Shown in pieces: positions 1 to 64,000 of a stretch of 64,000 bases of DNA. The DNA is taken from contig NZ_REFZ01000001.1 of the NCBI RefSeq assembly GCF_003841465.1, positions 1 through 64,000 on the forward strand. Reading direction: 5' to 3'. Numbering within the stretch: the stretch's first letter is position 1; each line of letters starts with the position of its first letter. Position numbers and translations under genes: made by a program. This DNA comes from Natrarchaeobius oligotrophus (lineage in GTDB: Archaea > Halobacteriota > Halobacteria > Halobacteriales > Natrialbaceae). Under the pieces are notes generated by a model. The model was not told the DNA's origin and searched no databases. It was given only the letters and a program-made list of their open reading frames with translations.

Positions 1-114
1 TCGCCGCCACCGCTGCTCGACCGGTTGATCGACGACGCACAGAAGATCCACCAGCAACGGCCAGTGTTACAAGAGACGCTCGCTACCGCTACGCAACCGA
101 GGTGTGAGTCTTAG
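1..114 (+). CDS. C-terminal end of an unidentified gene (cut by window edge)
   Basis: A reading frame enters from the left edge and ends at TAG (112-114), leaving 37 residues. The tail reads as an amphipathic helix (DRLIDDAQKIHQQ) followed by a short polar end. I do not recognise the family. It stops exactly where the opposite-strand uspA fragment stops (115-117), and the junction lies in a small inverted repeat, GTCTT-AGCTA-AAGAC (108-122). That abrupt abutment suggests a recombination or insertion boundary, and a transposase C-terminus is possible, but nothing in the residues proves it. Confidence 0.4.
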   Translation, partial: SPPPLLDRLIDDAQKIHQQRPVLQETLATATQPRCES

Positions 115-255
115 CTAAAGACGAATATCGTCATGACTAGGGTCGACGACGTACAGCGCGGTGACGGAAGCGTCCGGGAACGACGCGAGACTGTACTCGA
201 GGCCGGCGGTGGAGTGTTCGGTCCCGTCGGTCGGAACGAGAACGTGTGATGGCAT
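115..255 (-). pseudogene. uspA fragment, N-terminal third of a universal stress protein
   Basis: From the ATG at 255 the frame gives a clear UspA N-terminus: the first beta strand and nucleotide-binding loop (VLVPTDGTEHS), helix 1 (AGLEYSLASFP) and strand 2 (VTALYVVDP). It stops after 46 residues at TAG (115-117). UspA domains are about 140-150 residues, so about two thirds are missing. The missing C-terminal half appears 4.2 kb away at 4481-4706 on the same strand, in an order that cannot come from a simple insertion into one gene. Either the block 115-4706 is a circularly permuted or inserted segment, or these are two independently truncated paralogues. Confidence 0.8.
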
Positions 256-538
256 TGTCTAATCCTCCGTTGTGGTGCGGGAACGCCGACCCCGACGTCC
301 GGTTGCGGGAGCGGCGGCCGCGACGTCCGATACTGCGTTCTACGATGAAGGCAATAAAACGGAACCCCGCCGTACCGGTCACGTTCAGGCACGGGTCGTC
401 TCGAACGGGGTCCAAACGGTCCTCGCTCAGCACGTAACTCGAGTCAACGGCCGAATTTCCGACTCCGCGGGGGTTCTGTCGTGCTCGGTGCCGATTTCGG
501 GAACGCCCTATATGTGCCTTTTCGTCGTACGTCCACGC
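256..538. other. Intergenic region, no gene recognised
   Basis: This 283 bp stretch lies between the divergent uspA fragment and the DUF7522-like gene. Its frames are arginine-rich shadow translations without domain-like composition. The only signal I see is the TATA-like CTATATG near 508-514, about 26 bp before the ATG at 539, consistent with a leaderless haloarchaeal promoter for that gene. Confidence 0.5.
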
Positions 539-1021
539 ATGTCGATGCCCGATAACACCGATGAACTCGCATCGGAACTGGTCAGCGTCTGTCGAACCGC
601 TATCGGCGACGAACTGCGCAGTATCACGTACTTCACCGCTGACGACTACGAGCAGCTGTACCTCCGGGACGATCTGGAACAGGACGCCGACCTCGATCGG
701 TTCGTCGCGAACGAGCGACTCGGGTTCACTTCCCAGCAGACCTACGGTGGCTCCGAACTCGGCGAGTACGAGTTCACGATTCGCGTCTTCGAGTGGGGAT
801 ACGTCACCCGGCTCATCGCGGACGAACGTGGGGTGTTCGTGACGACTGATCCGCTCAACATGAACGGATTCCACGAAGTGGCGACGGCCGTCAAAGCAGT
901 CCTTGAGGAGAGAGACACCATGAATTATAGGCGCAATCGCCGTTCCTCACGGTATGCTAGACGGGAAGATCGCGATTATCACGGGTGGTTCGGCAGGCAT
1001 TGGGAAGGCAATTGCAGCTGA
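539..1021 (+). CDS. DUF7522-like haloarchaeal protein with run-on C-terminus
   Basis: The 160-residue protein starts at ATG 539, 26 bp after a TATA-like CTATATG. Residues 8-125 (ELVSVCRTAIGDELRSITYF, then DDYEQLYLRDDLEQDADL, then YEFTIRVFEWGYVTRLI) match what I know of the small haloarchaeal DUF7522 family, function unknown. Such proteins normally end just after the helix AVKAVLEER. Here about 30 extra arginine-rich residues follow because the frame has no stop until 1021, inside the downstream SDR gene (68 bp overlap). The tail looks like read-through into DNA brought in by recombination. The start at 545 (second Met) is equally possible. Confidence 0.7.
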   Translation: MSMPDNTDELASELVSVCRTAIGDELRSITYFTADDYEQLYLRDDLEQDADLDRFVANERLGFTSQQTYGGSELGEYEFTIRVFEWGYVTRLIADERGVFVTTDPLNMNGFHEVATAVKAVLEERDTMNYRRNRRSSRYARREDRDYHGWFGRHWEGNCS

Positions 1022-1682
1022 GTACGTCGAGAAAGGAGCCGAGGTAGTAATCGCTAGCCGAGGTGAAGAGCGAGGGGTAGAAGTTGCCGAGGAGATCGGC
1101 TGCGAGTTCCGACAGTGTGACGTTTCAGAGTACGACCAGGTCGAGACGCTCGTCGAGGGCGTCGTCGACGAGTACGGTGGACTCGATATCGTGGTGAACA
1201 GTGCCGGTATCGGTAGCGAGGCGGCACTCGGAGAGATGTCCCTCGAAGAGTGGCGCAAAGTCATCGACGTCAACCTCGACGGCGTGATGCACACCTCGAA
1301 AGCAGCGTTGCCTCACCTCCTCGAATCCGAGGGGTGTATAATCAATATCGAATCGATTTACGGACTCCGGGGCGGGAAGGGCGCAGCCGCGTACTCCGCA
1401 TCGAAAGGCGGTATCGTCAATTTCACACAGCAGGTCGCCGTCGATTACGCCACGGAGGGCGTCCGAGTCAACGGCATCTGTCCCGGGTTCGTCCGAACGC
1501 CGATGACCGAGGACCTGCTCGAAGACGAGCGGTTCTACGAATTCGTCCGGACGAGGACGCCAATGGATCGGGCCGCCGAACCGGAGGAGATCGCCCCGCT
1601 CGCGGCGTTTCTCGCCTCCGACGGAGCCTCGTACATCACCGGAGCGAACATTCCGGTCGACGGCGGGTGGACCGCTTTCTGA
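954..1682 (+). CDS. SDR family oxidoreductase (FabG-like)
   Basis: A 242-residue short-chain dehydrogenase/reductase with all classical motifs: the Rossmann glycine motif TGGSAGIGKA (residues 11-20), NSAG in place of NNAG, the catalytic Tyr/Lys in YSASKGG, and PG after beta-6 (CPGFVRTPM). It probably reduces or oxidises a hydroxyl/ketone with NAD(P)(H); the substrate is not predictable. The ATG at 954 is preceded by GAATTATAGG about 28 bp upstream, a TATA-like element, so it likely has its own leaderless promoter inside the tail of the preceding gene. It lies in the block bounded by the two uspA fragments. Confidence 0.9.
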   Translation: MLDGKIAIITGGSAGIGKAIAAEYVEKGAEVVIASRGEERGVEVAEEIGCEFRQCDVSEYDQVETLVEGVVDEYGGLDIVVNSAGIGSEAALGEMSLEEWRKVIDVNLDGVMHTSKAALPHLLESEGCIINIESIYGLRGGKGAAAYSASKGGIVNFTQQVAVDYATEGVRVNGICPGFVRTPMTEDLLEDERFYEFVRTRTPMDRAAEPEEIAPLAAFLASDGASYITGANIPVDGGWTAF

Positions 1683-1918
1683 GTTCGTCACTCTTCAGTC
1701 GCGTCGATTAGCGCGAAGAGGGAGTCGTAGTCCTCCGGGAGCGCATTGCGAACCTTTCTACGGGGTATCGCCCACGGGTAATCCCGAGGCGGACCTGAAG
1801 TCCCACGTACACTTATTAGTCGGCCACCGTTCTATGAGCGCGAGGCGACTGTAGCGGCTCCCAAGGCGGTCTCCAGTGTCGAAGTATGTGTGCGCAAATC
1901 GAAGAACCCGCGATTTAA
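1683..1918. other. Intergenic region with broken ABC ATPase start
   Basis: Between the SDR and the ABC ATPase there is a TATA-like TTATTAG near 1813-1819. An ATG at 1886 opens a 10-codon frame in phase with the ATPase, but it ends at TAA (1916-1918) directly before the first ATPase codons. No other gene is visible. Confidence 0.5.
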
Positions 1919-2809
1919 TCGGACCAAGAACCGGCGGTTCTCAAGCTCGAGGACCTGACCAAACGGTACGGGGAGACCGTCGCGAACGACGACGTCAGCT
2001 TCGCGGTCGAGACCGGCGAGATTTTCGGCTACCTCGGCCCTAACGGGGCGGGAAAGACGACGACCATTCGACTGTTGCTCGGACTCATCAAGCCGACGTC
2101 GGGAACGGCGGAAGTACTCGGTGCTGACATCCGCGACCGGAGAGCGCTCACCGAAGTGAAGGCCGATATCGGATACCTTCCGGACACGCTCGGATTCGAC
2201 GACCGACTAACCGGGAACGAGGCGCTCGATCACTTCGCCCGAATGCGCGGCGACGAGCGCCGGGAGGAGCTGCTGGAGCTGTTTCATCCGCCCCTCGAGA
2301 AGCCGATCGAGACCTACTCCTCCGGGAACAGACGGATGCTGGGAATCGTCCAGGCGTTCATGCACGATCCGGACCTCGTGATCATGGACGAGCCGACGTC
2401 GGGTCTGGACCCGCTCAAGCAGGACCGACTCCACAAGTTCCTCGAGGAGGAACGCGACGCGGGAACGACCGTGTTCTTCTCGTCGCACGTCCTCAGCGAA
2501 GTCCAGCGCGTCTGTGACCGCGTCGGCATCATACGGGACGGAGAACTCGTCGCCCTGGAGGATATCGAGTCGCTGCTCGAACGTAGCGGCAAGCAGGTGT
2601 GGGTCCACCTCGCGGAGCCTGTCGACGAAGCGGAGTTCCTCACCGACCAGATGATCGACGTCGAGGTCGTCGACAATTCGGTCCAGTTCACCTACACCGG
2701 CGACTACAACGCGCTGCTTGAACACCTCGTCCGGTACGACGTCCAGAACCTCGACATCGCCAACCCGCAACTGGACGACGTCTTCAAGCACTACTACGGC
2801 GAGGGCTGA
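1919..2809 (+). CDS. ABC transporter ATP-binding protein with missing start (in-frame TAA)
   Basis: The frame from 1919 encodes a complete ABC ATPase: Walker A GPNGAGKTT, a signature-like YSSGNRRMLG in place of LSGGQ, Walker B LVIMDEPTSGLDP and the switch histidine FFSSHVLSE, about 296 residues. It would energise the two permeases that follow. No ATG, GTG or TTG lies between the TAA at 1916-1918 and a TTG at 2075, and that TTG is already past Walker A. Upstream of the TAA the same frame continues back to ATG 1886 (MCAQIEEPAI), so the simplest reading is a nonsense mutation at codon 11. Sequencing error, a non-canonical start, or a dead transporter are the alternatives. Coordinates mark the intact homologous part. 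Confidence 0.75.
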   Translation, partial: SDQEPAVLKLEDLTKRYGETVANDDVSFAVETGEIFGYLGPNGAGKTTTIRLLLGLIKPTSGTAEVLGADIRDRRALTEVKADIGYLPDTLGFDDRLTGNEALDHFARMRGDERREELLELFHPPLEKPIETYSSGNRRMLGIVQAFMHDPDLVIMDEPTSGLDPLKQDRLHKFLEEERDAGTTVFFSSHVLSEVQRVCDRVGIIRDGELVALEDIESLLERSGKQVWVHLAEPVDEAEFLTDQMIDVEVVDNSVQFTYTGDYNALLEHLVRYDVQNLDIANPQLDDVFKHYYGEG

Positions 2810-2817
2810 TCCGATCG

Positions 2818-3600
2818 ATGACGGCCATCCTCCGACTCGAGTCGGCGAAGCACCTTCGCGGCGCGGTTGCCCTCACCGGCGCGTTCGCGCTGCTCGCCGC
2901 CTTCCTCCTCTCCGTGTTTCCCTCTCTGGCGGACGAGGCCGAGCTGCTCGAGGAGGCGTATCCGGAACTGATGGTGGTGATGTTCGGCTTCGAGGCGATC
3001 CACACGCTCGAGGGATTCCTGGCCTCGTACGTTTACGCCGTCCTGTGGGAGGTGTTCGTCGGAATCTACTTCGCGTACCTCGGGGCGGGAACGATCGCGA
3101 GAGACGTTCGCGAGCGCCGGATGGACCTCACGCTCTCGAACCCCGTCTCGCGGGAGTCAGTCGTCCTCCAGAAGATCGCCGCGCTCTGGGTCCCCCTCGT
3201 CGTCTTGAGCGTCGGGCTCTTCGCCGTCCTGTATGCCGGTTCGGTCGTTCTCGACGAGACGATTGACCCCCTCGTCCTGACGATGGCCCACGTGCTCTCG
3301 ACCCCCTACCTGCTCGTCTGTGCCGGTATCGGGGTCGTGCTGTCGGTAGCGCTCGATCGACCCGAGAGCGCACAGACCGGCGCGATCGGCGCCGTCTTCC
3401 TCCTCTGGCTGGTGGACGGGCTCGCCGAGATGAACGAGGACCTCGAGTGGGTCGGCGCGCTGACCCCGAGTCGATACTTCGATCCGACGGCGATCTTCGT
3501 CCACGAGGAGTATACGCTCGTGGACGCGACGATCCTCCTGGTCACGTTCCTCGCCCTTCTCGCCGTCGCGACGATCGCGTTCGTTCGCAGGGGCATCTAA
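2818..3600 (+). CDS. ABC-2 type transporter permease, copy 1
   Basis: A 260-residue membrane protein with about six hydrophobic spans, starting with a short cytoplasmic helix (TAILRLESAK). The conserved cytoplasmic segment GAGTIARDVRERRMDLTLSN followed by SRE is typical of ABC-2 permeases whose loops contact the ATPase. It starts 8 bp after the ATPase stop and ends 2 bp before the second permease, so the three genes form one transcription unit. It is strongly similar along its whole length to the next gene, so the pair is a tandem duplication likely to act as a heterodimeric channel. The substrate is unknown. Confidence 0.85.
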   Translation: MTAILRLESAKHLRGAVALTGAFALLAAFLLSVFPSLADEAELLEEAYPELMVVMFGFEAIHTLEGFLASYVYAVLWEVFVGIYFAYLGAGTIARDVRERRMDLTLSNPVSRESVVLQKIAALWVPLVVLSVGLFAVLYAGSVVLDETIDPLVLTMAHVLSTPYLLVCAGIGVVLSVALDRPESAQTGAIGAVFLLWLVDGLAEMNEDLEWVGALTPSRYFDPTAIFVHEEYTLVDATILLVTFLALLAVATIAFVRRGI

Positions 3601-3602
3601 CC

Positions 3603-4409
3603 ATGATCGGAACAAACGACACCTCGAAGACGGCCATCCTGCGACTGGAGTCTCGAAAACTGGTCCGGAGCTCCCTCGTCCTGACGGGGGCGTTCGCCCT
3701 GCTGTCGGCATTTTACTACTCGATCTTCCCCGGATTCGCCGAGGACGCGGAGGAACTCGTGGAGGCGTTCCCGGAGTACATGTTCGAGTTCTTCGGGCTC
3801 GACGAACTGCACACGATCGAGGGGTTCATCGCCGCCGAAATCTACGCCTTCTTCTGGGTCGTCCTCCTTGGCGTCTACTTCGCGTACCTCGGGGCTGGAA
3901 CGATCGCGAAGGACGTTCGCGAGCGCCGGATGGACCTCACACTTTCCAACCCGATCTCGCGCGAATCGGTGTTGCTCCAGAAGGTCGCCGCACTCTGGGT
4001 CCCCCTCGTCGTGCTGAACGTCGCCATTCCGGTGATCGTCTTCGTCGGTTCGGTTGCGATCGACGAGACGATGAATCCCGTCGCGATCACGATGGTACAC
4101 GTCCTCTCGATCCCGTACTTGCTGGTCTGTGCCGGCATCGGGCTACTGTGTTCCGTCCTGCTCGATCGCGCACGGACCGCCAGACTCCTCGCGCTGGGCG
4201 CGGTCATCTTCCTCTGGCTGGTCGACAGTTTTTCCAGACTGGACGAGGATGTCGAGTGGATCGGCGCGCTGACTCCGAGTCGGTACTTCGACGAGACGGC
4301 GATCCTCGTCCATGAGGAGTACGCGTTCCTCGACGCCGGGGTTCTGCTGGCGGCCTTTATCGCTCTGGTGGCCGTCGCCACCGTCGTCTTCGTCCGCAGA
4401 GATATCTGA
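3603..4409 (+). CDS. ABC-2 type transporter permease, copy 2
   Basis: A 268-residue paralogue of the preceding permease. Shared blocks include TAILRLES, LTGAFALL, YFAYLGAGTIA.DVRERRMD, KVAALWVPLVVL, PYLLVCAGIG and ALTPSRYFD. It has a nine-residue N-terminal extension (MIGTNDTSK) relative to copy 1. The start at 3603 follows the previous stop by 2 bp, implying translational coupling. Divergence is highest in the first extracellular loop, as expected if the two copies form different halves of one pore. Confidence 0.85.
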   Translation: MIGTNDTSKTAILRLESRKLVRSSLVLTGAFALLSAFYYSIFPGFAEDAEELVEAFPEYMFEFFGLDELHTIEGFIAAEIYAFFWVVLLGVYFAYLGAGTIAKDVRERRMDLTLSNPISRESVLLQKVAALWVPLVVLNVAIPVIVFVGSVAIDETMNPVAITMVHVLSIPYLLVCAGIGLLCSVLLDRARTARLLALGAVIFLWLVDSFSRLDEDVEWIGALTPSRYFDETAILVHEEYAFLDAGVLLAAFIALVAVATVVFVRRDI

Positions 4410-4480
4410 ACGCCCGTCGCGGAATTAGACGGTCTGAACGGAGGCCGGCGGTTTTCGGGTCGGGACCCCCGGAAACCCAG

Positions 4481-4706
4481 TTATCGGACGATCGTCACCG
4501 AGACGGGCGACCGACGGGTCACCGTCTCCGCGACGCTTCCGAGAAGCACCCGACTCGCCCCGGACCGGCCGTGACTGTCCATCACGATGTGGTCGACGTC
4601 GAGGTCCTCGGCGTACACGACGATCGAGTTGGCGACCTGCCCGATGGTAACGTCCGTGTCGATCTCGACTCCCTGCTCCCCGGCCGCCTCCCGGGGCCGG
4701 GGGTGC
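4481..4706 (-). pseudogene. uspA fragment, C-terminal half of a universal stress protein
   Basis: The minus-strand frame ending at TAA 4481-4483 encodes a UspA C-terminus: REAAGEQGVEIDTDV, then GQVANSIVVYAEDLDVDHIV, then MDSHGRSGASRVLLGSVAET and VTRRSPVSVTIVR. The ATP-binding UspA signature G-x2-G-x9-G(S/T) is visible as GRSGASRVLLGS. There is no start codon; homology ends near 4706, where composition turns AT-rich. This half complements the N-terminal piece at 115-255, with roughly 30 middle residues absent from both. Here the last base before the AT-rich insert is the truncated 5' side. Confidence 0.8.
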
Positions 4707-4787
4707 GCTCTCGAAACAATCGAGGTTAACGACCATGCTTATGATTATACGCACATACCTTTATTCTTGGAATTAGTTGATTAGTAT

Positions 4788-4988
4788 ATGTCAGAACCAG
4801 CCACACTCCGGTTACACGATCGTCGAGCGTTCCGCCGCGCTCTCACTCGATTAGAGTTAGAACATGACGAACTTTGGGAAGCCCGTATGACCGATATCCA
4901 TACGGCTATTATCCGGGTTGCGATTGAGAACCCGAATCTATTGCTCCAGAAGGTCGAGGAAGTGCAGCGGGAACAAGTTACTAGCTAA
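4788..4988 (+). CDS. Small hypothetical protein of an AT-rich insert
   Basis: A 66-residue, mostly helical, charged protein (ATLRLHDRRAFRRALTRLEL, later IHTAIIRVAIENPNLLLQKV). The upstream region is AT-rich with TATA-like stretches. It ends just before a second, overlapping piece of similar character at about 5007-5090 (CRALICAIVEHPELLVNAY), which seems to be a decayed paralogue of the same C-terminal motif. Proteins with an A(I)xxAIE(N/H)PxLL segment occur in mobile haloarchaeal regions, but I cannot assign a function. It is convergent with the integrase at 5100-6437. Confidence 0.6.
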   Translation: MSEPATLRLHDRRAFRRALTRLELEHDELWEARMTDIHTAIIRVAIENPNLLLQKVEEVQREQVTS

Positions 4989-5099
4989 CCACGGCGGGCA
5001 CAGGATCTCTCTATTTGCCGTGCTCTCATCTGCGCCATCGTGGAGCACCCGGAGTTGCTGGTCAACGCGTACACGACACTGAGATCAGGTTATATAGAG

Positions 5100-6437
5100 T
5101 TACTTGTACATGGGTAGGACGACGTCTGTTGCCCATTCCTCGTCGGTTAATCCCCGCGCAATGTCGGTCTCTAATCTGATTGAGTCTTCATACATCGCGT
5201 TTTCTATCTCTTCTCGAACGGATTCCGGTAGCATGTCATAGTCGTCGTATATCAGGTGCGGTTGTTCTCGCAGATGGTGGATGATTGGGTCATCCGGCCC
5301 GAGTATTTCGATGCTGTATTCTAACCAGTGGGGTTCCCTGTAGAATTTTAGTTGGGCTTGACACCGGGGGCATTGCGACCATTGGAGCCAGTCGTCGATG
5401 GTGTAGTTGCACCGGGGACAGTTGTCTAACATTGGTTCGCGGAGTTCGGTATCCTCGACGTCGAGTCCCATTTTCTTCGCCATCTCCGCGTGCCGGTCTT
5501 CGTCGTCAGTGTGGTCGTAGATATCAAACTGCTCGCTGTTCGGCCCCCAGTTCATATGGTCTGCGATCTGCCGGTCGGAGTAGCCTTCGAGGCGCATCTG
5601 CGTGACGCGCGAGTGTCTGAAGTTGTGTGGGTTTGCTTTCTCCTCCGGGATGTTGCTGTCCGCGACGAGGCGTTTCAATCGGCGTCGGAAGAACGAAGGG
5701 ATGAGGGAATTGTCGCCTCCCGCTTGGTAGTGGTCTCGCGTCACGCAGAAGAATGGTGCGTCGGGGTTTTCGGGGTCGGGATGCTCCCGGTTGATGTAAT
5801 TCTCCAGAAACACCTCTGAGGGTTTGACGATGACTTCGTGATCGTGCGCACCTTTCAGCCCTTTCGCTTCTTCGTTGAATTTGATGAGTGTTGAACCGCC
5901 CGGCCCCTCACCGAATCGGACGTCTTTCACACGGAGTGATAGCACCGCACTGAGTCGGGCACCCGTCTCGTACAACAGGTATATCATCGCGCGGTCACGG
6001 TCCATCCGTGCGCATTCGGTGAGCAGTTCCTTGATTTCCTCGGCACTCAGGGTATCTTCCTTTTTGATTTTCTTCTGGTCCACTTTGGTGAATTCGATTT
6101 CGTCCGCGTCATTGTTGCGTCCGGAATGTCTGTAGAACTGCCGGACCGATTTCTCGTAATTTCGCTGGGTCCCATCGGACCATCCACGTTCATTTGAGAT
6201 GTCGATAATGAGTTCGTCCATCTCGATTCCGTTATGTTCGAGGAGTGATTTCTCGGCGTGTTCCGATAGTATCCGGAGGCAGGATATGTGGTTGATGAGC
6301 GTGGAGGTTTGCTTGTTCTTCACCCGCTTAATGTAGTCTTCTATCGCGTCTATGTCGTCATTGCAGTCGAGTTCCTTCACCTTTTTACGCTGATTCCGGA
6401 GTTGGGCCTTGAAGTTCTGAGGGTCGTCGATTGGCAT
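5100..6437 (-). CDS. Tyrosine recombinase / site-specific integrase with C-terminal zinc ribbon
   Basis: A 445-residue phage-integrase-type recombinase. An N-terminal SAM-like core-binding region (residues 10-125) precedes the catalytic domain. Its residues are visible as Arg in LLYETGARLSAVLSL, the HxxR box in HNFRHSRVTQ, the downstream His in IADHMNWG and the probable nucleophile Tyr in FDIYDHT. After the catalytic domain comes a zinc ribbon with CPRC (NCPRCNY) and CPRC (SQCPRCQAQ), common in archaeal integrases and transfer elements. Base composition is clearly lower in GC than in its neighbours, indicating recent transfer. No tRNA or obvious attachment repeat is next to it. Confidence 0.92.
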   Translation of the reverse strand: MPIDDPQNFKAQLRNQRKKVKELDCNDDIDAIEDYIKRVKNKQTSTLINHISCLRILSEHAEKSLLEHNGIEMDELIIDISNERGWSDGTQRNYEKSVRQFYRHSGRNNDADEIEFTKVDQKKIKKEDTLSAEEIKELLTECARMDRDRAMIYLLYETGARLSAVLSLRVKDVRFGEGPGGSTLIKFNEEAKGLKGAHDHEVIVKPSEVFLENYINREHPDPENPDAPFFCVTRDHYQAGGDNSLIPSFFRRRLKRLVADSNIPEEKANPHNFRHSRVTQMRLEGYSDRQIADHMNWGPNSEQFDIYDHTDDEDRHAEMAKKMGLDVEDTELREPMLDNCPRCNYTIDDWLQWSQCPRCQAQLKFYREPHWLEYSIEILGPDDPIIHHLREQPHLIYDDYDMLPESVREEIENAMYEDSIRLETDIARGLTDEEWATDVVLPMYK

Positions 6438-6562
6438 TTTCGTTGTCTGAAGTCCGCTCTAAAGTTTGGCGACTTACAATAGCGCCTTCACATATTCAGG
6501 ATTCGATACCACTCACGTCAAATGGGATTCGATACTTGTGATATCTCATCCGCCCGGGACTA

Positions 6563-6631
6563 TTCTGCGACGAACAGCTCCGTGAGTGCGAAATATGTTC
6601 TGCGGCGAACAGCTCCGTGAGTCCCAAATAT
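6563..6631. repeat. Two tandem copies of a 34 bp direct repeat
   Basis: The sequence TTCTGCG(A/G)CGAACAGCTC followed by CGTGAGT(GCG/CCC)AAATAT occurs at 6563-6596 and 6598-6631, a 35 bp period with three mismatches. It sits between the integrase (start at 6437) and the 3' end of the next small gene (6634). The position at the edge of the AT-rich insert fits a recombinase arm-binding site or an attachment-site duplication, but I found no third copy at the other edge. Confidence 0.6.
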
Positions 6632-6633
6632 CG

Positions 6634-6831
6634 TCACGGATCGACCTCTCTCCTCTCTGGAAGCTCCTCGAGTCGGCGGTGGTATTCCGCTCTCATCACC
6701 TGGACGGTGAGTAGTGCCGGGAAAAGCAGTAGCGGCCACGTCCAGGCGGGCATCGCGTACACGAGCAGCGTACACTGAACGGCAAAGAGCATGAGGAGAA
6801 CGTCCTTGTCTCTCTCAGAACTCGCGGACAT
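6634..6831 (-). CDS. Small two-span membrane protein
   Basis: A 65-residue protein with two hydrophobic helices (VLLMLFAVQCTLLVYAMP and WPLLLFPALLTVQVM) and a short charged C-terminal tail (RRLEELPERREVDP). Composition and topology look like a genuine haloarchaeal small membrane protein rather than a shadow frame. An AT-rich block at about 6836-6890 precedes its ATG at 6831 and could hold its promoter. Its function is unknown. Confidence 0.6.
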   Translation of the reverse strand: MSASSERDKDVLLMLFAVQCTLLVYAMPAWTWPLLLFPALLTVQVMRAEYHRRLEELPERREVDP

Positions 6832-7145
6832 ATTGCTGCCTTTTCACACGTACGCTATATAATTGTAGTATCTGAGTCAATACAGTACGGAAGGTACACA
6901 CATTGCCGGACCCTCCGGCCGTGTGGGTCTGGTCGCCGGGAGGGGCAGTGTCGAACGCGACTCGCTGGACCGCACCAGTTCGACCGGGGGCAGTCGAAAC
7001 TCGAGGGAGCGGACGCTGGATGACGGCTCGGTCGCGCGACATCCGCAATCGTCCCGTATTTCCCACTCGAGCACATCCGGAAAGGAGACAATATTGCCGA
7101 ATCCTCGGACGTGGTTCGATAGTCGACGGGACGACGGGTCGCCGG
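6832..7145. other. Intergenic region, no gene recognised
   Basis: The 314 bp between the small membrane protein and the 3' end of the YeiH-type gene contain no convincing coding frame. Two imperfectly related stretches occur near 6900-6925 (CACATTGCCGGACCCTC) and 7088-7110 (CAATATTGCCGAATCCTC), possibly a diverged duplication. The AT-rich part next to 6832 may be the promoter of the small membrane protein. Confidence 0.4.
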
Positions 7146-8174
7146 TCACGACGATCCGAAGGCGACGAGAAGGACCGCGAGCGACAGCGAGCTAACCACG
7201 AGCAACGCGACCAACACGACGAGAGCGGGCGTGACGCCGGTTCGTCGCAGCTGGCCGAGTCGAATTTCGGTCCCGAGACCGACGAACGCGATTAGAAACA
7301 GCCAGTCGTAAGCGCTCTCGATCGAGGCCTGCTGCGCCGTCGAAAACGCGCCGAGACTCGACAGTCCGGCGAGCGCGAGGAAGCCGAGAACGAACTTCGG
7401 AAACTCGTTCCACAGCGTTCGAACGGTCGCACGCGCGCCGTCGACGGACGGGGCGTTCCGTCCGCCGTCTCCGCGATTCGCGTCGCGGGCGTAGTAGCCC
7501 GCGTACGCGAGGACGACGGCGCCGATCAGCGCGTTGCGCGCGAGTTTCGTGACCGTCGCCCACTGGCCCGCCGCGTCGGAGTGGGCGAAGCCGACTGCGA
7601 CGACGGGTCCCGTCGAAAACATGCTGATTCCGGCCCAGATGCCGAACACCCGTCCCGGGAGACCGAGCAGTTCGCCGATTATCGGGTAGACGACGATCGT
7701 CAGCGCGTCGAACAGCAACACCGTCGCCGCGGCGTAGGCGACCTGTTCCTCTCGGGCGCGAATCGCGCCGGCGACGGCGACGACGGCCGAGACGCCGCAG
7801 ATGCTACTTCCCGCCGCGAGCAACGAGCCGAGTCGATCGGCCAATCCGAAGACGAATCGCGAGAGGAGTTCGACCAGGAGCGCCGTCGTTCCGACCGCGA
7901 CGAGGATCGCGAGTAGAACGACCGCGCCAGCCTCGCGGATCGCCTCGAGCGAGATCGACGCGCCCATGAGGACGATTCCGGCACCGAGCCAGAGGCCGTA
8001 CGTCGAAACACCCGGCTCGAGTCGCGCCGGAACGCCGATCCCGTTGGCCAGAACGAACCCGAGGGCGATCGCCAGGAGCAGGTGGTTGAAACCGACGACC
8101 GGAGCGACGGCCCGTGCGAAAAACGCACCGAGACACAGCAGAGCGAGCCCCGGAAGCATCCGACGGACGACCAT
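7146..8174 (-). CDS. YeiH/YadS-type putative sulfate exporter family protein
   Basis: A 342-residue integral membrane protein of the family often called putative sulfate exporter (PF03601). It has around ten hydrophobic spans and the family hallmark GSSICGVSAVVAVAGAI near residue 125, plus NHLLLAIALGFVLANG at the N-terminus and FSTGPVVAVGFAHS. It acts at the cytoplasmic membrane; the real substrate is undefined. The ATG at 8174 lies 3 bp after the stop of a 46-residue protein, so the pair is probably translationally coupled. Confidence 0.85.
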   Translation of the reverse strand: MVVRRMLPGLALLCLGAFFARAVAPVVGFNHLLLAIALGFVLANGIGVPARLEPGVSTYGLWLGAGIVLMGASISLEAIREAGAVVLLAILVAVGTTALLVELLSRFVFGLADRLGSLLAAGSSICGVSAVVAVAGAIRAREEQVAYAAATVLLFDALTIVVYPIIGELLGLPGRVFGIWAGISMFSTGPVVAVGFAHSDAAGQWATVTKLARNALIGAVVLAYAGYYARDANRGDGGRNAPSVDGARATVRTLWNEFPKFVLGFLALAGLSSLGAFSTAQQASIESAYDWLFLIAFVGLGTEIRLGQLRRTGVTPALVVLVALLVVSSLSLAVLLVAFGSS

Positions 8175-8177
8175 TCG

Positions 8178-8318
8178 TCACCAGGGAATCTGCAGTTCGA
8201 GCGCCCCGGTCGTGGCGACGATCGCCGTGGCGACGACCACGCTCTGCCAGTCGCGCTCGAGCCCCGCCCAGCGGGCTCGAACAGCGGCGACGCCTGACTT
8301 CCACCGATCGAGCGACAT
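8178..8318 (-). CDS. 46-residue protein coupled to the YeiH-type transporter
   Basis: From ATG 8318 to TGA 8178-8180 the frame encodes MSLDRWKSGVAAVRARWAGL followed by a single hydrophobic span (SVVVATAIVATTGALELQIP) and ends in Trp. The spacing of 3 bp to the transporter start and the amphipathic-helix-plus-TM layout argue that it is real: perhaps an accessory subunit, assembly factor or translational leader. It is too short for most gene finders. I do not recognise a named family. Confidence 0.6.
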   Translation of the reverse strand: MSLDRWKSGVAAVRARWAGLERDWQSVVVATAIVATTGALELQIPW

Positions 8319-8345
8319 TCGTTCGGTGTCACCGGATCGGCGGAC

Positions 8346-8615
8346 TTAACGCTTGGCAATCTCGTCGTCGATTCCGGTTACTATTGCGGCTTCCTGTGAC
8401 GCGAGCGTGTCGGATGGGACGATTCGTGCCGATACCGGTTCGTTCGGAAGCCGTTTCCGCGCTTCGACCGCAAGATGGTCGAGACGAGTAAGCGCCGCGT
8501 CACGCTCACGCTCGCCCCGTTCTGGCTCGAGCGACGCGCCGAACCGGTGGGTCGAATCGCGGTCGCTGGAGTAATAGAGTCTTAACTCCGGCGCGACGGG
8601 GCCGAAAGCGATGGA
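8346..8615 (-). pseudogene. Possible decayed gene without a start codon
   Basis: The minus frame between TAA 8616-8618 and TAA 8346-8348 has coding-like composition (RFGASLEPERGERERDAALT, RLDHLAVEARKRLPNEPV) but no ATG, GTG or TTG. A second minus frame just upstream (RLEICIDQEGIYEPLIHRF, about 8612-8670) also looks protein-like, and joining the two would need one frameshift near 8605-8615. I read this as a possible frameshifted small gene. It could equally be non-coding sequence. Confidence 0.3.
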
Positions 8616-8766
8616 TTAGCGGTTCGTAAATGCCCTCTTGGTCGATGCAAATCTCGAGTCGGTGGACGGGCGTTCGCGTCGGTAGGTGGTCGTTTTCGAC
8701 GCGACGGCTGGAACGGTCACGGCGCTTTTTGACCGGTCTCGGCGGACGCTCGAGTGGCGATCATCT

Positions 8767-9231
8767 ATGAGCGAATCAACGACGACCGATCCGGAACGGA
8801 CCGGAGACGCACAGACGCAAGGCCAGGGCGAACCGGGGGGACAGAAGTGGCTCAGCGGAATCGTCTCCCTGATCGGCCTGTGGATCGCCGTCTCTCCGTT
8901 CGTCTACGAGGCGGCGGCCGAACTGACCTGGAACAACGTGGTCGTCGGCGGGGCGATCTTCCTGCTCGCAGGGTACAACTACTATCGCATCGTGACGGCT
9001 CACCCGACCAGCACCGGCGTGATGTCGCTCGTCGCACTGCTCGCGCTGTGGACGCTCGTCGCTCCCTTCGCACTCGAGGGCCAGTTCGCGATGGAGGGAC
9101 TCGAGATCGCCGCACAAGGGTTGATCTGGAGTAACGTCGTCACGGGAATCGTCGCCGCGTTGTTGGCCGCCTACATCGCCTACGCCGCCGGACGCGGCGT
9201 CCGAACTGGAACCCCGGCAGGGGCCCGGTGA
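8767..9231 (+). CDS. SPW repeat-type membrane protein
   Basis: A 154-residue protein with four hydrophobic spans in two repeats. The first repeat carries GLWIAVSPFVYE and the second LWTLVAPFALE, the degenerate SPW signature (PF03779). Each is followed by a WNNVV or WSNVV segment and a second helix, showing an internal duplication. The first 30 residues are hydrophilic and Gln/Gly-rich. Function is unknown; such proteins sit in the cytoplasmic membrane. The start at 8767 is preferred because the extension upstream is arginine-rich and unlike the family. Confidence 0.8.
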   Translation: MSESTTTDPERTGDAQTQGQGEPGGQKWLSGIVSLIGLWIAVSPFVYEAAAELTWNNVVVGGAIFLLAGYNYYRIVTAHPTSTGVMSLVALLALWTLVAPFALEGQFAMEGLEIAAQGLIWSNVVTGIVAALLAAYIAYAAGRGVRTGTPAGAR

Positions 9232-9331
9232 GCCCGGCGTCGGACTCGACCACGACGCTCGACGGCGTCGGTCCGGGCTCCCAACGGTTGCGGTCCCGAG
9301 TACTCGCACTCGAGTCGCGCTCGAGAGCCGA

Positions 9332-10051
9332 TCAGCCGCCGAACGGGCCGGCGTCGTCGGGGGGACCCTCCCCGGGGAGGTCGACGTCGTCTGGCGGACC
9401 GACGTCGTCTGGCGGACCGACGTCGATCGGCGGACCGTTCGATTCGGCTTCGTCCAGCGGTCCGTCCGTTTGCCCGAAGACGGAATCGTCGAACGTCCAC
9501 GTGTCTCCGTCGGGGTCGGCCGCTTCATCGCCGGAACCGGCGTCGTCGGTCTGGACGGTGTCGTCCTCTGCGGTCGAGTCGGTTTCGCCGGAGGACGCGT
9601 CAGCACCGTCGGCCGGGTCGTCGCTCGGTGGATCGATTTCGTCGGCGAGCTCGTCGCTCGACTGGTCGGACTCCTCGTCCGAGGTGTCGGCTCCGTCTCC
9701 GGCTACGCCGTCGGGTTCGGCGTCTTCGTCGCCGCCGTCGTCGACGGGCTGGCTTTCCGCGTCGGTCTCGGCGGGATCGTCCTCCGTTGCGCCGATCGCG
9801 TCGTCGGTCGAGACGACGGACTCCGAGTCGTCGTCGGACACGGTCCCGTCGACTCCCTGGGACGATCCGTCGTCCGTCGTCCGTTCGCGATCGGCGGCCG
9901 GATCGTCGTCTTCGTCGACCGCCGTCGCGCCGTTCGACGCGACGTCGGGACCGACCGCGACGGCCACCGCGCCGAATGCGAGCAGAACGACCAGCGTCAA
10001 CACGAGGATCATCCCGATCGAATCGGTCGGCTCCTCGAGGTGTGTGGACAT
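9332..10051 (-). CDS. Acidic low-complexity protein with one membrane span
   Basis: A 239-residue protein. Residues 12-36 form one hydrophobic helix (SIGMILVLTLVVLLAFGAVA). The rest is an extremely acidic, disordered Asp/Glu/Ser/Thr-rich domain that ends in Pro-Asp-Gly repeats (VGPPDDVGPPDDVDLPGEG). The topology is like haloarchaeal membrane-anchored surface or stalk proteins, although a type II anchor with a cytoplasmic tail is also possible. It is divergent from leuS. Some of the DNA repeats (21 bp units around 9378-9430) underlie the C-terminal motif. Confidence 0.7.
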   Translation of the reverse strand: MSTHLEEPTDSIGMILVLTLVVLLAFGAVAVAVGPDVASNGATAVDEDDDPAADRERTTDDGSSQGVDGTVSDDDSESVVSTDDAIGATEDDPAETDAESQPVDDGGDEDAEPDGVAGDGADTSDEESDQSSDELADEIDPPSDDPADGADASSGETDSTAEDDTVQTDDAGSGDEAADPDGDTWTFDDSVFGQTDGPLDEAESNGPPIDVGPPDDVGPPDDVDLPGEGPPDDAGPFGG

Positions 10052-10237
10052 CGAGTTCGACCACTCGATCCGTCGCCTTTGTTAATCTCGGCCCACAGCG
10101 GGATCGGGACCGCGTCTGATCGCGACTGGCGACCCGGATCGACGACTGGGCGCGTTTCGATTCAGCGGTCTCGCGACTCCGGAAGCGGCCGAACAATGAT
10201 ATAGCCGGCACGCCCAGTGGTGGACAACGGAGTCCCA

Positions 10238-12961
10238 ATGTCGAGTCATTACGATCACGCGCAGGTGCAGGAGTTCTGGCAGTATGTCTGGGAACGCGAC
10301 GACGTTTACGAACTGTCCGCGGACGCGTCGAACCCGACGTACGTCCTCGGAATGTTTCCGTACACCTCCGGGACGCTTCACATGGGACACGTCCGTAACT
10401 ACGCGATCTCCGACGCGTACGCCCGCTACAGACGGATGCAAGGCGACGACGTCCTCCACCCGATGGGGTGGGACGCGTTCGGCCTCCCCGCGGAGAACGC
10501 CGCCCACGAGCGCGCGAGCGATCCGGAGTCCTGGACGCAGGCGTGCATCCGGCGCATGCGCGAGGAGCTCGAGACGATGGGGTTCGGCTACGACTGGTCG
10601 CGCGAGATCACGACCTGCGAGCCCGACTACTACCGCTGGAACCAGTGGCTGTTCAAGCGCCTCTACGAGGCCGGACTCGTCGAGTACGAGGCGGCGACCG
10701 TCAACTGGTGTCCCGACTGTGAGACGGTGCTCGCGGACGCGCAGGTCGAAGAACGCGAGGACTCCGAGTCCTCTGACCAGGTGGCCGGCGAAGCCGGGAG
10801 CCGCGACGGCGACCGCGTCTGCTGGCGCTGCGAGACGCCCGTCGGGCGACGAGAGCTCGACCAGTGGTTCTTCACGATCACTGACTACGCCGAGGAGCTG
10901 TACGACGGGCTCGACGACCTCGAGGGGTGGCCCGACGGCGTCCGGGAGATACAGCGCAACTGGATCGGCCGTCAGGAGGGTGCGCGAATCGAGTTCACGG
11001 TGTCGCTTCCGGAGACGGGTTCGGATCGATCCGACGGCGAGACGTCCGTGGCTGTCTTCAGCACCCGTCCCGAGACGATCTACGGGGCGACGTACCTCGC
11101 GGTTTCGCCGGGTCACGACCTGGCCCGATCGCTCGCCGACGCGGACGACGACGTGGCGGCCTACGTCGAGCGGGTCCGCGATCGAGGACCCGACGAGGTC
11201 GGCTTCTCGGGCGTCGAAACCGACGCGACGGCGACCCACCCGCTCACGGGTGAGGAGCTCCCGGTGTACGTCGCCGGCTACGTACTCGAGGACGTGGGAA
11301 CGGGGGCGGTGATGGGCGTCCCGGCGCACAACGAGCGCGATCACGGCTTCGCCCTCGAGCACGATCTGCCGATCGAGGGCGTCGTCGCGCCGAAAGACGA
11401 GCCGGTCGACGTCGATCTCGAGGAAACGCCCTACACGAGTGGGGGAATCCTCGAGAGAAGCGGCGAATACGACGGCCTCGAGAGCGAGACGGCCCGACGG
11501 CGGCTGCTCGAAGAGAGCACAGCCATCGAGGAGGACGTCACCTACCGCCTCCGGGACTGGCTCATCTCCCGACAGCGCTACTGGGGGACGCCGATCCCCG
11601 TCGTCCACTGCGACGACTGCGGCCACGTCCTCGTCCCCGACGAGGAGCTCCCGGTGGAGCTGCCGGAGTTCGTCCGGACCACGGGGAACCCGCTCGAGGA
11701 GCACGACTCGTTTCGCCACACCGACTGTCCGGAGTGCGGTCGGCCGGCCAGACGCGAGACCGACACGATGGACACGTTCGTCGACTCGTCGTGGTATTTC
11801 CTGCGGTTTCTCTCGCCCGACCTCGCGGACGCTCCGTTCGACCGCGAGCGGGCGAACGAGTGGTTGCCGATCGACGTCTACGTCGGCGGCGACGAACACG
11901 CCATCCTACACCTGCTGTACATCAGGTTCATGACGCGGGCGCTTGCGGATCTCGGGTTGCTCGATCACCGCGAGCCGGTCGAGGAACTCGTCAGCCAGGG
12001 GACGGTGCTCTACGACGGCGAGAAGATGTCGACCTCCAAGGGCAACGTCGTCTCGCCGGACGAATACGGCGCTGAGACGACCAGACTGTTCGTCCTCTCT
12101 GCGGCACACCCCGAACAGGACTTCGAGTGGACGGCGAACAACGTCCGCGGTGCCTACGACCTCCAGCAGACGCTCTATCGGATGGCGACCGACTTCGTCG
12201 ACGAGACGAACACCCGCGTCGAGGTCCGCAGTCACGACGAGTACCTGACGCGCGAGATCGATCGGACGATCGCCGTCGTCACCGAGGAGTACGACCGGTT
12301 CCGGTTCCACCGCGCCGCGACCGAGATCCGAGAGCTGGCGCGTCTCCTCCGACGGTACCGCGAGTACGACGCACCCCACGGCGAGATCTATCGTCGCGGG
12401 CTCCTGTCACTCGCGGCCATGATCTCGCCGATGGCACCCCACCTCGGCGAGGAACTGTGGAACAAGCTTCGGGGGGAGGGGCTGGTCGTCGAAGCCGACT
12501 GGCCCGTCCCCGAAACTGACGTCTCCGGGCGCGCCTTCGAGCGGAGACTCGTCGAGACGACGCTCGAGGACGTTCGCGACATCGTCGACGTCGCGGCGAT
12601 CGACGAACCCGACCGGATCAAACTCGTCGTCGCCAGCGAGTGGAAGTACCGCCTGCGCGAGGTTCTCGACGAGTCGGGTGCCGACGGAGTATCCGCTGCG
12701 GTCGATCGGCTACTCGAGGCGTCCGTCGAGACGCCGGATCGGGAGACGGTGACGGCGTTCGCCGGCGAACTGCTCGAACGGAGCCGGCGAAACGGCATCG
12801 ATCGCGCACTCACGGTCGACGAGGAGTACGCGCTGCTCGAGCGCGCACGGTGGCTCGTCGTCGACGAGTTCGACACCGACGTCGTCGTCCGGCGCGCATC
12901 CAGGGACGGAGCGCTTGCGACGAAAGCGCGGCCCGGAAAGCCGGCGATACGAATCGAGTAG
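10238..12961 (+). CDS. leuS: Leucyl-tRNA synthetase
   Basis: A 907-residue class I synthetase that charges tRNA-Leu in the cytoplasm. The HIGH motif is HMGH (residues 48-51) and KMSKS is KMSTS (596-600). The CP1 editing domain lies between them, and there are two CxxC pairs before it (WCPDC near 160, CWRC near 190) and two more (CDDC, CPEC) near 460-500, expected for zinc knuckles. The anticodon-binding helical domain follows KMSTS. The ATG at 10238 is preferred over an in-frame GTG 21 bp upstream, because residues SHYDHAQVQEFWQ match the family's N-terminus. Length is typical of the bacterial-like LeuS of haloarchaea. Confidence 0.97.
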   Translation: MSSHYDHAQVQEFWQYVWERDDVYELSADASNPTYVLGMFPYTSGTLHMGHVRNYAISDAYARYRRMQGDDVLHPMGWDAFGLPAENAAHERASDPESWTQACIRRMREELETMGFGYDWSREITTCEPDYYRWNQWLFKRLYEAGLVEYEAATVNWCPDCETVLADAQVEEREDSESSDQVAGEAGSRDGDRVCWRCETPVGRRELDQWFFTITDYAEELYDGLDDLEGWPDGVREIQRNWIGRQEGARIEFTVSLPETGSDRSDGETSVAVFSTRPETIYGATYLAVSPGHDLARSLADADDDVAAYVERVRDRGPDEVGFSGVETDATATHPLTGEELPVYVAGYVLEDVGTGAVMGVPAHNERDHGFALEHDLPIEGVVAPKDEPVDVDLEETPYTSGGILERSGEYDGLESETARRRLLEESTAIEEDVTYRLRDWLISRQRYWGTPIPVVHCDDCGHVLVPDEELPVELPEFVRTTGNPLEEHDSFRHTDCPECGRPARRETDTMDTFVDSSWYFLRFLSPDLADAPFDRERANEWLPIDVYVGGDEHAILHLLYIRFMTRALADLGLLDHREPVEELVSQGTVLYDGEKMSTSKGNVVSPDEYGAETTRLFVLSAAHPEQDFEWTANNVRGAYDLQQTLYRMATDFVDETNTRVEVRSHDEYLTREIDRTIAVVTEEYDRFRFHRAATEIRELARLLRRYREYDAPHGEIYRRGLLSLAAMISPMAPHLGEELWNKLRGEGLVVEADWPVPETDVSGRAFERRLVETTLEDVRDIVDVAAIDEPDRIKLVVASEWKYRLREVLDESGADGVSAAVDRLLEASVETPDRETVTAFAGELLERSRRNGIDRALTVDEEYALLERARWLVVDEFDTDVVVRRASRDGALATKARPGKPAIRIE

Positions 12962-13056
12962 ACCTTCGATACCGAAGGTTTCGGCGGACGTCGCCGCTGA
13001 GGCGTCGGTTCGGAAGGACAGCTTTATTCGACCCGGTCCGAAACTGGAGAGATACG

Positions 13057-13359
13057 ATGGAGGGTGGCGGCAATAGCGTTGACGAGACGGTCCAGAGATC
13101 ACCGAGCAGAGCGGTCGTCGAGAGCGTCGCTCGCGCCGAAGGAGTACCGCCCGAGGAGTTGCGACCTCCCGAATACGAGCCGTTGCACGCGGTCGTCGAT
13201 CCGGACGCGCTCGACTCGCTGTTCGGGACGCGCCCCGACGGGCGTCGACGATCCGGCGGCTCCGTCTCGTTTATCTACTGCGGATACGACGTCACGATCG
13301 AGGCGAACGGGTCGGTGACGCTCGAGTCCGACGGCGGTGTCGATCCGCTCGACGGGTAA
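13057..13359 (+). CDS. HalOD1 output domain protein
   Basis: A 100-residue protein matching the haloarchaeal HalOD1 domain: an N-terminal helix (SRAVVESVARAEGVPPEEL), the EYEPLHAVVDPDALDSLF motif and the beta hairpin FIYCGYDVTIEANGSVTL. HalOD1 is usually an output module of signalling systems, and stand-alone versions like this are numerous in Halobacteria; the target is unknown. The start at 13057 follows TTTATTCG (13023-13030) about 30 bp upstream, a likely TATA element. Confidence 0.85.
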   Translation: MEGGGNSVDETVQRSPSRAVVESVARAEGVPPEELRPPEYEPLHAVVDPDALDSLFGTRPDGRRRSGGSVSFIYCGYDVTIEANGSVTLESDGGVDPLDG

Positions 13360-13472
13360 CCGTTCGAATCGCTCGACGAGTCGGGTGCGAATCGCTCGAC
13401 TGCGGAGACCTGACGGTCGAGCGCTCGAGTCGAACAGCAAGACAGATACGGCCCCCGTTCGAACGTTCGCCA

Positions 13473-14069
13473 ATGGCAACAGCGGGCGCGAGGCGGCGGC
13501 TTCGGGATCGACCGATCGGCGTGACGATCCTGCTGACGATCGTCGGCTACGCGCTGGTAATCGGGACGTTCGTCCTCGAGTTACCGATCTATCCGGATCT
13601 CACGAACGCCCAGATCAACGCGTTGACCCACGCTATCGCGGTGATTAACTCGGCGACCCTGGTACTGCTCGTTCTCGGCTGGCGCTGGATTCGGGCCGGC
13701 GAAATCGAGAAACACCGGCTCGCGATGACGGGTGCGTTCGCGCTGATCCTCCTGTTTCTGGTCGTCTATCTCGTCAGGGTCGGCGGCGGCGGCGAGAAAC
13801 TGTTCGACGGCCCGGATCCGGTGTACTACGCGTACCTCGTCATGCTCGCGATCCACATCGTGCTCTCGATCGTCGCCGTCCCCGTCGTCCTCTACGCGCT
13901 GATCCTCGGGCTAACCCACACGCCGACCGAACTTCAGCACACTTCACACGCACGCGTCGGCCGAATCGCCGCCGGTTCGTGGATCCTCAGTCTCGTCCTC
14001 GGCATCGTCACCTACCTGCTGCTCAATCACGTCTACGACTACGAGTTCGCCGCGGCGCTCGCGTTCTGA
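13473..14069 (+). CDS. DUF420 family membrane protein
   Basis: A 198-residue protein with five or so membrane spans matching DUF420 (YozB-like): RPIGVTILLTIVGYALVIGT, NALTHAIAVINSATLVLLVL, then KHRLAMTGAFALILLFLVVY with the conserved His-Arg and a later YLVMLAIHIVLSIVAVPVVL. The conserved histidines (THA, KHR, IHI, QHT) suggest metal or haem contact. In archaea and bacilli the family lies near cytochrome oxidase or haem copper functions, but no such gene is next to it here. An imperfect hairpin follows at 14097-14119. Confidence 0.85.
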   Translation: MATAGARRRLRDRPIGVTILLTIVGYALVIGTFVLELPIYPDLTNAQINALTHAIAVINSATLVLLVLGWRWIRAGEIEKHRLAMTGAFALILLFLVVYLVRVGGGGEKLFDGPDPVYYAYLVMLAIHIVLSIVAVPVVLYALILGLTHTPTELQHTSHARVGRIAAGSWILSLVLGIVTYLLLNHVYDYEFAAALAF

Positions 14070-14096
14070 CACGGGTTGTTGTACGTCGTTACCGTG

Positions 14097-14119
14097 CAAT
14101 CGCGATCGCCCTGTGGTTG
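14097..14119. terminator. Hairpin of the CAAYCGC/GYGGTTG type
   Basis: CAATCGC (14097-14103) and GTGGTTG (14113-14119) can pair with G-U wobbles around a 9 nt loop, 28 bp after the DUF420 stop. The same sequence pattern, GTGCAAYCGCGAYCGYCCTG then YGGTTG, occurs at 19326-19348, and a relative at 41154-41175, each close behind a 3' end. It may aid termination or RNA stability. Confidence 0.4.
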
Positions 14120-14200
14120 TCCCGACGAATCGTTACAACGAACAGTACGAGGATGTCCCGGAACGCGTAGTTTTACTGTTATCCGAGCGAAGGGACGGGT

Positions 14201-14578
14201 ATGACCTACCGGAAGGTGAACTACGAAGACGTCGACCAGGTCTCGAGCGCGATGCACTTTCTGAGCGATCCGCTCGAGACCGAACAGGTCGGCGTGACGG
14301 TGGCCCGGTGCGATCCGGGCTGGAAGAGCCGCCCGCACGACCACAGCGACAACGACCACGAGGAGGTGTACGTTCTCATCGAGGGCAGCGCGACCGTCGT
14401 CGTCGACGACGATCCCGTCGAGATGGAGACCGGCGACGCCCTCTGGATTCCGCCGGAGTCGACCCGACAGATCCGCAACGGGAACGACGAGAGCGCGTTC
14501 GTCCTCGTCAGCGCGCCGAGTATCGGCGACGACGACAGCGACAACGGCGAGTGGCTGTTGACCGGCTTCGCCGGGTGA
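14201..14578 (+). CDS. Cupin domain protein
   Basis: A 125-residue single-domain cupin. Motif 1 gives metal ligands in RPHDHSDNDHEEVYVLIEG, with two His and a Glu, and motif 2 is in DALWIPPESTRQIRNG. The jelly-roll strands (ATVVVDDDPVEMETGD) lie between. Its substrate is unknown; small cupins often are sugar isomerases or dioxygenase-like sensors. The ATG at 14201 follows TTTTACTGTTATCC about 28 bp upstream. Confidence 0.85.
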   Translation: MTYRKVNYEDVDQVSSAMHFLSDPLETEQVGVTVARCDPGWKSRPHDHSDNDHEEVYVLIEGSATVVVDDDPVEMETGDALWIPPESTRQIRNGNDESAFVLVSAPSIGDDDSDNGEWLLTGFAG

Positions 14579-14671
14579 GCGAGTTCGCCGTCCGCCGCGC
14601 TTCGATCCTCGAGCGGGCGTCGGCGGGACGGTTTTGTGCCTGGCACCTGTCCGTGAACGCAGAACCGTCAG

Positions 14672-15136
14672 ATGCACTCGAAACACCACGCGCTCGTTTC
14701 GCTCGTCGTCGCCGCCGCGCTCGTCGTCGTTCTTCCGGCGGCGTCCGTCGCCGGTCGATCCGCTCCGGCCGCGGCCGTCGTCGCCTACGGGATCGCGCTG
14801 GGCGTCTTCGTCGACCTCGATCACTTCGTCATCGCGCGGTACAGAACGGGGAGCTGGGACGCGGTTCGATTCTGTCTCTCGAACCCGACCGCCGCCGTCG
14901 TCGATCAGACGCGCATCTTCGAGACGGGCGACGTCGGCGTGCTGTCGCGGCTGTTGAGCCACCTCGCGATACTCGGCGTCCTCGTTCCCCTCGTCGCAGT
15001 CGTCGACGTCACGCTCGCGATCGTAACCGGCGTCGTCCTCTACGCGCACGTCGTCAGCGACGTCGCCTGGGACATCCGTCGCCTTCCGCGCGACGTCGAG
15101 GGTGCGACCGACGACGTCCTCCGGGCGATCCGATAG
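14672..15136 (+). CDS. Membrane protein, YdjM-like (putative metal-dependent hydrolase type)
   Basis: A 154-residue protein with four hydrophobic spans. It contains an N-terminal KHH, the acidic membrane motif VDLDHFVI and a late histidine in YAHVVSDVAWDI, the pattern seen in YdjM-type membrane proteins called metal-dependent hydrolases. No activity is established. It is in the same direction as the cupin and the AI-2E transporter. Confidence 0.6.
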   Translation: MHSKHHALVSLVVAAALVVVLPAASVAGRSAPAAAVVAYGIALGVFVDLDHFVIARYRTGSWDAVRFCLSNPTAAVVDQTRIFETGDVGVLSRLLSHLAILGVLVPLVAVVDVTLAIVTGVVLYAHVVSDVAWDIRRLPRDVEGATDDVLRAIR

Positions 15137-15334
15137 GTGCGAGACGAGTCCGACGCTCACCGTTCACCGCCTCGAGCGACGGTCCGTCGCGACGGGGAGC
15201 GATTCGGCGCGCGCACTCGGCACCTTTCGGCACTCGAGGGCACTCGGGTGCGATTCAACGGGAGGGACGTTCGTACCCTCGTTTCGACGATCCGAAAGGT
15301 CAACGTTTACGTATCGACCGACGCATCGGATCGT

Positions 15335-16432
15335 ATGGACGTTCGAACGGCGTTTTTCGTGCTACTGCTCGTCGTTCTCGGCGCGGTCGCGTCCCTGCTG
15401 ATCGCGCCGCTCTTGCAGTACCTGATGGCCGCCGCGTTTCTCGCGTTCGTCCTCTACCCGGCGTACGAACGCCTCGAACCGCGACTCGGGTCGCAGCTCG
15501 CGGCGCTTTCGCTCACAGCGCTCGCGATCGTCGGCGTCGTCGTTCCGCTCTTGCTCGTCTCGCTGGTGGTTTTCCAGACCGTCGCCTCCTTTCTCGCGGC
15601 CGTCGACGGCGCGAGCCTCGTCGATCGGCTCCGGGAGATCGCGCGGACGGATCTCGGGCTCGCCGACGAACAGATCCGATCGATCGAAACCGCTCTCCTC
15701 ACGGAGATCGACTCGGCGCTCTCGAACGCCCTCGAGCTCGCCGTGCTCGAGCTGGCCGGACTCGTCAACAGCAGCATCGAGATGGGGCTCGGATTGATCG
15801 TCTTCGTCTTCGTGCTGTACTACCTGCTCGCCGACGGGGAGACGTTTCTCGCGTGGCTTCGCGAGGTCGTTCCGCTCGAGGACGACGTCCGGACGGAACT
15901 GTTCGCGGAGATCGACGCCGTCACGTGGGCCGTGATCAAGAGCCACGTGCTCGTCGCCGTGATCGAGGGCGTGCTCGGCGGAATCGGCCTCTACCTCCTC
16001 GGCGTACCGAACGTCGCGTTCTGGACCGTCGTCATGATCGTCGTCGCCTTTCTCCCGGCGGTCGGCGTCTGGATCGTCTGGGCGCCCTCGGTCGGCTATC
16101 TCGTCCTCGAAAGCGGCCCGTTGCCCGCCGTCGCGTTGTTCCTGTACGGTATCACCGTCCTCTCGCTGGTGGACAACTACCTGCGGGCGTACTTCGTCGA
16201 CCGGGACTCCGGCCTTCACCCGGCGGTCGTCATCGTGGGCGTCATCGGTGGCATCTACCTGCTGGGGATTATGGGACTGTTTCTCGGGCCCGTCCTCCTG
16301 GCGATGTTCAAAGCCGGTCTGAACGTCTTCACCAGGACGACGACCGTCACCGGCCCCGAGCACGGGGTGACGACCGCCGCGTCGGCGTCGCCGGAGCCGC
16401 CGCTCGAGGAGCTGCCGCCGGACGAGGCCTGA
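15335..16432 (+). CDS. AI-2E family transporter
   Basis: A 365-residue polytopic membrane protein of the AI-2E family (PF01594): N-terminal spans (VLLLVVLGAVASLLIAPLLQ, YLMAAAFLAFVLYPAYERLE), a long central cytoplasmic helix region (residues 95-150), and the conserved C-terminal block LPAVGVWIVWAPS, LVDNYLRAYFVD, GIYLLGIMGLFLGPVLLAMF. Members export small molecules or exchange Na+/H+; the role here is open. The ATG at 15335 was chosen because the 66 residues upstream are arginine-rich and unlike the family, and a TATA-like TTTACG lies about 28 bp before it. Confidence 0.88.
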   Translation: MDVRTAFFVLLLVVLGAVASLLIAPLLQYLMAAAFLAFVLYPAYERLEPRLGSQLAALSLTALAIVGVVVPLLLVSLVVFQTVASFLAAVDGASLVDRLREIARTDLGLADEQIRSIETALLTEIDSALSNALELAVLELAGLVNSSIEMGLGLIVFVFVLYYLLADGETFLAWLREVVPLEDDVRTELFAEIDAVTWAVIKSHVLVAVIEGVLGGIGLYLLGVPNVAFWTVVMIVVAFLPAVGVWIVWAPSVGYLVLESGPLPAVALFLYGITVLSLVDNYLRAYFVDRDSGLHPAVVIVGVIGGIYLLGIMGLFLGPVLLAMFKAGLNVFTRTTTVTGPEHGVTTAASASPEPPLEELPPDEA

Positions 16433-16503
16433 ATTACCCGCCGCGAAAATCGTCGGCGTGCACTCACGCCAAGTCCGCATACGCGACTCGCATCGACGGC
16501 GCG

Positions 16504-16761
16504 CTACCGCTCGTCCGTCTCCGCCTCGAGGATCTCTCCGTCTTCGGCCTCGAGGGCCTCCCCGTCTTCGGCCTGGAGGACCTCCCCGTCTTCGGCCTGG
16601 AGGACCTCCCCGTCTTCGGCCTCGAGTTCCTCGAGGTAGCGCTCGGCGTCGTGTCGAACGTAGCCGGTGTAGAGGAAGATGATCGAAAACAGGATCAACG
16701 GGACGCCGAACAGCATGAACAGCGCGGCGAGCAGGGTGACGACGTCGCCGGGGAGTGCCAT
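16504..16761 (-). CDS. Small membrane protein with acidic EDGE-repeat tail
   Basis: An 85-residue protein. Residues 6-34 span the membrane (VVTLLAALFMLFGVPLILFS, IIFLYTG). The rest is a tail built from eight-residue repeats, (L/E)xAEDGE(V/A/I)L, five copies. The tail is encoded by tandem 24 bp DNA repeats (16533-16640), so length is expected to vary between strains. Function unknown; it converges with the AI-2E transporter gene. Confidence 0.7.
   Translation of the reverse strand: MALPGDVVTLLAALFMLFGVPLILFSIIFLYTGYVRHDAERYLEELEAEDGEVLQAEDGEVLQAEDGEALEAEDGEILEAETDER
16533..16640. repeat. Tandem 24 bp repeats coding the acidic tail
   Basis: The unit CTCCCCGTCTTCGGCCTSGAGG plus two bases recurs four to five times with few mismatches, in phase with the minus-strand gene (8 codons each). 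The near identity of the two central units implies recent slippage or unequal crossing over. Confidence 0.8.
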
Positions 16762-16910
16762 ACGCCCGTTCGGGCGCGCGCGTACAAAAGCGATTCCCCC
16801 GCGATTTCGACCGCGCGTCACCGATCACGTCAGTCGATCGCCGAAGGATCAACGGCGGGGTGGGACGATCTGCGGTCGCACCGGTACACGGCGACGGCGG
16901 CCCGTCCGAA

Positions 16911-18248
16911 TCACGACCGTCGCGAGCCGGCGAATGCGTCCAGGCTCGACTGCAATCCGGCGGCGAGTTCGGATTTGCGTTTGAGGCGCTCGAGCGAGAC
17001 GGGGAGCCGGGTCGCGACCGTCGCCACAGCCTCGTGGAACGTCTCGGCCGCGCCGTACTCGCCGACCATCCCCTCCCCGCCGCCGGGCGGCGCGTCGAAG
17101 GCGTTGCGAACGCTCTCGCGGACCTGCCAGACGCCGACCGGAGCCCAGTAGTCGTCGGAGACCTCCCGGAGGACGAGACACTTCGCCTGGCGGCCGATCG
17201 ACTCGAGGTACTCGAGGACGCCCAACCTGGCGGCGTAGTACGCGCCCGCGGTCTCCTCGACGTACCCCGAGCGGCCCTCGTAGCCCTCCGAGGCGCTCGC
17301 CATCCAGACGTCGTCGTGGGGGTCCGGATTCCAGATGCTGCCCGGCGCTTTCATCTCGACGAGTTCGAACTCCCAGCGGCCGGGCGCGAGGACGACCCAG
17401 TACCGGTTGCCGACGTACTCGTTCGACCACACCTGCACCTCGTCGACGCTCGGCGCGTTCCGGATGCGCCCGCGCAGGTACTGGCCGACGGTGTCGTCGA
17501 CCGCGGTGATCGACCAGCGGGTCGGCACGAGCCGGCGCTGTTTCGCCTCCCCCAGCGCGCCGGCCGAGAGGATCGAGTTGATGTCGTAGACGTCGAACCC
17601 GCGCCGGTAGAGGTAGGTCATCGCGCCCTGGGCCTGCCAGTCGTCGTCCTCGAGGGTCTTTTTCACCGGTCGCGGAACGTACGGGTTCTCCCGGAGTTCC
17701 GCGCTGCGAGCGGTCGCGCGCGGGCCCCGCGGGGTTGCGACGTCGGTTCCGGCCTCCAGGCCGAGATCCGGCGTCCCGTCGAGACCGATCTCGAGGTCGA
17801 CCGGCCTGCCGGCGATGGCGACTTCGCGCTGGACGCCGACGAAGCCGTCCCACGCGTCGTGGACCGAGGGTGCCAGTCTGCTCGCGACGCTCGGCGAGTC
17901 GACGTTCGCGCGCTTGCTCGAGTTCAACAGCCCGGTCCGCCGCTGTAACACGTCGTCGATGGCGTACCCCTGGCGGTACCAGTCGCCATCGGTGACGTAC
18001 TCCGCTGCCGCGTCCTCGTCTCCGACGGGCGAGAGCACCCCGATCGGAATGTCGGGGTAGTTCGAGCGCCCGACGAAGATCGACGGCGAAGTCGAGCCGA
18101 CGAGGGTGTCGCCCGAGAGCGCGTCGTCGAACCGACGCTCGAACTCCTCGATGTGGTCGGTGATCGCGTAGGACTTTTCCTTCGCGAGGCGACGTCGCTC
18201 GGCCTCCTCGTCGGGCTCGAGTTCCTCGATGTACTCGTCGAGGCGCAT
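16911..18248 (-). CDS. nreA: Nre-type DNA repair protein (NreA)
   Basis: A 445-residue archaeal Nre protein (PF04894/PF04895). The N-terminal domain has VGSTSPSIFVGRSNYPDIPI and GVLSPVG; the middle has GAMTYLYRRGFDVYDINSIL and PTRWSITAVDDTVGQYLRG; the C-terminal domain has VWSNEYVGNRYWVVLAPG. A PIP-box-like QSSLDAFA sits at residues 433-440, so PCNA binding is likely. Nre proteins are linked experimentally to survival after alkylating or crosslinking DNA damage. The version lacks an N-terminal zinc finger. ATG 18248 is the first Met of the family's MRLDEYIEEL start. Confidence 0.92.
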   Translation of the reverse strand: MRLDEYIEELEPDEEAERRRLAKEKSYAITDHIEEFERRFDDALSGDTLVGSTSPSIFVGRSNYPDIPIGVLSPVGDEDAAAEYVTDGDWYRQGYAIDDVLQRRTGLLNSSKRANVDSPSVASRLAPSVHDAWDGFVGVQREVAIAGRPVDLEIGLDGTPDLGLEAGTDVATPRGPRATARSAELRENPYVPRPVKKTLEDDDWQAQGAMTYLYRRGFDVYDINSILSAGALGEAKQRRLVPTRWSITAVDDTVGQYLRGRIRNAPSVDEVQVWSNEYVGNRYWVVLAPGRWEFELVEMKAPGSIWNPDPHDDVWMASASEGYEGRSGYVEETAGAYYAARLGVLEYLESIGRQAKCLVLREVSDDYWAPVGVWQVRESVRNAFDAPPGGGEGMVGEYGAAETFHEAVATVATRLPVSLERLKRKSELAAGLQSSLDAFAGSRRS

Positions 18249-18757
18249 TCACCGGAGGTAGGGACGGGATCCGTTTGAATGTTGAGTTCCGCGCGCTCGA
18301 GTCGGCCATCACGACCGACGCTCGACGATCCGAGAGAACGAAGCCGTCGCCGTAACCCCGTTCGAGCGCGACGACGGAATCCCCCGCCGCGCGAGCGCAG
18401 GTCGTGACGGAGCCCGGCACTCGCCGGCGTGGAGGGACTGAAGTGTCAGAGGCACGGCCCTACCGGCGATCGAGTAGTGTTTCGATGCGGAAGGCCGCAA
18501 TCGGTTCTTTCGCTGCAGTACGTATATAGTGTGAAGAGCGTTTTCTGACCCAGAAAACACCCTCGATCGGTGGTCTCGACGACCCTCGAGAACGCGTTCC
18601 GCCGACGGTCGGTCGGGGACGCGCGAGGTCGCGGACACGAGTCGACCGCGTCGGCCGCCGTGAGCCCGAATCGGCCGCCGGATCGGCGTCGCGTTCCGAT
18701 CCAGCACCGAGCCGTCGAAAGACAACCGTTAAAAACGGCGGGCGGGAAAGAAGGGGT
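18249..18757. other. 508 bp intergenic region with a perfect palindrome
   Basis: No coding frame is convincing between divergently transcribed nreA and the zinc-ribbon gene. Visible signals are GTATATAG near 18522-18529, the palindrome at 18540-18558 and a TATA-like GTTAAAAAC about 28 bp before the ATG at 18758. A small RNA starting near the GTATATAG element and running through the palindrome is possible. Confidence 0.4.
18540..18558. promoter_or_regulatory. Perfect inverted repeat GTTTTCTG-ACC-CAGAAAAC
   Basis: Two 8 bp arms, GTTTTCTG (18540-18547) and CAGAAAAC (18551-18558), are separated by 3 bp. The element lies 12 bp after the TATA-like GTATATAG. That geometry suits either an operator next to a promoter or the stem of a short RNA. 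The nearest genes are nreA (291 bp) and the zinc-ribbon protein (200 bp), so the target is unclear. Confidence 0.5.
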
Positions 18758-18937
18758 ATGAGTACGACGGACGAACGTCGAACGCGGTCCTGCGTCTCCT
18801 GTGGGATCAACATTGCGGGAACGAACGCCGCCGCGTTCAAGTGTCCCGACTGCGGAGCCCAGATCTACCGCTGTGCCAAGTGTCGCAAACAGAGCAACCT
18901 CTATGAGTGTCCCGACTGCGGGTTCACCGGCCCCTGA
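18758..18937 (+). CDS. HVO_2753-type zinc-ribbon small protein
   Basis: A 59-residue protein with four CxxC knuckles (CVSC, CPDC, CAKC, CPDC), two zinc-binding pairs, matching the haloarchaeal HVO_2753-type zinc-finger microprotein. It precedes the aEF-1 beta gene by 8 bp, the conserved arrangement in Halobacteria, and is likely involved in nucleic acid or protein contacts linked to translation. A TATA-like GTTAAAAAC about 28 bp upstream predicts a leaderless transcript. Confidence 0.9.
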
Positions 18938-18945
18938 TTACTGCC

Positions 18946-19212
18946 ATGGGAAAAGTCGCCGCCAAAATCAAAGTGATGCCGAACAGCCCCGAAATCGACC
19001 TCGACGCGCTCCAGGAGCGCCTCGAGAGCTCCCTCCCCGAGGGCGCGAAGATCAACGGCGTCGAGCGCGAGGAAGTCGCGTTCGGCCTCGTCGCGCTGTA
19101 CCCGACCGTGATCGTTCCTGACGGCTCGGGCGGGACGGAGACCGTCGAGGAGAACTTCACCGAGGTCGACGGCGTCGAGAGCGTCGGCGTCGAGAACGTC
19201 GGTCGCATCTAG
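18946..19212 (+). CDS. ef1b: Elongation factor 1-beta (aEF-1 beta)
   Basis: An 88-residue guanine-nucleotide exchange factor for aEF-1 alpha: [20 protein letters not shown] at the N-terminus, an alpha/beta ferredoxin-like fold and the conserved [19 protein letters not shown]. Length is normal for archaea. It is 8 bp after the zinc-ribbon gene and surely cotranscribed. Confidence 0.95.
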
Positions 19213-19325
19213 CGCGAAGCCGTTTTTCAACCGGTTCGACGTCGAATTCGTGAGCGACGGCGCTCGGTCGCCCTCGATTTCGTCGTCGCCGACCTCGTAC
19301 GGCCCCGCGTAACGATTTACCGGTG

Positions 19326-19348
19326 CAACCGCGACCGTCCTGCGGTTG
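19326..19348. terminator. Hairpin CAACCGC-N9-GCGGTTG
   Basis: Perfect 7 bp arms, CAACCGC (19326-19332) and GCGGTTG (19342-19348), lie in the convergent gap between aEF-1 beta and the RNA ligase partner gene. It repeats the sequence seen at 14097-14119 and resembles that at 41154-41175. A 3'-end processing or bidirectional termination role is likely. Confidence 0.45.
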
Positions 19349-19375
19349 ACCGATATTGACGGACAACCGTCCGTC

Positions 19376-20050
19376 TCACTCCACCGTCCGCTTCGAGTTC
19401 GGATCCACCGCCGTCAGGTACTGCTCGAGCAGGTCCGGAAACTCCCGACCGCGAATGTAGCGCAGGCCGAAGTCCTCCGTCCAGTCGATGATCCCGCCGT
19501 CTTCGGTGACGACGCCCGCCTCGAGTTCGCGCGCGAGGATCAGCAGGTCGAAGTCCTCGCGCGAGTCGAGGACGCCCCGTCGCATCGCGTCGCGGTACTT
19601 CTCGCGGAGGTCGGAGATCACCGCGTCCGTCTGGGTCATGTGCTCGTGGTCCTCGAGCGGTTCGCCGGCGGCGGCTTCGGCCCGACGGACGGCCTTCTCC
19701 GAGACGCGCAGTCCGCGGTCGACCCGACCGCTCATCTCGTCGACGAAGCTGTAAACGACGTTCGCGGGAATCGCCACCCCGTAGCGGTCGGGGTGTTTGC
19801 GGATCACCCACGTGTTCAGCTTCGAGTAGACCTCGTCGTCGACCTCCCTCGCCTCGAGCATCGTCGTCAGCTCGTCGTGAATCGTCGGCGGCACGTAACA
19901 CGAGATCCCCAGGTTGAGCCTTGCGTTGGCGATCGACTCGAGCAGCCGGAGGATCGCGTCCTCGAGCGACTCGTCGTCGCGGCGGATCTCCTCGGTGAGA
20001 AACACCGACGTGTCGAGGACGAACCGCTGTTTGAACGCCTCGCTTGACAT
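19376..20050 (-). CDS. RNA ligase partner protein (PIN-like)
   Basis: A 224-residue protein of the archaeal RNA ligase partner family, a PIN-fold relative. The acidic residues of the fold are visible: Asp in [12 protein letters not shown] (start), E in [11 protein letters not shown], Asp in [10 protein letters not shown], and [20 protein letters not shown] near residues 165-185. It usually occurs next to the RNA ligase; here it is separated from that gene by one small gene and lies on the opposite strand. It may act as a nuclease that feeds RNA ends to the ligase, but this is inference. Confidence 0.88.
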
Positions 20051-20125
20051 ACGTCGCCTTGGTTCCGAACGACCAAATATGCTGGCGGAGCCTCGACGAA
20101 CCCGCCCGCTCTCCCCGGCGGCGGT

Positions 20126-20560
20126 CTAGGGCTGTCGATCGCGATTCGCACCGAGGTTCGCCTGCGAGACGATCCGTGCACCGGGATCGGACAGCTCGAC
20201 GGTGACGTCCTCGTGGACCGCCTTGCTGATCTCGTCGACGTTGCCCGCGAGCACCGTCAGGATGTCGTCGGGACTCGCGTACAGCAGCATGTTTCCGTCC
20301 TGGCCCTCGGCGACGAGTTGCGTGTCGTTGAGGACGATCTGGTCGTTCTGAATCGTGGCCGCCACGACCGGCAGCGCTTCGGGCTTGCCCGGTTCGTCGT
20401 CGCGAACCTTTCGGATGTGGACCGCATCGAGGTCGAGGACGTCCTTGTACTCCTCGATCCGTTCCGCGCAGTTGACCATATCTCGGAGGAGCGCCGTCTT
20501 CTCGTGGCCCGCGTGGTCGCCGTCGAGACAGTGTTGACAGACGCGGAGTTCGATTCGCAT
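20126..20560 (-). CDS. Conserved haloarchaeal protein with N-terminal CxxC/HxxxH
   Basis: A 144-residue protein. The N-terminus has CQHCLDGDHAGHE, a Cys2-His2-like cluster that could bind zinc. The rest is mixed alpha/beta (VRDDEPGKPEALPVVAATIQ, NDTQLVAEGQDGNMLLYASP). It lies between the RNA ligase partner and RNA ligase genes, and its start is divergent from the ligase, so a role in the same RNA pathway is possible. No family recognised. Confidence 0.65.
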   Translation of the reverse strand: MRIELRVCQHCLDGDHAGHEKTALLRDMVNCAERIEEYKDVLDLDAVHIRKVRDDEPGKPEALPVVAATIQNDQIVLNDTQLVAEGQDGNMLLYASPDDILTVLAGNVDEISKAVHEDVTVELSDPGARIVSQANLGANRDRQP

Positions 20561-20772
20561 GGGACGACGGTTGTCGCTCGAGACCGATGAGAATTCCGCT
20601 TCGGGCGTCGGGTCCGAACGACGTGCGCCCCGAGACGACGGTGGCGACGTCGGGGACGAACGTCGGTACTTCGGACGCGAACGATCGCGGACGACGCCGG
20701 GTGCGAGTGACGGACGGACGACGTCGGACCGCGGGTACGCCTTCTTGCCGCTCGTCCCCGTAGCGTCCCTTC

Positions 20773-21888
20773 ATGGGTGACACCGAGTACCACAGACTGC
20801 TCGGCATCGGCCGATCCGCGTTCCAGGGTCTCGAGGACCACCTCGAGCGCCGCGACTACGACGGGCTCGAGTACCGGCACGTGTCGGAGTACCGTCGCGG
20901 CGTCGAGCGCGGGACCGCCCTGATCGACGGGGACGTGGTTCGCGGCTTCCCGAAGGTCCCCCGAACGCTCGTCCTCGAGTCGGGGATTCCGACGGCGTTC
21001 GACGACGAGTTCGTCGTCGAGGAGAAGGTAAACGGCTACAATATCCGCGCCGTCCGGGTCGGCGGCGAGATCCTCGCGCTCTCGCGAAGCGGGATGATCT
21101 GTCCGTTCACGACGCGGATGCTCGAGCGGCTGGTCGACCTCGAGGCGCTGTTCGAGCGCCACCCGAGCGCGATGGTCTGCGGGGAGGTAATCGGTCCGGA
21201 GAACCCCTACACGGCCCACGACTATCCGGACGTCGACTCGCTCGCGTTTCGGGCGTTCGACTGGCGAGACCGACGATCCGGCGATCCCCTCGCCGTCCGC
21301 GAACGCCGATCCCGCTACGAGCGGTTCGACGTCCCGCAAACGCCGTCGTTCGGATTCTACGGGATCGACGAGGCGGACGCGGTTCGGACGATCGTCGACA
21401 GACTGGACGCCGACGGTCGCGAGGGGATCGTGATGCAGTCGTCCGACGGGACGATGCAACTGAAGTACACCACGGCCGCTTCCAACCGGGACGATCTCGC
21501 GTACGCCTTCTCGCTCCCGTTCGACTACGGTCAGCCGTTCATGTTCCGCCGCCTTATCCGCGAGGCGTTTCAGTCGGTCGAGTGGGCGGAGTCCGAGTCG
21601 GTCGCACGCGAGCGCGCTCACGACCTGGGTGAGGCCATCCTGTTGTCGATGCGGGAGTCTATTCTGACCGTCGAGGCGGGAGAGACGGTCGGCGAGCGAC
21701 ACACCGTCCGGGCGAGTCCCGAGGCGGTCGACGTCCTGTTCGAACACCTCCGCGGACAGGGTCTCCACCTCGAGATCGAAACGGACCGACGCGAGGACGA
21801 CGACCGGGTCGTCACCTTCTGCAAGCAAACGCAGGCGACGAACGACAGGATCGGGAACTATCTCGCGGGACGGGTCGTCGAGGAGTGA
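20773..21888 (+). CDS. Archaeal RNA ligase (Rnl3 type)
   Basis: A 371-residue ATP-dependent RNA ligase of the Pab1020/MTH1221 type. Nucleotidyltransferase motifs appear in order: motif I VEEKVNGYNIR with the adenylated Lys at residue 85, motif III SLAFRAFDW, motif IV EGIVMQ and motif V MQLKYTT. The C-terminal all-helical domain typical of the archaeal family follows (from about residue 250). It joins or circularises RNA. The start at 20773 begins MGDTEYHRLLG, as in the family. Confidence 0.92.
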   Translation: MGDTEYHRLLGIGRSAFQGLEDHLERRDYDGLEYRHVSEYRRGVERGTALIDGDVVRGFPKVPRTLVLESGIPTAFDDEFVVEEKVNGYNIRAVRVGGEILALSRSGMICPFTTRMLERLVDLEALFERHPSAMVCGEVIGPENPYTAHDYPDVDSLAFRAFDWRDRRSGDPLAVRERRSRYERFDVPQTPSFGFYGIDEADAVRTIVDRLDADGREGIVMQSSDGTMQLKYTTAASNRDDLAYAFSLPFDYGQPFMFRRLIREAFQSVEWAESESVARERAHDLGEAILLSMRESILTVEAGETVGERHTVRASPEAVDVLFEHLRGQGLHLEIETDRREDDDRVVTFCKQTQATNDRIGNYLAGRVVEE

Positions 21889-22027
21889 GCCGGCCTGCCG
21901 TCCGCCGGTCCCGGTGGATCCGCCGGGCGGTCGCGATCGCCCCGATACGTCGGTTCGACAGGCGGTCCGAGCCGTCTTTCGGAAGGGGTCGGGAGGAGAA
22001 CGCGCCTCGAGGAACCGGAGATCGCGA

Positions 22028-23203
22028 TCAGGAAAGCGCCGCGTCGATCGCCCGCTCGAGGTCGCCGGTGAGGTCGTCGACGTGCTCGATGCCGACGGAG
22101 ACGCGAATCAGGCCGTCGGTGAGGCCGGCCTCGAGGCGTTCATCGCGGGGGATCGCGGCGTGGGTCATCGGCGCCGGCTGTTCGATCAGACTCTCGACGC
22201 CGCCGAGGCTCTCCGCGAGGGTGAACACCTCCGTGTTCGAGACGACGGCGCTCGCCTCCTCGAGCGTGGCGTCGAGTTCGAAACTCAGCATGCCGCCGAA
22301 GTCGTCCATCTGCCGGCGCGCGATCTCGTGGCCGGGGTGGGACTCGAGTCCGGGGTAGTAGACGCGGTCGACGTCCGGGTGATCCTGCAGCCACGACGCG
22401 AGCGCGCGGGCGTTCTCACAGTGGCGGTCCATTCGGACGGGGAGGGTCTTGGTACCCCGGAGGACGAGAAAGCACTCGAAGGGGCCGGGCGTCGCGCCGA
22501 CGGCGTTCTGGTGGAAGCCGAAGCGCTCGTCGAGCGTCTCGTCGTTGGTCACCAGCGCGCCCCCGACGACGTCGGAGTGGCCGCCGAGGTACTTCGTCAG
22601 CGAGTGGGAGACGACGTCCGCGCCGTGATCGAGCGGGCGCTGGAGGTACGGCGTCGCGAACGTGTTGTCGATCGCACAGAGCGCGTCGTTCGCGTGCGCG
22701 ATTTCGGCCGCCCCCTCCACGTCGACGATGGACATGAGCGGGTTCGTCGGCGTCTCGAGCCACAGCAGCTCCGTTTCCGAACGAAACGCCGCCTCGATCG
22801 CCTCGGGATCTGTCATATCGACGAACGAGAACTCGAGGTCGTACTCCTCGTACACCTGCGTGAAGAGGCGGTGGGTGCCGCCGTAGACGTCGTTGCCCGT
22901 CACGACGTGGTCGCCGGCCGAGAGCAGATTCAAGACGGTGTTGATCGAGGCCATCCCGCTCGAGAACGCCCGTCCGTACTCGGCGTTTTCGAGGCTCGCG
23001 AGGTTCGCCTCGAGGTCGGTTCGAGTCGGGTTGCCGGTCCGGGAGTACTCGTAGCCGCGGTGCTCGCCCGGCGCGTCCTGTTCGTAGGTCGAGTTGGCGT
23101 GAATGGGCGTCATCAGCGCGCCGGTCTCCTCGTCGGGGTCCTGTCCGGCGTGAATCGAGCGCGTCTCGAACCGATACCCGTCGTCGTCGTCCGGGTCGTC
23201 CAT
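22028..23203 (-). CDS. Trans-sulfuration enzyme (cystathionine gamma-synthase/lyase family)
   Basis: A 391-residue PLP enzyme of the Cys/Met metabolism family. Signatures: TRSIHAGQDPDEETGAL at the N-terminus, PLP phosphate and ring contacts YSRTGNPTRTDLE and SSGMASINTVLN, and the Schiff-base Lys in SLTKYLGGHSDVVGG. The C-terminal domain has GGVESLIEQPAPMTHA. The family holds synthases and gamma-lyases with nearly the same motifs, so the direction is not predictable here. The ATG at 23203 gives the family N-terminus; in-frame upstream sequence is a shadow of other genes. Confidence 0.93.
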   Translation of the reverse strand: MDDPDDDDGYRFETRSIHAGQDPDEETGALMTPIHANSTYEQDAPGEHRGYEYSRTGNPTRTDLEANLASLENAEYGRAFSSGMASINTVLNLLSAGDHVVTGNDVYGGTHRLFTQVYEEYDLEFSFVDMTDPEAIEAAFRSETELLWLETPTNPLMSIVDVEGAAEIAHANDALCAIDNTFATPYLQRPLDHGADVVSHSLTKYLGGHSDVVGGALVTNDETLDERFGFHQNAVGATPGPFECFLVLRGTKTLPVRMDRHCENARALASWLQDHPDVDRVYYPGLESHPGHEIARRQMDDFGGMLSFELDATLEEASAVVSNTEVFTLAESLGGVESLIEQPAPMTHAAIPRDERLEAGLTDGLIRVSVGIEHVDDLTGDLERAIDAALS

Positions 23204-23335
23204 ACGCCGACGACGGCACCGACGCACGTTACGTTTGTCCCTCCGGCCGTCCGGTGATAGCAATCGGCCGGCCGATTCCGGCGAACCCGGAACGTGCGTT
23301 TTATAACCGTCACCAAGTAAGAGGGTCGTACGACT

Positions 23336-23644
23336 ATGCCCAACTCCAGTGGACCTCGTCAGGGAACCCGGAAGAAGCTGTCGAACGATCCGCGAGATCG
23401 GGGATCCTCCCCGCCCCAGCGCGCGATCCAGCAGTACGAGAACGGCGAAAAAGTACACCTGAAGATCGACCCCAGCGTTCACAAGGGTCGGTTCCATCCC
23501 CGATTCGACGGTCGAACCGGCGAAGTCGTCGGGAAACAGGGGAAGGCGTTCAAAGTACAGATCAAAGACGGCGGCAAGGAGAAGACGCTGATCGTGACGG
23601 CCGCCCACCTGCGCGCACAGGACCGCTCCGAAGACCGCGTCTGA
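23336..23644 (+). CDS. rpl21e: 50S ribosomal protein L21e
   Basis: A 102-residue L21e. The N-terminal [20 protein letters not shown], then [40 protein letters not shown] and [20 protein letters not shown] are diagnostic. It binds 23S rRNA in the large subunit. A TTTTATAA element at 23299-23306 gives the promoter of the operon L21e-rpoF-DUF655, whose genes are 13 and 45 bp apart. Confidence 0.97.
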
Positions 23645-23657
23645 GACGGAGACTGGT

Positions 23658-24014
23658 ATGACGATCTTCAAAGAGATCGTCGACGAGGAGTTTCTGACGG
23701 TTTCGGAAACCAAGGAACTCCTCGCCGACATCGAAGCCGAGCGCGCACTGGACGAGGATCGCGAGTTGCCGTACGAACTCGCGCGGGCGATCGAGCACGT
23801 CAACCGCTTTACGACCCTCGAGCCCGAGGAAGCACAGAGCCTCGTCGACGACCTTCGAGAACTCGAGAAGGTCGACGAGGCGACCGCGTACAAGATCGCG
23901 AACCTCATTCCCCGAAACCGGGACGAGCTCCGATCGGTGTACGCACAGCAGCGGTACTCGCTGTCCGGAGACGAACTCGACGAGATACTCAACGTCGTCG
24001 CACAGTACGCCTGA
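23658..24014 (+). CDS. rpoF: DNA-directed RNA polymerase subunit F (Rpb4)
   Basis: A 118-residue archaeal Rpb4/RpoF: IFKEIVDEEFLTVSETKELL, then ELPYELARAIEHVNRFTTLE and ATAYKIANLIPRNRDELRSV. It forms the stalk of RNA polymerase with RpoE. It lies 13 bp after rpl21e, the standard archaeal arrangement. Confidence 0.96.
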   Translation: MTIFKEIVDEEFLTVSETKELLADIEAERALDEDRELPYELARAIEHVNRFTTLEPEEAQSLVDDLRELEKVDEATAYKIANLIPRNRDELRSVYAQQRYSLSGDELDEILNVVAQYA

Positions 24015-24059
24015 AAGCGGGCCGACTCTTTAAGTAGGCCGTCGCCGTATCGAGTGACA

Positions 24060-24659
24060 ATGAGCGAAGCCGACAGCGACGGGACGGACGTTCGCCGCGC
24101 GGTCGTGTTGGATTACCTCGCACACGGGTTGTCGGACGACGGACGACCGCAGTACGAAAAGTCCCCCGCAGGGTACGCACTCGAGATCGACGACTTCCAG
24201 CTCTACCAGGTCGCCTTCGACGAAGACGAACGGCTCACGATCGGCAGCGAAGTCGTCGTCGAGCCGGCCGACGAGCGCGACGTCGTCACCGAGTGCAGCC
24301 GCGTCGAGTACGAGGACCTCTCTTCGGGTGCGAAATCGGAACTCGAGTACGTCGTCGCCGACGTCGTCGAGGAGAACGAAGAGCGGTTCGTCGACTTCTA
24401 CAACGACGCCCAGCCGATCACCCTGCGTCTACATCAGCTGAATCTCCTGCCGGGAATCGGGAAGAAGCTCCGAAACGGCATCCTCGACGAGCGAAAGCGA
24501 AAGCCGTTCGAGAGCTTCGAGGAGCTGTCGGAGCGCGTCTCCGGGCTGCACGATCCCGACGACATTCTCGTCGAACGCATCCTGGAGGAACTGCGCGACG
24601 ACGACCTGAAGTACCAGACGTTCGTCGGCCGCCACGAAGAGCAGGGTCGAACGCAGTGA
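24060..24659 (+). CDS. DUF655 family protein
   Basis: A 199-residue protein of DUF655 (archaeal, OB-fold plus helix-hairpin-helix). The C-terminal half has LRLHQLNLLPGIGKKLRNGI with the HhH motif PGIGKK and a helical end with DPDDILVERILEEL. DUF655 proteins occur between rpoF and rsmA in most archaea, suggesting rRNA maturation or nucleic acid binding. The ATG at 24060 is preferred over GTG 24054. Confidence 0.9.
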   Translation: MSEADSDGTDVRRAVVLDYLAHGLSDDGRPQYEKSPAGYALEIDDFQLYQVAFDEDERLTIGSEVVVEPADERDVVTECSRVEYEDLSSGAKSELEYVVADVVEENEERFVDFYNDAQPITLRLHQLNLLPGIGKKLRNGILDERKRKPFESFEELSERVSGLHDPDDILVERILEELRDDDLKYQTFVGRHEEQGRTQ

Positions 24660-24755
24660 AGTAGCCGACCGGAGTCGAGTTCTCCGACCGAGCCATCCGG
24701 TAGCACATTCCGTAGCGGTGTAATCTATTTCCGCCGTCGGTCTCCACGTCGTGGT

Positions 24756-25166
24756 ATGGACGTTCGACTGCTTTCGACCGACGCCGACCGGGAGGCGGCG
24801 GTCCCGATCATGCAACAGCTCTGGAGCGACGCCGACGCCGAGGAGATCCTCGAGTGGACGGGCGAGGACGACTACCGGCTGTTCGGCCGGTTCGACGACG
24901 GCGAGCTCGTCGGCGTCGCGGGCGTTCTCGTCCGAGACGTGCTCCACCACGCTCGCCACGCCTGGCTCTACGACCTCGTCGTCGCCGAGTCCCGTCGGGG
25001 CGAGGGCCACGGGAGCGCACTCGTCTCGTTCGTCGAGAGCTGGGCCGACGAACACGACTGCGAACACGTCGCGCTCGCGTCGCCGCTCGAGAAGACCGAC
25101 GTACACCGCTACTACGAGGATCGAGGCTACGAGCGGTGGGGGTACGTGATCGAGAAATCGCTGTAA
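24756..25166 (+). CDS. GNAT family N-acetyltransferase
   Basis: A 136-residue GNAT protein. The acetyl-CoA binding loop is in VAESRRGEGHGSALVSF (Q/RxxGxG/A type) after LYDLVV, and the late Tyr motif is in VHRYYEDRGYERWGYV. The substrate is unknown. It is inserted between DUF655 and rsmA, in the same direction. Confidence 0.85.
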   Translation: MDVRLLSTDADREAAVPIMQQLWSDADAEEILEWTGEDDYRLFGRFDDGELVGVAGVLVRDVLHHARHAWLYDLVVAESRRGEGHGSALVSFVESWADEHDCEHVALASPLEKTDVHRYYEDRGYERWGYVIEKSL

Positions 25167-25363
25167 GCGATGCGAGAGCGACGGTGACCGGGCATCGGTG
25201 CAGCGACGGTCGAGCGGACGCGAGCGCGGAGCCGACGTCGAACGGGCGTGAGAGCGGGGCCGACGTCGAACGAGAAACGGCGTGATCGACCGTCGAACGG
25301 ACGGATCGCCGCGGTCGTCCGCGAGACGGTGCGTTTACACGCGGCGCACTCGAACCACCGACG

Positions 25364-26260
25364 ATGAACCCGAGAGATCCCGACGCGCTGATCGCCCGTG
25401 CCGGCGTTCGCGGCGATCCGGATCGCGACCAGCACTTTCTCGTCGACGATCGGGTGCTGGACCGGCTCCCGACCTACCTCGAGGAGATCGACGCCGACGC
25501 CTCGCACGTCCTCGAGATCGGCGGCGGGACGGGGGCGCTGACCGATCGGCTGCTCTCGATGGGACGCGACGCAGGTACCGACGCCGGCGACGGCGCAGCT
25601 GCCGAGACGAACGGCGGCCACGTGACCGTCGTCGAGCGCGATCGCGAGCTGGCCGCGTTCCTTCGCGAGGAGTTCGCACGCGAGATCGAGGCCGATCGCT
25701 TGTCGGTGATAGAGGGGGACGCACTCTCCGTCGACCTGCCGGCGTTTACCGCCTCCGTCTCGAACCTCCCCTACGGCGTCTCGAGCGAGATCGCGTTCCG
25801 GTTGCTCCCCGAGGGGCGGCCGCTCGTGTTGATGTTCCAACGGGAGTTCGCCGAACGGATGGTCGCCGGGCCGGGAACGTCCGAGTACGGCAGGCTCTCG
25901 GTGTCCACCCAGCACTACGCGGACGTGGAGATCGTCGAATCGGTGCCGAAAGAAGCGTTCTCGCCGCCGCCGGCGGTCCAGAGCGCGGTGATTCGCGCGG
26001 TTCCCCGCGAGCCCGACTACGAAGTCGACGACGAGGAGTTCTTCCTGCGATTCGTCAAGGCGCTGTTCACCCAGCGACGAAAGACGATCCGCAACGCGAT
26101 CAGAAACACGGCTCACATCTCCGGGCTGTCGGAGCCCGACGCGGTCGTCGACGCCGCCGACGCCGACGTCCTGCGAAAGCGAGCCGACGCGATGTCGCCC
26201 GCGGCGTTCGCGGAACTCGCACAGCTCGCACTCGAGGTCGGCGCGCCGGACCGCGAGTGA
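25364..26260 (+). CDS. rsmA: 16S rRNA dimethyladenosine transferase RsmA/KsgA
   Basis: A 298-residue Dim1/KsgA enzyme. It dimethylates two adjacent adenines in the 3' hairpin of 16S rRNA with S-adenosylmethionine. Motifs: DQHFLVDD (post-X), motif I LEIGGGTGALTDRL, and the catalytic NLPYGVSSEI. It carries a Gly/Ala-rich insert after motif I (residues 69-85, TDAGDGAAAETNG), compared with other archaeal enzymes. Confidence 0.95.
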   Translation: MNPRDPDALIARAGVRGDPDRDQHFLVDDRVLDRLPTYLEEIDADASHVLEIGGGTGALTDRLLSMGRDAGTDAGDGAAAETNGGHVTVVERDRELAAFLREEFAREIEADRLSVIEGDALSVDLPAFTASVSNLPYGVSSEIAFRLLPEGRPLVLMFQREFAERMVAGPGTSEYGRLSVSTQHYADVEIVESVPKEAFSPPPAVQSAVIRAVPREPDYEVDDEEFFLRFVKALFTQRRKTIRNAIRNTAHISGLSEPDAVVDAADADVLRKRADAMSPAAFAELAQLALEVGAPDRE

Positions 26261-26415
26261 CCGGTCGTCGCTCGGTGTCGACGGGACGTCCGTGAGATCC
26301 CGGTGAGCGACCGACTCGAGGTGCGAACGCGACCCTCGCGGCGGTCGACCGGGGATCGACGCCGACCGACGAATACTCAAAGCTGCGCGGACGAGGGGCC
26401 GAGAGACGAAGCGAT

Positions 26416-27579
26416 ATGTCCGAACTCCTGGCGGGACTCGACTGGCTTGCGGAGTCCGTCCAGCGGACGGAACTCCGGATCGCGGTGACGGTGGCCGCGG
26501 CCGGATTGTTGATCGCCGTGCTCCTCTCGTATCGGTCGGTTCAGGCGCGGGTGGGCGAGCGCACCAAGCCGCTGTACGGGGACGTCCTCTCCACGGTGCT
26601 TCTCACCGGGACGTTCGTGTTCACGCTCGCCGTCGTCGTCGGCGTCTGGGAACAGACCGACACGATCCGGCAGGGGTACGACGAACTCGACGTCGGCGGC
26701 GAGATCGTCGCCCGTGCGATCGTCACGTTCGTCCTCGTCGTGGGGACGCTGATCTTCCGACGGTTCGTCAAGCGGCTGCTCGACGAACTGCTGGGCTCGT
26801 CGTCGGCCGTGACGGATCACCAGCGCGAAATCACACACCGCGTGACGCAGGTCGTCATCTGGTCGGTCGCGCTCGTCGTCGTTCTGGGCGTCTGGATCGA
26901 CGATCTCAGCGGACTGCTCGTCGGGGCCGGCTTCCTCGGCATCGTCGTCGGCATGGCCGCCAGACAGACGCTCGGAACGGTGCTGGCGGGATTCGTCCTG
27001 ATGTTCGATCGGCCGTTCGAGATCGGCGACTGGATCGAAGTCGAAGGCGAGGAGGGGATCGTCACCGACATCTCGATCGTCAACACGCGGATCCGGTCGT
27101 TCGACGGCGAGTACGTCATGGTGCCGAACGACCTCGTCTCGGCGAGCATGGTGACCAACCGATCGAAACGCGGCCGGCTCCGCATCGAGATCGAGGTCGG
27201 CGTCGACTACGACAGCGACGTCGAACGGGCAGCCGAGCTCGCGGCCGAGACGGTCTCCGACCTCGAGCACTCGCTGTCGGCACCCGGCGCCCAGGTCGTC
27301 ACCAAGCGCTTCGACGATTCGGCCGTCGTCCTCGGCGTCCGCTTCTGGATCGACAGACCGAGTTCGAAGCGCCGGTGGGAGGCTCGAACCGCCGCGATCA
27401 ACGCGATCAAACGGCGGTTCCGGGACGAGGGGATCGCCATCCCGTTCCCGCAGCGACAGCTCTCGAGTCGCGCTGGAACGGACGTTCGACTCGAAAGCGG
27501 CGTCGACGCCGACGGTCCCGACGAGGACGAACCGACCGGCCGCGAGTACCGGATGACCCAGCCGGAGGACAATGACTGA
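26416..27579 (+). CDS. MscS family small-conductance mechanosensitive channel
   Basis: A 387-residue channel protein: three or four N-terminal spans, the pore helix and following helix region (GLLVGAGFLGIVVGMAARQT, LGTVLAGFVLMFDRPFEIGD), then the beta domain WIEVEGEEGIVTDISIVNTR and IRSFDGEYVMVPND with the cytoplasmic vestibule domain after it. It releases solutes on hypo-osmotic shock. Its last 8 bp overlap the HemK2-like gene. Confidence 0.92.
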   Translation: MSELLAGLDWLAESVQRTELRIAVTVAAAGLLIAVLLSYRSVQARVGERTKPLYGDVLSTVLLTGTFVFTLAVVVGVWEQTDTIRQGYDELDVGGEIVARAIVTFVLVVGTLIFRRFVKRLLDELLGSSSAVTDHQREITHRVTQVVIWSVALVVVLGVWIDDLSGLLVGAGFLGIVVGMAARQTLGTVLAGFVLMFDRPFEIGDWIEVEGEEGIVTDISIVNTRIRSFDGEYVMVPNDLVSASMVTNRSKRGRLRIEIEVGVDYDSDVERAAELAAETVSDLEHSLSAPGAQVVTKRFDDSAVVLGVRFWIDRPSSKRRWEARTAAINAIKRRFRDEGIAIPFPQRQLSSRAGTDVRLESGVDADGPDEDEPTGREYRMTQPEDND

Positions 27580-28207
27580 TCTCGCGACGCGACGCGGCCT
27601 CGAAACCGACGTCTACCAGCCGGCGGAGGATTCGGAACTGCTCGCACGGGTCGCCTGCGAGCGGCTGTCCCACCGAGACGGAGAGAGGGACGAACTCGAA
27701 GACGACCGCGGACGCGGTCCCGCTGCGGACGACGGACCGACCGTTCTCGAGGTCGGTACCGGCTCCGGCTACGTCGCCGCCCGCGTCGCAGACGGGACGG
27801 ACGCGCGCGTGATCGCGTCCGATCTCAACCCCCACGCGGTTCGACAGGCGAGCGCGAAGGGGCTCGAGGCGGTGCGGGCGGACCTCGTGTCGCCGTTCGT
27901 CGACGGCGCGTTCGACGCCGTCCTGTTCAATCCGCCGTACCTGCCGACCGACCCCGACGCGGAGTGGGACGACTGGATGGAGCGGGCGCTGTCGGGCGGC
28001 GAGGACGGCCGGGCCGTCATCGACCCGTTTCTCGAGACCGTCGGTCGGGTGCTCGCGCCGGGCGGCGTCGTCTACCTACTCGTCAGCAGCCTCACCGGCG
28101 TCGAAAGCGTGGTCGAACGCGCCGGCCGGGAGGGATTTAGCGCCGCCGCGGTCGCCGACGAGTCGTTCCCCTTCGAGACGCTGACGGTGCTCGAGTTGTT
28201 CCGGTGA
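27572..28207 (+). CDS. HemK2/MTQ2 family protein methyltransferase
   Basis: A 211-residue SAM-dependent methyltransferase. Motif I is LEVGTGSGYVAARVAD, and the catalytic NPPY motif is in LFNPPYLPTDPDAEWDD. It is the archaeal counterpart of the enzyme that methylates Gln in the GGQ loop of release factor aRF1. The ATG at 27572 overlaps the mscS stop by 8 bp, indicating coupling. The insert RLSHRDGERDELEDDRGR between helix 1 and motif I is acidic and probably lineage-specific. Confidence 0.9.
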   Translation: MTDLATRRGLETDVYQPAEDSELLARVACERLSHRDGERDELEDDRGRGPAADDGPTVLEVGTGSGYVAARVADGTDARVIASDLNPHAVRQASAKGLEAVRADLVSPFVDGAFDAVLFNPPYLPTDPDAEWDDWMERALSGGEDGRAVIDPFLETVGRVLAPGGVVYLLVSSLTGVESVVERAGREGFSAAAVADESFPFETLTVLELFR

Positions 28208-28277
28208 CCGGTCGCTCGTTCGGTGACGGACGCCGTCCCCCCGTCCGGAACGCTCCGACGTTCGCGCCGGGAGGCTG

Positions 28278-29345
28278 TCAGAGGGTGTAGTCGTGATCGC
28301 CGGTTTCGGTCTCCAGAACCGCCTCGAGTAAGTCGATCGTCGCCGCCACGTCGTCGACGTGGGCGGTTTCGGTCACGGTGTGGAGATAGCGCGTCGGTAC
28401 CGAGATCGCGCCGACCGGTTTCGCGCCCGCGGCGTGCTGGAAGCCGGCCGTATCGGTGCCGCCGGCGGGCAACACCTCGAGCTGGTAGTCGATGCCTTCC
28501 TCCTCGGCGACGGCTTTCATTCGGCGGTGGACCTTCGGGTTCGTGATGACGCTCGAGTCCTTGAGCTTGATCGCCGTCCCCTCGCCGAGGTCGGTGACGT
28601 GCTCGCCGCTTTTGAAGCCGGGAACGTCGTTGGCGACGGTGACGTCGAGGGCGATCGCGAGGTCGGGGTCGACGTCGACGCCGAGTGCCCGAGCGCCCCG
28701 CAGACCGACTTCCTCCTGGACCGTCGCACAGAAGTGGATCGTCACCGCGGGATCGTCGATCCGACGGGCCGCCTCGAGCATCGCGAACAGGCAGATCCGA
28801 TCGTCGAGGGCCTTGCCGGTGATCGTCTCGCCGACGCGCTCGGTCGTCTGGTCCATCGTGACGAGGTCACCCGGCGAAACGCGCTCTTCGAGTTCCGCGT
28901 AGGGGAGGCCGGGGTCGACGAAGACGTCCTCGACGTCGGGTGTCTTCTCGCGCTCGTCTTCGTCCAGGGTGTGTGGCGGCGGCGAGCCGATGACGCCGGG
29001 GACGTCGCCGTCTTCGGCGTGGATCGTCACGCGCTGGGCTTTCAGGACGCGGGCGTCCCACCCGCCCAGCGCGTCGAGTTCGACGAAGCCGAAGCCGTCC
29101 TCGTCGCCGCGGACGTGACGAACCATGAAACCGATCTCGTCCATGTGGGCCGCGACGGCGACCGAGTAGTCGGAGTCGCCTTCGATCGTCCCCACGACGT
29201 TTCCCATCGCGTCGGTTCGAACGTCGTCGACGGTTCCCTCGAACTCCCGGACGACGATCTCGCGGATGCGATCCTCGTAGCCGGGGACGCCGCTCGTCTC
29301 CGTCAGCTCCCCGAGAAGGTCGAAGTCGATGGCGGACGCTGTCAT
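28278..29345 (-). CDS. M42 family metallopeptidase (TET-like aminopeptidase)
   Basis: A 355-residue zinc aminopeptidase. Metal ligands and catalytic residues are in VAAHMDEIGFMVRH (His, Asp), GKALDDRICLF (bridging Asp), QEEVGLRGARAL (catalytic and metal Glu), IALDVTVANDV (Asp) and TETAHVDDV (last His). The first segment ETSGVPGYEDRIREIV is typical. Such enzymes form dodecameric TET shells that degrade peptides. The start at 29345 is preferred over upstream 29372. Confidence 0.92.
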   Translation of the reverse strand: MTASAIDFDLLGELTETSGVPGYEDRIREIVVREFEGTVDDVRTDAMGNVVGTIEGDSDYSVAVAAHMDEIGFMVRHVRGDEDGFGFVELDALGGWDARVLKAQRVTIHAEDGDVPGVIGSPPPHTLDEDEREKTPDVEDVFVDPGLPYAELEERVSPGDLVTMDQTTERVGETITGKALDDRICLFAMLEAARRIDDPAVTIHFCATVQEEVGLRGARALGVDVDPDLAIALDVTVANDVPGFKSGEHVTDLGEGTAIKLKDSSVITNPKVHRRMKAVAEEEGIDYQLEVLPAGGTDTAGFQHAAGAKPVGAISVPTRYLHTVTETAHVDDVAATIDLLEAVLETETGDHDYTL

Positions 29346-29402
29346 GTACGAACGTCTCACGGCCTCGAGCAAAGATTGTGTCGGTGGACCCGAGAACGGC
29401 CC

Positions 29403-29540
29403 CTACAGCGTCGCGAAGACGAGCCAGGGGACGATAAACAGCGCGACCGTCAGCAGCGCGAGGATCAGGAGGTAGCCGACGATCGTCCCCGCTGCGGTGG
29501 TCCACGACGGATGCTCGAACGTAGCGAGATCGACTGCCAT
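29403..29540 (-). CDS. 45-residue single-span membrane protein
   Basis: MAVDLATFEHPSWTTAAGTI followed by VGYLLILALLTVALFIVPWL and a short end. It has one transmembrane helix; small proteins like this are common in haloarchaeal genomes, including ones beside peptidase genes. It shares direction with the M42 peptidase (58 bp upstream of that start). Function unknown. Confidence 0.6.
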   Translation of the reverse strand: MAVDLATFEHPSWTTAAGTIVGYLLILALLTVALFIVPWLVFATL

Positions 29541-29647
29541 ACGTGGTCGTTCGTCAGCGACCGCATAAACGTACCGGAGCCGGCGACCCGGTTTGCCGTC
29601 ACCGCCGATCGGGCGGTTTTTACCGGATCGATGGCTAGAGGCCGCCA

Positions 29648-30202
29648 ATGACGAAGATCGTCGTGGTCGACAACCACGGGCAGTTCACGCATCTCGAGCG
29701 GCGAGCGCTCCGGGATCTCGGCGTCGAGACGGAGTTGATCGACAACGAGACGCCGCCGTCGGAGGTCGACGCCGACGGCGTCGTTCTCTCGGGCGGCCCC
29801 GACATGGACCGGATCGGCAACTCCCCAGATTACCTCGAGGCCGACGTCCCCGTCCTCGGCATCTGTCTCGGGATGCAACTGATCGCGCGCGAACTCGGCG
29901 GCAGCGTCGGGGGCGGCGAGTACGGCGGCTACGCCGACGTCACCGTCGACGTCGTCGACGAGGACGACCCCCTCACCGGATCGCTTCACCCACAGACCAG
30001 GGTCTGGGCGAGCCACGCCGACGAGGTCAAGACGCTCCCGGACGGATTCGAGTTGACCGCGAAAAGCGACGTCTGCGACGTCGAGGCCATGAGCGACACC
30101 GATCGGGACATCTACGGCGTCCAGTGGCACCCCGAGGTCGCCCACACGGAGGAGGGTGACGAGATCTTCGAGAACTTCCTCGCGATCTGCGAGTCGCGCT
30201 GA
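29648..30202 (+). CDS. guaA: GMP synthase, glutaminase subunit
   Basis: A 184-residue class I amidotransferase, subunit A of the split archaeal GMP synthase. It releases ammonia from glutamine for XMP amination. The catalytic Cys is residue 73 in GICLGMQ, and the His-Glu pair is in VQWHPEVAH. The usual N-terminus VVVDNHGQFTHLERRALRDL is present. The synthetase subunit is not in this window. Confidence 0.95.
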   Translation: MTKIVVVDNHGQFTHLERRALRDLGVETELIDNETPPSEVDADGVVLSGGPDMDRIGNSPDYLEADVPVLGICLGMQLIARELGGSVGGGEYGGYADVTVDVVDEDDPLTGSLHPQTRVWASHADEVKTLPDGFELTAKSDVCDVEAMSDTDRDIYGVQWHPEVAHTEEGDEIFENFLAICESR

Positions 30203-30494
30203 GTCGCCGACGCTCGATCGCTCTCCCGCTCGAGCCGGTCGATTTGTTTCGTCGTTTATGAACCTGCCCGCCGAGAGACGGGACGGTCCGTTCGATTCTG
30301 CAATTTTCGCGACCGGCTTTGTGCGCCGACGTGTCCACGTCGAAAGCGTCTCCACGCGACGGATTCTCGCGGCCGGCACCTGCAAACGGCACACTCACTG
30401 CAACCGGTCCGCGACGACCGGTAACACCGACGTTAGGTGGTGTCGTCGCCGTCGCCGAGCGACTTTATAGTTCGATAACGAACCAGGTAACGTA
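30203..30494. other. Intergenic region before the NmrA-like operon
   Basis: This gap holds a 7 bp inverted repeat ACCGGTC-N6-GACCGGT (30403-30422), a TATA-like CTTTATA (30463-30469) and the palindrome GTTCGATAACGAAC (30470-30483). No gene is visible before the small frame at 30495. Confidence 0.45.
30470..30483. promoter_or_regulatory. Operator-like palindrome GTTCG-ATAA-CGAAC after a TATA box
   Basis: The 14 bp palindrome begins directly after the TATA-like CTTTATA (30463-30469) and ends 12 bp before the ATG at 30495. A repressor bound there would block polymerase loading. Half sites GTTCG/CGAAC recur in a second palindrome behind the NmrA-like gene (31526-31541). The regulator is unknown. 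Confidence 0.6.
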
Positions 30495-30587
30495 ATGAAA
30501 CCAGCTGACGACGCCAGTCCGATCGACGCCAGCTCGCGCGACGACTCGTCCCCGAACACCGCCCCGTCCGTCGAGGGGGTGAACTGA
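30495..30587 (+). CDS. 30-residue leader-like protein
   Basis: ATG 30495 to TGA 30585-30587 encodes a Ser/Asp/Pro-rich peptide (MKPADDASPIDASSRDDSSP then NTAPSVEGVN). It ends 1 bp before the GTG start of the NmrA-like gene. The tail carries GAGGGGGTGA, which can act as ribosome binding site for the next gene. It may be a translational leader rather than a functional protein. Confidence 0.5.
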   Translation: MKPADDASPIDASSRDDSSPNTAPSVEGVN

Positions 30588-30588
30588 C

Positions 30589-31491
30589 GTGACGACGAGC
30601 GTCCTCGTCACCGGCGCGACCGGCAACCAGGGCGGTAGCGTCGTCGATCACCTGCTCGCGGCGGAGACCGAGTTCGACGTCTACGGTCTCACGCGCGACG
30701 CCTCGAGCGAGGCGGCCGAATCACTCGCCGACCGCGGGGTGACGATGGTCGAGGGCGACCTGAACGACAGGGATTCGCTCTCGCCGCACGTCGCCGACGT
30801 CGACGCCGTCTTCGCGGTCACCAACTTCTGGACGCATGGGTACGACGCGCAGGTAGAACAGGGCAAAACCATCGCGGCGGTCGCGAGCGAGGAGGGCGTC
30901 GAGCAGTTCGTCTTCAGCGGCGTCGGCAGCCACGAGCGCGACACCGGCGTCCCGCACTTCGACTCCGCGTGGGAGATCGACCGGTACGCCCAGGAGCTCG
31001 ATCTGCCGCTGACCGTCCTCCAGCCCGTCTTCTTCTTCCAGAACTTCGAGGCGTTCGCCGAGGACGTCGTCGAGGAGGGCACGCTCGCGCTGCCCCTCGA
31101 GGAGGGCGTTCCCCTGCAGATGATCGACACGGACGACCTCGGGCGGGCCGCGGCCGTCGCCTTCGAACGGCCCGAGGAGTTCGTCGGCGAGCGGATCGAA
31201 CTCGCCGGCGACGAGAAGACGCTCGCGGAGACGGCGGACGTCCTCTCGGACGTGACCGGCGTCGACGTCGATCCCGTCCACGTCCCGATCGAGGACGCCT
31301 ACGACTCCTTCGGCGAGGAGTTCACCGTCATGTGCGAGTGGTTCAACGACGTCGGCTACAGCGCCGACGTCGACGCACTCGAGGCGCAGTTCGGCTTCGA
31401 GTGTACTGATCTCGAGGCGTACCTCCGCGGGCACGGCTGGGAGGACAAAGAGGGAATGGCGTCCGTTCCGGGGTGGGTCAAAGCGCTCTGA
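30589..31491 (+). CDS. NmrA/HSCARG-like NAD(P)-binding protein
   Basis: A 300-residue atypical SDR of the NmrA type. The glycine motif is VTGATGNQGGSVVDHL at residues 6-21, and the substrate side contains GVGSHERDTGVPHFDSAWEI and later the QPVFFFQNFEAF block. NmrA/HSCARG proteins bind NADP(H) and often act as redox sensors in regulation; a reductase activity is also possible. The GTG start is coupled to the 30-residue leader peptide. It lies between two GTTCG/CGAAC palindromes. Confidence 0.88.
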   Translation: MTTSVLVTGATGNQGGSVVDHLLAAETEFDVYGLTRDASSEAAESLADRGVTMVEGDLNDRDSLSPHVADVDAVFAVTNFWTHGYDAQVEQGKTIAAVASEEGVEQFVFSGVGSHERDTGVPHFDSAWEIDRYAQELDLPLTVLQPVFFFQNFEAFAEDVVEEGTLALPLEEGVPLQMIDTDDLGRAAAVAFERPEEFVGERIELAGDEKTLAETADVLSDVTGVDVDPVHVPIEDAYDSFGEEFTVMCEWFNDVGYSADVDALEAQFGFECTDLEAYLRGHGWEDKEGMASVPGWVKAL

Positions 31492-31525
31492 GAGGATTTG
31501 GGCTACAACAGTAATGGAACGTAAG

Positions 31526-31541
31526 CGAACATATATGTTCG
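31526..31541. promoter_or_regulatory. Perfect 16 bp palindrome CGAACATA-TATGTTCG
   Basis: The palindrome is in the AT-rich convergent gap between the NmrA-like gene (ends 31491) and the gene at 31658-32194. It uses the same CGAAC/GTTCG half sites as 30470-30483 but in the opposite orientation and with 6 bp between them. Operators are unusual in convergent gaps, so a hairpin terminator or a decayed promoter is also possible. Confidence 0.5.
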
Positions 31542-31657
31542 ATAATCACTATGATCGCACGGAACAAATAATTGACACCAGAACGATTTAATCCCGAGAG
31601 AATACCGGATGGCTCGTGCAAGCGCCGGTATCCGGCCGCTCCCGATCGAGAATTGCA

Positions 31658-32194
31658 CTACGATTCGGACTCGAGGAGATCGGTGTGAACCACGGCGCGG
31701 TACTGGTCGTCCGACACCTCGTCGAGTCGGGCGAGCAGGGCGGCCGCGTCCGGAAACGACTCCGGCAGCTCGAACGGATCGTCGGTGTCCTCGTCGCGTC
31801 GCTTGCAGCGTTTGACGAACGCGAGTAGCGACGGATACGTGCCCGGACGGGCGTAGACGACGCCGAGGTCTCCCGAGAGCCGTTCGTCCCAGTGTTGGAT
31901 CACGGGTTCGGTCTCGAGGCGCGGCTTTCGTCCGCGTTCGGCGAGCTCCTCGGCGTCGACCGCGTCGTCGTCGAGGACGGTGTCGAGCGCGTCCTGGAGT
32001 TCGTCGACGTTCTCCTCGAACGACGGCGCGTCGGCTTCGGCCTCGAGCAACCGGACGAACGCGTCGATCTCCTCGCGTCTGACCGCGACGGGGTAGACGA
32101 AGTCGTGGGTCTCCTTCGGCAGCGTGTACGACCGTCCCTCGACGCCCTGCTCGCCGGGTCCCGACTTCCCTAGCATCAGCTCGAGTATCCCCAT
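31658..32194 (-). CDS. Conserved haloarchaeal protein of unknown function
   Basis: A 178-residue soluble acidic protein that begins MGILELMLGKSGPGEQGVEG and has mostly helical content (RREEIDAFVRLLEAEADAPS, later LGVVYARPGTYPSLLAFVKR). No known motif. The ATG at 32194 was chosen over a GTG 9 bp upstream because of the natural MGILEL start. It does not overlap its neighbours. Confidence 0.7.
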   Translation of the reverse strand: MGILELMLGKSGPGEQGVEGRSYTLPKETHDFVYPVAVRREEIDAFVRLLEAEADAPSFEENVDELQDALDTVLDDDAVDAEELAERGRKPRLETEPVIQHWDERLSGDLGVVYARPGTYPSLLAFVKRCKRRDEDTDDPFELPESFPDAAALLARLDEVSDDQYRAVVHTDLLESES

Positions 32195-32311
32195 GGGTAA
32201 CACAGGTCGGCTGAGCGGAATAAGTGTTCCGCGGAGCCGGTCGGCCTGAGAACCCGATCGCGTCTCCGGATCGATCCGTCGGTCGAGGACGGAGACCCGA
32301 GCGGCAGTCGG

Positions 32312-32884
32312 TCACCAGCGCTCTCCGAGCGCCGACTTCGCGCCGCCGTAGCCGCTTGCGGTCGTCCACGTCCGGCCGCTTTCGGCGTGTTCGACCTCGT
32401 AGCGGTCGCCACAGGAGCCACACCGGTACCGCTCCGGCGACTTCACCGGCCTCGAGGCGCGGTGGCGCGTTGCGCTCCAGTCGCAGCCGTCCGCGAGACA
32501 CCGGAGCACGTACCGCGGTTCGGAGAACCGCCGACAGTGTCGCGGCGCGTCGAGTTCGGCCGCCCGTTCGAGAAACCTCCTCCCGTGCCCGGAGGTTCCG
32601 AACTGCTGGTACTCCCAGGCGTGGACGAGCTCGTGTCTGACGACGCTCGCGAACTCCGGCCACCTGTAGCGTTCGTACGCCTTTCGCGCGAGGACGATGG
32701 TCGCCACTTCACGGCGCGCGTTCCACCGACAGACCCCCGCCCGCCGCCTGGCGCGGGCCGACGTCTCCCACTCGAGCGCGCCCAGGTCGACCGGGAGGTC
32801 GTACTCGTCGACGACCTCGCGGGCGTGGATCCGCGCCCGGGCGACGATCTCGTCGTCGATCGTGAGCGACTCGCCGTCCGTCAC
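32312..32884 (-). CDS. SprT-like zinc metalloprotease family protein
   Basis: A 190-residue SprT-family protein. The active-site HExxH is in VVRHELVHAWEYQQFG with a third ligand His in GTSGHGRRF, followed by a C-terminal zinc ribbon (CLADGCD then YRCGSCGDRY). SprT/Spartan proteases act on DNA-protein crosslinks. The GTG start at 32884 lacks an upstream Met; it is divergent from the next gene, 60 bp away. Confidence 0.88.
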   Translation of the reverse strand: MTDGESLTIDDEIVARARIHAREVVDEYDLPVDLGALEWETSARARRRAGVCRWNARREVATIVLARKAYERYRWPEFASVVRHELVHAWEYQQFGTSGHGRRFLERAAELDAPRHCRRFSEPRYVLRCLADGCDWSATRHRASRPVKSPERYRCGSCGDRYEVEHAESGRTWTTASGYGGAKSALGERW

Positions 32885-32944
32885 GGGCGTTCCGACGGAG
32901 GGGGAGGCGGAAATTCTTTCGATCGCGGCGACCACGACTCCGAC

Positions 32945-33988
32945 GTGACAGACGACGATCCGCTCGCGGACATCGATCCGGGCCCGCCCGAACCGGACGA
33001 TCCCGTTCGACCGGCCGCGCTCGTGCTGCCCGCCGTCTCGGAGCCGCCGCTGAACGAGCTCGGCCCCTGGCTCGAGCGCGCCGAGGTCGTCGACGCCGTC
33101 GCGGTCCCCGGCACCGACGCGCCGCTGGCGCTGACCGCCGACGGACGCGCGATCACGACGACCGGAATCGGCAAGAGCGACGCCGCGACGACCGTCGCCG
33201 CACTCCTCGCGACTCCCGGCGTCGACCTCGAGTCGGCGTACGTCGTCTCGTGTGGGATCGCGGGTTCGTCGCCGGAGACGGCCCCGCTCGGGTCGGTCGT
33301 GGTGGCCGACGCGGTCGTCGACTGGGATCGAAAGCACCGATGGGACCGAAGCGAAGAGCGCGACGAAGGGTTCGATCGGGACGAACCCGATGGACGAGGC
33401 GATTCGAGCGCTCGAGGCCGGAGCGGCGACCGGGCCGGCCCGAGCGCTCGAGGTCGACCGGACGATCCGGATCGAGCGATCGACCTCCTCGCGTACCGGC
33501 CGCGGGACTACGTCCACCGGCTCGAGGAGCGCGTCGTCGAGACGGCGCTCGAGGCTGCCCACCGGGTCGACCTCGACGCCGATTCCGACGCGATCGCGTA
33601 CCAGAAGCGGTATCCGGACGCGCCCGAGGACGGGCCGACCGTCGAGACTGGGACGACCGTCTGCGGCGACGAGTTCTGGCACGGCCCGCGGTACGCCCGC
33701 GAGGTCGAGCACCTCTGTGCGCGCTACGGCGTCGGCCCGTACGCGACGACGCAGATGGAAGACGCGGCGACGGCGAGGGCGCTCGAGCGCTTCGGCCGAC
33801 GCGATCGGTACCTGAGCGTCCGCGCGGTGGCGAACTACGATCGATCCGCGCCGGGCGAGAGCGTCGAGGAGAGCTTCGACGGAACCGACGCGAGCCTCGC
33901 GCTCGCGATCGAGAACGCCGCCCGGGTGGGGTCGGCGGTCGTCGACGAACTGGTGGCGGTCGATCCGCTCGGCCTTCGACGCGACTGA
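32945..33988 (+). CDS. Purine nucleoside permease (NUP) family protein
   Basis: A 347-residue protein of the NUP family (PF06516), which despite its name has a nucleoside-phosphorylase-like fold. Motifs: TTTGIGKSDAATTVAALLAT, YVVSCGIAGSSPETAPLGSV, DEFWHGPRYAREVEHLCARY and the QMEDAATARALERFG segment. There is no signal peptide or transmembrane segment, so a cytoplasmic phosphorylase-type role seems more likely than transport. A long Arg/Gly/Ser insert with repeats of RGRSGDRAGPSARGR is at residues 130-165. The GTG start is used. Confidence 0.85.
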   Translation: MTDDDPLADIDPGPPEPDDPVRPAALVLPAVSEPPLNELGPWLERAEVVDAVAVPGTDAPLALTADGRAITTTGIGKSDAATTVAALLATPGVDLESAYVVSCGIAGSSPETAPLGSVVVADAVVDWDRKHRWDRSEERDEGFDRDEPDGRGDSSARGRSGDRAGPSARGRPDDPDRAIDLLAYRPRDYVHRLEERVVETALEAAHRVDLDADSDAIAYQKRYPDAPEDGPTVETGTTVCGDEFWHGPRYAREVEHLCARYGVGPYATTQMEDAATARALERFGRRDRYLSVRAVANYDRSAPGESVEESFDGTDASLALAIENAARVGSAVVDELVAVDPLGLRRD

Positions 33989-34113
33989 GAGCGCCCCGTC
34001 TCGCCGTCGAGACGGGTATCACGATCGTCCGGAGAAGTCACACCGCCGACCGGCGATCCGGAACGCCGCGGCCGCGTCGCTGTGTGCGTCTTCGAGAAGG
34101 GAGATAGAGCCGC

Positions 34114-34911
34114 TCAGACTTCGAGTGCGAGTCCGGCCGTCTCGAGGGCTTCGTCTGCCGCGAGGTCGTCGTGAACGACGCCGGAGACGGCTCGCGCGAT
34201 CGCCTCGGGGTCGTCGTGCTGGAAGATCGATCGCCCCATCGAGACGCCCGCGCCGCCGGCGTCCATGACGCCGCGGACCATCTCGACCGTCTCGCGGTCG
34301 GTTCCCTTCGAGCCGCCGGCAATGACCACCGGCAGGCGGGTCGACTCGACGACGTGCTGAAAGCTGTCGGCGTCGCCGCTGTAGCCGGTCTTGACGACGT
34401 CGGCCCCGAGTTCCTCCGCGAGGCGGACGGCGTGGCCGAGCGCCTCTGGGTCCGTGGAGTCGACGCCGGGGCCGCGTGCGTACGCCATCGCGAGGACGGG
34501 CATACCGAACCGGTCGGCCTCCTCGGTCACCTCGGCGAGCTGGGTGAGCTGGTTCGGTTCGTGATCGGAGCCGACGTTGATGTGAAAGGAGACGGCGTCG
34601 GCTCCCGCGCGGATCGCTTCCTCGACGGTGCCGGTGAGGCGCTTGTCGTTCTCGTCGGGCCCGATCGTCGTCGAACCGTTGAGGTGGACGATGTACCCCT
34701 GACCGTTTTTGTTGTCGTGGACGCGCGGGGCGATCCCCTTCTGCGTGAGGACGGCGTCCGCGCCGCCGCGGGTGACGCCGTCGATCGTCGATTCGATGTC
34801 TTTCAGTCCCCGGACGGCACCCATCGTGATGCCGTGATCCATCGGGACGATCACGTACGATCCGTCTGTACCGATTCGCTCGAGTCGTGCCTGTGTTCCA
34901 GTGGTCGTCAT
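34114..34911 (-). CDS. 2-amino-3,7-dideoxy-D-threo-hept-6-ulosonate synthase
   Basis: A 265-residue class I aldolase homologue that starts archaeal aromatic amino acid synthesis from aspartate semialdehyde and a deoxy-sugar phosphate (MJ0400 type). The Asp in VPMDHGITMG, SFHINVGSDHEPNQ, and the Schiff-base Lys in VVKTGYSGD are visible, with phosphate contacts in IAGGSKG and GVSMGRSIFQ. It lies directly after trpA (25 bp) in the same direction, linking the trp operon to its precursor pathway. Confidence 0.93.
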   Translation of the reverse strand: MTTTGTQARLERIGTDGSYVIVPMDHGITMGAVRGLKDIESTIDGVTRGGADAVLTQKGIAPRVHDNKNGQGYIVHLNGSTTIGPDENDKRLTGTVEEAIRAGADAVSFHINVGSDHEPNQLTQLAEVTEEADRFGMPVLAMAYARGPGVDSTDPEALGHAVRLAEELGADVVKTGYSGDADSFQHVVESTRLPVVIAGGSKGTDRETVEMVRGVMDAGGAGVSMGRSIFQHDDPEAIARAVSGVVHDDLAADEALETAGLALEV

Positions 34912-34936
34912 TTGCGGGAGAGTAGCAAGCTTGCGG

Positions 34937-36130
34937 TTATGGGTGTTCTGGTTCGGGCGCTCGGTCGCCGTCCGCGTCGCCGCGGACCGCGCCGTCTTTC
35001 AGTTCGCGGGCTTTCGCCTCGAGAGCGTCCGCCGCGGGAGCGTCGCCGTCCGCGCCGTGCTCGGCGACGATGTCGACGAGCGCGCTGCCGACGATGACGC
35101 CGTCCGCGCCGGCCTCGACGATCTCTGCGGCGTGATCGCCCTCGCTGACGCCGAATCCGACCGCTCTGGGTATGTCGTCGTACGCCGCGAGGCGGGCGAG
35201 GCCGTCGTGGGTCGCACTCGAGACGTCGGCGCGCGCGCCGGTCGTGCCGAGGCGAGCCTGGACGTAGACGAAGCCCGACGCCTGGCTCATGATCGCCTCG
35301 AGGCGGTCGCCTTCGGTCGTCGGCGCGACGATGAAGACGAGATCGAGCCCGTGCGCGTCGCAGGCGTCGCGCAGCGGATCGGCCTCCTCGGCGGGCAGGT
35401 CGGGGACGATGATCCCCGAGAGGCCGACCTCGGCGGCGCGTTCGACGAACGGCCTGACGTCCGCTGCCGGACCGTACTGGAGAACCATGTTGTAGTAGGT
35501 CATCACCAGCAGCGGCGCATCGGTCTCGAGGCGATCGACCAACTCGAAAAAGCCCTCGGGCGTCGTCCCGGCAGCCAGCGCGCGGTTGATCGAAGCCTGA
35601 ATCGTCGGTCCCTCCGCGATGGGTTCCGAGAAGGGGAGACCGAGTTCGATCAGATCGGCGCCGCCGCGGTCGAGCGCTTCGACGTACTCCTTCGTGGCCT
35701 CGAGCGACGGATCGCCCGCGCAGACGTAGGTGATGAGCGCGGGGTGGTTCTCGCGGATGGCCGCCTCGACGTCGCTGTCCGTGGACCCGCGCTCGTCGCC
35801 ATTGCCGTCGGCGCGCACGGATCGCTCCCGACCGTCGCTCCCCGTTTGGGGTTCTCGAGGCTCTCCTCCCTTCGGTCGTCGATCCTCGCCACTCACGGAT
35901 CGCTTCCGATCGTCGCTCCCCGTTTGGGGTTCTCGAGGCTCTCCTCCCTTCGGTCGTCGATCCTCGCCACTCACGGATCGCTTCCGATCGTCGCTCCCCG
36001 TTTGGGGTTCTCGAGGCTCTCCTCCCTTCGGTCGTCGATCCTCGCCACTCACGGATCGCTTCCGATCGTCGCTCCCCGTTTGGGGTTCTCGAGGCTCTCC
36101 TCCCTTCGGTCGTCGATCCTCGCCACTCAC
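34937..36130 (-). CDS. trpA: Tryptophan synthase alpha chain with repeat N-terminus
   Basis: The TrpA barrel begins at [20 protein letters not shown]; catalytic Glu is in [11 protein letters not shown] and catalytic Asp in [13 protein letters not shown], with the phosphate loop GFGVSEG. It splits indole-3-glycerol phosphate to indole for TrpB. The GTG at 36130 overlaps the trpB stop (GTGA), giving 397 residues. About 104 extra residues come from four 26-residue repeats ([20 protein letters not shown] and DRKRSV). A GTG at 35818 would give 293 residues, the usual family length. Each repeat also contains a GTG, so internal starts are possible; which start is used is unclear. Confidence 0.9.
35816..36130. 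repeat. Four tandem 78 bp repeats inside the 5' end of trpA
   Basis: The unit, 78 bp, recurs with landmark ACTCACGGAT at 35891, 35969, 36047 and (partly) 36125. Three copies are almost identical; the one nearest the trpA body (35816-35893) has three to four changes. The period is a multiple of three and no stop occurs in the trpA frame. On the minus strand each unit contains a GTGAGTGG start-like motif and the purine-rich GGGAGGAGAG. Confidence 0.9.
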
Positions 36131-37398
36131 GAGTCGAACACCTCCACGTCCGGCGCGGCCTCGAGGTCGCGCGTTTCGGTCTCCTCGAGCACCGTCTCGA
36201 GGTCCTTGTCGCCTCGACCGGAGACGTTGACGACGACGAGGTCGCCAAGTTCCTCGTGCGCCCGCTCCAGATACCCCAGCGCGTGTGAGGACTCGAGCGC
36301 CGGGATGATCCCCTCGAGTCGCGAGAGCCGGTGGAACGCCTCGAGGGCGTCCTCGTCGTCGACGGTGACGGGCGTCACGCGGCCGGTTTCGACGAGGTGG
36401 GCGAGTTCGGGACCGACGCCGGCGTAGTCGAGTCCCGCGCTGACGCTGTGAGATTCCATGATCTGGCCGTCCTCGCTCTGGAGCAGCTTCGTCATCGCGC
36501 CGTGGAGGACGCCGTCGGTCCCCGTCGACAGCGTCGCGGAGTTGGGCGCGACGCCCGCCTCGACGTCGATCTCGAGGCTCGAGCCGCCCGCTTCGACGGC
36601 CACGAGGTCGACCGAGTCGTCCGGAACGAACGCGTGAAACGCGCCCATCGTGTTCGAGCCGCCGCCGGCGCAGGCGACGACGGCGTCCGGCAGTCGTCCG
36701 GCCTGCGATCGAATCTGCTCGCGGGCTTCCTCGCTGATGACCGCCTGGAAGTCCCTGACCATCTTCGGGAACGGGTGAGGGCCGACGATCGAACCGATCA
36801 CGTAGTGGGTCGTCTCGACGGTCGTCGCCCAGTCGCGCATCGTCTCGTTGATCGCTTCCTTCAGCGTTCCGCGGCCGGCTTCGACCGGGTTCACCTCGGC
36901 GCCGTTCATCCGCATCCGGTAGACGTTCGGTCGCTGGCGGTTGACGTCGGTCCGGCCCATGTAGATCTCACACGGCATCTCGAGGTGGGCGGCGGCCATC
37001 GCGGTCGCGGTGCCGTGCTGGCCGGCGCCGGTCTCCGCGATTATCCGCTCTTTGCCCATGTACTTCGCGAGCAACACCTGGCCGAGCGCGTTGTTCAGTT
37101 TGTGCGCGCCGCCGTGGACGAGATCCTCGCGCTTGAGGTAGATATCGCGGTCGTAGCGTTCGCTCAGTCGATCCGCGCGCTGAAGCGGCGTCGGCCGCCC
37201 GCCGAACTCGCGCAGACGCTCGCGAAACTCGTCCACGAAGCCGTCCTCGTTCTCCAGAACGTAGCGTTCGTAGGCGTCCTCGAGTTCGAGCACCGCGGGC
37301 ATCAGCGCCTCCGGGACGTACTGCCCGCCGTACTCGCCGAACGTCCGTTCCTCGTCGATCGATTTCTCCGCCTCGTCCGTTTGCTCGCTCGTACTCAT
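36127..37398 (-). CDS. trpB: Tryptophan synthase beta chain
   Basis: A 423-residue PLP enzyme joining indole with serine. The Schiff-base Lys is residue 100 in [22 protein letters not shown], the phosphate-binding [11 protein letters not shown] and ESSHALGYL complete the active site. The ATGA at 37395-37398 couples it to trpC, and its stop overlaps the trpA start. Normal family length. Confidence 0.97.
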
Positions 37399-38225
37399 GA
37401 GTCGTCCTCGTTGGTGGTCGTCTCCGGCCGCCGGCTGGCGTCTCCGTCGTCGGCTCGCGTCAGCCGACGCGTGTTCTCGGTCACGTTCGTTTCGCGCTCG
37501 CCGTGGTCCATGATGGCGCTGCCGACCAGCAGGGCGTCCGCGCCGGCCTGGCGCATGCGCCGGACGTCCGCGGGCGTCGAGATGCCGCTTTCGGCGATCA
37601 GCGTGACGTCCTCCGGTACCGCGGGCGCGACGGACTCGAACGTTTCGAGGTCGACCTCGAGTCGCGCCAGATCGCGGTTGTTCACGCCGACGATCGTCGC
37701 GCCGGCATCGATCGCCGTCTCGAGTTCGTGGCGGTCGTGTACCTCGACGAGCGGCTGGAAGCCGCGGTCCCGGGCCGCCTCGACGAGCGACTCGAGGTCG
37801 TCGACGAACCTGACGATCAACAGTAAGAGATCCGCCTCGACGAGGTCCATGCCGGCCTCCTCGAGTACGAAGTCCTTGCGGAGGACGGGAACGTCGACGG
37901 CCTCCCGGACGCGCGCCAGCGCCTCTGGCGAGCCGCCGAAGTGCGTCGGCTCGGTCAGGACGGAAATCGCCGCCGCCCCGCCCTCGACCATTCGTTTCGC
38001 CAGTTCGACCGGGTCGTCGTCCCGCGTGCCGTCGGCCGTCGGGCTCGTCGGTTTGACCTCCGCGATCAGCGGAACGCGACCGTTCACCGTTGCTCGCTCG
38101 ACAGCGTCCGAAAACGAACGCGCGTCGACGGAGATCGGATCGTCACCGCTCGCCTCGGCCGACCGCTCCCGCGTCGCCGCGAGTATCGACTCGACCGCGG
38201 GAGCGAGGTCGGTTTCAGAGTTCAT
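37395..38225 (-). CDS. trpC: Indole-3-glycerol phosphate synthase
   Basis: A 276-residue TIM barrel. Catalytic Lys 58 is in [14 protein letters not shown], followed by the [13 protein letters not shown] block with the second Lys, [14 protein letters not shown], and phosphate contacts in IAESGIST and LLVGSAIMD. It closes the indole ring from CdRP. It is the first gene of the trpCBA operon, and its start codon lies 3 bp after the TGTACA operator pair. Confidence 0.96.
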
Positions 38226-38227
38226 TG

Positions 38228-38255
38228 TTGTACATCGACGTACTCATATGTACAA
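38228..38255. promoter_or_regulatory. Paired TGTACA operator upstream of trpC
   Basis: TTGTACAT (38228-38235) and ATGTACAA (38248-38255) form a perfect 8 bp inverted repeat with a 12 bp spacer, directly 5' of the trpC start (38225). Each arm contains the palindrome TGTACA, the TRP-box sequence bound by the regulator TrpY in methanogens. Trp-responsive repression of trpCBA by a TrpY/Lrp-like protein is therefore likely; the regulator itself is not in this window. Confidence 0.75.
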
Positions 38256-38295
38256 AAGTCTTGCGCCATCGCGGCACTTCGCACGCCCGACCGGC

Positions 38296-38305
38296 GAATA
38301 TTCAA
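38296..38305 (+). promoter_or_regulatory. TATA-like element GAATATTCAA for the MGMT-like gene
   Basis: The element is centred about 29 bp upstream of the ATG at 38330, the spacing expected for a leaderless haloarchaeal transcript. As a palindromic AT stretch it could also serve the divergent trpC transcript. Confidence 0.55.
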
Positions 38306-38329
38306 GTCGCGTGCGCCTAGGTACTACCC

Positions 38330-38800
38330 ATGGAGGACGTGACGGACGCCGGCATCTACACGCGGGAATCGTCGTACCTCGGACGATACGTACAGCTCGG
38401 TGCGGCCAGCGGCCGCGTCATCAGCGTCTCGTTCCCGGAGCTTCCCGACGAGGACGCCGAGGAGGACCACCCCGCTCTCGACCGGATCTTCGAGTACCTC
38501 GACGGGATCGAGCCGGTCTCGTTCGACGACGTGCAGGTCGCGCTGACGGTACCGACGGATCAACGAGCCGTCCTCGAACAGGTTCGCGGGGTCCCGTACG
38601 GCGATCAGGTCGACGTCGAGACGCTCGCCCGGATGACGCCGGACCTCGATCCGGAGGACGACGACGACGTCATCCTGGTCCGAACCGCCCTCGACGAGAA
38701 CCCCGCGCCGCTTTTGATCCCCGATCATCGGGTCCGCGACGGCCCGAGCGCGGCTCCGCCGGCCGTCGAGCAGAAGCTCCGCTCGATCGAAGAGCTGTAA
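38330..38800 (+). CDS. MGMT-like protein lacking the acceptor cysteine
   Basis: A 156-residue haloarchaeal protein. Its C-terminal half follows O6-alkylguanine-DNA alkyltransferases: GVPYGDQVDVETLARM matches the conserved IPYG..V region, and NPAPLLIPDHRVRDG matches NPxPxxxPCHRV. The acceptor Cys is replaced by Asp (PDHR). It therefore cannot act as a suicide alkyltransferase and may only recognise lesions, like ATL proteins, which carry Trp there. Leaderless promoter at 38296-38305. Confidence 0.8.
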   Translation: MEDVTDAGIYTRESSYLGRYVQLGAASGRVISVSFPELPDEDAEEDHPALDRIFEYLDGIEPVSFDDVQVALTVPTDQRAVLEQVRGVPYGDQVDVETLARMTPDLDPEDDDDVILVRTALDENPAPLLIPDHRVRDGPSAAPPAVEQKLRSIEEL

Positions 38801-38910
38801 CGTGGCGCGTAGCACCGTTCGGAACACCCGCGGCTGGAGACTCGAAACGCTGGTGGCACGAGAATCGGAGCACGGCGAGCCGCGACGACGGCCTGGGGGA
38901 TACCGAACAG

Positions 38911-38984
38911 AGCCAGGAGTGGGATTTGAACCCACGAAGTCTCGATTACAAGTCGAGTGCATGCACCGCCCATGCTCTCCTGGC
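38911..38984 (-). tRNA. tRNA-Thr(TGT)
   Basis: On the minus strand the acceptor pairs GCCAGGA with TCCTGGC. The D arm has GCAT/ATGC, the anticodon arm CTCGA-CTTGTAA-TCGAG puts TGT in the loop (codon ACA, Thr), and the T arm contains GTGGGTTCAAATCCCAC. No intron is visible in the anticodon loop. It lies between the MGMT-like and GNAT genes; no recombinase is near it. Confidence 0.93.
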
Positions 38985-38996
38985 GCTATCGGTCGA

Positions 38997-39503
38997 TTAG
39001 CGACCCTCCTTTGAGTGTGTGTCGTTTTCCGACCGGTTCTCGAGGTCGCGGTGCATCGCGACGCGAAACGTCTCGTACCCCCGTCGCCGGTAAAATCGTC
39101 GAGCCGCGTCGTTGTCGGCCATCACCTCGAGCGTCAGGACGTCGATCCCGCGGCCCGCGAGCGATTCCTCGACGGCCTCGAGCAGGGTCGCGCCGATCCC
39201 CCGATCCCTGTACGACGGTTCGACGTACAGATTCGAGAGCGTCGCGCGCGTCCCGTCGAGTTCGAGCGCGCCGCGTTCGACCGAAAACGAGGCGAACCCC
39301 GCGATCGAACCGTCGGCGCGCGCGACGAGGAGGCCGTCCTCGAGTCGGTACGCCGCGAGGGTCTCGCGCATCGTCGCCCGGTTTTCCTCGGCGAGGACGT
39401 AGGAGTCGTAGGCGCGCTGGTCTCGAGCGAGCCGGACCCACAGCCGTGCGACCGCGTCGACGTCGTCGGCCGTGGCGCGTTCGATCGTCACCTCGGAGTC
39501 CAT
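38997..39503 (-). CDS. GNAT family N-acetyltransferase
   Basis: A 168-residue GNAT enzyme. The acetyl-CoA loop is in LSNLYVEPSYRDRGIGATLL, and the C-terminal motif is MADNDAARRFYRRRGYETFR, with the catalytic-type Tyr. The arrangement is that of RimI-like ribosomal or small-molecule acetylases; substrate unknown. It starts just upstream of the tRNA gene. Confidence 0.88.
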   Translation of the reverse strand: MDSEVTIERATADDVDAVARLWVRLARDQRAYDSYVLAEENRATMRETLAAYRLEDGLLVARADGSIAGFASFSVERGALELDGTRATLSNLYVEPSYRDRGIGATLLEAVEESLAGRGIDVLTLEVMADNDAARRFYRRRGYETFRVAMHRDLENRSENDTHSKEGR

Positions 39504-39560
39504 CGGAATCGTTCGCCGCCAACTCGCGCGTGGCGTCCGAAAGCTCTTTTCATCGGTCCC

Positions 39561-40175
39561 TCAGACCGTTCGACAATCCGAACAGACCAGCTGTCCGTTG
39601 GCGTCCCACAGCGAGTCCGCGAGCGATCCGCAGGCCTCACAGACGCCCTGCGTGGAGAACTCGTCGCCGCCGTTGGGGAGCGCGCGATCGTCGGTCGTCT
39701 CGCTGACCGACTGGGCGATCGGCTCGTCATCACCGGGGGATCGCTCGATCGTCTCGGCTCCGGGGCTCGCACGCGGAGGTGTCGCGGTCGCCTGGAACGA
39801 TCCCGCCGCGGTGATGACGTCGCGCTGGGTGACCAGACCCAGCACCTCCTCGTCGTCCTCGACGACGACGTTGCGGATGTTCTCGCGTCCCATCGTGGTC
39901 GCCGCGTCCGCGAGCGACCGGTCCGGCGGGAGCGAGATGACCGGCGTGGTCATCACGTCGCCGACGATCGTCTCGGCCGGCTCGGCCTCGTCGGCGACGA
40001 CGCCGAGTACGTCCCACTCCGTGACGATGCCGACGGGGTCCGAGCCGCGGACGACGAGCACGCAGGAAGCGCGCTCCTCGCGCATGAGCTGGACCACGCC
40101 GAGGACGGTGTCTGACTCGCTGACACCGACGTATTCGGTCGTCAGGACGTCCCTGACAGACAGTTCCGATTCCAT
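39561..40175 (-). CDS. CBS-domain pair protein with C-terminal zinc ribbon
   Basis: A 204-residue protein with two CBS motifs at residues 1-60 (VRDVLTTEYVGVSESDTVLG) and 68-125 (VGDVMTTPVISLPPDRSLAD, then VLGLVTQRDVITAAG). After a disordered linker a zinc ribbon closes it (CEACGS and CSDC at the end). CBS pairs bind adenine nucleotides and report energy state; the zinc ribbon suggests protein or nucleic acid contact. Confidence 0.85.
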   Translation of the reverse strand: MESELSVRDVLTTEYVGVSESDTVLGVVQLMREERASCVLVVRGSDPVGIVTEWDVLGVVADEAEPAETIVGDVMTTPVISLPPDRSLADAATTMGRENIRNVVVEDDEEVLGLVTQRDVITAAGSFQATATPPRASPGAETIERSPGDDEPIAQSVSETTDDRALPNGGDEFSTQGVCEACGSLADSLWDANGQLVCSDCRTV

Positions 40176-40260
40176 ATGCGAACAATACCCTCGGGCGGGC
40201 TAAAAGCTACTCCCGCCACACTTAAGCGCTCATACGGCGAATGTCAAGGGTTATCAAAAC

Positions 40261-41022
40261 TCACCACTCGAGTTCGACGCGCGTTCCGTCGGCACGGCAG
40301 GTCTCGAGCGCGTGTTTCGCGGCGTACCCCGCATCGTGGGCACTCGCTCCCCTGCCGACGCCGACCTGAAGTTCGACGTCGACGGCCTCTTCGACGTGTC
40401 CGATCGCCTCCTCGTACTCGGCGACCCCGAGGTCCGGACAGACGACGATGACGTTGTCGCCGCCGACGAAAAACGAGAGGCTGTCGTGGACGTATCGCAT
40501 GTGTCGCATTAGCTCCGCGTACCCCTGTTCGATGTGGATGAAACTGTCGAAGGCGTTGAGTTCGTCCGTGTACTGGCCGGTGGCGTCGACGACGTCGAAG
40601 TGTGCGATCTGGACGTCCTCGCCGGTCCGGTGGACGTCGTCGATCGTCCGTCCCTCGAGGCACTCGCGACGGTTTTTATCCTGTGCGCTGCCGGCGTCCT
40701 GGACGAGTGCCGTCGCGTCGGAGAGCGCCTGCACGGGAGTGGTGCCGGTCGCGACGCCGAGACTGAGCGTCACGGGGTACCGGTTGCCGACCGACTCCTG
40801 GAGGAGTTCGTGATCGGCCATCGTCAGGCCGTTCGTGACGGCGATCATGTTGTCGAAGCGGGTGAAAAAGACGTACCCCTCGCGGTTGCCGACGAACTGC
40901 GAGATGTCGGCGTAGAGTCGAGATTGCAGGGTCTGGAGGTCGGCTTCCCGCCTCGGCTCGGGCGTGACGGTCCACGGGCCGTAGTTGTCGATCTGAACGA
41001 GCGTAACCTGCGTATTAGTCAC
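40261..41022 (-). CDS. GTP cyclohydrolase IIa (GCH III)
   Basis: A 253-residue archaeal GTP cyclohydrolase III type enzyme that opens GTP to the formamidopyrimidine intermediate (FAPy) for riboflavin and F420 synthesis. The N-terminal VTLVQIDNYGPWTVTPEPRR and the GGDN motif in SLSFFVGGDNVIVVCPDLG identify it. It uses a GTG start at 41022. Confidence 0.95.
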   Translation of the reverse strand: MTNTQVTLVQIDNYGPWTVTPEPRREADLQTLQSRLYADISQFVGNREGYVFFTRFDNMIAVTNGLTMADHELLQESVGNRYPVTLSLGVATGTTPVQALSDATALVQDAGSAQDKNRRECLEGRTIDDVHRTGEDVQIAHFDVVDATGQYTDELNAFDSFIHIEQGYAELMRHMRYVHDSLSFFVGGDNVIVVCPDLGVAEYEEAIGHVEEAVDVELQVGVGRGASAHDAGYAAKHALETCRADGTRVELEW

Positions 41023-41153
41023 GGTAGACGCCCCTTCCGAGCGCCGTCGTATAAGTGATACGTAATCCAGATTCGTGATGCAAACGCCTCGCGAGAACCC
41101 GCGCCGTCGACGCCGGTGCGGACGGCCTGGCGTGACTGCAACCCGGTGCAATG

Positions 41154-41175
41154 CAACCGCAGCCGTTCGCGGTTG
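41154..41175. terminator. Hairpin CAACCGC-N8-GCGGTTG
   Basis: Perfect 7 bp arms at 41154-41160 and 41169-41175, 28 bp beyond the DUF5785 stop codon on the minus strand. The arms equal those at 19326-19348, and a similar one is at 14097-14119. A role as a 3'-end signal is likely. Confidence 0.45.
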
Positions 41176-41202
41176 ATCGGAATCGGCGGAAAGCAGCCCT
41201 TA

Positions 41203-41526
41203 TTAGGCGTGTTTCTTCTCGGGGTCCGCACCCTGCGGGTGGTAGTCCCAGAAGTTCCCCTCGCGCATCGCCGCGCCGACGGCCTTGTGCATGTCGGTGA
41301 TCGTCTCGAACTCCTCGGGTTCGACGTACTCGAAGATATCGGCCATTGAGACGACCGTCTCGTAGTTGATCCGGATCGGATCGTCGCCGTGGGCGTCGAC
41401 GAACTCATCGCGCTCGAGGGGGAAGTCCTCCTCCTCGTCGACCTTCTTGGCGATGATCGCCATGTCGTACTTGCGCATTCCCTCGCTGCCCTCCTCGCCG
41501 TCGGGATCGTGCGGCCAGTTGCTCAT
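41203..41526 (-). CDS. DUF5785 family haloarchaeal protein
   Basis: A 107-residue conserved protein of DUF5785: MSNWPHDPDGEEGSEGMRKY, then EEDFPLERDEFVDAHGDDPI and FDIV-less FEYVEPEEFETITDMHKAVG. No catalytic motif is known. The ATG at 41526 is the family start. Confidence 0.85.
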   Translation of the reverse strand: MSNWPHDPDGEEGSEGMRKYDMAIIAKKVDEEEDFPLERDEFVDAHGDDPIRINYETVVSMADIFEYVEPEEFETITDMHKAVGAAMREGNFWDYHPQGADPEKKHA

Positions 41527-41601
41527 ACCCGGACGTGTGCAGGGGTCCCGCAAAAGGGTTACTCTCCGTCGTCGAACCGTGACGATGGACGACGTCGACT
41601 C

Positions 41602-41811
41602 TCACTCGTCCGTTCCGTCTGGCTCGGGATCGAACAGGTCCGCGATGCGGCAATCGAAGTGGTCGGCCAGCTTGAACGCGAGCTCGAGCGACGGATCGTA
41701 GCGCTCGCGCTCGATCGCGTTGATCGTCTGGCGCGAGACTCCCACGGTCGCGGCGAGGTCCGCCTGGCTGAGATTCTCGGCCTCCCGATACGTACGGACG
41801 TCGTTTTTCAT
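41602..41811 (-). CDS. XRE-family HTH transcriptional regulator
   Basis: A 69-residue one-domain HTH protein: MKNDVRTYREAENLSQADLA, then ATVGVSRQTINAIERERYDP and the helix LELAFKLADHFDCRIADLFD. It is the classic YozG/Xre-like small repressor. Its start overlaps the stop of the DUF2178 gene (ATGA at 41808-41811). The double palindrome 19 bp before the DUF2178 start is the likely binding site. Confidence 0.9.
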   Translation of the reverse strand: MKNDVRTYREAENLSQADLAATVGVSRQTINAIERERYDPSLELAFKLADHFDCRIADLFDPEPDGTDE

Positions 41812-42248
41812 GAGTGGGTGTGCTGGACGTAGGTGTAAGCGACGCCGAAGACGGCGAACAGCCCGAGGTAGGCAACGAGCGCGTGCCTGATCGGACTCGG
41901 CACCGTGTACGTGCCCGTCACCGACAGCGCGACCATCGCCGGTACGCCGAAGACGACGACGTAGGCGAACGCGCCGATGGTCAATCCGCACGCTTTCAGT
42001 TCGATCTCCGTCTCGCGTTCGTCGAACAGCGGCGTCGACGTCGCCTTCCGGACGCCGACGTAGCCCAGAAATCCGAGCCAGTAGACGACGACCCCGGCGA
42101 AGACGACGATCGATTCCGGAACGACGGTCCAGAGCGCCGTGGCGAGAACCAGCCCAACCATTCCGATCGCCAGCGAGTAGTTCATCAGCCGCCGGTAGCG
42201 CTTGCGTTTCTCCTGTCGCTGCCGTCCGGCGGATATCGCGTCTGTCAT
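41808..42248 (-). CDS. DUF2178-like membrane protein
   Basis: A 146-residue protein with four hydrophobic segments (YSLAIGMVGLVLATALWTVV, IVVFAGVVVYWLGFLGYVGV, then two more) and the conserved cytoplasmic motif PLFDERETEIELKACGLT (DER motif). DUF2178 proteins are usually cotranscribed with a small HTH repressor, exactly as here. The role is unknown; the pairing resembles sensor-repressor units. Confidence 0.85.
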   Translation of the reverse strand: MTDAISAGRQRQEKRKRYRRLMNYSLAIGMVGLVLATALWTVVPESIVVFAGVVVYWLGFLGYVGVRKATSTPLFDERETEIELKACGLTIGAFAYVVVFGVPAMVALSVTGTYTVPSPIRHALVAYLGLFAVFGVAYTYVQHTHS

Positions 42249-42266
42249 GGTCGGTTTCGAGAGGTC

Positions 42267-42299
42267 GTAAAGTTTCCTTTACAGTAAAGCGTACTTTAC
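42267..42299. promoter_or_regulatory. Double operator: two copies of GTAAAG-N4-CTTTAC
   Basis: GTAAAG-TTTC-CTTTAC (42267-42282) and GTAAAG-CGTA-CTTTAC (42284-42299) are perfect 16 bp palindromes separated by one base, 19 bp upstream of the DUF2178 start at 42248. Two adjacent sites with centres 17 bp apart suggest cooperative binding of two dimers of the HTH protein encoded by the same operon, i.e. autorepression. Confidence 0.8.
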
Positions 42300-42351
42300 A
42301 CACCCACTTAATTCTGCCGCAGCAGGCGGCTCGAGGGACCGCCGCGGGCGT

Positions 42352-42492
42352 TCAACCGATCCTGACGAGACGATCGCTCCAGCATTCCTCGCACGCGCTC
42401 TCGGTCGAATCGTACGTACAGCCACAGACCGGACACTGAAAAATGCGGTCCTCGTCCGAACTCGAGTCAGAATTGTTTAGGAATTGTACCAT
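42352..42492 (-). CDS. 46-residue zinc-ribbon microprotein
   Basis: MVQFLNNSDSSSDEDRIFQC, PVC, then CTYDSTESACEECWSDRLVR. Cys pairs FQCPVC and CEEC (with CTY adjacent) make a zinc knuckle. The frame is open further upstream without a sensible start, so ATG 42492 is used. An AT-rich stretch with TATA-like sequences at about 42510-42550 precedes it. Function unknown. Confidence 0.65.
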   Translation of the reverse strand: MVQFLNNSDSSSDEDRIFQCPVCGCTYDSTESACEECWSDRLVRIG

Positions 42493-42813
42493 TGATATCA
42501 CGTTTATTGATAGCTTGCTAGCTACGAGAGCTAAGAACAACTGATCCACTATAAAAATTCTGTTACTTCTTATCTCACAGACAGTACGTCGAACGGGAGA
42601 GTCGACGCAACGACGCACGCGTTCCCTCGGTCGGTCTCTGCGGTTGACGGTTCGCCAGCATCTCGAGCGGAGTGGTTCGCTGTCGAGTAACTGGAACCGG
42701 TGGCGGTCGTCGCCGACGATCGGCTGCTCGTTCGCGCCGTCGGTCGAAAGATCCGACAGTCATTCTCTGCCGTGGTGTTGCTCAAGTAGCTCGATCCCTT
42801 CCTTTCACTCGAG
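42493..42813. other. Intergenic region with a possible decayed frame
   Basis: The AT-rich part (42500-42570) is likely promoter DNA for the zinc microprotein on the minus strand. Beyond it a minus frame (SDLSTDGANEQPIVGDDRHR, then FQLLDSEPL, about 42680-42760) looks protein-like but has no start and loses coding character. I see no certain gene. Confidence 0.35.
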
Positions 42814-42969
42814 ATGGTCAGCCTCGAGCAGATGCCGACGGTCGCCGGAGCCTGTGACGAGTGCGGAAACAGATGTACGGTCCGCGTCTGGCCGGACGAC
42901 GAACTGCGCGCGGTGGATACGGGAGGTGCGTGCGTCTGCGGGAGTCTCTCGTTCCATCACCTGGAGTGA
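42814..42969 (+). CDS. 51-residue Cys-rich microprotein
   Basis: MVSLEQMPTVAGACDECGNR, then CTVRVWPDDEL, RAVDTGGACVCGSLSFHHLE. Cys residues CDEC...C and CVC with two final His fit a zinc site. The 3' end overlaps a longer frame (GTG 42966) that has no clear identity. Likely one of the many haloarchaeal zinc-finger microproteins. Confidence 0.6.
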   Translation: MVSLEQMPTVAGACDECGNRCTVRVWPDDELRAVDTGGACVCGSLSFHHLE

Positions 42970-43100
42970 TCGTCGACGCTGCGACGAACGCGATCTCGAT
43001 CGTCGAGACCGCACGCGAGGTACTGGCCGCCACGATCGACGACTCGAGGGCCGGCATCGCCGGTACTGATGGGGGAGCGATCTCTCTTCTCGAGGCGAAA

Positions 43101-43130
43101 GAACCCCGCCGTTCGCGGCGAGGAGGTCAC
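43101..43130 (+). mobile_element. Possible IS200/IS605-type end (subterminal hairpin)
   Basis: GAACCCCGCCG-TTCG-CGGCG followed by AGGAGGTCAC forms a hairpin with perfect arms CGCCG/CGGCG (43107-43111, 43116-43120) and a TTCG loop. From memory, ends of haloarchaeal IS1341/IS605-type elements have a GC hairpin followed by GGAGGATGTCAC. No tnpA or tnpB is nearby, so this would be a solo remnant. Confidence 0.4.
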
Positions 43131-43330
43131 ACCGTTCGCCCAGCCTGTGCAGAATGTGACGTCGATACAACGCGTGATTTGACCCACGAGTCGGAGGCGA
43201 TCGATAGGAGGAGTGGGCGCTCAGTATAGCGCGGGCAGTGTACGCTCACCGCGAGTGAACGAAGTGAGCGAGCGGACCGACGACCGACCCGGAGGGGAGG
43301 GAGGAGTGCTTTTCATCAACGTTTTGCCGA

Positions 43331-43353
43331 GTGCGGTCGCTCTGCGACCGCAC
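43331..43353. repeat. 10 bp inverted repeat with 3 nt loop
   Basis: GTGCGGTCGC-TCT-GCGACCGCAC is a perfect inverted repeat in the non-coding stretch. It is probably a hairpin of an extragenic or mobile-element remnant. Confidence 0.6.
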
Positions 43354-43689
43354 GCAGAGCAAAAGGTTGGTCCCTGTCGTTGCCACGCTGGTCGCTCGCC
43401 AGGAGGCGAATCCAGCCAACGAGCGTACGCGACAGGCGCGCACGTGCCGCCGAACGTTCCACCAGTTGCAGGAGACGCGCTCGCTGGAGTGCGATGAAAC
43501 AGGACGCGCGTGCAACAGGGTCGGTTTCACCCTCCAGACGAAACCGTCTGGTTCGAAGAGAGCGGACTACCCGGCAGTGCAAATAGTTATCACTCCCCAT
43601 ACCGTACGAGATCCGAGCGTTCTTCGGTACCGGTCGGTAGGCACGCGCGTGCCGTGTCGACGAATTCTCACCACCGGAGACAACCAGCT

Positions 43690-44099
43690 ATGGCAGAAGC
43701 AACGACGCGAGACGTAGAACGGCTCATGAACGACTACTTCGCCCTGCGGCGTGGAGACTATTCGAAACTGGACGTGCTCGCCGAATCGTTCACATTCCAC
43801 TGGCCACCGACGAGATTCACGGACCGGACGGACTCGTCGCGCTGCAAGAAGAGATCGACGTGGCGTTTCCGGATGGCAATCTGGACGTCCACGATATGCT
43901 CGTCGGCGACGACGTCGCGTTCTGGGAATGGACGATGACGGGCACCCACGAAGGGGAGTACAACGGCATCGAACCAACCGGACGTACCGTTGACCTCCCC
44001 GGCGTATCGAAAACGGTGATCGCGGACGGGAAAATCACGGAAAACTGGGCGTATTTCGACTCACAGGATCTACTCGCCCAGCTCGGGGGTACCGAGTAG
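43690..44099 (+). pseudogene. SnoaL-like ester cyclase, frameshifted
   Basis: The frame from ATG 43690 encodes MAEATTRDVERLMNDYFALR, then GDYSKLDVLAESFTFHWP. A different frame then takes over: ATDEIHGPDGLVALQEEIDV, AFPDGNLDVHDMLVGDDVAF, WEWTMTGTHEGEYNGIEPTG and onward to the stop 44097-44099. Together these form one SnoaL-like polyketide cyclase/ester cyclase domain of about 135 residues; the change of frame, a one-base indel, is at about 43800-43810. It is probably inactive. TTATCACTC lies upstream as a possible promoter relic. Confidence 0.8.
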
Positions 44100-44193
44100 G
44101 GTTCGTTCCCCCGAACGCGTTCGCCACCCCATCCGAATCGGTACATTCGCCCTCGAGTCGTCTCCCGATTGCCGAGTACTCACGCGGTGTCGA

Positions 44194-44394
44194 TCACCCG
44201 ACGAATTCGAGCAGCGAGGCGACGACCTCGAGGTATCCGATCGTTGCGAGGACGACGAAGGCGAGGGCGAGCACGAACGGAACGAGGACCCGAACGCGCT
44301 CACGAAGCCGACCGATCGTTCGACCCCCGACCGGCTGGAGCAGTCGAAAAATCGCCACCACGATCGGTATTCCGATCGTCATCGACGTCGTCAT
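44194..44394 (-). CDS. 66-residue two-span membrane protein
   Basis: MTTSMTIGIPIVVAIFRLLQ, then RERVRVLVPFVLALAFVVLA and TIGYLEVVASLLEFVG. Two hydrophobic helices join through an Arg-rich loop. Composition is coding-like. Function unknown; it converges with the SnoaL remnant. Confidence 0.55.
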   Translation of the reverse strand: MTTSMTIGIPIVVAIFRLLQPVGGRTIGRLRERVRVLVPFVLALAFVVLATIGYLEVVASLLEFVG

Positions 44395-45340
44395 CGCGTC
44401 GTCCTCCGCGCGTTCGTCACACGCTGCTGGTGTGGCTGTCGTTTGCGATCACGAGCGGACGCTTCGAGTACCATACCGACGACGGCCACCCCGATACCCG
44501 TAAATCTCAGTCAGACACTCGTCAGCTGAAACTCCGTCAGACGTCCGTCTAACGCCCGTCAGCCGCCGATCCTTCGAACGCCAGGCTGGTGGAATTCCCG
44601 CCGTCGCTGTCCTCCCGGCCGCATCTCGGTCCCGAACTGCCGGTCGAAGACGTCGGCTGTGATTCCACCGGTTCCCACCGCGGACGCTGAAAACGACTCG
44701 AGCCCGACTTCTCGAGTCCGTAGCGATGCGACGATCGAAGCGCACTCGCGTCGCCGTCCAGCGCCGCCGTTCCCTCGCGACCCACCTAATTCCCGACGAC
44801 AATCAGTAGTTATAAGTCGATACAGCCAGACAATTAATCTGGAAGCTGGGCTCCCAGGGGGCACGAAACGCCCCGGGTGTAGGAGCACCCGAGGCCGGCT
44901 TCCAACCCCTTCGGGTTGTCAGCATGATTCCAAAGATACTCGCGAGATATAAACCCCTCGCAAGCCGATCGAATCGTTCGCCGCGGCCAGCCACGGCTGC
45001 GGACGCGAGAGTTAGCACCAGAGCGCGGACGCGCCGCGAGCACGAGCGCTGGCGGAACCGCCAGCACGCCCACGTGCGTCAGGCGACGCTCTGACTCCCC
45101 GCCCGTGTTCGTTTCTCGGTGTTCGATCGGACGCGACGCCACGACGTTCCGATCGGCCGCCTAGACTGGAGGGCCCGTCCTCGAGTGACGGCGGTTTGCC
45201 GACGGCTCGACCGGCCGACAGTCCTGTCCCCCAAACTCGGAACCACCCACGCCGGTCGGGCCGTCGGCCCGCAGACGGGACTCGAGGGCGTCGCGCTTCG
45301 ATCGATCGTGCGGTCGATTTCTTCGGCGACGGTTCGCGAC
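44395..45340. other. 946 bp region without protein genes
   Basis: Frames here are shadow-like. The only clear structure is the multi-stem element at 44841-44917 and AT-rich flanks (44806-44838 and 44930-44960). I regard the whole as degraded mobile DNA. Confidence 0.4.
44841..44917 (+). ncRNA. Cloverleaf-like structured element, TnpB 3'-end/omega-RNA-like remnant
   Basis: A closing stem GGAAGC/GCTTCC (44841-44846 with 44898-44903) encloses three perfect hairpins: TGGG-CT-CCCA, GGGGC-ACGAAAC-GCCCC and GGGTG-TAGGAG-CACCC. A fourth, AACCC-CTTC-GGGTT (44904-44917), follows. From memory, the segment GGCACGAAACGCCCC and GGGTGTAGGAGCACCCGAGG resembles the 3' end of haloarchaeal IS1341-type TnpB genes, where the guide (omega) RNA scaffold lies. 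No tnpB is upstream, so it is an isolated remnant or an unrelated RNA. Confidence 0.5.
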
Positions 45341-45538
45341 TCAGCGCCGCCGCTCGAGATACTCGAGGCCGCCCCGGTAGACGAGGAGATACGAGACCAG
45401 CGCCGCGGCCACCACCAGGGGAACGACGGCGAGAACCAGCGTGTACGGGTCGGGCGGGAGGACCGTGGCGGCGACCGTGATCGCGAGGCCGCTCAGGATC
45501 AGGAACGCCCCGACGAACCGCCCGGATGACGAACTCAT
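45341..45538 (-). CDS. 65-residue membrane protein (DUF7534-like)
   Basis: MSSSSGRFVGAFLILSGLAI, then TVAATVLPPDPYTLVLAVVP and LVVAAALVSYLLVYRGGLEY. Two spans and a positively charged end (LERRR). Resembles a small haloarchaeal membrane family I recall as DUF7534; role unknown. Confidence 0.6.
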   Translation of the reverse strand: MSSSSGRFVGAFLILSGLAITVAATVLPPDPYTLVLAVVPLVVAAALVSYLLVYRGGLEYLERRR

Positions 45539-45897
45539 GTTCCGTTAGTCGTCGCTTGAACGTTTTCGTCCGGATCGGCTACGCACTCGTCGAGAACGGA
45601 CCCGAGCGCGAGATTCGAGGTCGAGTGCGAACGATCCGGCGGTCTCAGCTGGCTCATGGTGTGCATCATCTCGAATCGTCAGGGCAAGAAACCTCTGGTA
45701 GGGAGGATCGACTGAACGAGGGCTCCGAGACGGGATTACGCGGACGCTGTCTTCAGTCACGGACCGATCGCGTCCAGTTCGGTGGTCGACGGAACACAGT
45801 GCCAGCAGATCGTCTCATACGGATTGCTGTAACGATGTACCGGCGCACCCGCCGCCCGGGTCGCAGGTGCGCCGGTAATGACTTACAGTAAACCGTC
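45539..45897. other. Intergenic region with a long hairpin
   Basis: The 359 bp between the small membrane protein and the 3' end of the CoA-transferase gene have no credible gene. The hairpin at 45838-45877 is the main feature. Confidence 0.4.
45838..45877 (-). terminator. Hairpin with 12 bp arms behind the CoA-transferase gene
   Basis: TACCGGCGCACC (45838-45849) and GGTGCGCCGGTA (45866-45877) are perfect inverted repeats around a 16 nt loop, 20 bp beyond the stop codon of the minus-strand gene. Intrinsic hairpins are not needed for archaeal termination, so a stability role for the mRNA 3' end is also possible. Confidence 0.55.
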
Positions 45898-47070
45898 TCA
45901 GTCGTCGGCCGCGGTCTCCGCCCGCTCGCCCAGCACCTCCTCGCGGTGTTCGTCGAGCAGCGGCGCGCGACCGCGGGGGTCGGGCGGCGTCTCGGTCATC
46001 TTGATCGGATTGCCCGCGATTTCGACGTCGGCGTCGGCACCGGGCTGGTCGACGGCAACCAGCATTCCTCGTGTGTGAACGTGAGGATCGTCGAAGATGT
46101 CGTCGGTCGTCTGGACCGGGGCGGCCGGGACGCGACCTTCGAGCGCGTCGACCAGTTCCTCGGTCGTCCGGCGTGCGGCCCAGTCGGCGATCTCGGCGCG
46201 AAGGGGCTCGCGGTGCTCGAGGCGGTCCGCGGCGGTGGGGTAATCGGCGGCGAGGTCGTCGCGGTCCATCGCAGCGCAGAGTTCGGTCCAGTGGTTGGTC
46301 CCGAAGGCGGCGATCACGGCGTGGCCGTCGGCGGTCTCGAACGCGTCGTAGGGAAACAGCGTCGGGTGGGCGTTGCCGCGACGAGTCGGGGCCTCGCCGG
46401 TGTAGGAGTGCTGGTAGATCGCCCGCTCGGTGAGGCTGATCATCGCGTCGTACATGCCGGTGTCGACGTACTGTCCCTCGCCCGTCCGCTCGCGGTGGTT
46501 GATCGCCGCGAGGATGCCGACGCAGTTCAGCGTGGCCGTAAAGAGGTCGCCGATGCCGGGGCCGACCTTCGTCGGCGGGCCGTCCGCCTGGCCGGTGATC
46601 TCCATGACGCCGCCGAGCGCCTGCGCGATGAGGTCGAACGACGGCTGGCCCTGTCGGTGCGTCTCGCCCGTGCGCGGGTCGCCGAAGCCGCGGATCGACG
46701 AGTAGACGAGCGCCGGATTGCGCTCGGCGAGCGTCTCGTAGCCGAGGTCGTACTTCTCCATCGTCCCCGCGCGGTAGTTCTCGACGACGACGTCGGCGGT
46801 CTCGACGAGCGAGAGGAAGTCTTCGCGGTCGTCCTCGTCGCCGAAGTCGAGCTCGAGGCTTCGCTTGCCCCGGTTGACGCTCTGGAAGTAGCCCCCGTAG
46901 GCTTCGGCCTCGGCGTCGTCGACGAACGGCGGGTTCGATCGGATGAGGTCGCCGCCCGGGCGCTCGACCTTTACCACGTCCGCGCCCATGTCCGCGAGCA
47001 ACATCGTACAGTACGGTCCGGCGAGCACCTGCGTCAGATCCAGCACGCGCAGGTTCGACAGCGCACCCAT
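45898..47070 (-). CDS. CaiB/BaiF CoA-transferase (probable succinyl-CoA:mesaconate CoA-transferase)
   Basis: A 390-residue class III CoA-transferase. The N-terminal NLRVLDLTQVLAGPYCTMLL, ADMGADVVKVERPGGD, and the catalytic-Asp region GQPSFDLIAQALGGVMEITG identify the family; GIGDLFTATL and MYDAMISLTE follow. Context beside glmSE-mal-mch-mcl points to activation of mesaconate with succinyl-CoA in the methylaspartate cycle. It is transcribed divergently from glmS over a 151 bp gap. The start at 47070 follows the family (MGALSNLRV). Confidence 0.9.
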   Translation of the reverse strand: MGALSNLRVLDLTQVLAGPYCTMLLADMGADVVKVERPGGDLIRSNPPFVDDAEAEAYGGYFQSVNRGKRSLELDFGDEDDREDFLSLVETADVVVENYRAGTMEKYDLGYETLAERNPALVYSSIRGFGDPRTGETHRQGQPSFDLIAQALGGVMEITGQADGPPTKVGPGIGDLFTATLNCVGILAAINHRERTGEGQYVDTGMYDAMISLTERAIYQHSYTGEAPTRRGNAHPTLFPYDAFETADGHAVIAAFGTNHWTELCAAMDRDDLAADYPTAADRLEHREPLRAEIADWAARRTTEELVDALEGRVPAAPVQTTDDIFDDPHVHTRGMLVAVDQPGADADVEIAGNPIKMTETPPDPRGRAPLLDEHREEVLGERAETAADD

Positions 47071-47221
47071 GCGCCGACCAATCCGGTACAGTCGCAAAAA
47101 CCTTTGCTAATAATCATTATGTTTGTGGTCGTATGTCACACGCACTGTCTAACCCTCATTAAGGAATATTATCATGGAAGATCATTAACTTTATCACCCG
47201 GTTCCTCATGGTTCTGCATGC
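47071..47221. promoter_or_regulatory. Divergent promoter region of the methylaspartate genes
   Basis: ACTTTAT (47188-47194) is 28 bp before the glmS ATG, giving a leaderless transcript. An AT-rich palindrome ATAAT-C-ATTAT (47110-47120) lies 40 bp before the CoA-transferase start on the other strand and could be its TATA region or an operator. No other gene is present. Confidence 0.55.
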
Positions 47222-47662
47222 ATGACGCAAACGGTCGTTCTCGGCGTGATCGGATCCGACGCCCACGTCGTCGGAATCACGATCCTCGAGCAGGCGTTCA
47301 GTGCAGCCGGATTCGACGTGATCAACCTCGGTGTGCAGACCTCCCAGGAGGAGTTCGCCGAGGCGGCGGTAGCACACGACGCCGAAGCCGTACTGGTCTC
47401 GTCGCTGTACGGCCACGCCGAGCAGGACTGTCGGGGGTTCCACGACGTCCTCGAGTCGGCGGGCGTCGACGCGCTGACGTACATCGGCGGCAACCTCGCC
47501 GTCGGACAGGACGACTGGGAGCGAACCCGGGAGACCTTTCGGGAGCTCGGCTTCGACCGCGTCTTCGACTCCGAGACCGACCCGGAGGACGCGATCGCCG
47601 CCCTCCGACAGGACCTCCAGATCACTCCGACCGAAGCGGAACGGCTCACCATCAGTTCGTAG
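47222..47662 (+). CDS. glmS: Methylaspartate mutase subunit S (glutamate mutase S)
   Basis: A 146-residue B12-binding subunit. The cobalamin motif DxHxxG is Asp13-Ala-His15-Val-Val-Gly18 in IGSDAHVVG, followed by the SLYGHAE and YIGGNLAVGQ loops. With GlmE it isomerises L-glutamate to L-threo-3-methylaspartate. Its stop (47660-47662) touches the glmE start. Confidence 0.96.
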   Translation: MTQTVVLGVIGSDAHVVGITILEQAFSAAGFDVINLGVQTSQEEFAEAAVAHDAEAVLVSSLYGHAEQDCRGFHDVLESAGVDALTYIGGNLAVGQDDWERTRETFRELGFDRVFDSETDPEDAIAALRQDLQITPTEAERLTISS

Positions 47663-49102
47663 ATGATACGCGACGAGCGAATTCCGTCCGACGAGCTACG
47701 GCGTATCGACGAGGCGGTCCGGGACGACTGGCCGACGGGCGACGACGTCGACTTCGAGGAGGCCGTCGCCTACCACGAGTCGCTGCCGGCGCACAAGCGC
47801 TTCGCCGACGTCCTCGAGTCGGCCGACGCCCCGCTCTTGCAGCCGCGAGCGGGCGTCCCGCGCCTCGAGGACCAGATCGAACTCCTCGCGTACCTCCACG
47901 AGGCTGGCGAGGCCGACCTCCTGCCGACGACGATCGACTCTTACACGCGCGACAACGCCTACGAGAAGGCCCGCGAGGGACTCGAGACGGCCCGCGAGAC
48001 CGGTGAAGACGCGCTCAACGGCTTCCCCGCCGTCAACCACGGCGTCTCGGGCTGTCGCGAACTGATCGAGGCGGTCGACGCCCCGGTCGAGGTGCGCCAC
48101 GGCACGCCCGACGCCCGACTGCTCGCGGCGATCACCTTCGCCGGTGGATTCCAGAGCTTCGAGGGCGGGCCGATCTCCTACAACATCCCCTACACGAACC
48201 GCCACGGTCTCGCGGAGACGATCGAGAACTGGCAGTTCGTCGATCGGCTGGCCGGCGCGTACACCGAACGGGGCGTACGGATCAACCGCGAGCCGTTCGG
48301 TCCTCTCACCGGAACCCTCGTGCCGCCGTCGATCGCGATCGCGGTCATGCTGATCGAGGGGCTGCTCGCGGCGACCCAGGGCGTGCGCTCGCTCACGCTC
48401 GGTTACGGCCAGGTCGGCAACGTCGTCCAGGACGTCGCCGCCCTGCGGGCGCTGCGGGAACTCGGCGAGGAGTACCTCCCCGACGAGGTCGTCGTCACGA
48501 CCGTCTTTCACGAGTGGATGGGCGGCTTTCCGCCGGACGAGGCCCGCGCGAACGGCGTCATCGGTCTCGGCGGGATGACCGCCGCCATCGCCCGGCCGGA
48601 CAAGGTCATTACCAAATCGCCCCAGGAGTTCCAGGGCGTGCCGACCCGGGAAGCCAACGCCGCCGGACTTCGGACGACGCGCCAGGTCATCGACATGGCG
48701 ATCGAGCAGGCGATCGACATCGACGGCGTCGAGGAGGAACGCGAACTGATCGAGCGCGAGACCCGATGTCTGATGGACGCCGTCTTCGACCGCGGCGACG
48801 GCGACGTCGTCCGGGGAACGCTCGAGGCGTTCGACGCGGGCGCACTCGACGTTCCGTTCTCGCCGAGCGACAGCGCCGAAGGTGCCGTCCTGCCGGCGCG
48901 CGACGACGACGGCAGGGTGCGCATCCTCGAGTGGGGCGACCTCGCGATGGACGACGAGATCAAGGAGATCCACGGGGCGCGACTCTCCCAGCGGGCGGAC
49001 GCCGAGGGTCGCGATCAGTCGTTCCGGATGGTCGCCGACGACGTCGACGCGATCAGCGAGGGAAAGCTCATCGGCCGACCGCGTGACCGGGGTGACGCGT
49101 AG
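47663..49102 (+). CDS. glmE: Methylaspartate mutase subunit E (glutamate mutase E)
   Basis: A 479-residue TIM-barrel subunit. It binds glutamate and cobalamin with GlmS. The typical segments QPRAGVPRLEDQIELLAYLH, NGFPAVNHGVSGCRELI, FEGGPISYNIPYTN and YGQVGNVVQDVAALRALREL are present. It follows glmS with no gap. Confidence 0.96.
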   Translation: MIRDERIPSDELRRIDEAVRDDWPTGDDVDFEEAVAYHESLPAHKRFADVLESADAPLLQPRAGVPRLEDQIELLAYLHEAGEADLLPTTIDSYTRDNAYEKAREGLETARETGEDALNGFPAVNHGVSGCRELIEAVDAPVEVRHGTPDARLLAAITFAGGFQSFEGGPISYNIPYTNRHGLAETIENWQFVDRLAGAYTERGVRINREPFGPLTGTLVPPSIAIAVMLIEGLLAATQGVRSLTLGYGQVGNVVQDVAALRALRELGEEYLPDEVVVTTVFHEWMGGFPPDEARANGVIGLGGMTAAIARPDKVITKSPQEFQGVPTREANAAGLRTTRQVIDMAIEQAIDIDGVEEERELIERETRCLMDAVFDRGDGDVVRGTLEAFDAGALDVPFSPSDSAEGAVLPARDDDGRVRILEWGDLAMDDEIKEIHGARLSQRADAEGRDQSFRMVADDVDAISEGKLIGRPRDRGDA

Positions 49103-50386
49103 ATGGAGATCGAATCGGTCCACGCGACGCCGGGCTACGCCGGCTTCTTCTTCGACGACCAGCGCGCGATCAAACGCGGAGCCGGTCGGGACGGGTTCGG
49201 CTACGAGGGCGAGCCGGTCACCGACGGCTTCGACGAGATCAGACAGGCCGGCGAGTCGCTCGTCGTCGACCTCGAGCTGGCGGACGGAACCGTCGTCAGG
49301 GGCGACTGCGCCGCCGTCCAGTACTCGGGTGCCGGCGGGCGCGACCCCCTGTTCCGCGCCGGGGAGTACGCCCCCGTCGTCGAGGGTCCTGTCGCCGCGG
49401 AACTCGTCGGCCGCGACGCGACCGACTTCCTCGAGAACGCGGCCGCGCTCGAGGAGCTCCGTCTCGACGGCGATCGCCTTCACACCGCGATCCGGTACGG
49501 CGTCTCCCAGGCGCTGCTCGCGGCGGCCGCGGCCGCCCGACGGACGACGCGGACGGACGTGCTGGCCGATGCCCTCGGCACCGAGCCGGCGACGGAGCCG
49601 ATTCCCGTCTTCGGCCAGTCGGGTGACGACCGGTACGTAAACGCCGAGAAGATGCTGATCAAGGGGGTTCCGGTGCTTCCACACGCGCTGATCAACAGCC
49701 CCGAGAAACTCGGCGACGACGGCGAGCGATTGCTCGAGTACCTCGAGTGGCTCGCCGACAGGGCGCGGGAACTCGGCCGCGACGGCTACGAGCCGCGCTT
49801 TCACGTCGACGTCTACGGGACGATCGGCGAGCGCTTCGGTCCGCCGTACGACCGGACCGCGGTCGTCGACTACTTCGACGCGCTCGCGGACGCCGCCGAT
49901 CCGTTCGCGCTGCAGATCGAGGGACCGATGGACGAAGGCGGACGCGCGGCCCAGATCGAGGCGATGGCGGAGTTGCGCGACGGGCTCGCGGACGCCGGCG
50001 TCGCCGTCGACGTCGTCGCCGACGAGTGGTGCAACACCCTCGAGGACGTCCGCGCGTTCGTCGACGCGGAGGCGGCGGACCTCGTCCAGATCAAGACGCC
50101 CGACCTGGGCGGCCTCCAGCGCAGCGCCCGCGCGGTGGGCTACTGTGAGGGAACCGACGCGCGGGCGTATCTCGGCGGGACGTGCAACGAGACGGCGACG
50201 TCAGCCCGCGCCTGCGCCCACGTCGCGCTCGCGACGAACGCCGCGCAGGTGCTCGCGAAACCGGGAATGGGATTCGATGAAGGATTCATGATCGTCGAAA
50301 ACGAACAGCGACGAACGATCGCACGGCGCAACCGAACGACGGGACGAACCGAGACCGAACCGACGGACGTGATCTCGCATGACTGA
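49103..50386 (+). CDS. mal: Methylaspartate ammonia-lyase
   Basis: A 427-residue enolase-superfamily lyase that converts 3-methylaspartate to mesaconate and ammonia. The catalytic Lys is at residue 331 in VQIKTPDLGGLQRSARAV, the same number as in Citrobacter MAL. Metal ligand region FHVDVYGTIG and IEGPMDEGG and VADEWCNTLEDV, and the substrate loop GGTCNETATSARACAHVALA, are visible. It follows glmE directly. Confidence 0.96.
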   Translation: MEIESVHATPGYAGFFFDDQRAIKRGAGRDGFGYEGEPVTDGFDEIRQAGESLVVDLELADGTVVRGDCAAVQYSGAGGRDPLFRAGEYAPVVEGPVAAELVGRDATDFLENAAALEELRLDGDRLHTAIRYGVSQALLAAAAAARRTTRTDVLADALGTEPATEPIPVFGQSGDDRYVNAEKMLIKGVPVLPHALINSPEKLGDDGERLLEYLEWLADRARELGRDGYEPRFHVDVYGTIGERFGPPYDRTAVVDYFDALADAADPFALQIEGPMDEGGRAAQIEAMAELRDGLADAGVAVDVVADEWCNTLEDVRAFVDAEAADLVQIKTPDLGGLQRSARAVGYCEGTDARAYLGGTCNETATSARACAHVALATNAAQVLAKPGMGFDEGFMIVENEQRRTIARRNRTTGRTETEPTDVISHD

Positions 50387-51587
50387 CGGACCGAACTGGA
50401 CCGAGCCGGAGACGTTCGCTCGCGCGCTCGAGCGCGCTGACACGATGGCCAAGGGCAACTGTTTCGAGGACTTCGCGGCGGGCGACGTCATCGAGCACGA
50501 CCCCGGCCTCACGCTCACGCGGTGGGGTAACGAGGCCTGGATGAGCCAGACCCTGAACCACGACCCCGCGTACTGGCGGACCGACGCGGCCCGCGAGCGC
50601 GGCTTCGACGGGCCGCCGATCCACCCCGATTACCTCACGGCGGCCACCCTCGGGATCACCGTCGAGGACCTGAGCGAGAAGGGCGGCTACTTCCTCGGCC
50701 GCACCGACGTCCGCTTTCCCGGCGCGCCCGTCTCCCCGGGGACCGAACTCCGCGTCGAGAGCGAGGTCGTCGACGCGACGGCCTCGAACTCCCGGCCGCA
50801 GTACGGAATCGTGACCTGGCGCACGCGCGGGAGGGACGCCGAAACCGACGAGGTGCTGTGTTCCTACGAGCGGACGAACATGATTCCGCGCCGCGAGTCG
50901 CCCGAGACCGACGGCGGCGAAGCCGGGACCCGCGAGGACGGCGAAGCCGGAATGGACGGGAACGCCGGAGCGGGGACGGACGGAGAGCGATCGGACGACG
51001 ACACCCCGGCGCTTCCCGAGGAGTTCGTCTCGCCGGACGGCGGCTACTTCGAGGACTTCGTCGCCGCGCTCGAGGCGGCCGAGGGCCGCGACGCCGCCGT
51101 CGCCTACCGCCACGAGCGCGGTCGAACGCAGGACGACGTCACCGTCGCCTCGCTCCCGCTTTCGACGCTCAACACGGCGAAACAGCACCACAACGCAGAC
51201 GCGATGGCCGACTCCCCCTCCGGCGGAATCGTCGCCTACGGCGACGTCACCCGGTCGACGGCGCTCGGCCACGCCAGATCCGACGAACGGACCTGGCGCG
51301 AACTCGGCTTCGACGACGAGCGGTTCCACGCCTTCGTCGGTCCCGGCGACACCGTCTACGCCTTCACGCGCGTTCTCGAGGCCGACGCCGACGGTACGAC
51401 TTTGCTCGAGAGCGACGCTCGCCTGCCAGCGAACGTGGCCGATCGACTCTCGAGCGAGAACGCGGGGCTCGTCCGATTCGAGCACGTCGCGTTCAACCAG
51501 CGCGACGAACCCGTTTACTCGGGCACCAGAACCGCAGCGATCCGAACGCGACCCCGAGAAGACGACGCGACGACACGACACCGATGA
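50379..51587 (+). CDS. mch: Mesaconyl-CoA hydratase (MaoC-like, two hotdog domains)
   Basis: A 402-residue protein with two MaoC/hotdog domains. The first has NCFEDFAAGDVIEHDPGLTL, TRWGNEAWMSQTLNHDPAYW; the second has FVAALEAAEGRDAAVAYRHE and STLNTAKQHHNADAMADSPS. It hydrates mesaconyl-CoA to methylmalyl-CoA. The start overlaps mal by 8 bp. A Gly/Glu-rich linker at residues 170-205 separates the domains. Confidence 0.93.
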   Translation: MTDGPNWTEPETFARALERADTMAKGNCFEDFAAGDVIEHDPGLTLTRWGNEAWMSQTLNHDPAYWRTDAARERGFDGPPIHPDYLTAATLGITVEDLSEKGGYFLGRTDVRFPGAPVSPGTELRVESEVVDATASNSRPQYGIVTWRTRGRDAETDEVLCSYERTNMIPRRESPETDGGEAGTREDGEAGMDGNAGAGTDGERSDDDTPALPEEFVSPDGGYFEDFVAALEAAEGRDAAVAYRHERGRTQDDVTVASLPLSTLNTAKQHHNADAMADSPSGGIVAYGDVTRSTALGHARSDERTWRELGFDDERFHAFVGPGDTVYAFTRVLEADADGTTLLESDARLPANVADRLSSENAGLVRFEHVAFNQRDEPVYSGTRTAAIRTRPREDDATTRHR

Positions 51588-52633
51588 CATCACCGACCGA
51601 TACACGACTCTGTCGAACGTTCCAGACCGCACCGGCCGCCGTTCCGAAGGAGGATTCGGCGAAGTACCTCGTCTCCGGCCTCGAGGCCGAGGGGTTCGAA
51701 GCCCCCGACTGGCTCGTCCCCGACCTCGAAGACGGCACCGCACCCGACATGAAAGCCGAGGGCCTCGAGAACGCGATCGACCGGATTCCGAAGGCGGCGT
51801 TCCCCGGCGAGATCTGGCCGCGCGTCGAGTGGAGCTACGAGGACGAGCGCGCCCGCGAGCGGGGCCGGTCCCAGATCGAGCGCCTCGTCGGCGAGATCGG
51901 CGACGAGATCGACGGCGTCGTCGTCCCGAAGGTCGGCAGGCTCGAGGACGTCGAGCGAGCCGCTGCCGTCGTCGCGGCGGCCGAATCGTCGTACGGCTAC
52001 GACGACGGCTCGATCGGCCTCGCCGTGATCGTCGAGACGGGACGCGCGCGCTCCGACCTGCGCGAGATCGCGCGGTTCGGCGAGCGGTCTCGCCTCGCCG
52101 CGCTCGTGTTCGGCCCCGTCGACTACACGGCCGAACTCGGCGGTCGCGACCTCGGCGACGGCCGGCCCCGGTGGGACGGACTGCTCGAGGCGCTCTCGAA
52201 CGAGGCGAGCGCGGCCGGGCTGCTCGCGATCGGCGGGCCGTTCGACGATCTGTTCAAAGAGCGCGCCGGCCTCACCTACTACAACGCCGACGAGTACGCG
52301 GACCAGATCGAACGCGAGGCCAGGGTCGGCCTCGACGGCTCCTGGTCGCTGTACCCCAAGCAGACGATCCAGGCCAACACCGTCCACATGCCCACCCCGG
52401 ACGAACTCGAGCGCGACGTCGAGAAGATCGAGCGGTTCAACGAGGCCAAGCGCGCCGGCACCGGCGCGGTCACCATCGACGGCCAGATGGTCGACGAGGC
52501 CACGTTCAAGAACTTCCGGAACACGGTCGAAACCGTGCGCGCGATCCACGACACCCGCCGGGAGCAGACCGCGGCGTACTACGACGAAGAGCTGCTCGAG
52601 CGCGCGCTGACGCTCGAGGTGTCCTACGAGTAG
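51584..52633 (+). CDS. L-malyl-CoA/beta-methylmalyl-CoA lyase (CitE-like)
   Basis: A 349-residue HpcH/HpaI/CitE-family TIM barrel. DLEDGTAPDMKAEGLENAID gives the metal site, VVVPKVGRLEDVERA, VIVETGRARSDL and the C-terminal SWSLYPKQTIQANTVHMPTP complete it. It splits methylmalyl-CoA to glyoxylate and propionyl-CoA. The ATGA overlap with mch indicates coupling. Last gene of the cluster. Confidence 0.95.
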   Translation: MTSPTDTRLCRTFQTAPAAVPKEDSAKYLVSGLEAEGFEAPDWLVPDLEDGTAPDMKAEGLENAIDRIPKAAFPGEIWPRVEWSYEDERARERGRSQIERLVGEIGDEIDGVVVPKVGRLEDVERAAAVVAAAESSYGYDDGSIGLAVIVETGRARSDLREIARFGERSRLAALVFGPVDYTAELGGRDLGDGRPRWDGLLEALSNEASAAGLLAIGGPFDDLFKERAGLTYYNADEYADQIEREARVGLDGSWSLYPKQTIQANTVHMPTPDELERDVEKIERFNEAKRAGTGAVTIDGQMVDEATFKNFRNTVETVRAIHDTRREQTAAYYDEELLERALTLEVSYE

Positions 52634-52716
52634 CGTTCGGCCCTCGGGAGCGGTCGGATGGAACGAGAATCGTTCCAGCGCGTACACTTTTGCCCGACTC
52701 CCTCGAACCGTTCGGT

Positions 52717-53301
52717 ATGTACCCCGAACGCCTCGAGACGGACGCGCTCGTCCTCGAGCAGTTCTGCGAGGAACGGGTCGACGTCTTCGAACTGTACGCC
52801 CGCTTCGCCCGAGGCGGCGAGGGGGTCGACGACGTGTTCGAGTACGTCCCGCAGGAGCCGTACGCGTCGGTCAAGGAGGCCCGCGACCAGCTCGTCGAGG
52901 CGCAAGCGTCGTGGGACGAGGCCGAATCCGCACAGTATGTGGTCTACACGGCCGACGGTTCGCTTGCGGGGTACACGGGGCTATTCCCGGAGTGGGACCG
53001 CCGGGCGGCGCGGATCGGTTTCACCCTCGGCACGGAGTACTGGGGCAACGGCTACGCCGGCGAGTGCGCGACGGCGCTGGCCGACCTCGCATTCGGTCGC
53101 CTCGATCTCGAGGTGGTGGCGCTCGACCACGCGGACGGGAACGAACGGTCGAAACGGGCCATCGAGACGGTCGTCGATACCGCGGGCGGGCAGTACGACG
53201 GCCGCTTGCGAAACTGGCGACCGATCGGCGACGAGGTCGCGGACCACCACCGTTACACGATCACGCGGGAGCAATACCGCCAGAGCCGACGCGACGCGTG
53301 A
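52717..53301 (+). CDS. GNAT family N-acetyltransferase (RimJ/RimL-like)
   Basis: A 194-residue GNAT protein: RLETDALVLEQFCEERVDVF at the start, then LAGYTGLFPEWDRRAARIGF and EYWGNGYAGECATALADLAF with the acetyl-CoA loop, and an HADGNERSKRAIE segment. It resembles RimJ/RimL acetylases. The upstream sequence has TACACTTTTGCCC, perhaps its promoter. Confidence 0.85.
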   Translation: MYPERLETDALVLEQFCEERVDVFELYARFARGGEGVDDVFEYVPQEPYASVKEARDQLVEAQASWDEAESAQYVVYTADGSLAGYTGLFPEWDRRAARIGFTLGTEYWGNGYAGECATALADLAFGRLDLEVVALDHADGNERSKRAIETVVDTAGGQYDGRLRNWRPIGDEVADHHRYTITREQYRQSRRDA

Positions 53302-53530
53302 ACCGCCTCGGGGTTGGGTGGGTCGAGAATCGAAGCGCCTCGCCGTCCCGCGAAGCCGACGGTTTCGCGTCTCTCGTGGGGGCCTGCCGGACGACGTTCC
53401 GCTGACCTCCGGGAATGTCGTCCCGGTTCACCTCGCCTGTTCGGTCGTGGAAGACGCCGTCGTCCGGACGACCTGGAGGCGCTCATCCCGGAGGACGCGT
53501 TCCGAGGCAGCGCCGGAACGTATCGGAACG

Positions 53531-53686
53531 CTACTCGACCGACTTCGCCCGATTCTGGAAGTCGCCGCCACACTCCTCGCACTCGCCGGGGTTCGTCTCG
53601 GCTCTGACTATTCGTCCGCACTGGAGACACTCGTACTCGGACGACAGTTCGGAGGTGTCGTCTTCGACGTCTTGTCCGTGTGGCAT
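53531..53686 (-). CDS. Rubrerythrin-like zinc ribbon microprotein (DUF7129-like)
   Basis: A 51-residue protein: MPHGQDVEDDTSELSSEYEC then LQCGRIVRAETNPGECEECG. Two CxxC pairs (CLQC, CEEC) make a rubredoxin-like knuckle. Such haloarchaeal proteins are called rubrerythrin-like domain proteins. Single-gene unit. Confidence 0.8.
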   Translation of the reverse strand: MPHGQDVEDDTSELSSEYECLQCGRIVRAETNPGECEECGGDFQNRAKSVE

Positions 53687-54030
53687 ACGATGGTATTCGA
53701 GTTCGGGACGGAAATAGAAACCGCACGGTGTCTCCGACGGGATGACGACGCAATCCGACTCGAGGGCGGTGCGTGTCGCGTTTCGCCGGTGTTCGTCCGG
53801 TCTCGCGCGACGAATTCCCGGCGAAGCCGCGCCCGATCGTCGTTTCGCCGCAATACCGTACAGTCGAAATGGACGAAACAAAACCGCGATCGGACGCCGA
53901 GCCCCGCCAACCGGCGTCGTTCGCGGCCGAACGCCGAGTCGACTCGAGTCGGGTTTCGGACGAGCCGGACCGCGCTCGACGGACCCGACCACCGATAGAA
54001 GCATACGACGCGACTGCGTGGCTAGCTAGC

Positions 54031-54477
54031 ATGAAGCAGGTCGAGGTGTTCGAAGAGATCGACGCGCCGCCGGACGTCGTCTGGGACGTCCTCCTCGAGT
54101 TCGAGAGCTACCCGGAGTGGAACCCGTTCGTCCGGGCGATCGAGGGGATTCCGGCCGAGGGCGAGCAGCTCCGGGTTCGAATCGATCCCCCCGAGTCGCG
54201 AGAGCTGACGTTCACGCCGGAGGTCGTCGCCGTCGAGGAGAACAGACGGCTGGCCTGGCTCGGCCGGCTGGCGGTTCCGTTCGCCCTCGACGGCTACCAC
54301 GAGTTCCACCTCGTGCCGATCGACGACGGCGAGCGAACCAGACTGCTCCACCGGGAGACGTTCCGTGGCGCGCTGGTCTCACTGCTAGTCGACGAAGAGC
54401 GGATCGAGCGCGGGTTCGAGGCGATGAACCGGGCCGTCAAAGCGCGCGCCGAGCGGCGAATCGAAGCGCCGGAGTGA
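54031..54477 (+). CDS. SRPBCC family (START/polyketide cyclase-like) protein
   Basis: A 148-residue helix-grip protein: VEVFEEIDAPPDVVWDVLLE, FESYPEWNPFVRAIEG, then a beta sheet LAWLGRLAVPFALDGYHEFH and a C-terminal helix IERGFEAMNRAVKARAERR. It binds a hydrophobic ligand; the ligand is unknown. The ATG at 54031 matches the family; the longer N-terminal frame is Arg-rich noise. Confidence 0.88.
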   Translation: MKQVEVFEEIDAPPDVVWDVLLEFESYPEWNPFVRAIEGIPAEGEQLRVRIDPPESRELTFTPEVVAVEENRRLAWLGRLAVPFALDGYHEFHLVPIDDGERTRLLHRETFRGALVSLLVDEERIERGFEAMNRAVKARAERRIEAPE

Positions 54478-54557
54478 GCGGTATCGCGCCGTCGCTACCC
54501 GCCGACCGCAATCGACTCGACGCCCCCCGGCGCTCGCAACCGATCGACCGGTGACCG

Positions 54558-55217
54558 TCACACGAGCGGACGAATCTCCTCGAGCGAGTCGATCTCGTAC
54601 GTCGGTTCCGGATCGGTCGGCGGCTCGGACTCGAGGCGGTGATCCCGGCGGACGAACGCGGCGTCGACCCCCGCCGCGTCGGCGGCAATCACGTCGACGG
54701 GACTGTCCCCGACGTACAGCGGGTTCGTCGCGCCGAGGTCGTCGATCGCGCGCTCGAGGTAGTACGGTTCGGGCTTCTTGCGTGCGATCCCCTCGAGCGA
54801 CGGCTCGCGCCCGTACCAGACGTCGAACTCCGCGAGATCGCACTGCTCGAGGACGTTCGCGATCGTCTCGTGCTGGTTGTTGCTCACGACCCCCGTCGGA
54901 ACCTCGAGCTCCTCGAGGATCGCAATGTCCTCGTACGGTCGCTTCCGGCCGGCAACGAGTTCCTCGAACTGGGCCGTCACTGCCGCGCGCTCGCGCGCTT
55001 CCCAGAGGGCTTCGGCGTCGACGCCGTGGTCCCGGGCGATTCGCCGGACGGAGTCGACGTCCGGACCGAGAAGCGTCCGAACCTGTTCGGCGGGCGGCTC
55101 CGCGACGCCGACCTCGCGGAAGGCATCGGTGATCGCCTCGAGTAGCACCTCGCGATCCGTCAGCGTCGTCAGCACGCCGTCGTTGTCGAAGACGACCGCG
55201 TCGTAGGTCGCACTCAT
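54558..55217 (-). CDS. HAD family hydrolase (phosphatase-like)
   Basis: A 219-residue HAD protein. Motif I is VVFDNDGVLTTL (the first Asp the nucleophile; note Asn between the two Asp), motif II TGVVSNNQHE with Asn-Gln pattern, motif III Lys in RKKPEPYY, motif IV YVGDSPVDVIAADAAGVDAA. An alpha-helical cap follows motif I (residues 15-80), like phosphoglycolate phosphatase. Confidence 0.9.
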   Translation of the reverse strand: MSATYDAVVFDNDGVLTTLTDREVLLEAITDAFREVGVAEPPAEQVRTLLGPDVDSVRRIARDHGVDAEALWEARERAAVTAQFEELVAGRKRPYEDIAILEELEVPTGVVSNNQHETIANVLEQCDLAEFDVWYGREPSLEGIARKKPEPYYLERAIDDLGATNPLYVGDSPVDVIAADAAGVDAAFVRRDHRLESEPPTDPEPTYEIDSLEEIRPLV

Positions 55218-55480
55218 TCGCGCTCGTCTCCGTCTCCGAACTCGAGCGATTTCGCCGTTTCGATCGACGGCGGAGAATCGGCATCCGATCGGGGACGGGG
55301 GCGACGCGCAATCGACAGAGACCCGGCCACCGCGCAATCCCAGCGCGGACGCCGGGCTGTCCATCGAACCCGGATGCGGAGGTTCAAGTACCGACGGGCG
55401 GCCAGAGCACGCGATGGACGACGATCCGTCCGGTCGCCGCTCGAGCACAGTCAGCCGGAGTTCGCCGCGGGGTGACGCCG

Positions 55481-56029
55481 ATGGGCCATAGAGCGCTCGT
55501 CGCCTACCGGCGACCCGATCACCTCTACGACCTGCGCTACAGCCACTGGGGCGGCGAGAATCTCGCGCTCGCGACGGCGATCACCGCCGCCGACCCGCTC
55601 GCAGACGGCGCGGTCGATCCCGGCCTGCTGGCGGACTCGGTCTCGCGGGATCGGATTCTGACGGACTTTCTCGATCCGTGCGTTCACGAGGCGCTGTATC
55701 TCGTCCGGCCGCCAGCCGAGTACGCAGTGACCGCCTATCGCGTCTGCTGGCTGGAGTGGGGGGACGGCCGCGACGGTGGTCGCGGCGCGATCGTCGAGTG
55801 CCGTCCGGACGACGATCGAGACGTCGAAACGTGGTTTCGGGCGATCAAGACCACCCTCGGCGACGCGATCGAGATGGGCGTCCTCTCTCGACGGGCGGCC
55901 CGGGCCTACCTCGAGTCGCGGATCTGTGAGGACGGCGACGGGATCGTCTACACGTACGGCGACGCCTCCGGACGCGGATCGGCGTCCGCGCCGCGGCCGG
56001 ACGCGTGGCTCGGGGACGACGACAGGTGA
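55481..56029 (+). CDS. DUF6735 family haloarchaeal protein
   Basis: A 182-residue protein that begins MGHRALVAYRRPDHLYDLRY, SHWGGENLALATAIT, typical for the haloarchaeal DUF6735 family. It has VCWLEWGDGRDGGRGAIVEC and WFRAIKTTLGDAIEMGVLSR. No function known. A GTG start 9 bp upstream (55472) is possible. Confidence 0.75.
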   Translation: MGHRALVAYRRPDHLYDLRYSHWGGENLALATAITAADPLADGAVDPGLLADSVSRDRILTDFLDPCVHEALYLVRPPAEYAVTAYRVCWLEWGDGRDGGRGAIVECRPDDDRDVETWFRAIKTTLGDAIEMGVLSRRAARAYLESRICEDGDGIVYTYGDASGRGSASAPRPDAWLGDDDR

Positions 56030-56093
56030 AATCCCCCTCGCCGAATCGCGCCGAACGAGCGGTCTCGTTCGACCTCAGGGGAACGGATCGCCG

Positions 56094-57896
56094 TCACTCG
56101 CTCCAACGCGCGTCCGCGAGCGTCCGCTGGACGACGTCGTTGCCGACCGCCTCAGCGAGCGTCTCGAAGCCGACGCGCTCGCTCCGATCGGTCGCGTTCG
56201 CGACCAGTCGCGAGACGATGAACTCCGGCGTCGATCGGCCGACGGTGTCGAACCGCGGCTGGTAGTCGACGAGCAACTCCAGGTCCGGGTTCAACCCCTC
56301 CGCGAAGATGCCGTCGACGCGCGCCTCCGGCGGCAGCGGCTCGAGGTCGTCCGCCAGGTGGGTGACGAACACCCCGAGCGCGTCGCGGTCGACCGAGAGG
56401 GTGACGAGTCCGTGCAGCAGGTCGGCCGCACTTCCCGGCTCCGTGATCGCCTCGAACTCGTCGACGAGCATCAGCGTCCGGCCGCCCGACGACAGCGGCG
56501 GCACGATCGACCGGAGCGTCGACTCGAGAACGCCGGCGTTGAAACTCGCGTGCCGGCGATGGAACACGAGCGAGTCGACCGGTGTCACCGCCGCGCGCTC
56601 GGCGGGCACCGGAAGCCCCATCGACGCGAGCAACACCACCTGACAGAGCGTCTCGAGCAGCGTCGTCTTGCCGCCGCTGTTGGCCCCGGTCAGCACGGCG
56701 ACTCGCTCGTCGCCCGGGATCTCTACCTCGAGTCCTCCGTCGTCGGCCTCCACCTCGCTCGAGCCGTCGGCGGCCAGTTCGTGATCGCCGAGGGCGTACG
56801 TGATCGCCTGAACGGACTCGCTCTCGCGGGCGACGAGCGTGAGGTTCCGCGCGCCGACGACCGAGACGACCGCCGAATCGCCCTCGACGAACGTCGGGCG
56901 GGTGCAGTCGTACGACAGCGCAAACCGCGCGAGCGAGAGGTGTAACGCGGCGGCGTCGACCGCCTCGACGGCCCGATCGACGGTATCGCTCGACTCCTCG
57001 AGCGTCTCCTCGAGGTCGCGCGCGACCGTCTCTTCGCGTTCGTCGACCGCGGCCGTCAGATCGCTCCGCAGTCCCCGAAGGGTCCCGCCGACGAAGTCGG
57101 TCGCGTCCGCGGCGTCGGTCGGCATCGCGTCACGAACCTGATCGACCGTCACGGCCGTCTCCGAGAGCAGGCGATCCTCGAACGCCTCGCGGAACTGCCC
57201 GACGTCGCGAACGCCGTCGGAACGCAACTCCTCGATCAGCTCGAGGGCGTTCGCGTCCATGTCCTCGACGGCACCCAGGGCGTCCCGCAGCCGATCGAGT
57301 TCGTCGTCCGCCCCCTCGCGGACGCGGCCTCGGCCGTCGTCGAGGGCCGCGAGCGCCGTCGCCGCCCGCTCGAGTCGATCCCGCTCGAGGTCGGCGATCG
57401 CCGCGAACGGGCCGGTATCGACGCCGGCGTCGAGGAGTGCGATCGCGGTCTCGACGGCGGCGTGTTCGCTCTCGTCGCGCTCGTCGTAGCGGTCGTAGGC
57501 CTCGAGAACCGTCGTCCGATCGGGCTCGGAGAGGTCGCTCCAGGCGTCACGGGCGGCGAGAACGTCGTCGAGGCGATCTTCCATCGCCTCGCGCTCGGTG
57601 AGCGGCGTCAGGACGCGAATTCGGTCGGCCGCGCGCCGCGTCACCGCGTGCTCGACCGCCAGATCGAGCAGTTCCTTGTAGGCGGCCCGCGCGTCGCTCG
57701 TCGCGAGCGTCTCCATCCCGCCGTCGCCGGTCGCCCGCCGCAGAATCCGGGTCGCCCGGCCGCGCGGGAGTCCGGCGTCCGAAAGCGTCCGGACGTCGCC
57801 GCTCTCGATCGCCCGGATCGCTCGCTCCCGTCCCAGCTCCTCGACCAGCGCCTCCCGCGTCTTCGGGCCGACTCCCCAGTACTCCTCGAGTCGCAT
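56094..57896 (-). CDS. MutS-family ATPase with N-terminal HhH region
   Basis: A 600-residue protein. An N-terminal helix-hairpin-helix segment (LEEYWGVGPKTREALVEELG) precedes a MutS core with lever and clamp helices (residues 130-330). The ATPase is near residues 390-530: Walker A TGANSGGKTTLLE, the ASFNAGVLESTLRSI segment, Walker B LMLVDEFEAITEPGSAADLL and a VTHLADDL His switch. There is no mismatch-recognition domain and no Smr nuclease domain. It could act in recombination control like MutS2/MutS5 proteins. Divergent from purF. Confidence 0.85.
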   Translation of the reverse strand: MRLEEYWGVGPKTREALVEELGRERAIRAIESGDVRTLSDAGLPRGRATRILRRATGDGGMETLATSDARAAYKELLDLAVEHAVTRRAADRIRVLTPLTEREAMEDRLDDVLAARDAWSDLSEPDRTTVLEAYDRYDERDESEHAAVETAIALLDAGVDTGPFAAIADLERDRLERAATALAALDDGRGRVREGADDELDRLRDALGAVEDMDANALELIEELRSDGVRDVGQFREAFEDRLLSETAVTVDQVRDAMPTDAADATDFVGGTLRGLRSDLTAAVDEREETVARDLEETLEESSDTVDRAVEAVDAAALHLSLARFALSYDCTRPTFVEGDSAVVSVVGARNLTLVARESESVQAITYALGDHELAADGSSEVEADDGGLEVEIPGDERVAVLTGANSGGKTTLLETLCQVVLLASMGLPVPAERAAVTPVDSLVFHRRHASFNAGVLESTLRSIVPPLSSGGRTLMLVDEFEAITEPGSAADLLHGLVTLSVDRDALGVFVTHLADDLEPLPPEARVDGIFAEGLNPDLELLVDYQPRFDTVGRSTPEFIVSRLVANATDRSERVGFETLAEAVGNDVVQRTLADARWSE

Positions 57897-58119
57897 ACCG
57901 TACGGTACGAGTCAACACTCTTGAACGCTGTGTCATCGCCACCGATCCGGCGCGTCGACGGCGTCGTCTCGTGGACGCCGCCACCGCGGCCGCCGGTCGG
58001 AGCCGGTATCGGCGCGGTCCGTGCTGGTATGCACGATCGTGGATAACGATCAACCTTCCTGACGGAGTTGAGAGCACAAACACGGGGATTTTTATCGACC
58101 GGGGGCCCTACGGACGACC

Positions 58120-59631
58120 ATGACTGATGGGCGGGGCGAGACTCCCCGGCGAACAGGAATGACCGAAAAGTGCGGCGTCGTCGGCGTCTCACTGGCCGGT
58201 CGGGACGCGGCACGACCGTTGTACTACGCGCTCTACGCACTCCAGCACCGCGGCCAGGAGTCCGCGGGCATCGTCACCCACGACGGCTTCCAGCAACACG
58301 CCCACGTCGAGATGGGGCTCGTGGGCGAAATCTTCGACGAAGGTGATCTCGACGTGCTCAACGGCTCCGCCGGAATCGGCCACGTCCGCTATCCGACCGC
58401 CGGATCGGTCGACTCGAGCTGCGCCCAGCCGTTTTCCGTCTCGTTCAAGAGCGGATCGCTCGGCCTCAGCCACAACGGCAACCTCGTCAACGCAGACGAG
58501 ATCCGCGACGAACTCGCAGCCGTGGGTCACGCCTTCACCAGCGACGGGGACACGGAAGTCATCGCCCACGACCTCGCGCGAAACCTCCTCGAGGAGGACC
58601 TCGTCCGCGCGGTCAAGCACACGATGACGCGGATCCACGGCTCGTACGCGCTGACGATCAGCCACGACGAGACCGTCCTCGGCGTCCGCGATCCCCAGGG
58701 AAATCGGCCGCTCTGTATCGGAACACTCGAGGACGGCTACATCCTCGCCTCGGAGTCGTCGGCGATCGACACGCTCGACGGCGAACTCGTCCGCGACGTC
58801 AGACCCGGCGAACTGGTCGTCCTCCGGAAAGACGGCCAGGGGTTCGACTCCTACCAGCTGATCGACCGCGAGCACACGGCACACTGCTTTTTCGAGCACG
58901 TCTACTTCGCCCGGCCCGACAGCGTGATCGACGGAACGCTCGTATACGAGGCCCGCAGGAACCTCGGCCGGAAGCTCTGGGCCGAAAGCGGCGTCGAAAC
59001 CGACGTCGTGATGCCGGTCCCCGACTCCGGACGGGCGTTCGCCTCCGGCTACGCCGACGCGGCGACCGAGACGACCGCCGACGGCGAAACGCGGCCGGAG
59101 GCGGACGACGGCGTCGAGTTCGCGGAGGGGTTGATGAAAAACCGATACGTCGGTCGGACGTTCATCATGCCCACGCAGGACGAACGCGAGCGCGCGGTCC
59201 GGCTGAAGCTCAACCCGATCAAATCGACCGTCGAGGGGAAAACCGTCACCCTCATCGACGACTCGATCGTCCGGGGGACGACTTCGACACAGCTCGTCCA
59301 GCTGCTCAAAGACTGCGGCGCGACGGAGGTCCACATGCGAATCGGCGCACCGGAGATCGTCGCCCCCTGTTACATGGGGATCGACATGGCCACCCGCGAG
59401 GAGTTGATCGCCTCCGACAAGACCGTCGACGAGATTCGGGACGCCATCGACGCAGATAGCCTCGCATACCTCTCGACCGACTCCGTCGCCGACGTTCTCG
59501 GGAAAGAGCGCATCGACCTCTGTCTCGGCTGCGTCACCGGCCAGTATCCGTACGACATCGAGGGGGAAGAAAGCGACCGCGACGTCACCCGTCCCGACCT
59601 CGACGGTCGACAGTTGTACGCCGACGACTGA
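58120..59631 (+). CDS. purF: Amidophosphoribosyltransferase
   Basis: A 503-residue PurF that makes phosphoribosylamine from PRPP and glutamine. The nucleophilic Cys follows a short propeptide, MTEKCGVVGV (Cys 17 from the ATG 58120, or Cys 4 from ATG 58159), then LQHRGQESAGI. The PRPP loop is VTLIDDSIVRGTTSTQLVQL. C-terminal CLGC and the conserved MPTQDERERAVRLKLNPIKS fit the iron-sulfur or Cys-containing type. GATTTTTATCG (58087-58097) is about 28 bp upstream of 58120. Confidence 0.95.
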   Translation: MTDGRGETPRRTGMTEKCGVVGVSLAGRDAARPLYYALYALQHRGQESAGIVTHDGFQQHAHVEMGLVGEIFDEGDLDVLNGSAGIGHVRYPTAGSVDSSCAQPFSVSFKSGSLGLSHNGNLVNADEIRDELAAVGHAFTSDGDTEVIAHDLARNLLEEDLVRAVKHTMTRIHGSYALTISHDETVLGVRDPQGNRPLCIGTLEDGYILASESSAIDTLDGELVRDVRPGELVVLRKDGQGFDSYQLIDREHTAHCFFEHVYFARPDSVIDGTLVYEARRNLGRKLWAESGVETDVVMPVPDSGRAFASGYADAATETTADGETRPEADDGVEFAEGLMKNRYVGRTFIMPTQDERERAVRLKLNPIKSTVEGKTVTLIDDSIVRGTTSTQLVQLLKDCGATEVHMRIGAPEIVAPCYMGIDMATREELIASDKTVDEIRDAIDADSLAYLSTDSVADVLGKERIDLCLGCVTGQYPYDIEGEESDRDVTRPDLDGRQLYADD

Positions 59632-59896
59632 GACGGACCGCCTTCCGTCAGTTCCGGTGAGACCGCGGATGTCCGGCTGTCCCGGCGGAACGTCCGGACA
59701 GCAACCCGCACGATCGGCAGCTGTCCGACATCGAACGATCTGATCGTGTGGACGGCCGACGAGCCCGACGGCCCGATCCTCGGATCGTCTCGAGAGTCGG
59801 TGCCCTCGCGTCGCCGTCCCGGCCGTCCGACGCGACGTCATTTCGTGACCGGTTCGGATGCACGAAGTTAAGTAACAGGCACACTCAGGAGTAGTC

Positions 59897-60391
59897 ATGA
59901 GTCTGGGACAGCGTGTCTCGAGCGACCACCAGCTCGCTCGACTCCTCCAGATCGGCGTCGTCCTCGAGGAGGTCGTCGAGTCACGCGCCGCCCACCACCT
60001 CGAGTCCCTTCCCGAGGACGAGCGGGAAGCCGTCGACGACGAGGTCAGAGCGTTGCTCGTCGAGGCGGCCGAGGAGTCGGCCGACCACCGCGAGCGACTG
60101 GAGGCGCTGATCGACGATCTCGACGCCGAGACCGTCGCCTACGAGGAGATCAACGCGTTAGTCGACGCACAGTACGGCCCCCCGGAGGACACCGACGGCG
60201 TCCTCTACGATCAGCTGTGTAACGAAGAGACCGCCTACAAATTCTACGACGATCTGATCGACGCGATCGAGGCCTCCGACGTCGAGTTCGCGCTCGAGCG
60301 CGATCGACTGCTCGAGACCCTGTACGACATCCGCGAGGAGGAAAAGGAGGGTGTCGAGGAGGTCACCGAAATCATGGAGGAACGGGCATGA
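59897..60391 (+). CDS. Ferritin-like haloarchaeal protein paired with a DtxR regulator
   Basis: A 164-residue all-helical protein: SSDHQLARLLQIGVVLEEVV, ESRAAHHLESLPEDER and VEAAEESADHRERLEALIDD, then AYKFYDDLIDAIEASDVEFA. The spaced Glu and His residues (EE, HH, DHRE, NEETAYKF) suggest a ferritin-like di-metal bundle. It lies 43 bp before the DtxR-type regulator, so metal storage or sensing is likely. An identification as rubrerythrin would need a structural check. Confidence 0.75.
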   Translation: MSLGQRVSSDHQLARLLQIGVVLEEVVESRAAHHLESLPEDEREAVDDEVRALLVEAAEESADHRERLEALIDDLDAETVAYEEINALVDAQYGPPEDTDGVLYDQLCNEETAYKFYDDLIDAIEASDVEFALERDRLLETLYDIREEEKEGVEEVTEIMEERA

Positions 60392-60434
60392 CCGGAGCAC
60401 GGACGATCGAGCCCGACAGTCCCGGAGGATCCCG

Positions 60435-60863
60435 ATGAATACGGCAGACCAGTATCTGAAGGCGATCTACCTCGCCCAGCGAATGGAGGAGGGGCCCGCG
60501 TCGACGGGAACGCTCGCGGAGCTTCTCGAGGTGAGCCCGGCGAGCGTCAACGAGATGATCGGAAAACTCGAGGGCCGGGGGCTCGTCGAACACGAGAAGT
60601 ACAAAGGTGCGAGCCTCACCGACGAAGGTCTCGAGCGAGCCCACGACGCCCTCCAAACTTACTGCATCATCGAGCGGTTTCTCGCCAACGTCCTCGAGGT
60701 CGAGGAGTTTCGCGACGAGGCCCGAACCCTCGAGAGCGTCATCGACGACACGGTCGCAGACCGCCTGGATACCATCATCGACCGACCCGCCGAGTGTCCG
60801 GACTGCTTCGATCCCGAGCGCGATTGCTGCGAACGACTCGAGGTCTGCGGGCCGGCGAACTGA
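60435..60863 (+). CDS. DtxR/MntR-family metal-dependent transcriptional regulator
   Basis: A 142-residue regulator: a winged HTH with QYLKAIYLAQRMEEGPASTG and TLAELLEVSPASVNEMIGKL, then a dimerisation helix. The metal-ligand region is the ERFLANVLEVEEFRDEA stretch with a Cys-rich C-terminus (CPDCFDPERDCCERLEVC). It probably senses iron or manganese. ATG 60435; the longer upstream frame is shadow sequence. Confidence 0.9.
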   Translation: MNTADQYLKAIYLAQRMEEGPASTGTLAELLEVSPASVNEMIGKLEGRGLVEHEKYKGASLTDEGLERAHDALQTYCIIERFLANVLEVEEFRDEARTLESVIDDTVADRLDTIIDRPAECPDCFDPERDCCERLEVCGPAN

Positions 60864-61036
60864 GGCGGTCCGTCGGAACGACTTACAACAGTTCGTCCGG
60901 AATCGCGTCGAGACGCCGGCATCCGGACGACGACGGGCGACGACTCCAGCGGTCGCCGCGGGCGTGGTCGCGGGCCGTCGGGCGTGGCGGGTTCTACTCC
61001 GCGAACGCGTCGGGAGACCAACGCGGAGAGACCGCG

Positions 61037-62815
61037 CTAGGGTGGCGGTCGATTCGGTGGGTGATCGCCGAACCGGACGTATCGACGGCCGACGAGCGCT
61101 GCGGCGAGTAACGCGGCGACGACGGCGACGCTCAGTTCGATCGGCAGCGTCCACGCGTCGCCGCGCCAGTCCGCTTCGAAGACCTCGGCGTAGTACTCGC
61201 CGGCCGCGTCGCCGTGGAGGACGATCAGCACCTCGCGGTTGTTCTCGAACGCGTTGTCGTTCCAGTTCGCGCTCCCGACGACGGCGACTTCCCGGTCGAT
61301 CACCACGCCCTTCGCGTGGATCTTCTCGAACCGGTCGGTGTCGTCGACCAGCTTCGCCTCGAGCGGGAGCCCCTCGGCGGCCGCGGCGGCCTCGAGTTCG
61401 GCGGCGAGCGCCGCGTTGTCGTCCTCGTGGTACCAGGTCGAATCGAGCAGGATCCGAACGTCGACGCCGCGTCGGGCCGCTGCGACGCTCTCTTCGAGAA
61501 CTCCGACGTCCGCGTCGACGCTGGCTTGCTTGACGAGAATCTCGTTTTCTGCCCGAGCGAGGAGATCCTCGAGTCGACGGTCCGCGTTGTCGGGCGCGAC
61601 CAGCAGTTCGGCGGCGTCGACCGAAACCGTCCGGGGCGCGTGGTTCGTCTCGAACTCGGCTTCTCGCGGCCGGTCGGGTCCACCCTCGTCGACGAACGTC
61701 GCGTTCTCGCGAAACGCCGCGGACGGTTGCGTATCCCACCCCTCGAAGTCGGCACGGAAGACCGTCGCGAGTTCGGCCGCGAGCGCGGTGTCGTCGATCC
61801 GCACGCCCCATCCCCTGCTCGATTCGCCGCCGGTCCCCGAGGGTTTCCAGTTTTCGCTCGTCACCACGATGCGGTCGTCGGCGACGGCGTACTTCGCGTG
61901 GTGAAACCGGTAGCGCGCCCCCTCGCCGCCGATGGCGCGAACGTCGACGCCACCCGACTCGAGGGTCTCGAGTACGGGCTCGGTCGATTCGGAGGTGCCG
62001 CCGACGGGGCCGGATTCGAACAGCACCGCGACGTCGACGCCGCGATCGGCCGCCTCGACGAGCGCCGCGGCGACGGCGTCGGACGTGACGGTGTATCCCG
62101 CGAGCAGGAGGCGATCGTCCGCGCGCTCGATCGTCTCGAGGGGAATCTCGGGCGAGTCGGGCAGGACGAACGCCGTCGCGTCCCCGACGCCGGATCGGGT
62201 CGGCGGAAAGCACGTCCCGTCGCGGGGAACCCACGCGCCTCGGTCGCCCCCCGGTTCGTCGTCGGTTCGGTGCCATCGTTCGGCGACCGGCGCGCGATCG
62301 TAGGCGACGGCGTCGACGGTCCGACTGCCGTTTCTGAGCGAGAGTTCGTCTCCGTCGACGGCGAGCCGGACCGTTCCGTCGAGTTCGAGGACGGGATGGT
62401 CGGTTAGATCGGCGGCGACGTCGGGATCGGCGCTGACCGCGATGCGGCCGGAGACCGTTTCGTTCGGAAGCGCCGCGGTCGTGTGACCGTCGGTGATCGT
62501 CCAGTTCTCGAGGCTCGTCCCGTCCGGAACCGCGACGACGACGTACTCGCCGACGTTTCCGTGCGTCGTGGGGTTCGGATAGAGTTCGACGATTCGGGGC
62601 GATTCGCGTTCGTCCCCCGCGTTCCTCCCGTCGTCGGGGACGCAATCGGGTCCCGTAACGACGTCTCGGCTCGAGGATTGGTGATCGCTCGAGAACTGCT
62701 GTTCGACGCCGTCCCTCGGGTCGGAGTCGGGTCCGGAGGCCGCGGTGGCCCCCGCTCCGGCGACCAGGAGCGAAACCGCGAGCGCGACGACGAGTGCGAT
62801 TCGGCCGGTGGCCAT
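61037..62815 (-). CDS. Secreted/anchored phospholipase D-family protein with lamin-tail-like domain
   Basis: A 592-residue protein. A signal peptide (MATGRIALVVALAVSLLVAG) is followed by a lamin-tail-like domain (residues 75-175; VELYPNPTTHGNVGEYVVVA, LENWTITDGHTTAAL), then two PLD/HKD motifs: HHAKYAVADDRIVVTSENW and IHAKGVVIDREVAVVGSANW. The C-terminus has one membrane helix (ELSVAVVAALLAAALVGRRY). So the catalytic part lies outside the cell. Substrates may be phospholipid or nucleic acid. Confidence 0.9.
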   Translation of the reverse strand: MATGRIALVVALAVSLLVAGAGATAASGPDSDPRDGVEQQFSSDHQSSSRDVVTGPDCVPDDGRNAGDERESPRIVELYPNPTTHGNVGEYVVVAVPDGTSLENWTITDGHTTAALPNETVSGRIAVSADPDVAADLTDHPVLELDGTVRLAVDGDELSLRNGSRTVDAVAYDRAPVAERWHRTDDEPGGDRGAWVPRDGTCFPPTRSGVGDATAFVLPDSPEIPLETIERADDRLLLAGYTVTSDAVAAALVEAADRGVDVAVLFESGPVGGTSESTEPVLETLESGGVDVRAIGGEGARYRFHHAKYAVADDRIVVTSENWKPSGTGGESSRGWGVRIDDTALAAELATVFRADFEGWDTQPSAAFRENATFVDEGGPDRPREAEFETNHAPRTVSVDAAELLVAPDNADRRLEDLLARAENEILVKQASVDADVGVLEESVAAARRGVDVRILLDSTWYHEDDNAALAAELEAAAAAEGLPLEAKLVDDTDRFEKIHAKGVVIDREVAVVGSANWNDNAFENNREVLIVLHGDAAGEYYAEVFEADWRGDAWTLPIELSVAVVAALLAAALVGRRYVRFGDHPPNRPPP

Positions 62816-62948
62816 CGCTCCGTCTGGTCGCCCCACAGTACTTAAACGAACGGACCGCCGGAGCAGGGTCGAGGCCGTGGATCGCACGTCCCCTGCGTCG
62901 GCCGTGTTGCTGGCGTCGTCGAGTCGGCCGGGAGTTCGCGACGTCAGG

Positions 62949-63854
62949 TCAGCCCCTCGACCGCCGTCGATGACGGTCGATCGTCGCGACGTAGATTCCC
63001 GCGAGGACGACCAGACCGCCGACGACGGTGACGGCGTCGGGAACCTCGGCCAGCAGGACGAGCGCGAGGACGGTCGCGCCGACGGGTTCGCCGAGCCAGG
63101 AGACGCTGACGACGACCGACTCGAGGTGTTTCAGGACCCAGTTGACGACGGTGTGACCGAAGACGCCGGGACCGACGGCCATGGCGAGAAAGAGCAGCCA
63201 CTCGCGGGCGGGGTAGGCGACGTACGCGTGGCCCTGCGCGCCGACGAGGACGAACAGCGACGCCGTACACGCGGCGTAGACGACGGTCACGTACGGAAAC
63301 AGCGAAACGCGCTGACGAATCGAGCGGCCGGCGAGGACGTAGCCGGCGACGGTGACGGCTCCGAGCACGGCGAGTGCGTTGCCGTACGTCGTCGCGTCGG
63401 AAATCGGTGCCTGACCGGCGTCGCCCAGCGACATCGCGGCGGCGCCGGCGATCGCGATCGCGATGCCGACGACGGTCGCACGCGAGACGCGCTCCCCGAG
63501 GACGAGCGCGGCGCCGATCGCGACGAAGATCGGCTGGGTCTGGACCAGCGTGACGCTCGCGGCGACGCTCGTGTGATTCAAACTCTCGAACCACGCCGCG
63601 AAGTGGGCGGCCAGCGCGACGCCGGCGACGATCGCGAAGCCGAGATCGGTTCGCGAGAGGTGAGTGAACTCCTCCCGGTAGCGAAATAGAGCGATCGGAG
63701 CGACGATCGCGGTGGTGAACAGCACGCGGTAGAAGGCCGCGACGGAACTGGGAGCGTGGCTAAACCGAACGAGCACGGCGCTGGTGCTCGCGGCGAAGAT
63801 GGCGAAGGCGAGCGCGACGTACGGAGTCGGAACCTCGAGATCCCACGCGTTCAC
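62949..63854 (-). CDS. DMT superfamily (EamA) transporter
   Basis: A 301-residue protein with ten spans in two EamA repeats. Each ends with the usual tail: VTLVQTQPIFVAIGAALVLG plus ERVSRATVVG in the first, WLGEPVGATVLALVLLAEVP in the second. It probably exports or imports a small metabolite. It shares direction with the PLD-family gene, 134 bp away. Confidence 0.9.
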   Translation of the reverse strand: MNAWDLEVPTPYVALAFAIFAASTSAVLVRFSHAPSSVAAFYRVLFTTAIVAPIALFRYREEFTHLSRTDLGFAIVAGVALAAHFAAWFESLNHTSVAASVTLVQTQPIFVAIGAALVLGERVSRATVVGIAIAIAGAAAMSLGDAGQAPISDATTYGNALAVLGAVTVAGYVLAGRSIRQRVSLFPYVTVVYAACTASLFVLVGAQGHAYVAYPAREWLLFLAMAVGPGVFGHTVVNWVLKHLESVVVSVSWLGEPVGATVLALVLLAEVPDAVTVVGGLVVLAGIYVATIDRHRRRSRG

Positions 63855-64000
63855 GCCGTGGTCAACTCACTCGGGGGAGGAAACGCTTTCCGAACCGGTC
63901 GATCGGACGGACTCCTGTGAGTCGTCGCTGGCGGGACCGCGATCCGTCCGCGATCCCGCCGGTACATCGTCGCAATAGCCGTCTCACTCGTCGGGGAGCC
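63855..64000. other. Right edge of the window, no gene recognised
   Basis: The 146 bp next to the DMT gene have no convincing coding frame. A minus frame with stop at about 63982-63984 ends in LPDE, which could be a C-terminus of a gene outside the window, but the residues are too few to decide. Confidence 0.3.

Follow-up and report, generated by a model that had tools for sequence, protein, structure and literature searches.

A two-gene operon of Natrarchaeobius oligotrophus, encoding a small membrane protein and a helix-turn-helix (HTH) protein, is preceded by two exact palindromes, and we consider it fairly likely that the pair forms an autorepressed module in which the release of the repressor is controlled by the membrane partner. 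Its probable role is to let the cell respond to some condition at the membrane. In the window, that is, the whole stretch of 64,000 nucleotides analysed, both genes lie on the minus strand. The first (42248 to 41808) encodes a 146-amino-acid, four-helix membrane protein of the DUF2178 family, of which it is a divergent member. The second (41811 to 41602) encodes a 69-amino-acid Cro/C1-type HTH protein, a predicted CylR2-like repressor lacking an effector domain. The stop codon of the membrane ORF and the start of the HTH gene overlap by 4 bp (ATGA).

The operator, located upstream of the membrane ORF on the coding (minus) strand, comprises 33 bp and consists of two exact GTAAAG-N4-CTTTAC palindromes, the TATA-proximal site 1 (GTAAAGCGTACTTTAC, 42284 to 42299) and the downstream site 2 (GTAAAGTTTCCTTTAC, 42267 to 42282). 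The single base between them (42283) is a T on the coding strand. Scanning of the window with up to 2 mismatches revealed no further site of this kind, the chance expectation being 0.28, and a pattern search with up to 3 mismatches found no double operator elsewhere in the 4.61 Mb genome. Chance is ruled out, since two exact sites stand against 0.28 near-sites expected in the window and no other double site exists genome-wide at that threshold. Only one single site with at most 1 mismatch occurs elsewhere in the genome, on contig C10; it was rejected as a target, having no matching second copy beside it, and was taken as a chance occurrence. The coordinates and the exact sequence confirm the initial annotation in its description of two perfect palindromes, one base apart, before a membrane gene and its overlapping HTH partner. 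Its further claim, that a distance of 17 bp is not quite two helical turns and would give a highly cooperative switch, was overstated. The centre-to-centre spacing of 17 bp amounts to about 1.6 turns, so that two dimers would bind nearly opposite sides of the helix, and a cooperative switch by the two palindromes is possible. The central CTTTAC-T-GTAAAG was also evaluated as a dimer site and rejected, because its half-sites lie 7 bp apart versus the 10 bp of GTAAAG-N4-CTTTAC, 10 bp being the usual half-site distance for this HTH fold. This register is disfavoured too by methanogen and Actibacterium sites that have the GTAAAG-N4-CTTTAC form and do not have the one-base junction of haloarchaea. 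CsmR of Haloferax volcanii, whose motif is TATCA-N4-TGATA, was set aside as a match.

Conservation of the operator was analysed in the family and across haloarchaea. A relative of the membrane protein is encoded in 43 of the 125 genomes of the family, and the double operator precedes the membrane gene in all 30 family loci fetched, with 20 to 24 of the 24 fixed positions, being kept even where the membrane proteins share less than 30% identity; in L017 the two sites are 16 bp apart and not 17. The exact 23-bp pattern GTAAAG-N4-CTTTAC-T-GTAAAG is present in 118 of 391 Halobacteria genomes, whereas the reversed control is present in none. The exact-pattern set, together with one related family searched with 1 mismatch allowed, provided 147 distinct sites, 124 of them directly preceding a membrane protein-HTH pair and 23 located elsewhere. 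Of 71 haloarchaeal HTH loci from a separate named collection, 66 have the membrane partner, which is accompanied by the double operator in 57 and lacking the full double operator in 9, some of which retain a single site; the other 5 loci have neither element, and none has the operator without the partner. The contig scan used the HTH alignment, that of the membrane proteins being too diverged for scanning. The initial annotation had read the palindromes as an autoregulatory double operator of the HTH protein, and had named their loss before orthologous operons as the observation that would speak against it; the operators were found in place (30/30), and the reading is borne out by these family operons and by the 57 of 71 haloarchaeal loci. 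Co-conservation of operator and HTH, nevertheless, requires autorepression only, and would also be expected of a plain autoregulated operon in which the membrane protein is an effector of transport, immunity or membrane maintenance that sends no signal to the repressor. The tandem pair of same-family membrane proteins found before one HTH gene in L060, L061 and L062 is likewise as expected of effectors. A third, degenerate palindrome is present about 16 bp after the second in six loci (L016, L018, L019, L020, L028 and L031). A fully haloarchaeal pair with its double operator was seen on a contig labelled Gemmatimonadetes (L246), which is probably misbinned.

When the 147 sites are aligned on the operator, a purine- and CG-rich BRE-like block appears at positions -20 to -14 and a TATA box (TTTA[AT]GT) at -13 to -7, both at a fixed distance, and the fourth arm, the CTTTAC of site 2, is retained at about 84-99% per position. 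The search pattern selected neither the BRE/TATA elements nor this fourth arm. The column statistics also give a T at position 16, the spacer base, in all selected sites. In the window the corresponding elements, both on the minus strand, are CGGCAGA (42313 to 42319) and ATTAAGT (42306 to 42312) as read on the coding strand. In archaeal promoters the distance from the TATA centre to the start is usually 25-27 bp, which places the predicted start at, or within a few bases of, the one-base spacer (about 42283). Judged from this distance, one palindrome should lie on each side of the transcription start, and a repressor bound to them would block the polymerase rather than TBP/TFB. The downstream palindrome would then lie within the predicted leader, which would suit palindromes acting as RNA hairpins in a 5' untranslated region. 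However, with the TATA box some 10 bp ahead of the first palindrome, the predicted start comes after this copy, which would therefore not be transcribed; moreover, the motif accompanies the HTH family in promoters that are built differently. An RNA element is thus very improbable.

Those other promoters are found beyond haloarchaea: methanogens, as well as further groups of the phylum, have relatives of the HTH gene that are accompanied by a membrane partner. In 24 of 40 methanogen-type upstream regions a site matching at least 10 of the 12 positions was detected, versus about 1% of shuffles, and in 23 of the 40 the second-best copy lies exactly 21 bp away, versus 1.3% of shuffles. In these promoters the site closely follows the TATA box, which the second copy overlaps. 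In the bacterium Actibacterium lipolyticum (Rhodobacteraceae) the membrane-HTH pair is preceded by two copies, GTAAAGCGTACTTGAC and GTAAAGCACGCTTTAC, which lie 38 bp from each other and overlap with -35/-10-like elements. The strongest argument that this HTH binds the operator is that the word and the HTH stay together in different lineages and in different kinds of promoter. The fixed spacings, 17 bp in haloarchaea and 21 bp in methanogens, indicate that geometry matters, although the spacing itself does not give the reason.

The HTH protein matches Pfam HTH_3 (E 4e-17), and its residues R27, Q28, T29 and N31, in the predicted recognition helix, are kept in 96-100% of 125 haloarchaeal sequences and are invariant in a 28-sequence alignment reaching beyond haloarchaea. 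From these sequence comparisons we strongly infer that the HTH protein binds the operator DNA. Its AlphaFold model (pLDDT 90) has, like CylR2, residues in strand conformation close to each terminus, and superimposes on PDB 9k3w and on CylR2 with query-normalised TM values of 0.86-0.89; phmmer gave E 2.6e-16 for the former and 1e-13 to 4e-15 for the latter. The closest solved structure, 9k3w, is that of the bacterial DR_2454 of Deinococcus radiodurans (57% identity), for which no paper was found in the literature search. LtnR of lacticin 3147 (Lactococcus) is reportedly a small HTH protein controlling its own operon, in which an ABC transporter and an immunity protein of the membrane are also encoded. 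The title of McAuliffe et al. 2001, as cited in PMC4239024, presents it as a transcriptional repressor of lantibiotic immunity genes. The nearest known system is CylR1/CylR2 of the cytolysin operon of Enterococcus faecalis. CylR2, a promoter-binding repressor (PMC3709268), has the same length and fold as the window HTH and is 44% identical over 91% of it, and both proteins have a co-encoded membrane protein. CylR1, the membrane protein of that system, is believed to pass on a peptide signal, although how it reaches CylR2 is described as not understood (PMC3709268). The initial annotation knew of no described signal for such a pair, a statement that does not hold in view of the CylR2-like HTH and of the role attributed to CylR1. 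The two systems also differ: CylR1 has three predicted membrane helices and the window protein four, and the window pair is archaeal with a TATA/BRE promoter. A divergent gene cluster, like the lanthipeptide operon under CylR1/CylR2, was sought beside the operator and none was recognised. Cys54 of the HTH is conserved in 98% of the 125 haloarchaeal sequences; its alignment column corresponds to CylR2 residue 55, which is a Cys in the MTSL-tagged structure 2xiu.

The membrane protein was modelled with pLDDT 92 as four helices (residues 2-42, 46-69, 77-111 and 118-145). The window protein itself matches DUF2178 (PF09946) at E 0.03 with 14.9 bits, the Pfam gathering score being 22.8, whereas 27 of 33 aligned family members match at E <= 0.1, with a best value of 1.7e-7; it is through these relatives that it is assigned to the DUF2178 family. 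A PDB fold search with the model gave no match at E <= 0.001. DUF2178 (PF09946) and HTH pairs are already annotated side by side publicly, for instance on a Haladaptatus plasmid, while a literature search found no mention of DUF2178 and no function or operator described for such pairs. Between helices 2 and 3 lies a loop with a DER motif (residues 76-78), in which, among 55 sequences, D76 and E77 are invariant and R78 is kept in at least 90%. Given the basic N-terminus, this loop is predicted to be cytoplasmic, where it would suit a contact with another protein, a feature less expected of the plain operon.

The 23 sites that do not precede the pair mostly lie before exporters, lipoproteins or PF00144 serine hydrolases, some cases being unresolved: ABC exporter operons (L095, L103, L171, L176), DUF3887 plus alpha/beta hydrolase lipoproteins (L039, L094, L096, L100, L101, L161, L184, L186, L188) and secreted PF00144 serine hydrolases (L132, L166, L167), together with small two-helix proteins (L102, L105). 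Three genomes (G253, G146, G149) have two operators and one HTH match each, in a sequence search that could miss diverged copies, and their second operator, which precedes a lipoprotein or serine hydrolase gene, is presumably reached in trans. A trans regulon is thus predicted in relatives on sequence grounds. Exporter genes also neighbour the pair itself (L202, L209, L270 and, in one operon, L171), as PF00144 genes do in L238, L248 and L263; in L209, the native pair of Halobacterium salinarum, the ABC exporter comes after the pair. Such linkage is confined to a minority of loci, and in 63 pair loci with 5 kb of downstream sequence no exporter permease, lipoprotein or PF00144 gene was within reach. 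In L171 and in L100, L101 and L161, ABC exporter genes, the membrane protein and the HTH occur together, with the lipoprotein too in the last three, and the operator precedes either the exporter or the lipoprotein. The genome under study has its only detected double operator at the pair's own promoter, and the lipoprotein target has no match in it. A regulon, for which the initial annotation suggested a search, is thus seen in relatives and not in this genome. The off-pair targets and the genes adjoining the pair both point to the cell envelope, and the co-marked gene set suggests an envelope- or antimicrobial-type response. Marking of other genes in trans, and a membrane gene that stays beside the repressor and not with exporters or hydrolases, argue against the plain autoregulated operon, which we regard as unlikely, though deserving of real weight.

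The genomic site of the pair is variable. Synteny with three same-genus genomes reaches about 41564 and breaks off shortly beyond the 3' terminus of the HTH ORF; the stretch from 41564 to about 45800 is unshared in the loci compared, and the pair is absent from all three of these genomes, which indicates that the module lies in a variable stretch and was gained or lost. A 78-bp stem-loop-like element (CTCATACGGATTGCTGTA...TTACAGTAA, 45814 to 45891) has three genomic copies whose ends are always identical, and further copies were seen in L351. A variable site and a Cro/C1-type HTH might indicate a phage-type or mobile-element switch, but the pattern was unmatched in a viral contig collection and no phage-type gene was recognised among the ORFs adjoining the pair, so this origin appears hardly probable. 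The same variability, with the patchy presence of the module (43/125 family genomes, 0/3 same-genus), the small overlapping genes and HTH autoregulation through palindromes, would agree with a toxin-antitoxin-like pair of toxic membrane protein and autoregulating HTH antitoxin. This is improbable: all NCBIfam antitoxin matches fall far below cut-off, the HTH groups in sequence and fold with CylR2 and not with HigA/HipB antitoxins, and in trans the operator is also found before exporter, lipoprotein and hydrolase genes.

In the membrane-controlled autorepressor that we prefer, HTH dimers would occupy both palindromes flanking the start, leaving TATA/BRE free and blocking RNA polymerase. Repression, presumed here for a DNA target that comes from the comparative footprint, would hold the pair at a low level. 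The four-helix protein, whose reading frame is translated immediately ahead of the repressor's, would hold or release the HTH according to a membrane condition, as proposed for CylR1/CylR2. In SdpI/SdpR of Bacillus subtilis a membrane protein relieves the autorepressor upon a secreted peptide, which provides a model for the proposed mechanism, although SdpR is of the ArsR type and the window HTH of the Cro/C1 type. By analogy with these systems, signalling through the membrane protein to the repressor is plausible. More tentatively, and with somewhat less than an even chance, the pairs of archaea and bacteria could constitute one phosphorylation-free membrane-to-promoter family, in which a four-helix DUF2178 protein would sense an envelope condition and control a CylR2-like repressor by binding it, and one operator word with lineage-specific spacing would drive exporters and surface hydrolases.

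A few peptide systems of bacteria are known to contain membrane-coupled repressor pairs, of which the module described here would be a widespread archaeal branch. The sharp operator, the predicted start geometry and the predicted targets make the question of how CylR1 acts on CylR2 testable in model haloarchaea. If the membrane partner controls the repressor, the module would provide archaea with a simple route to read their envelope, and DUF2178 with a function.
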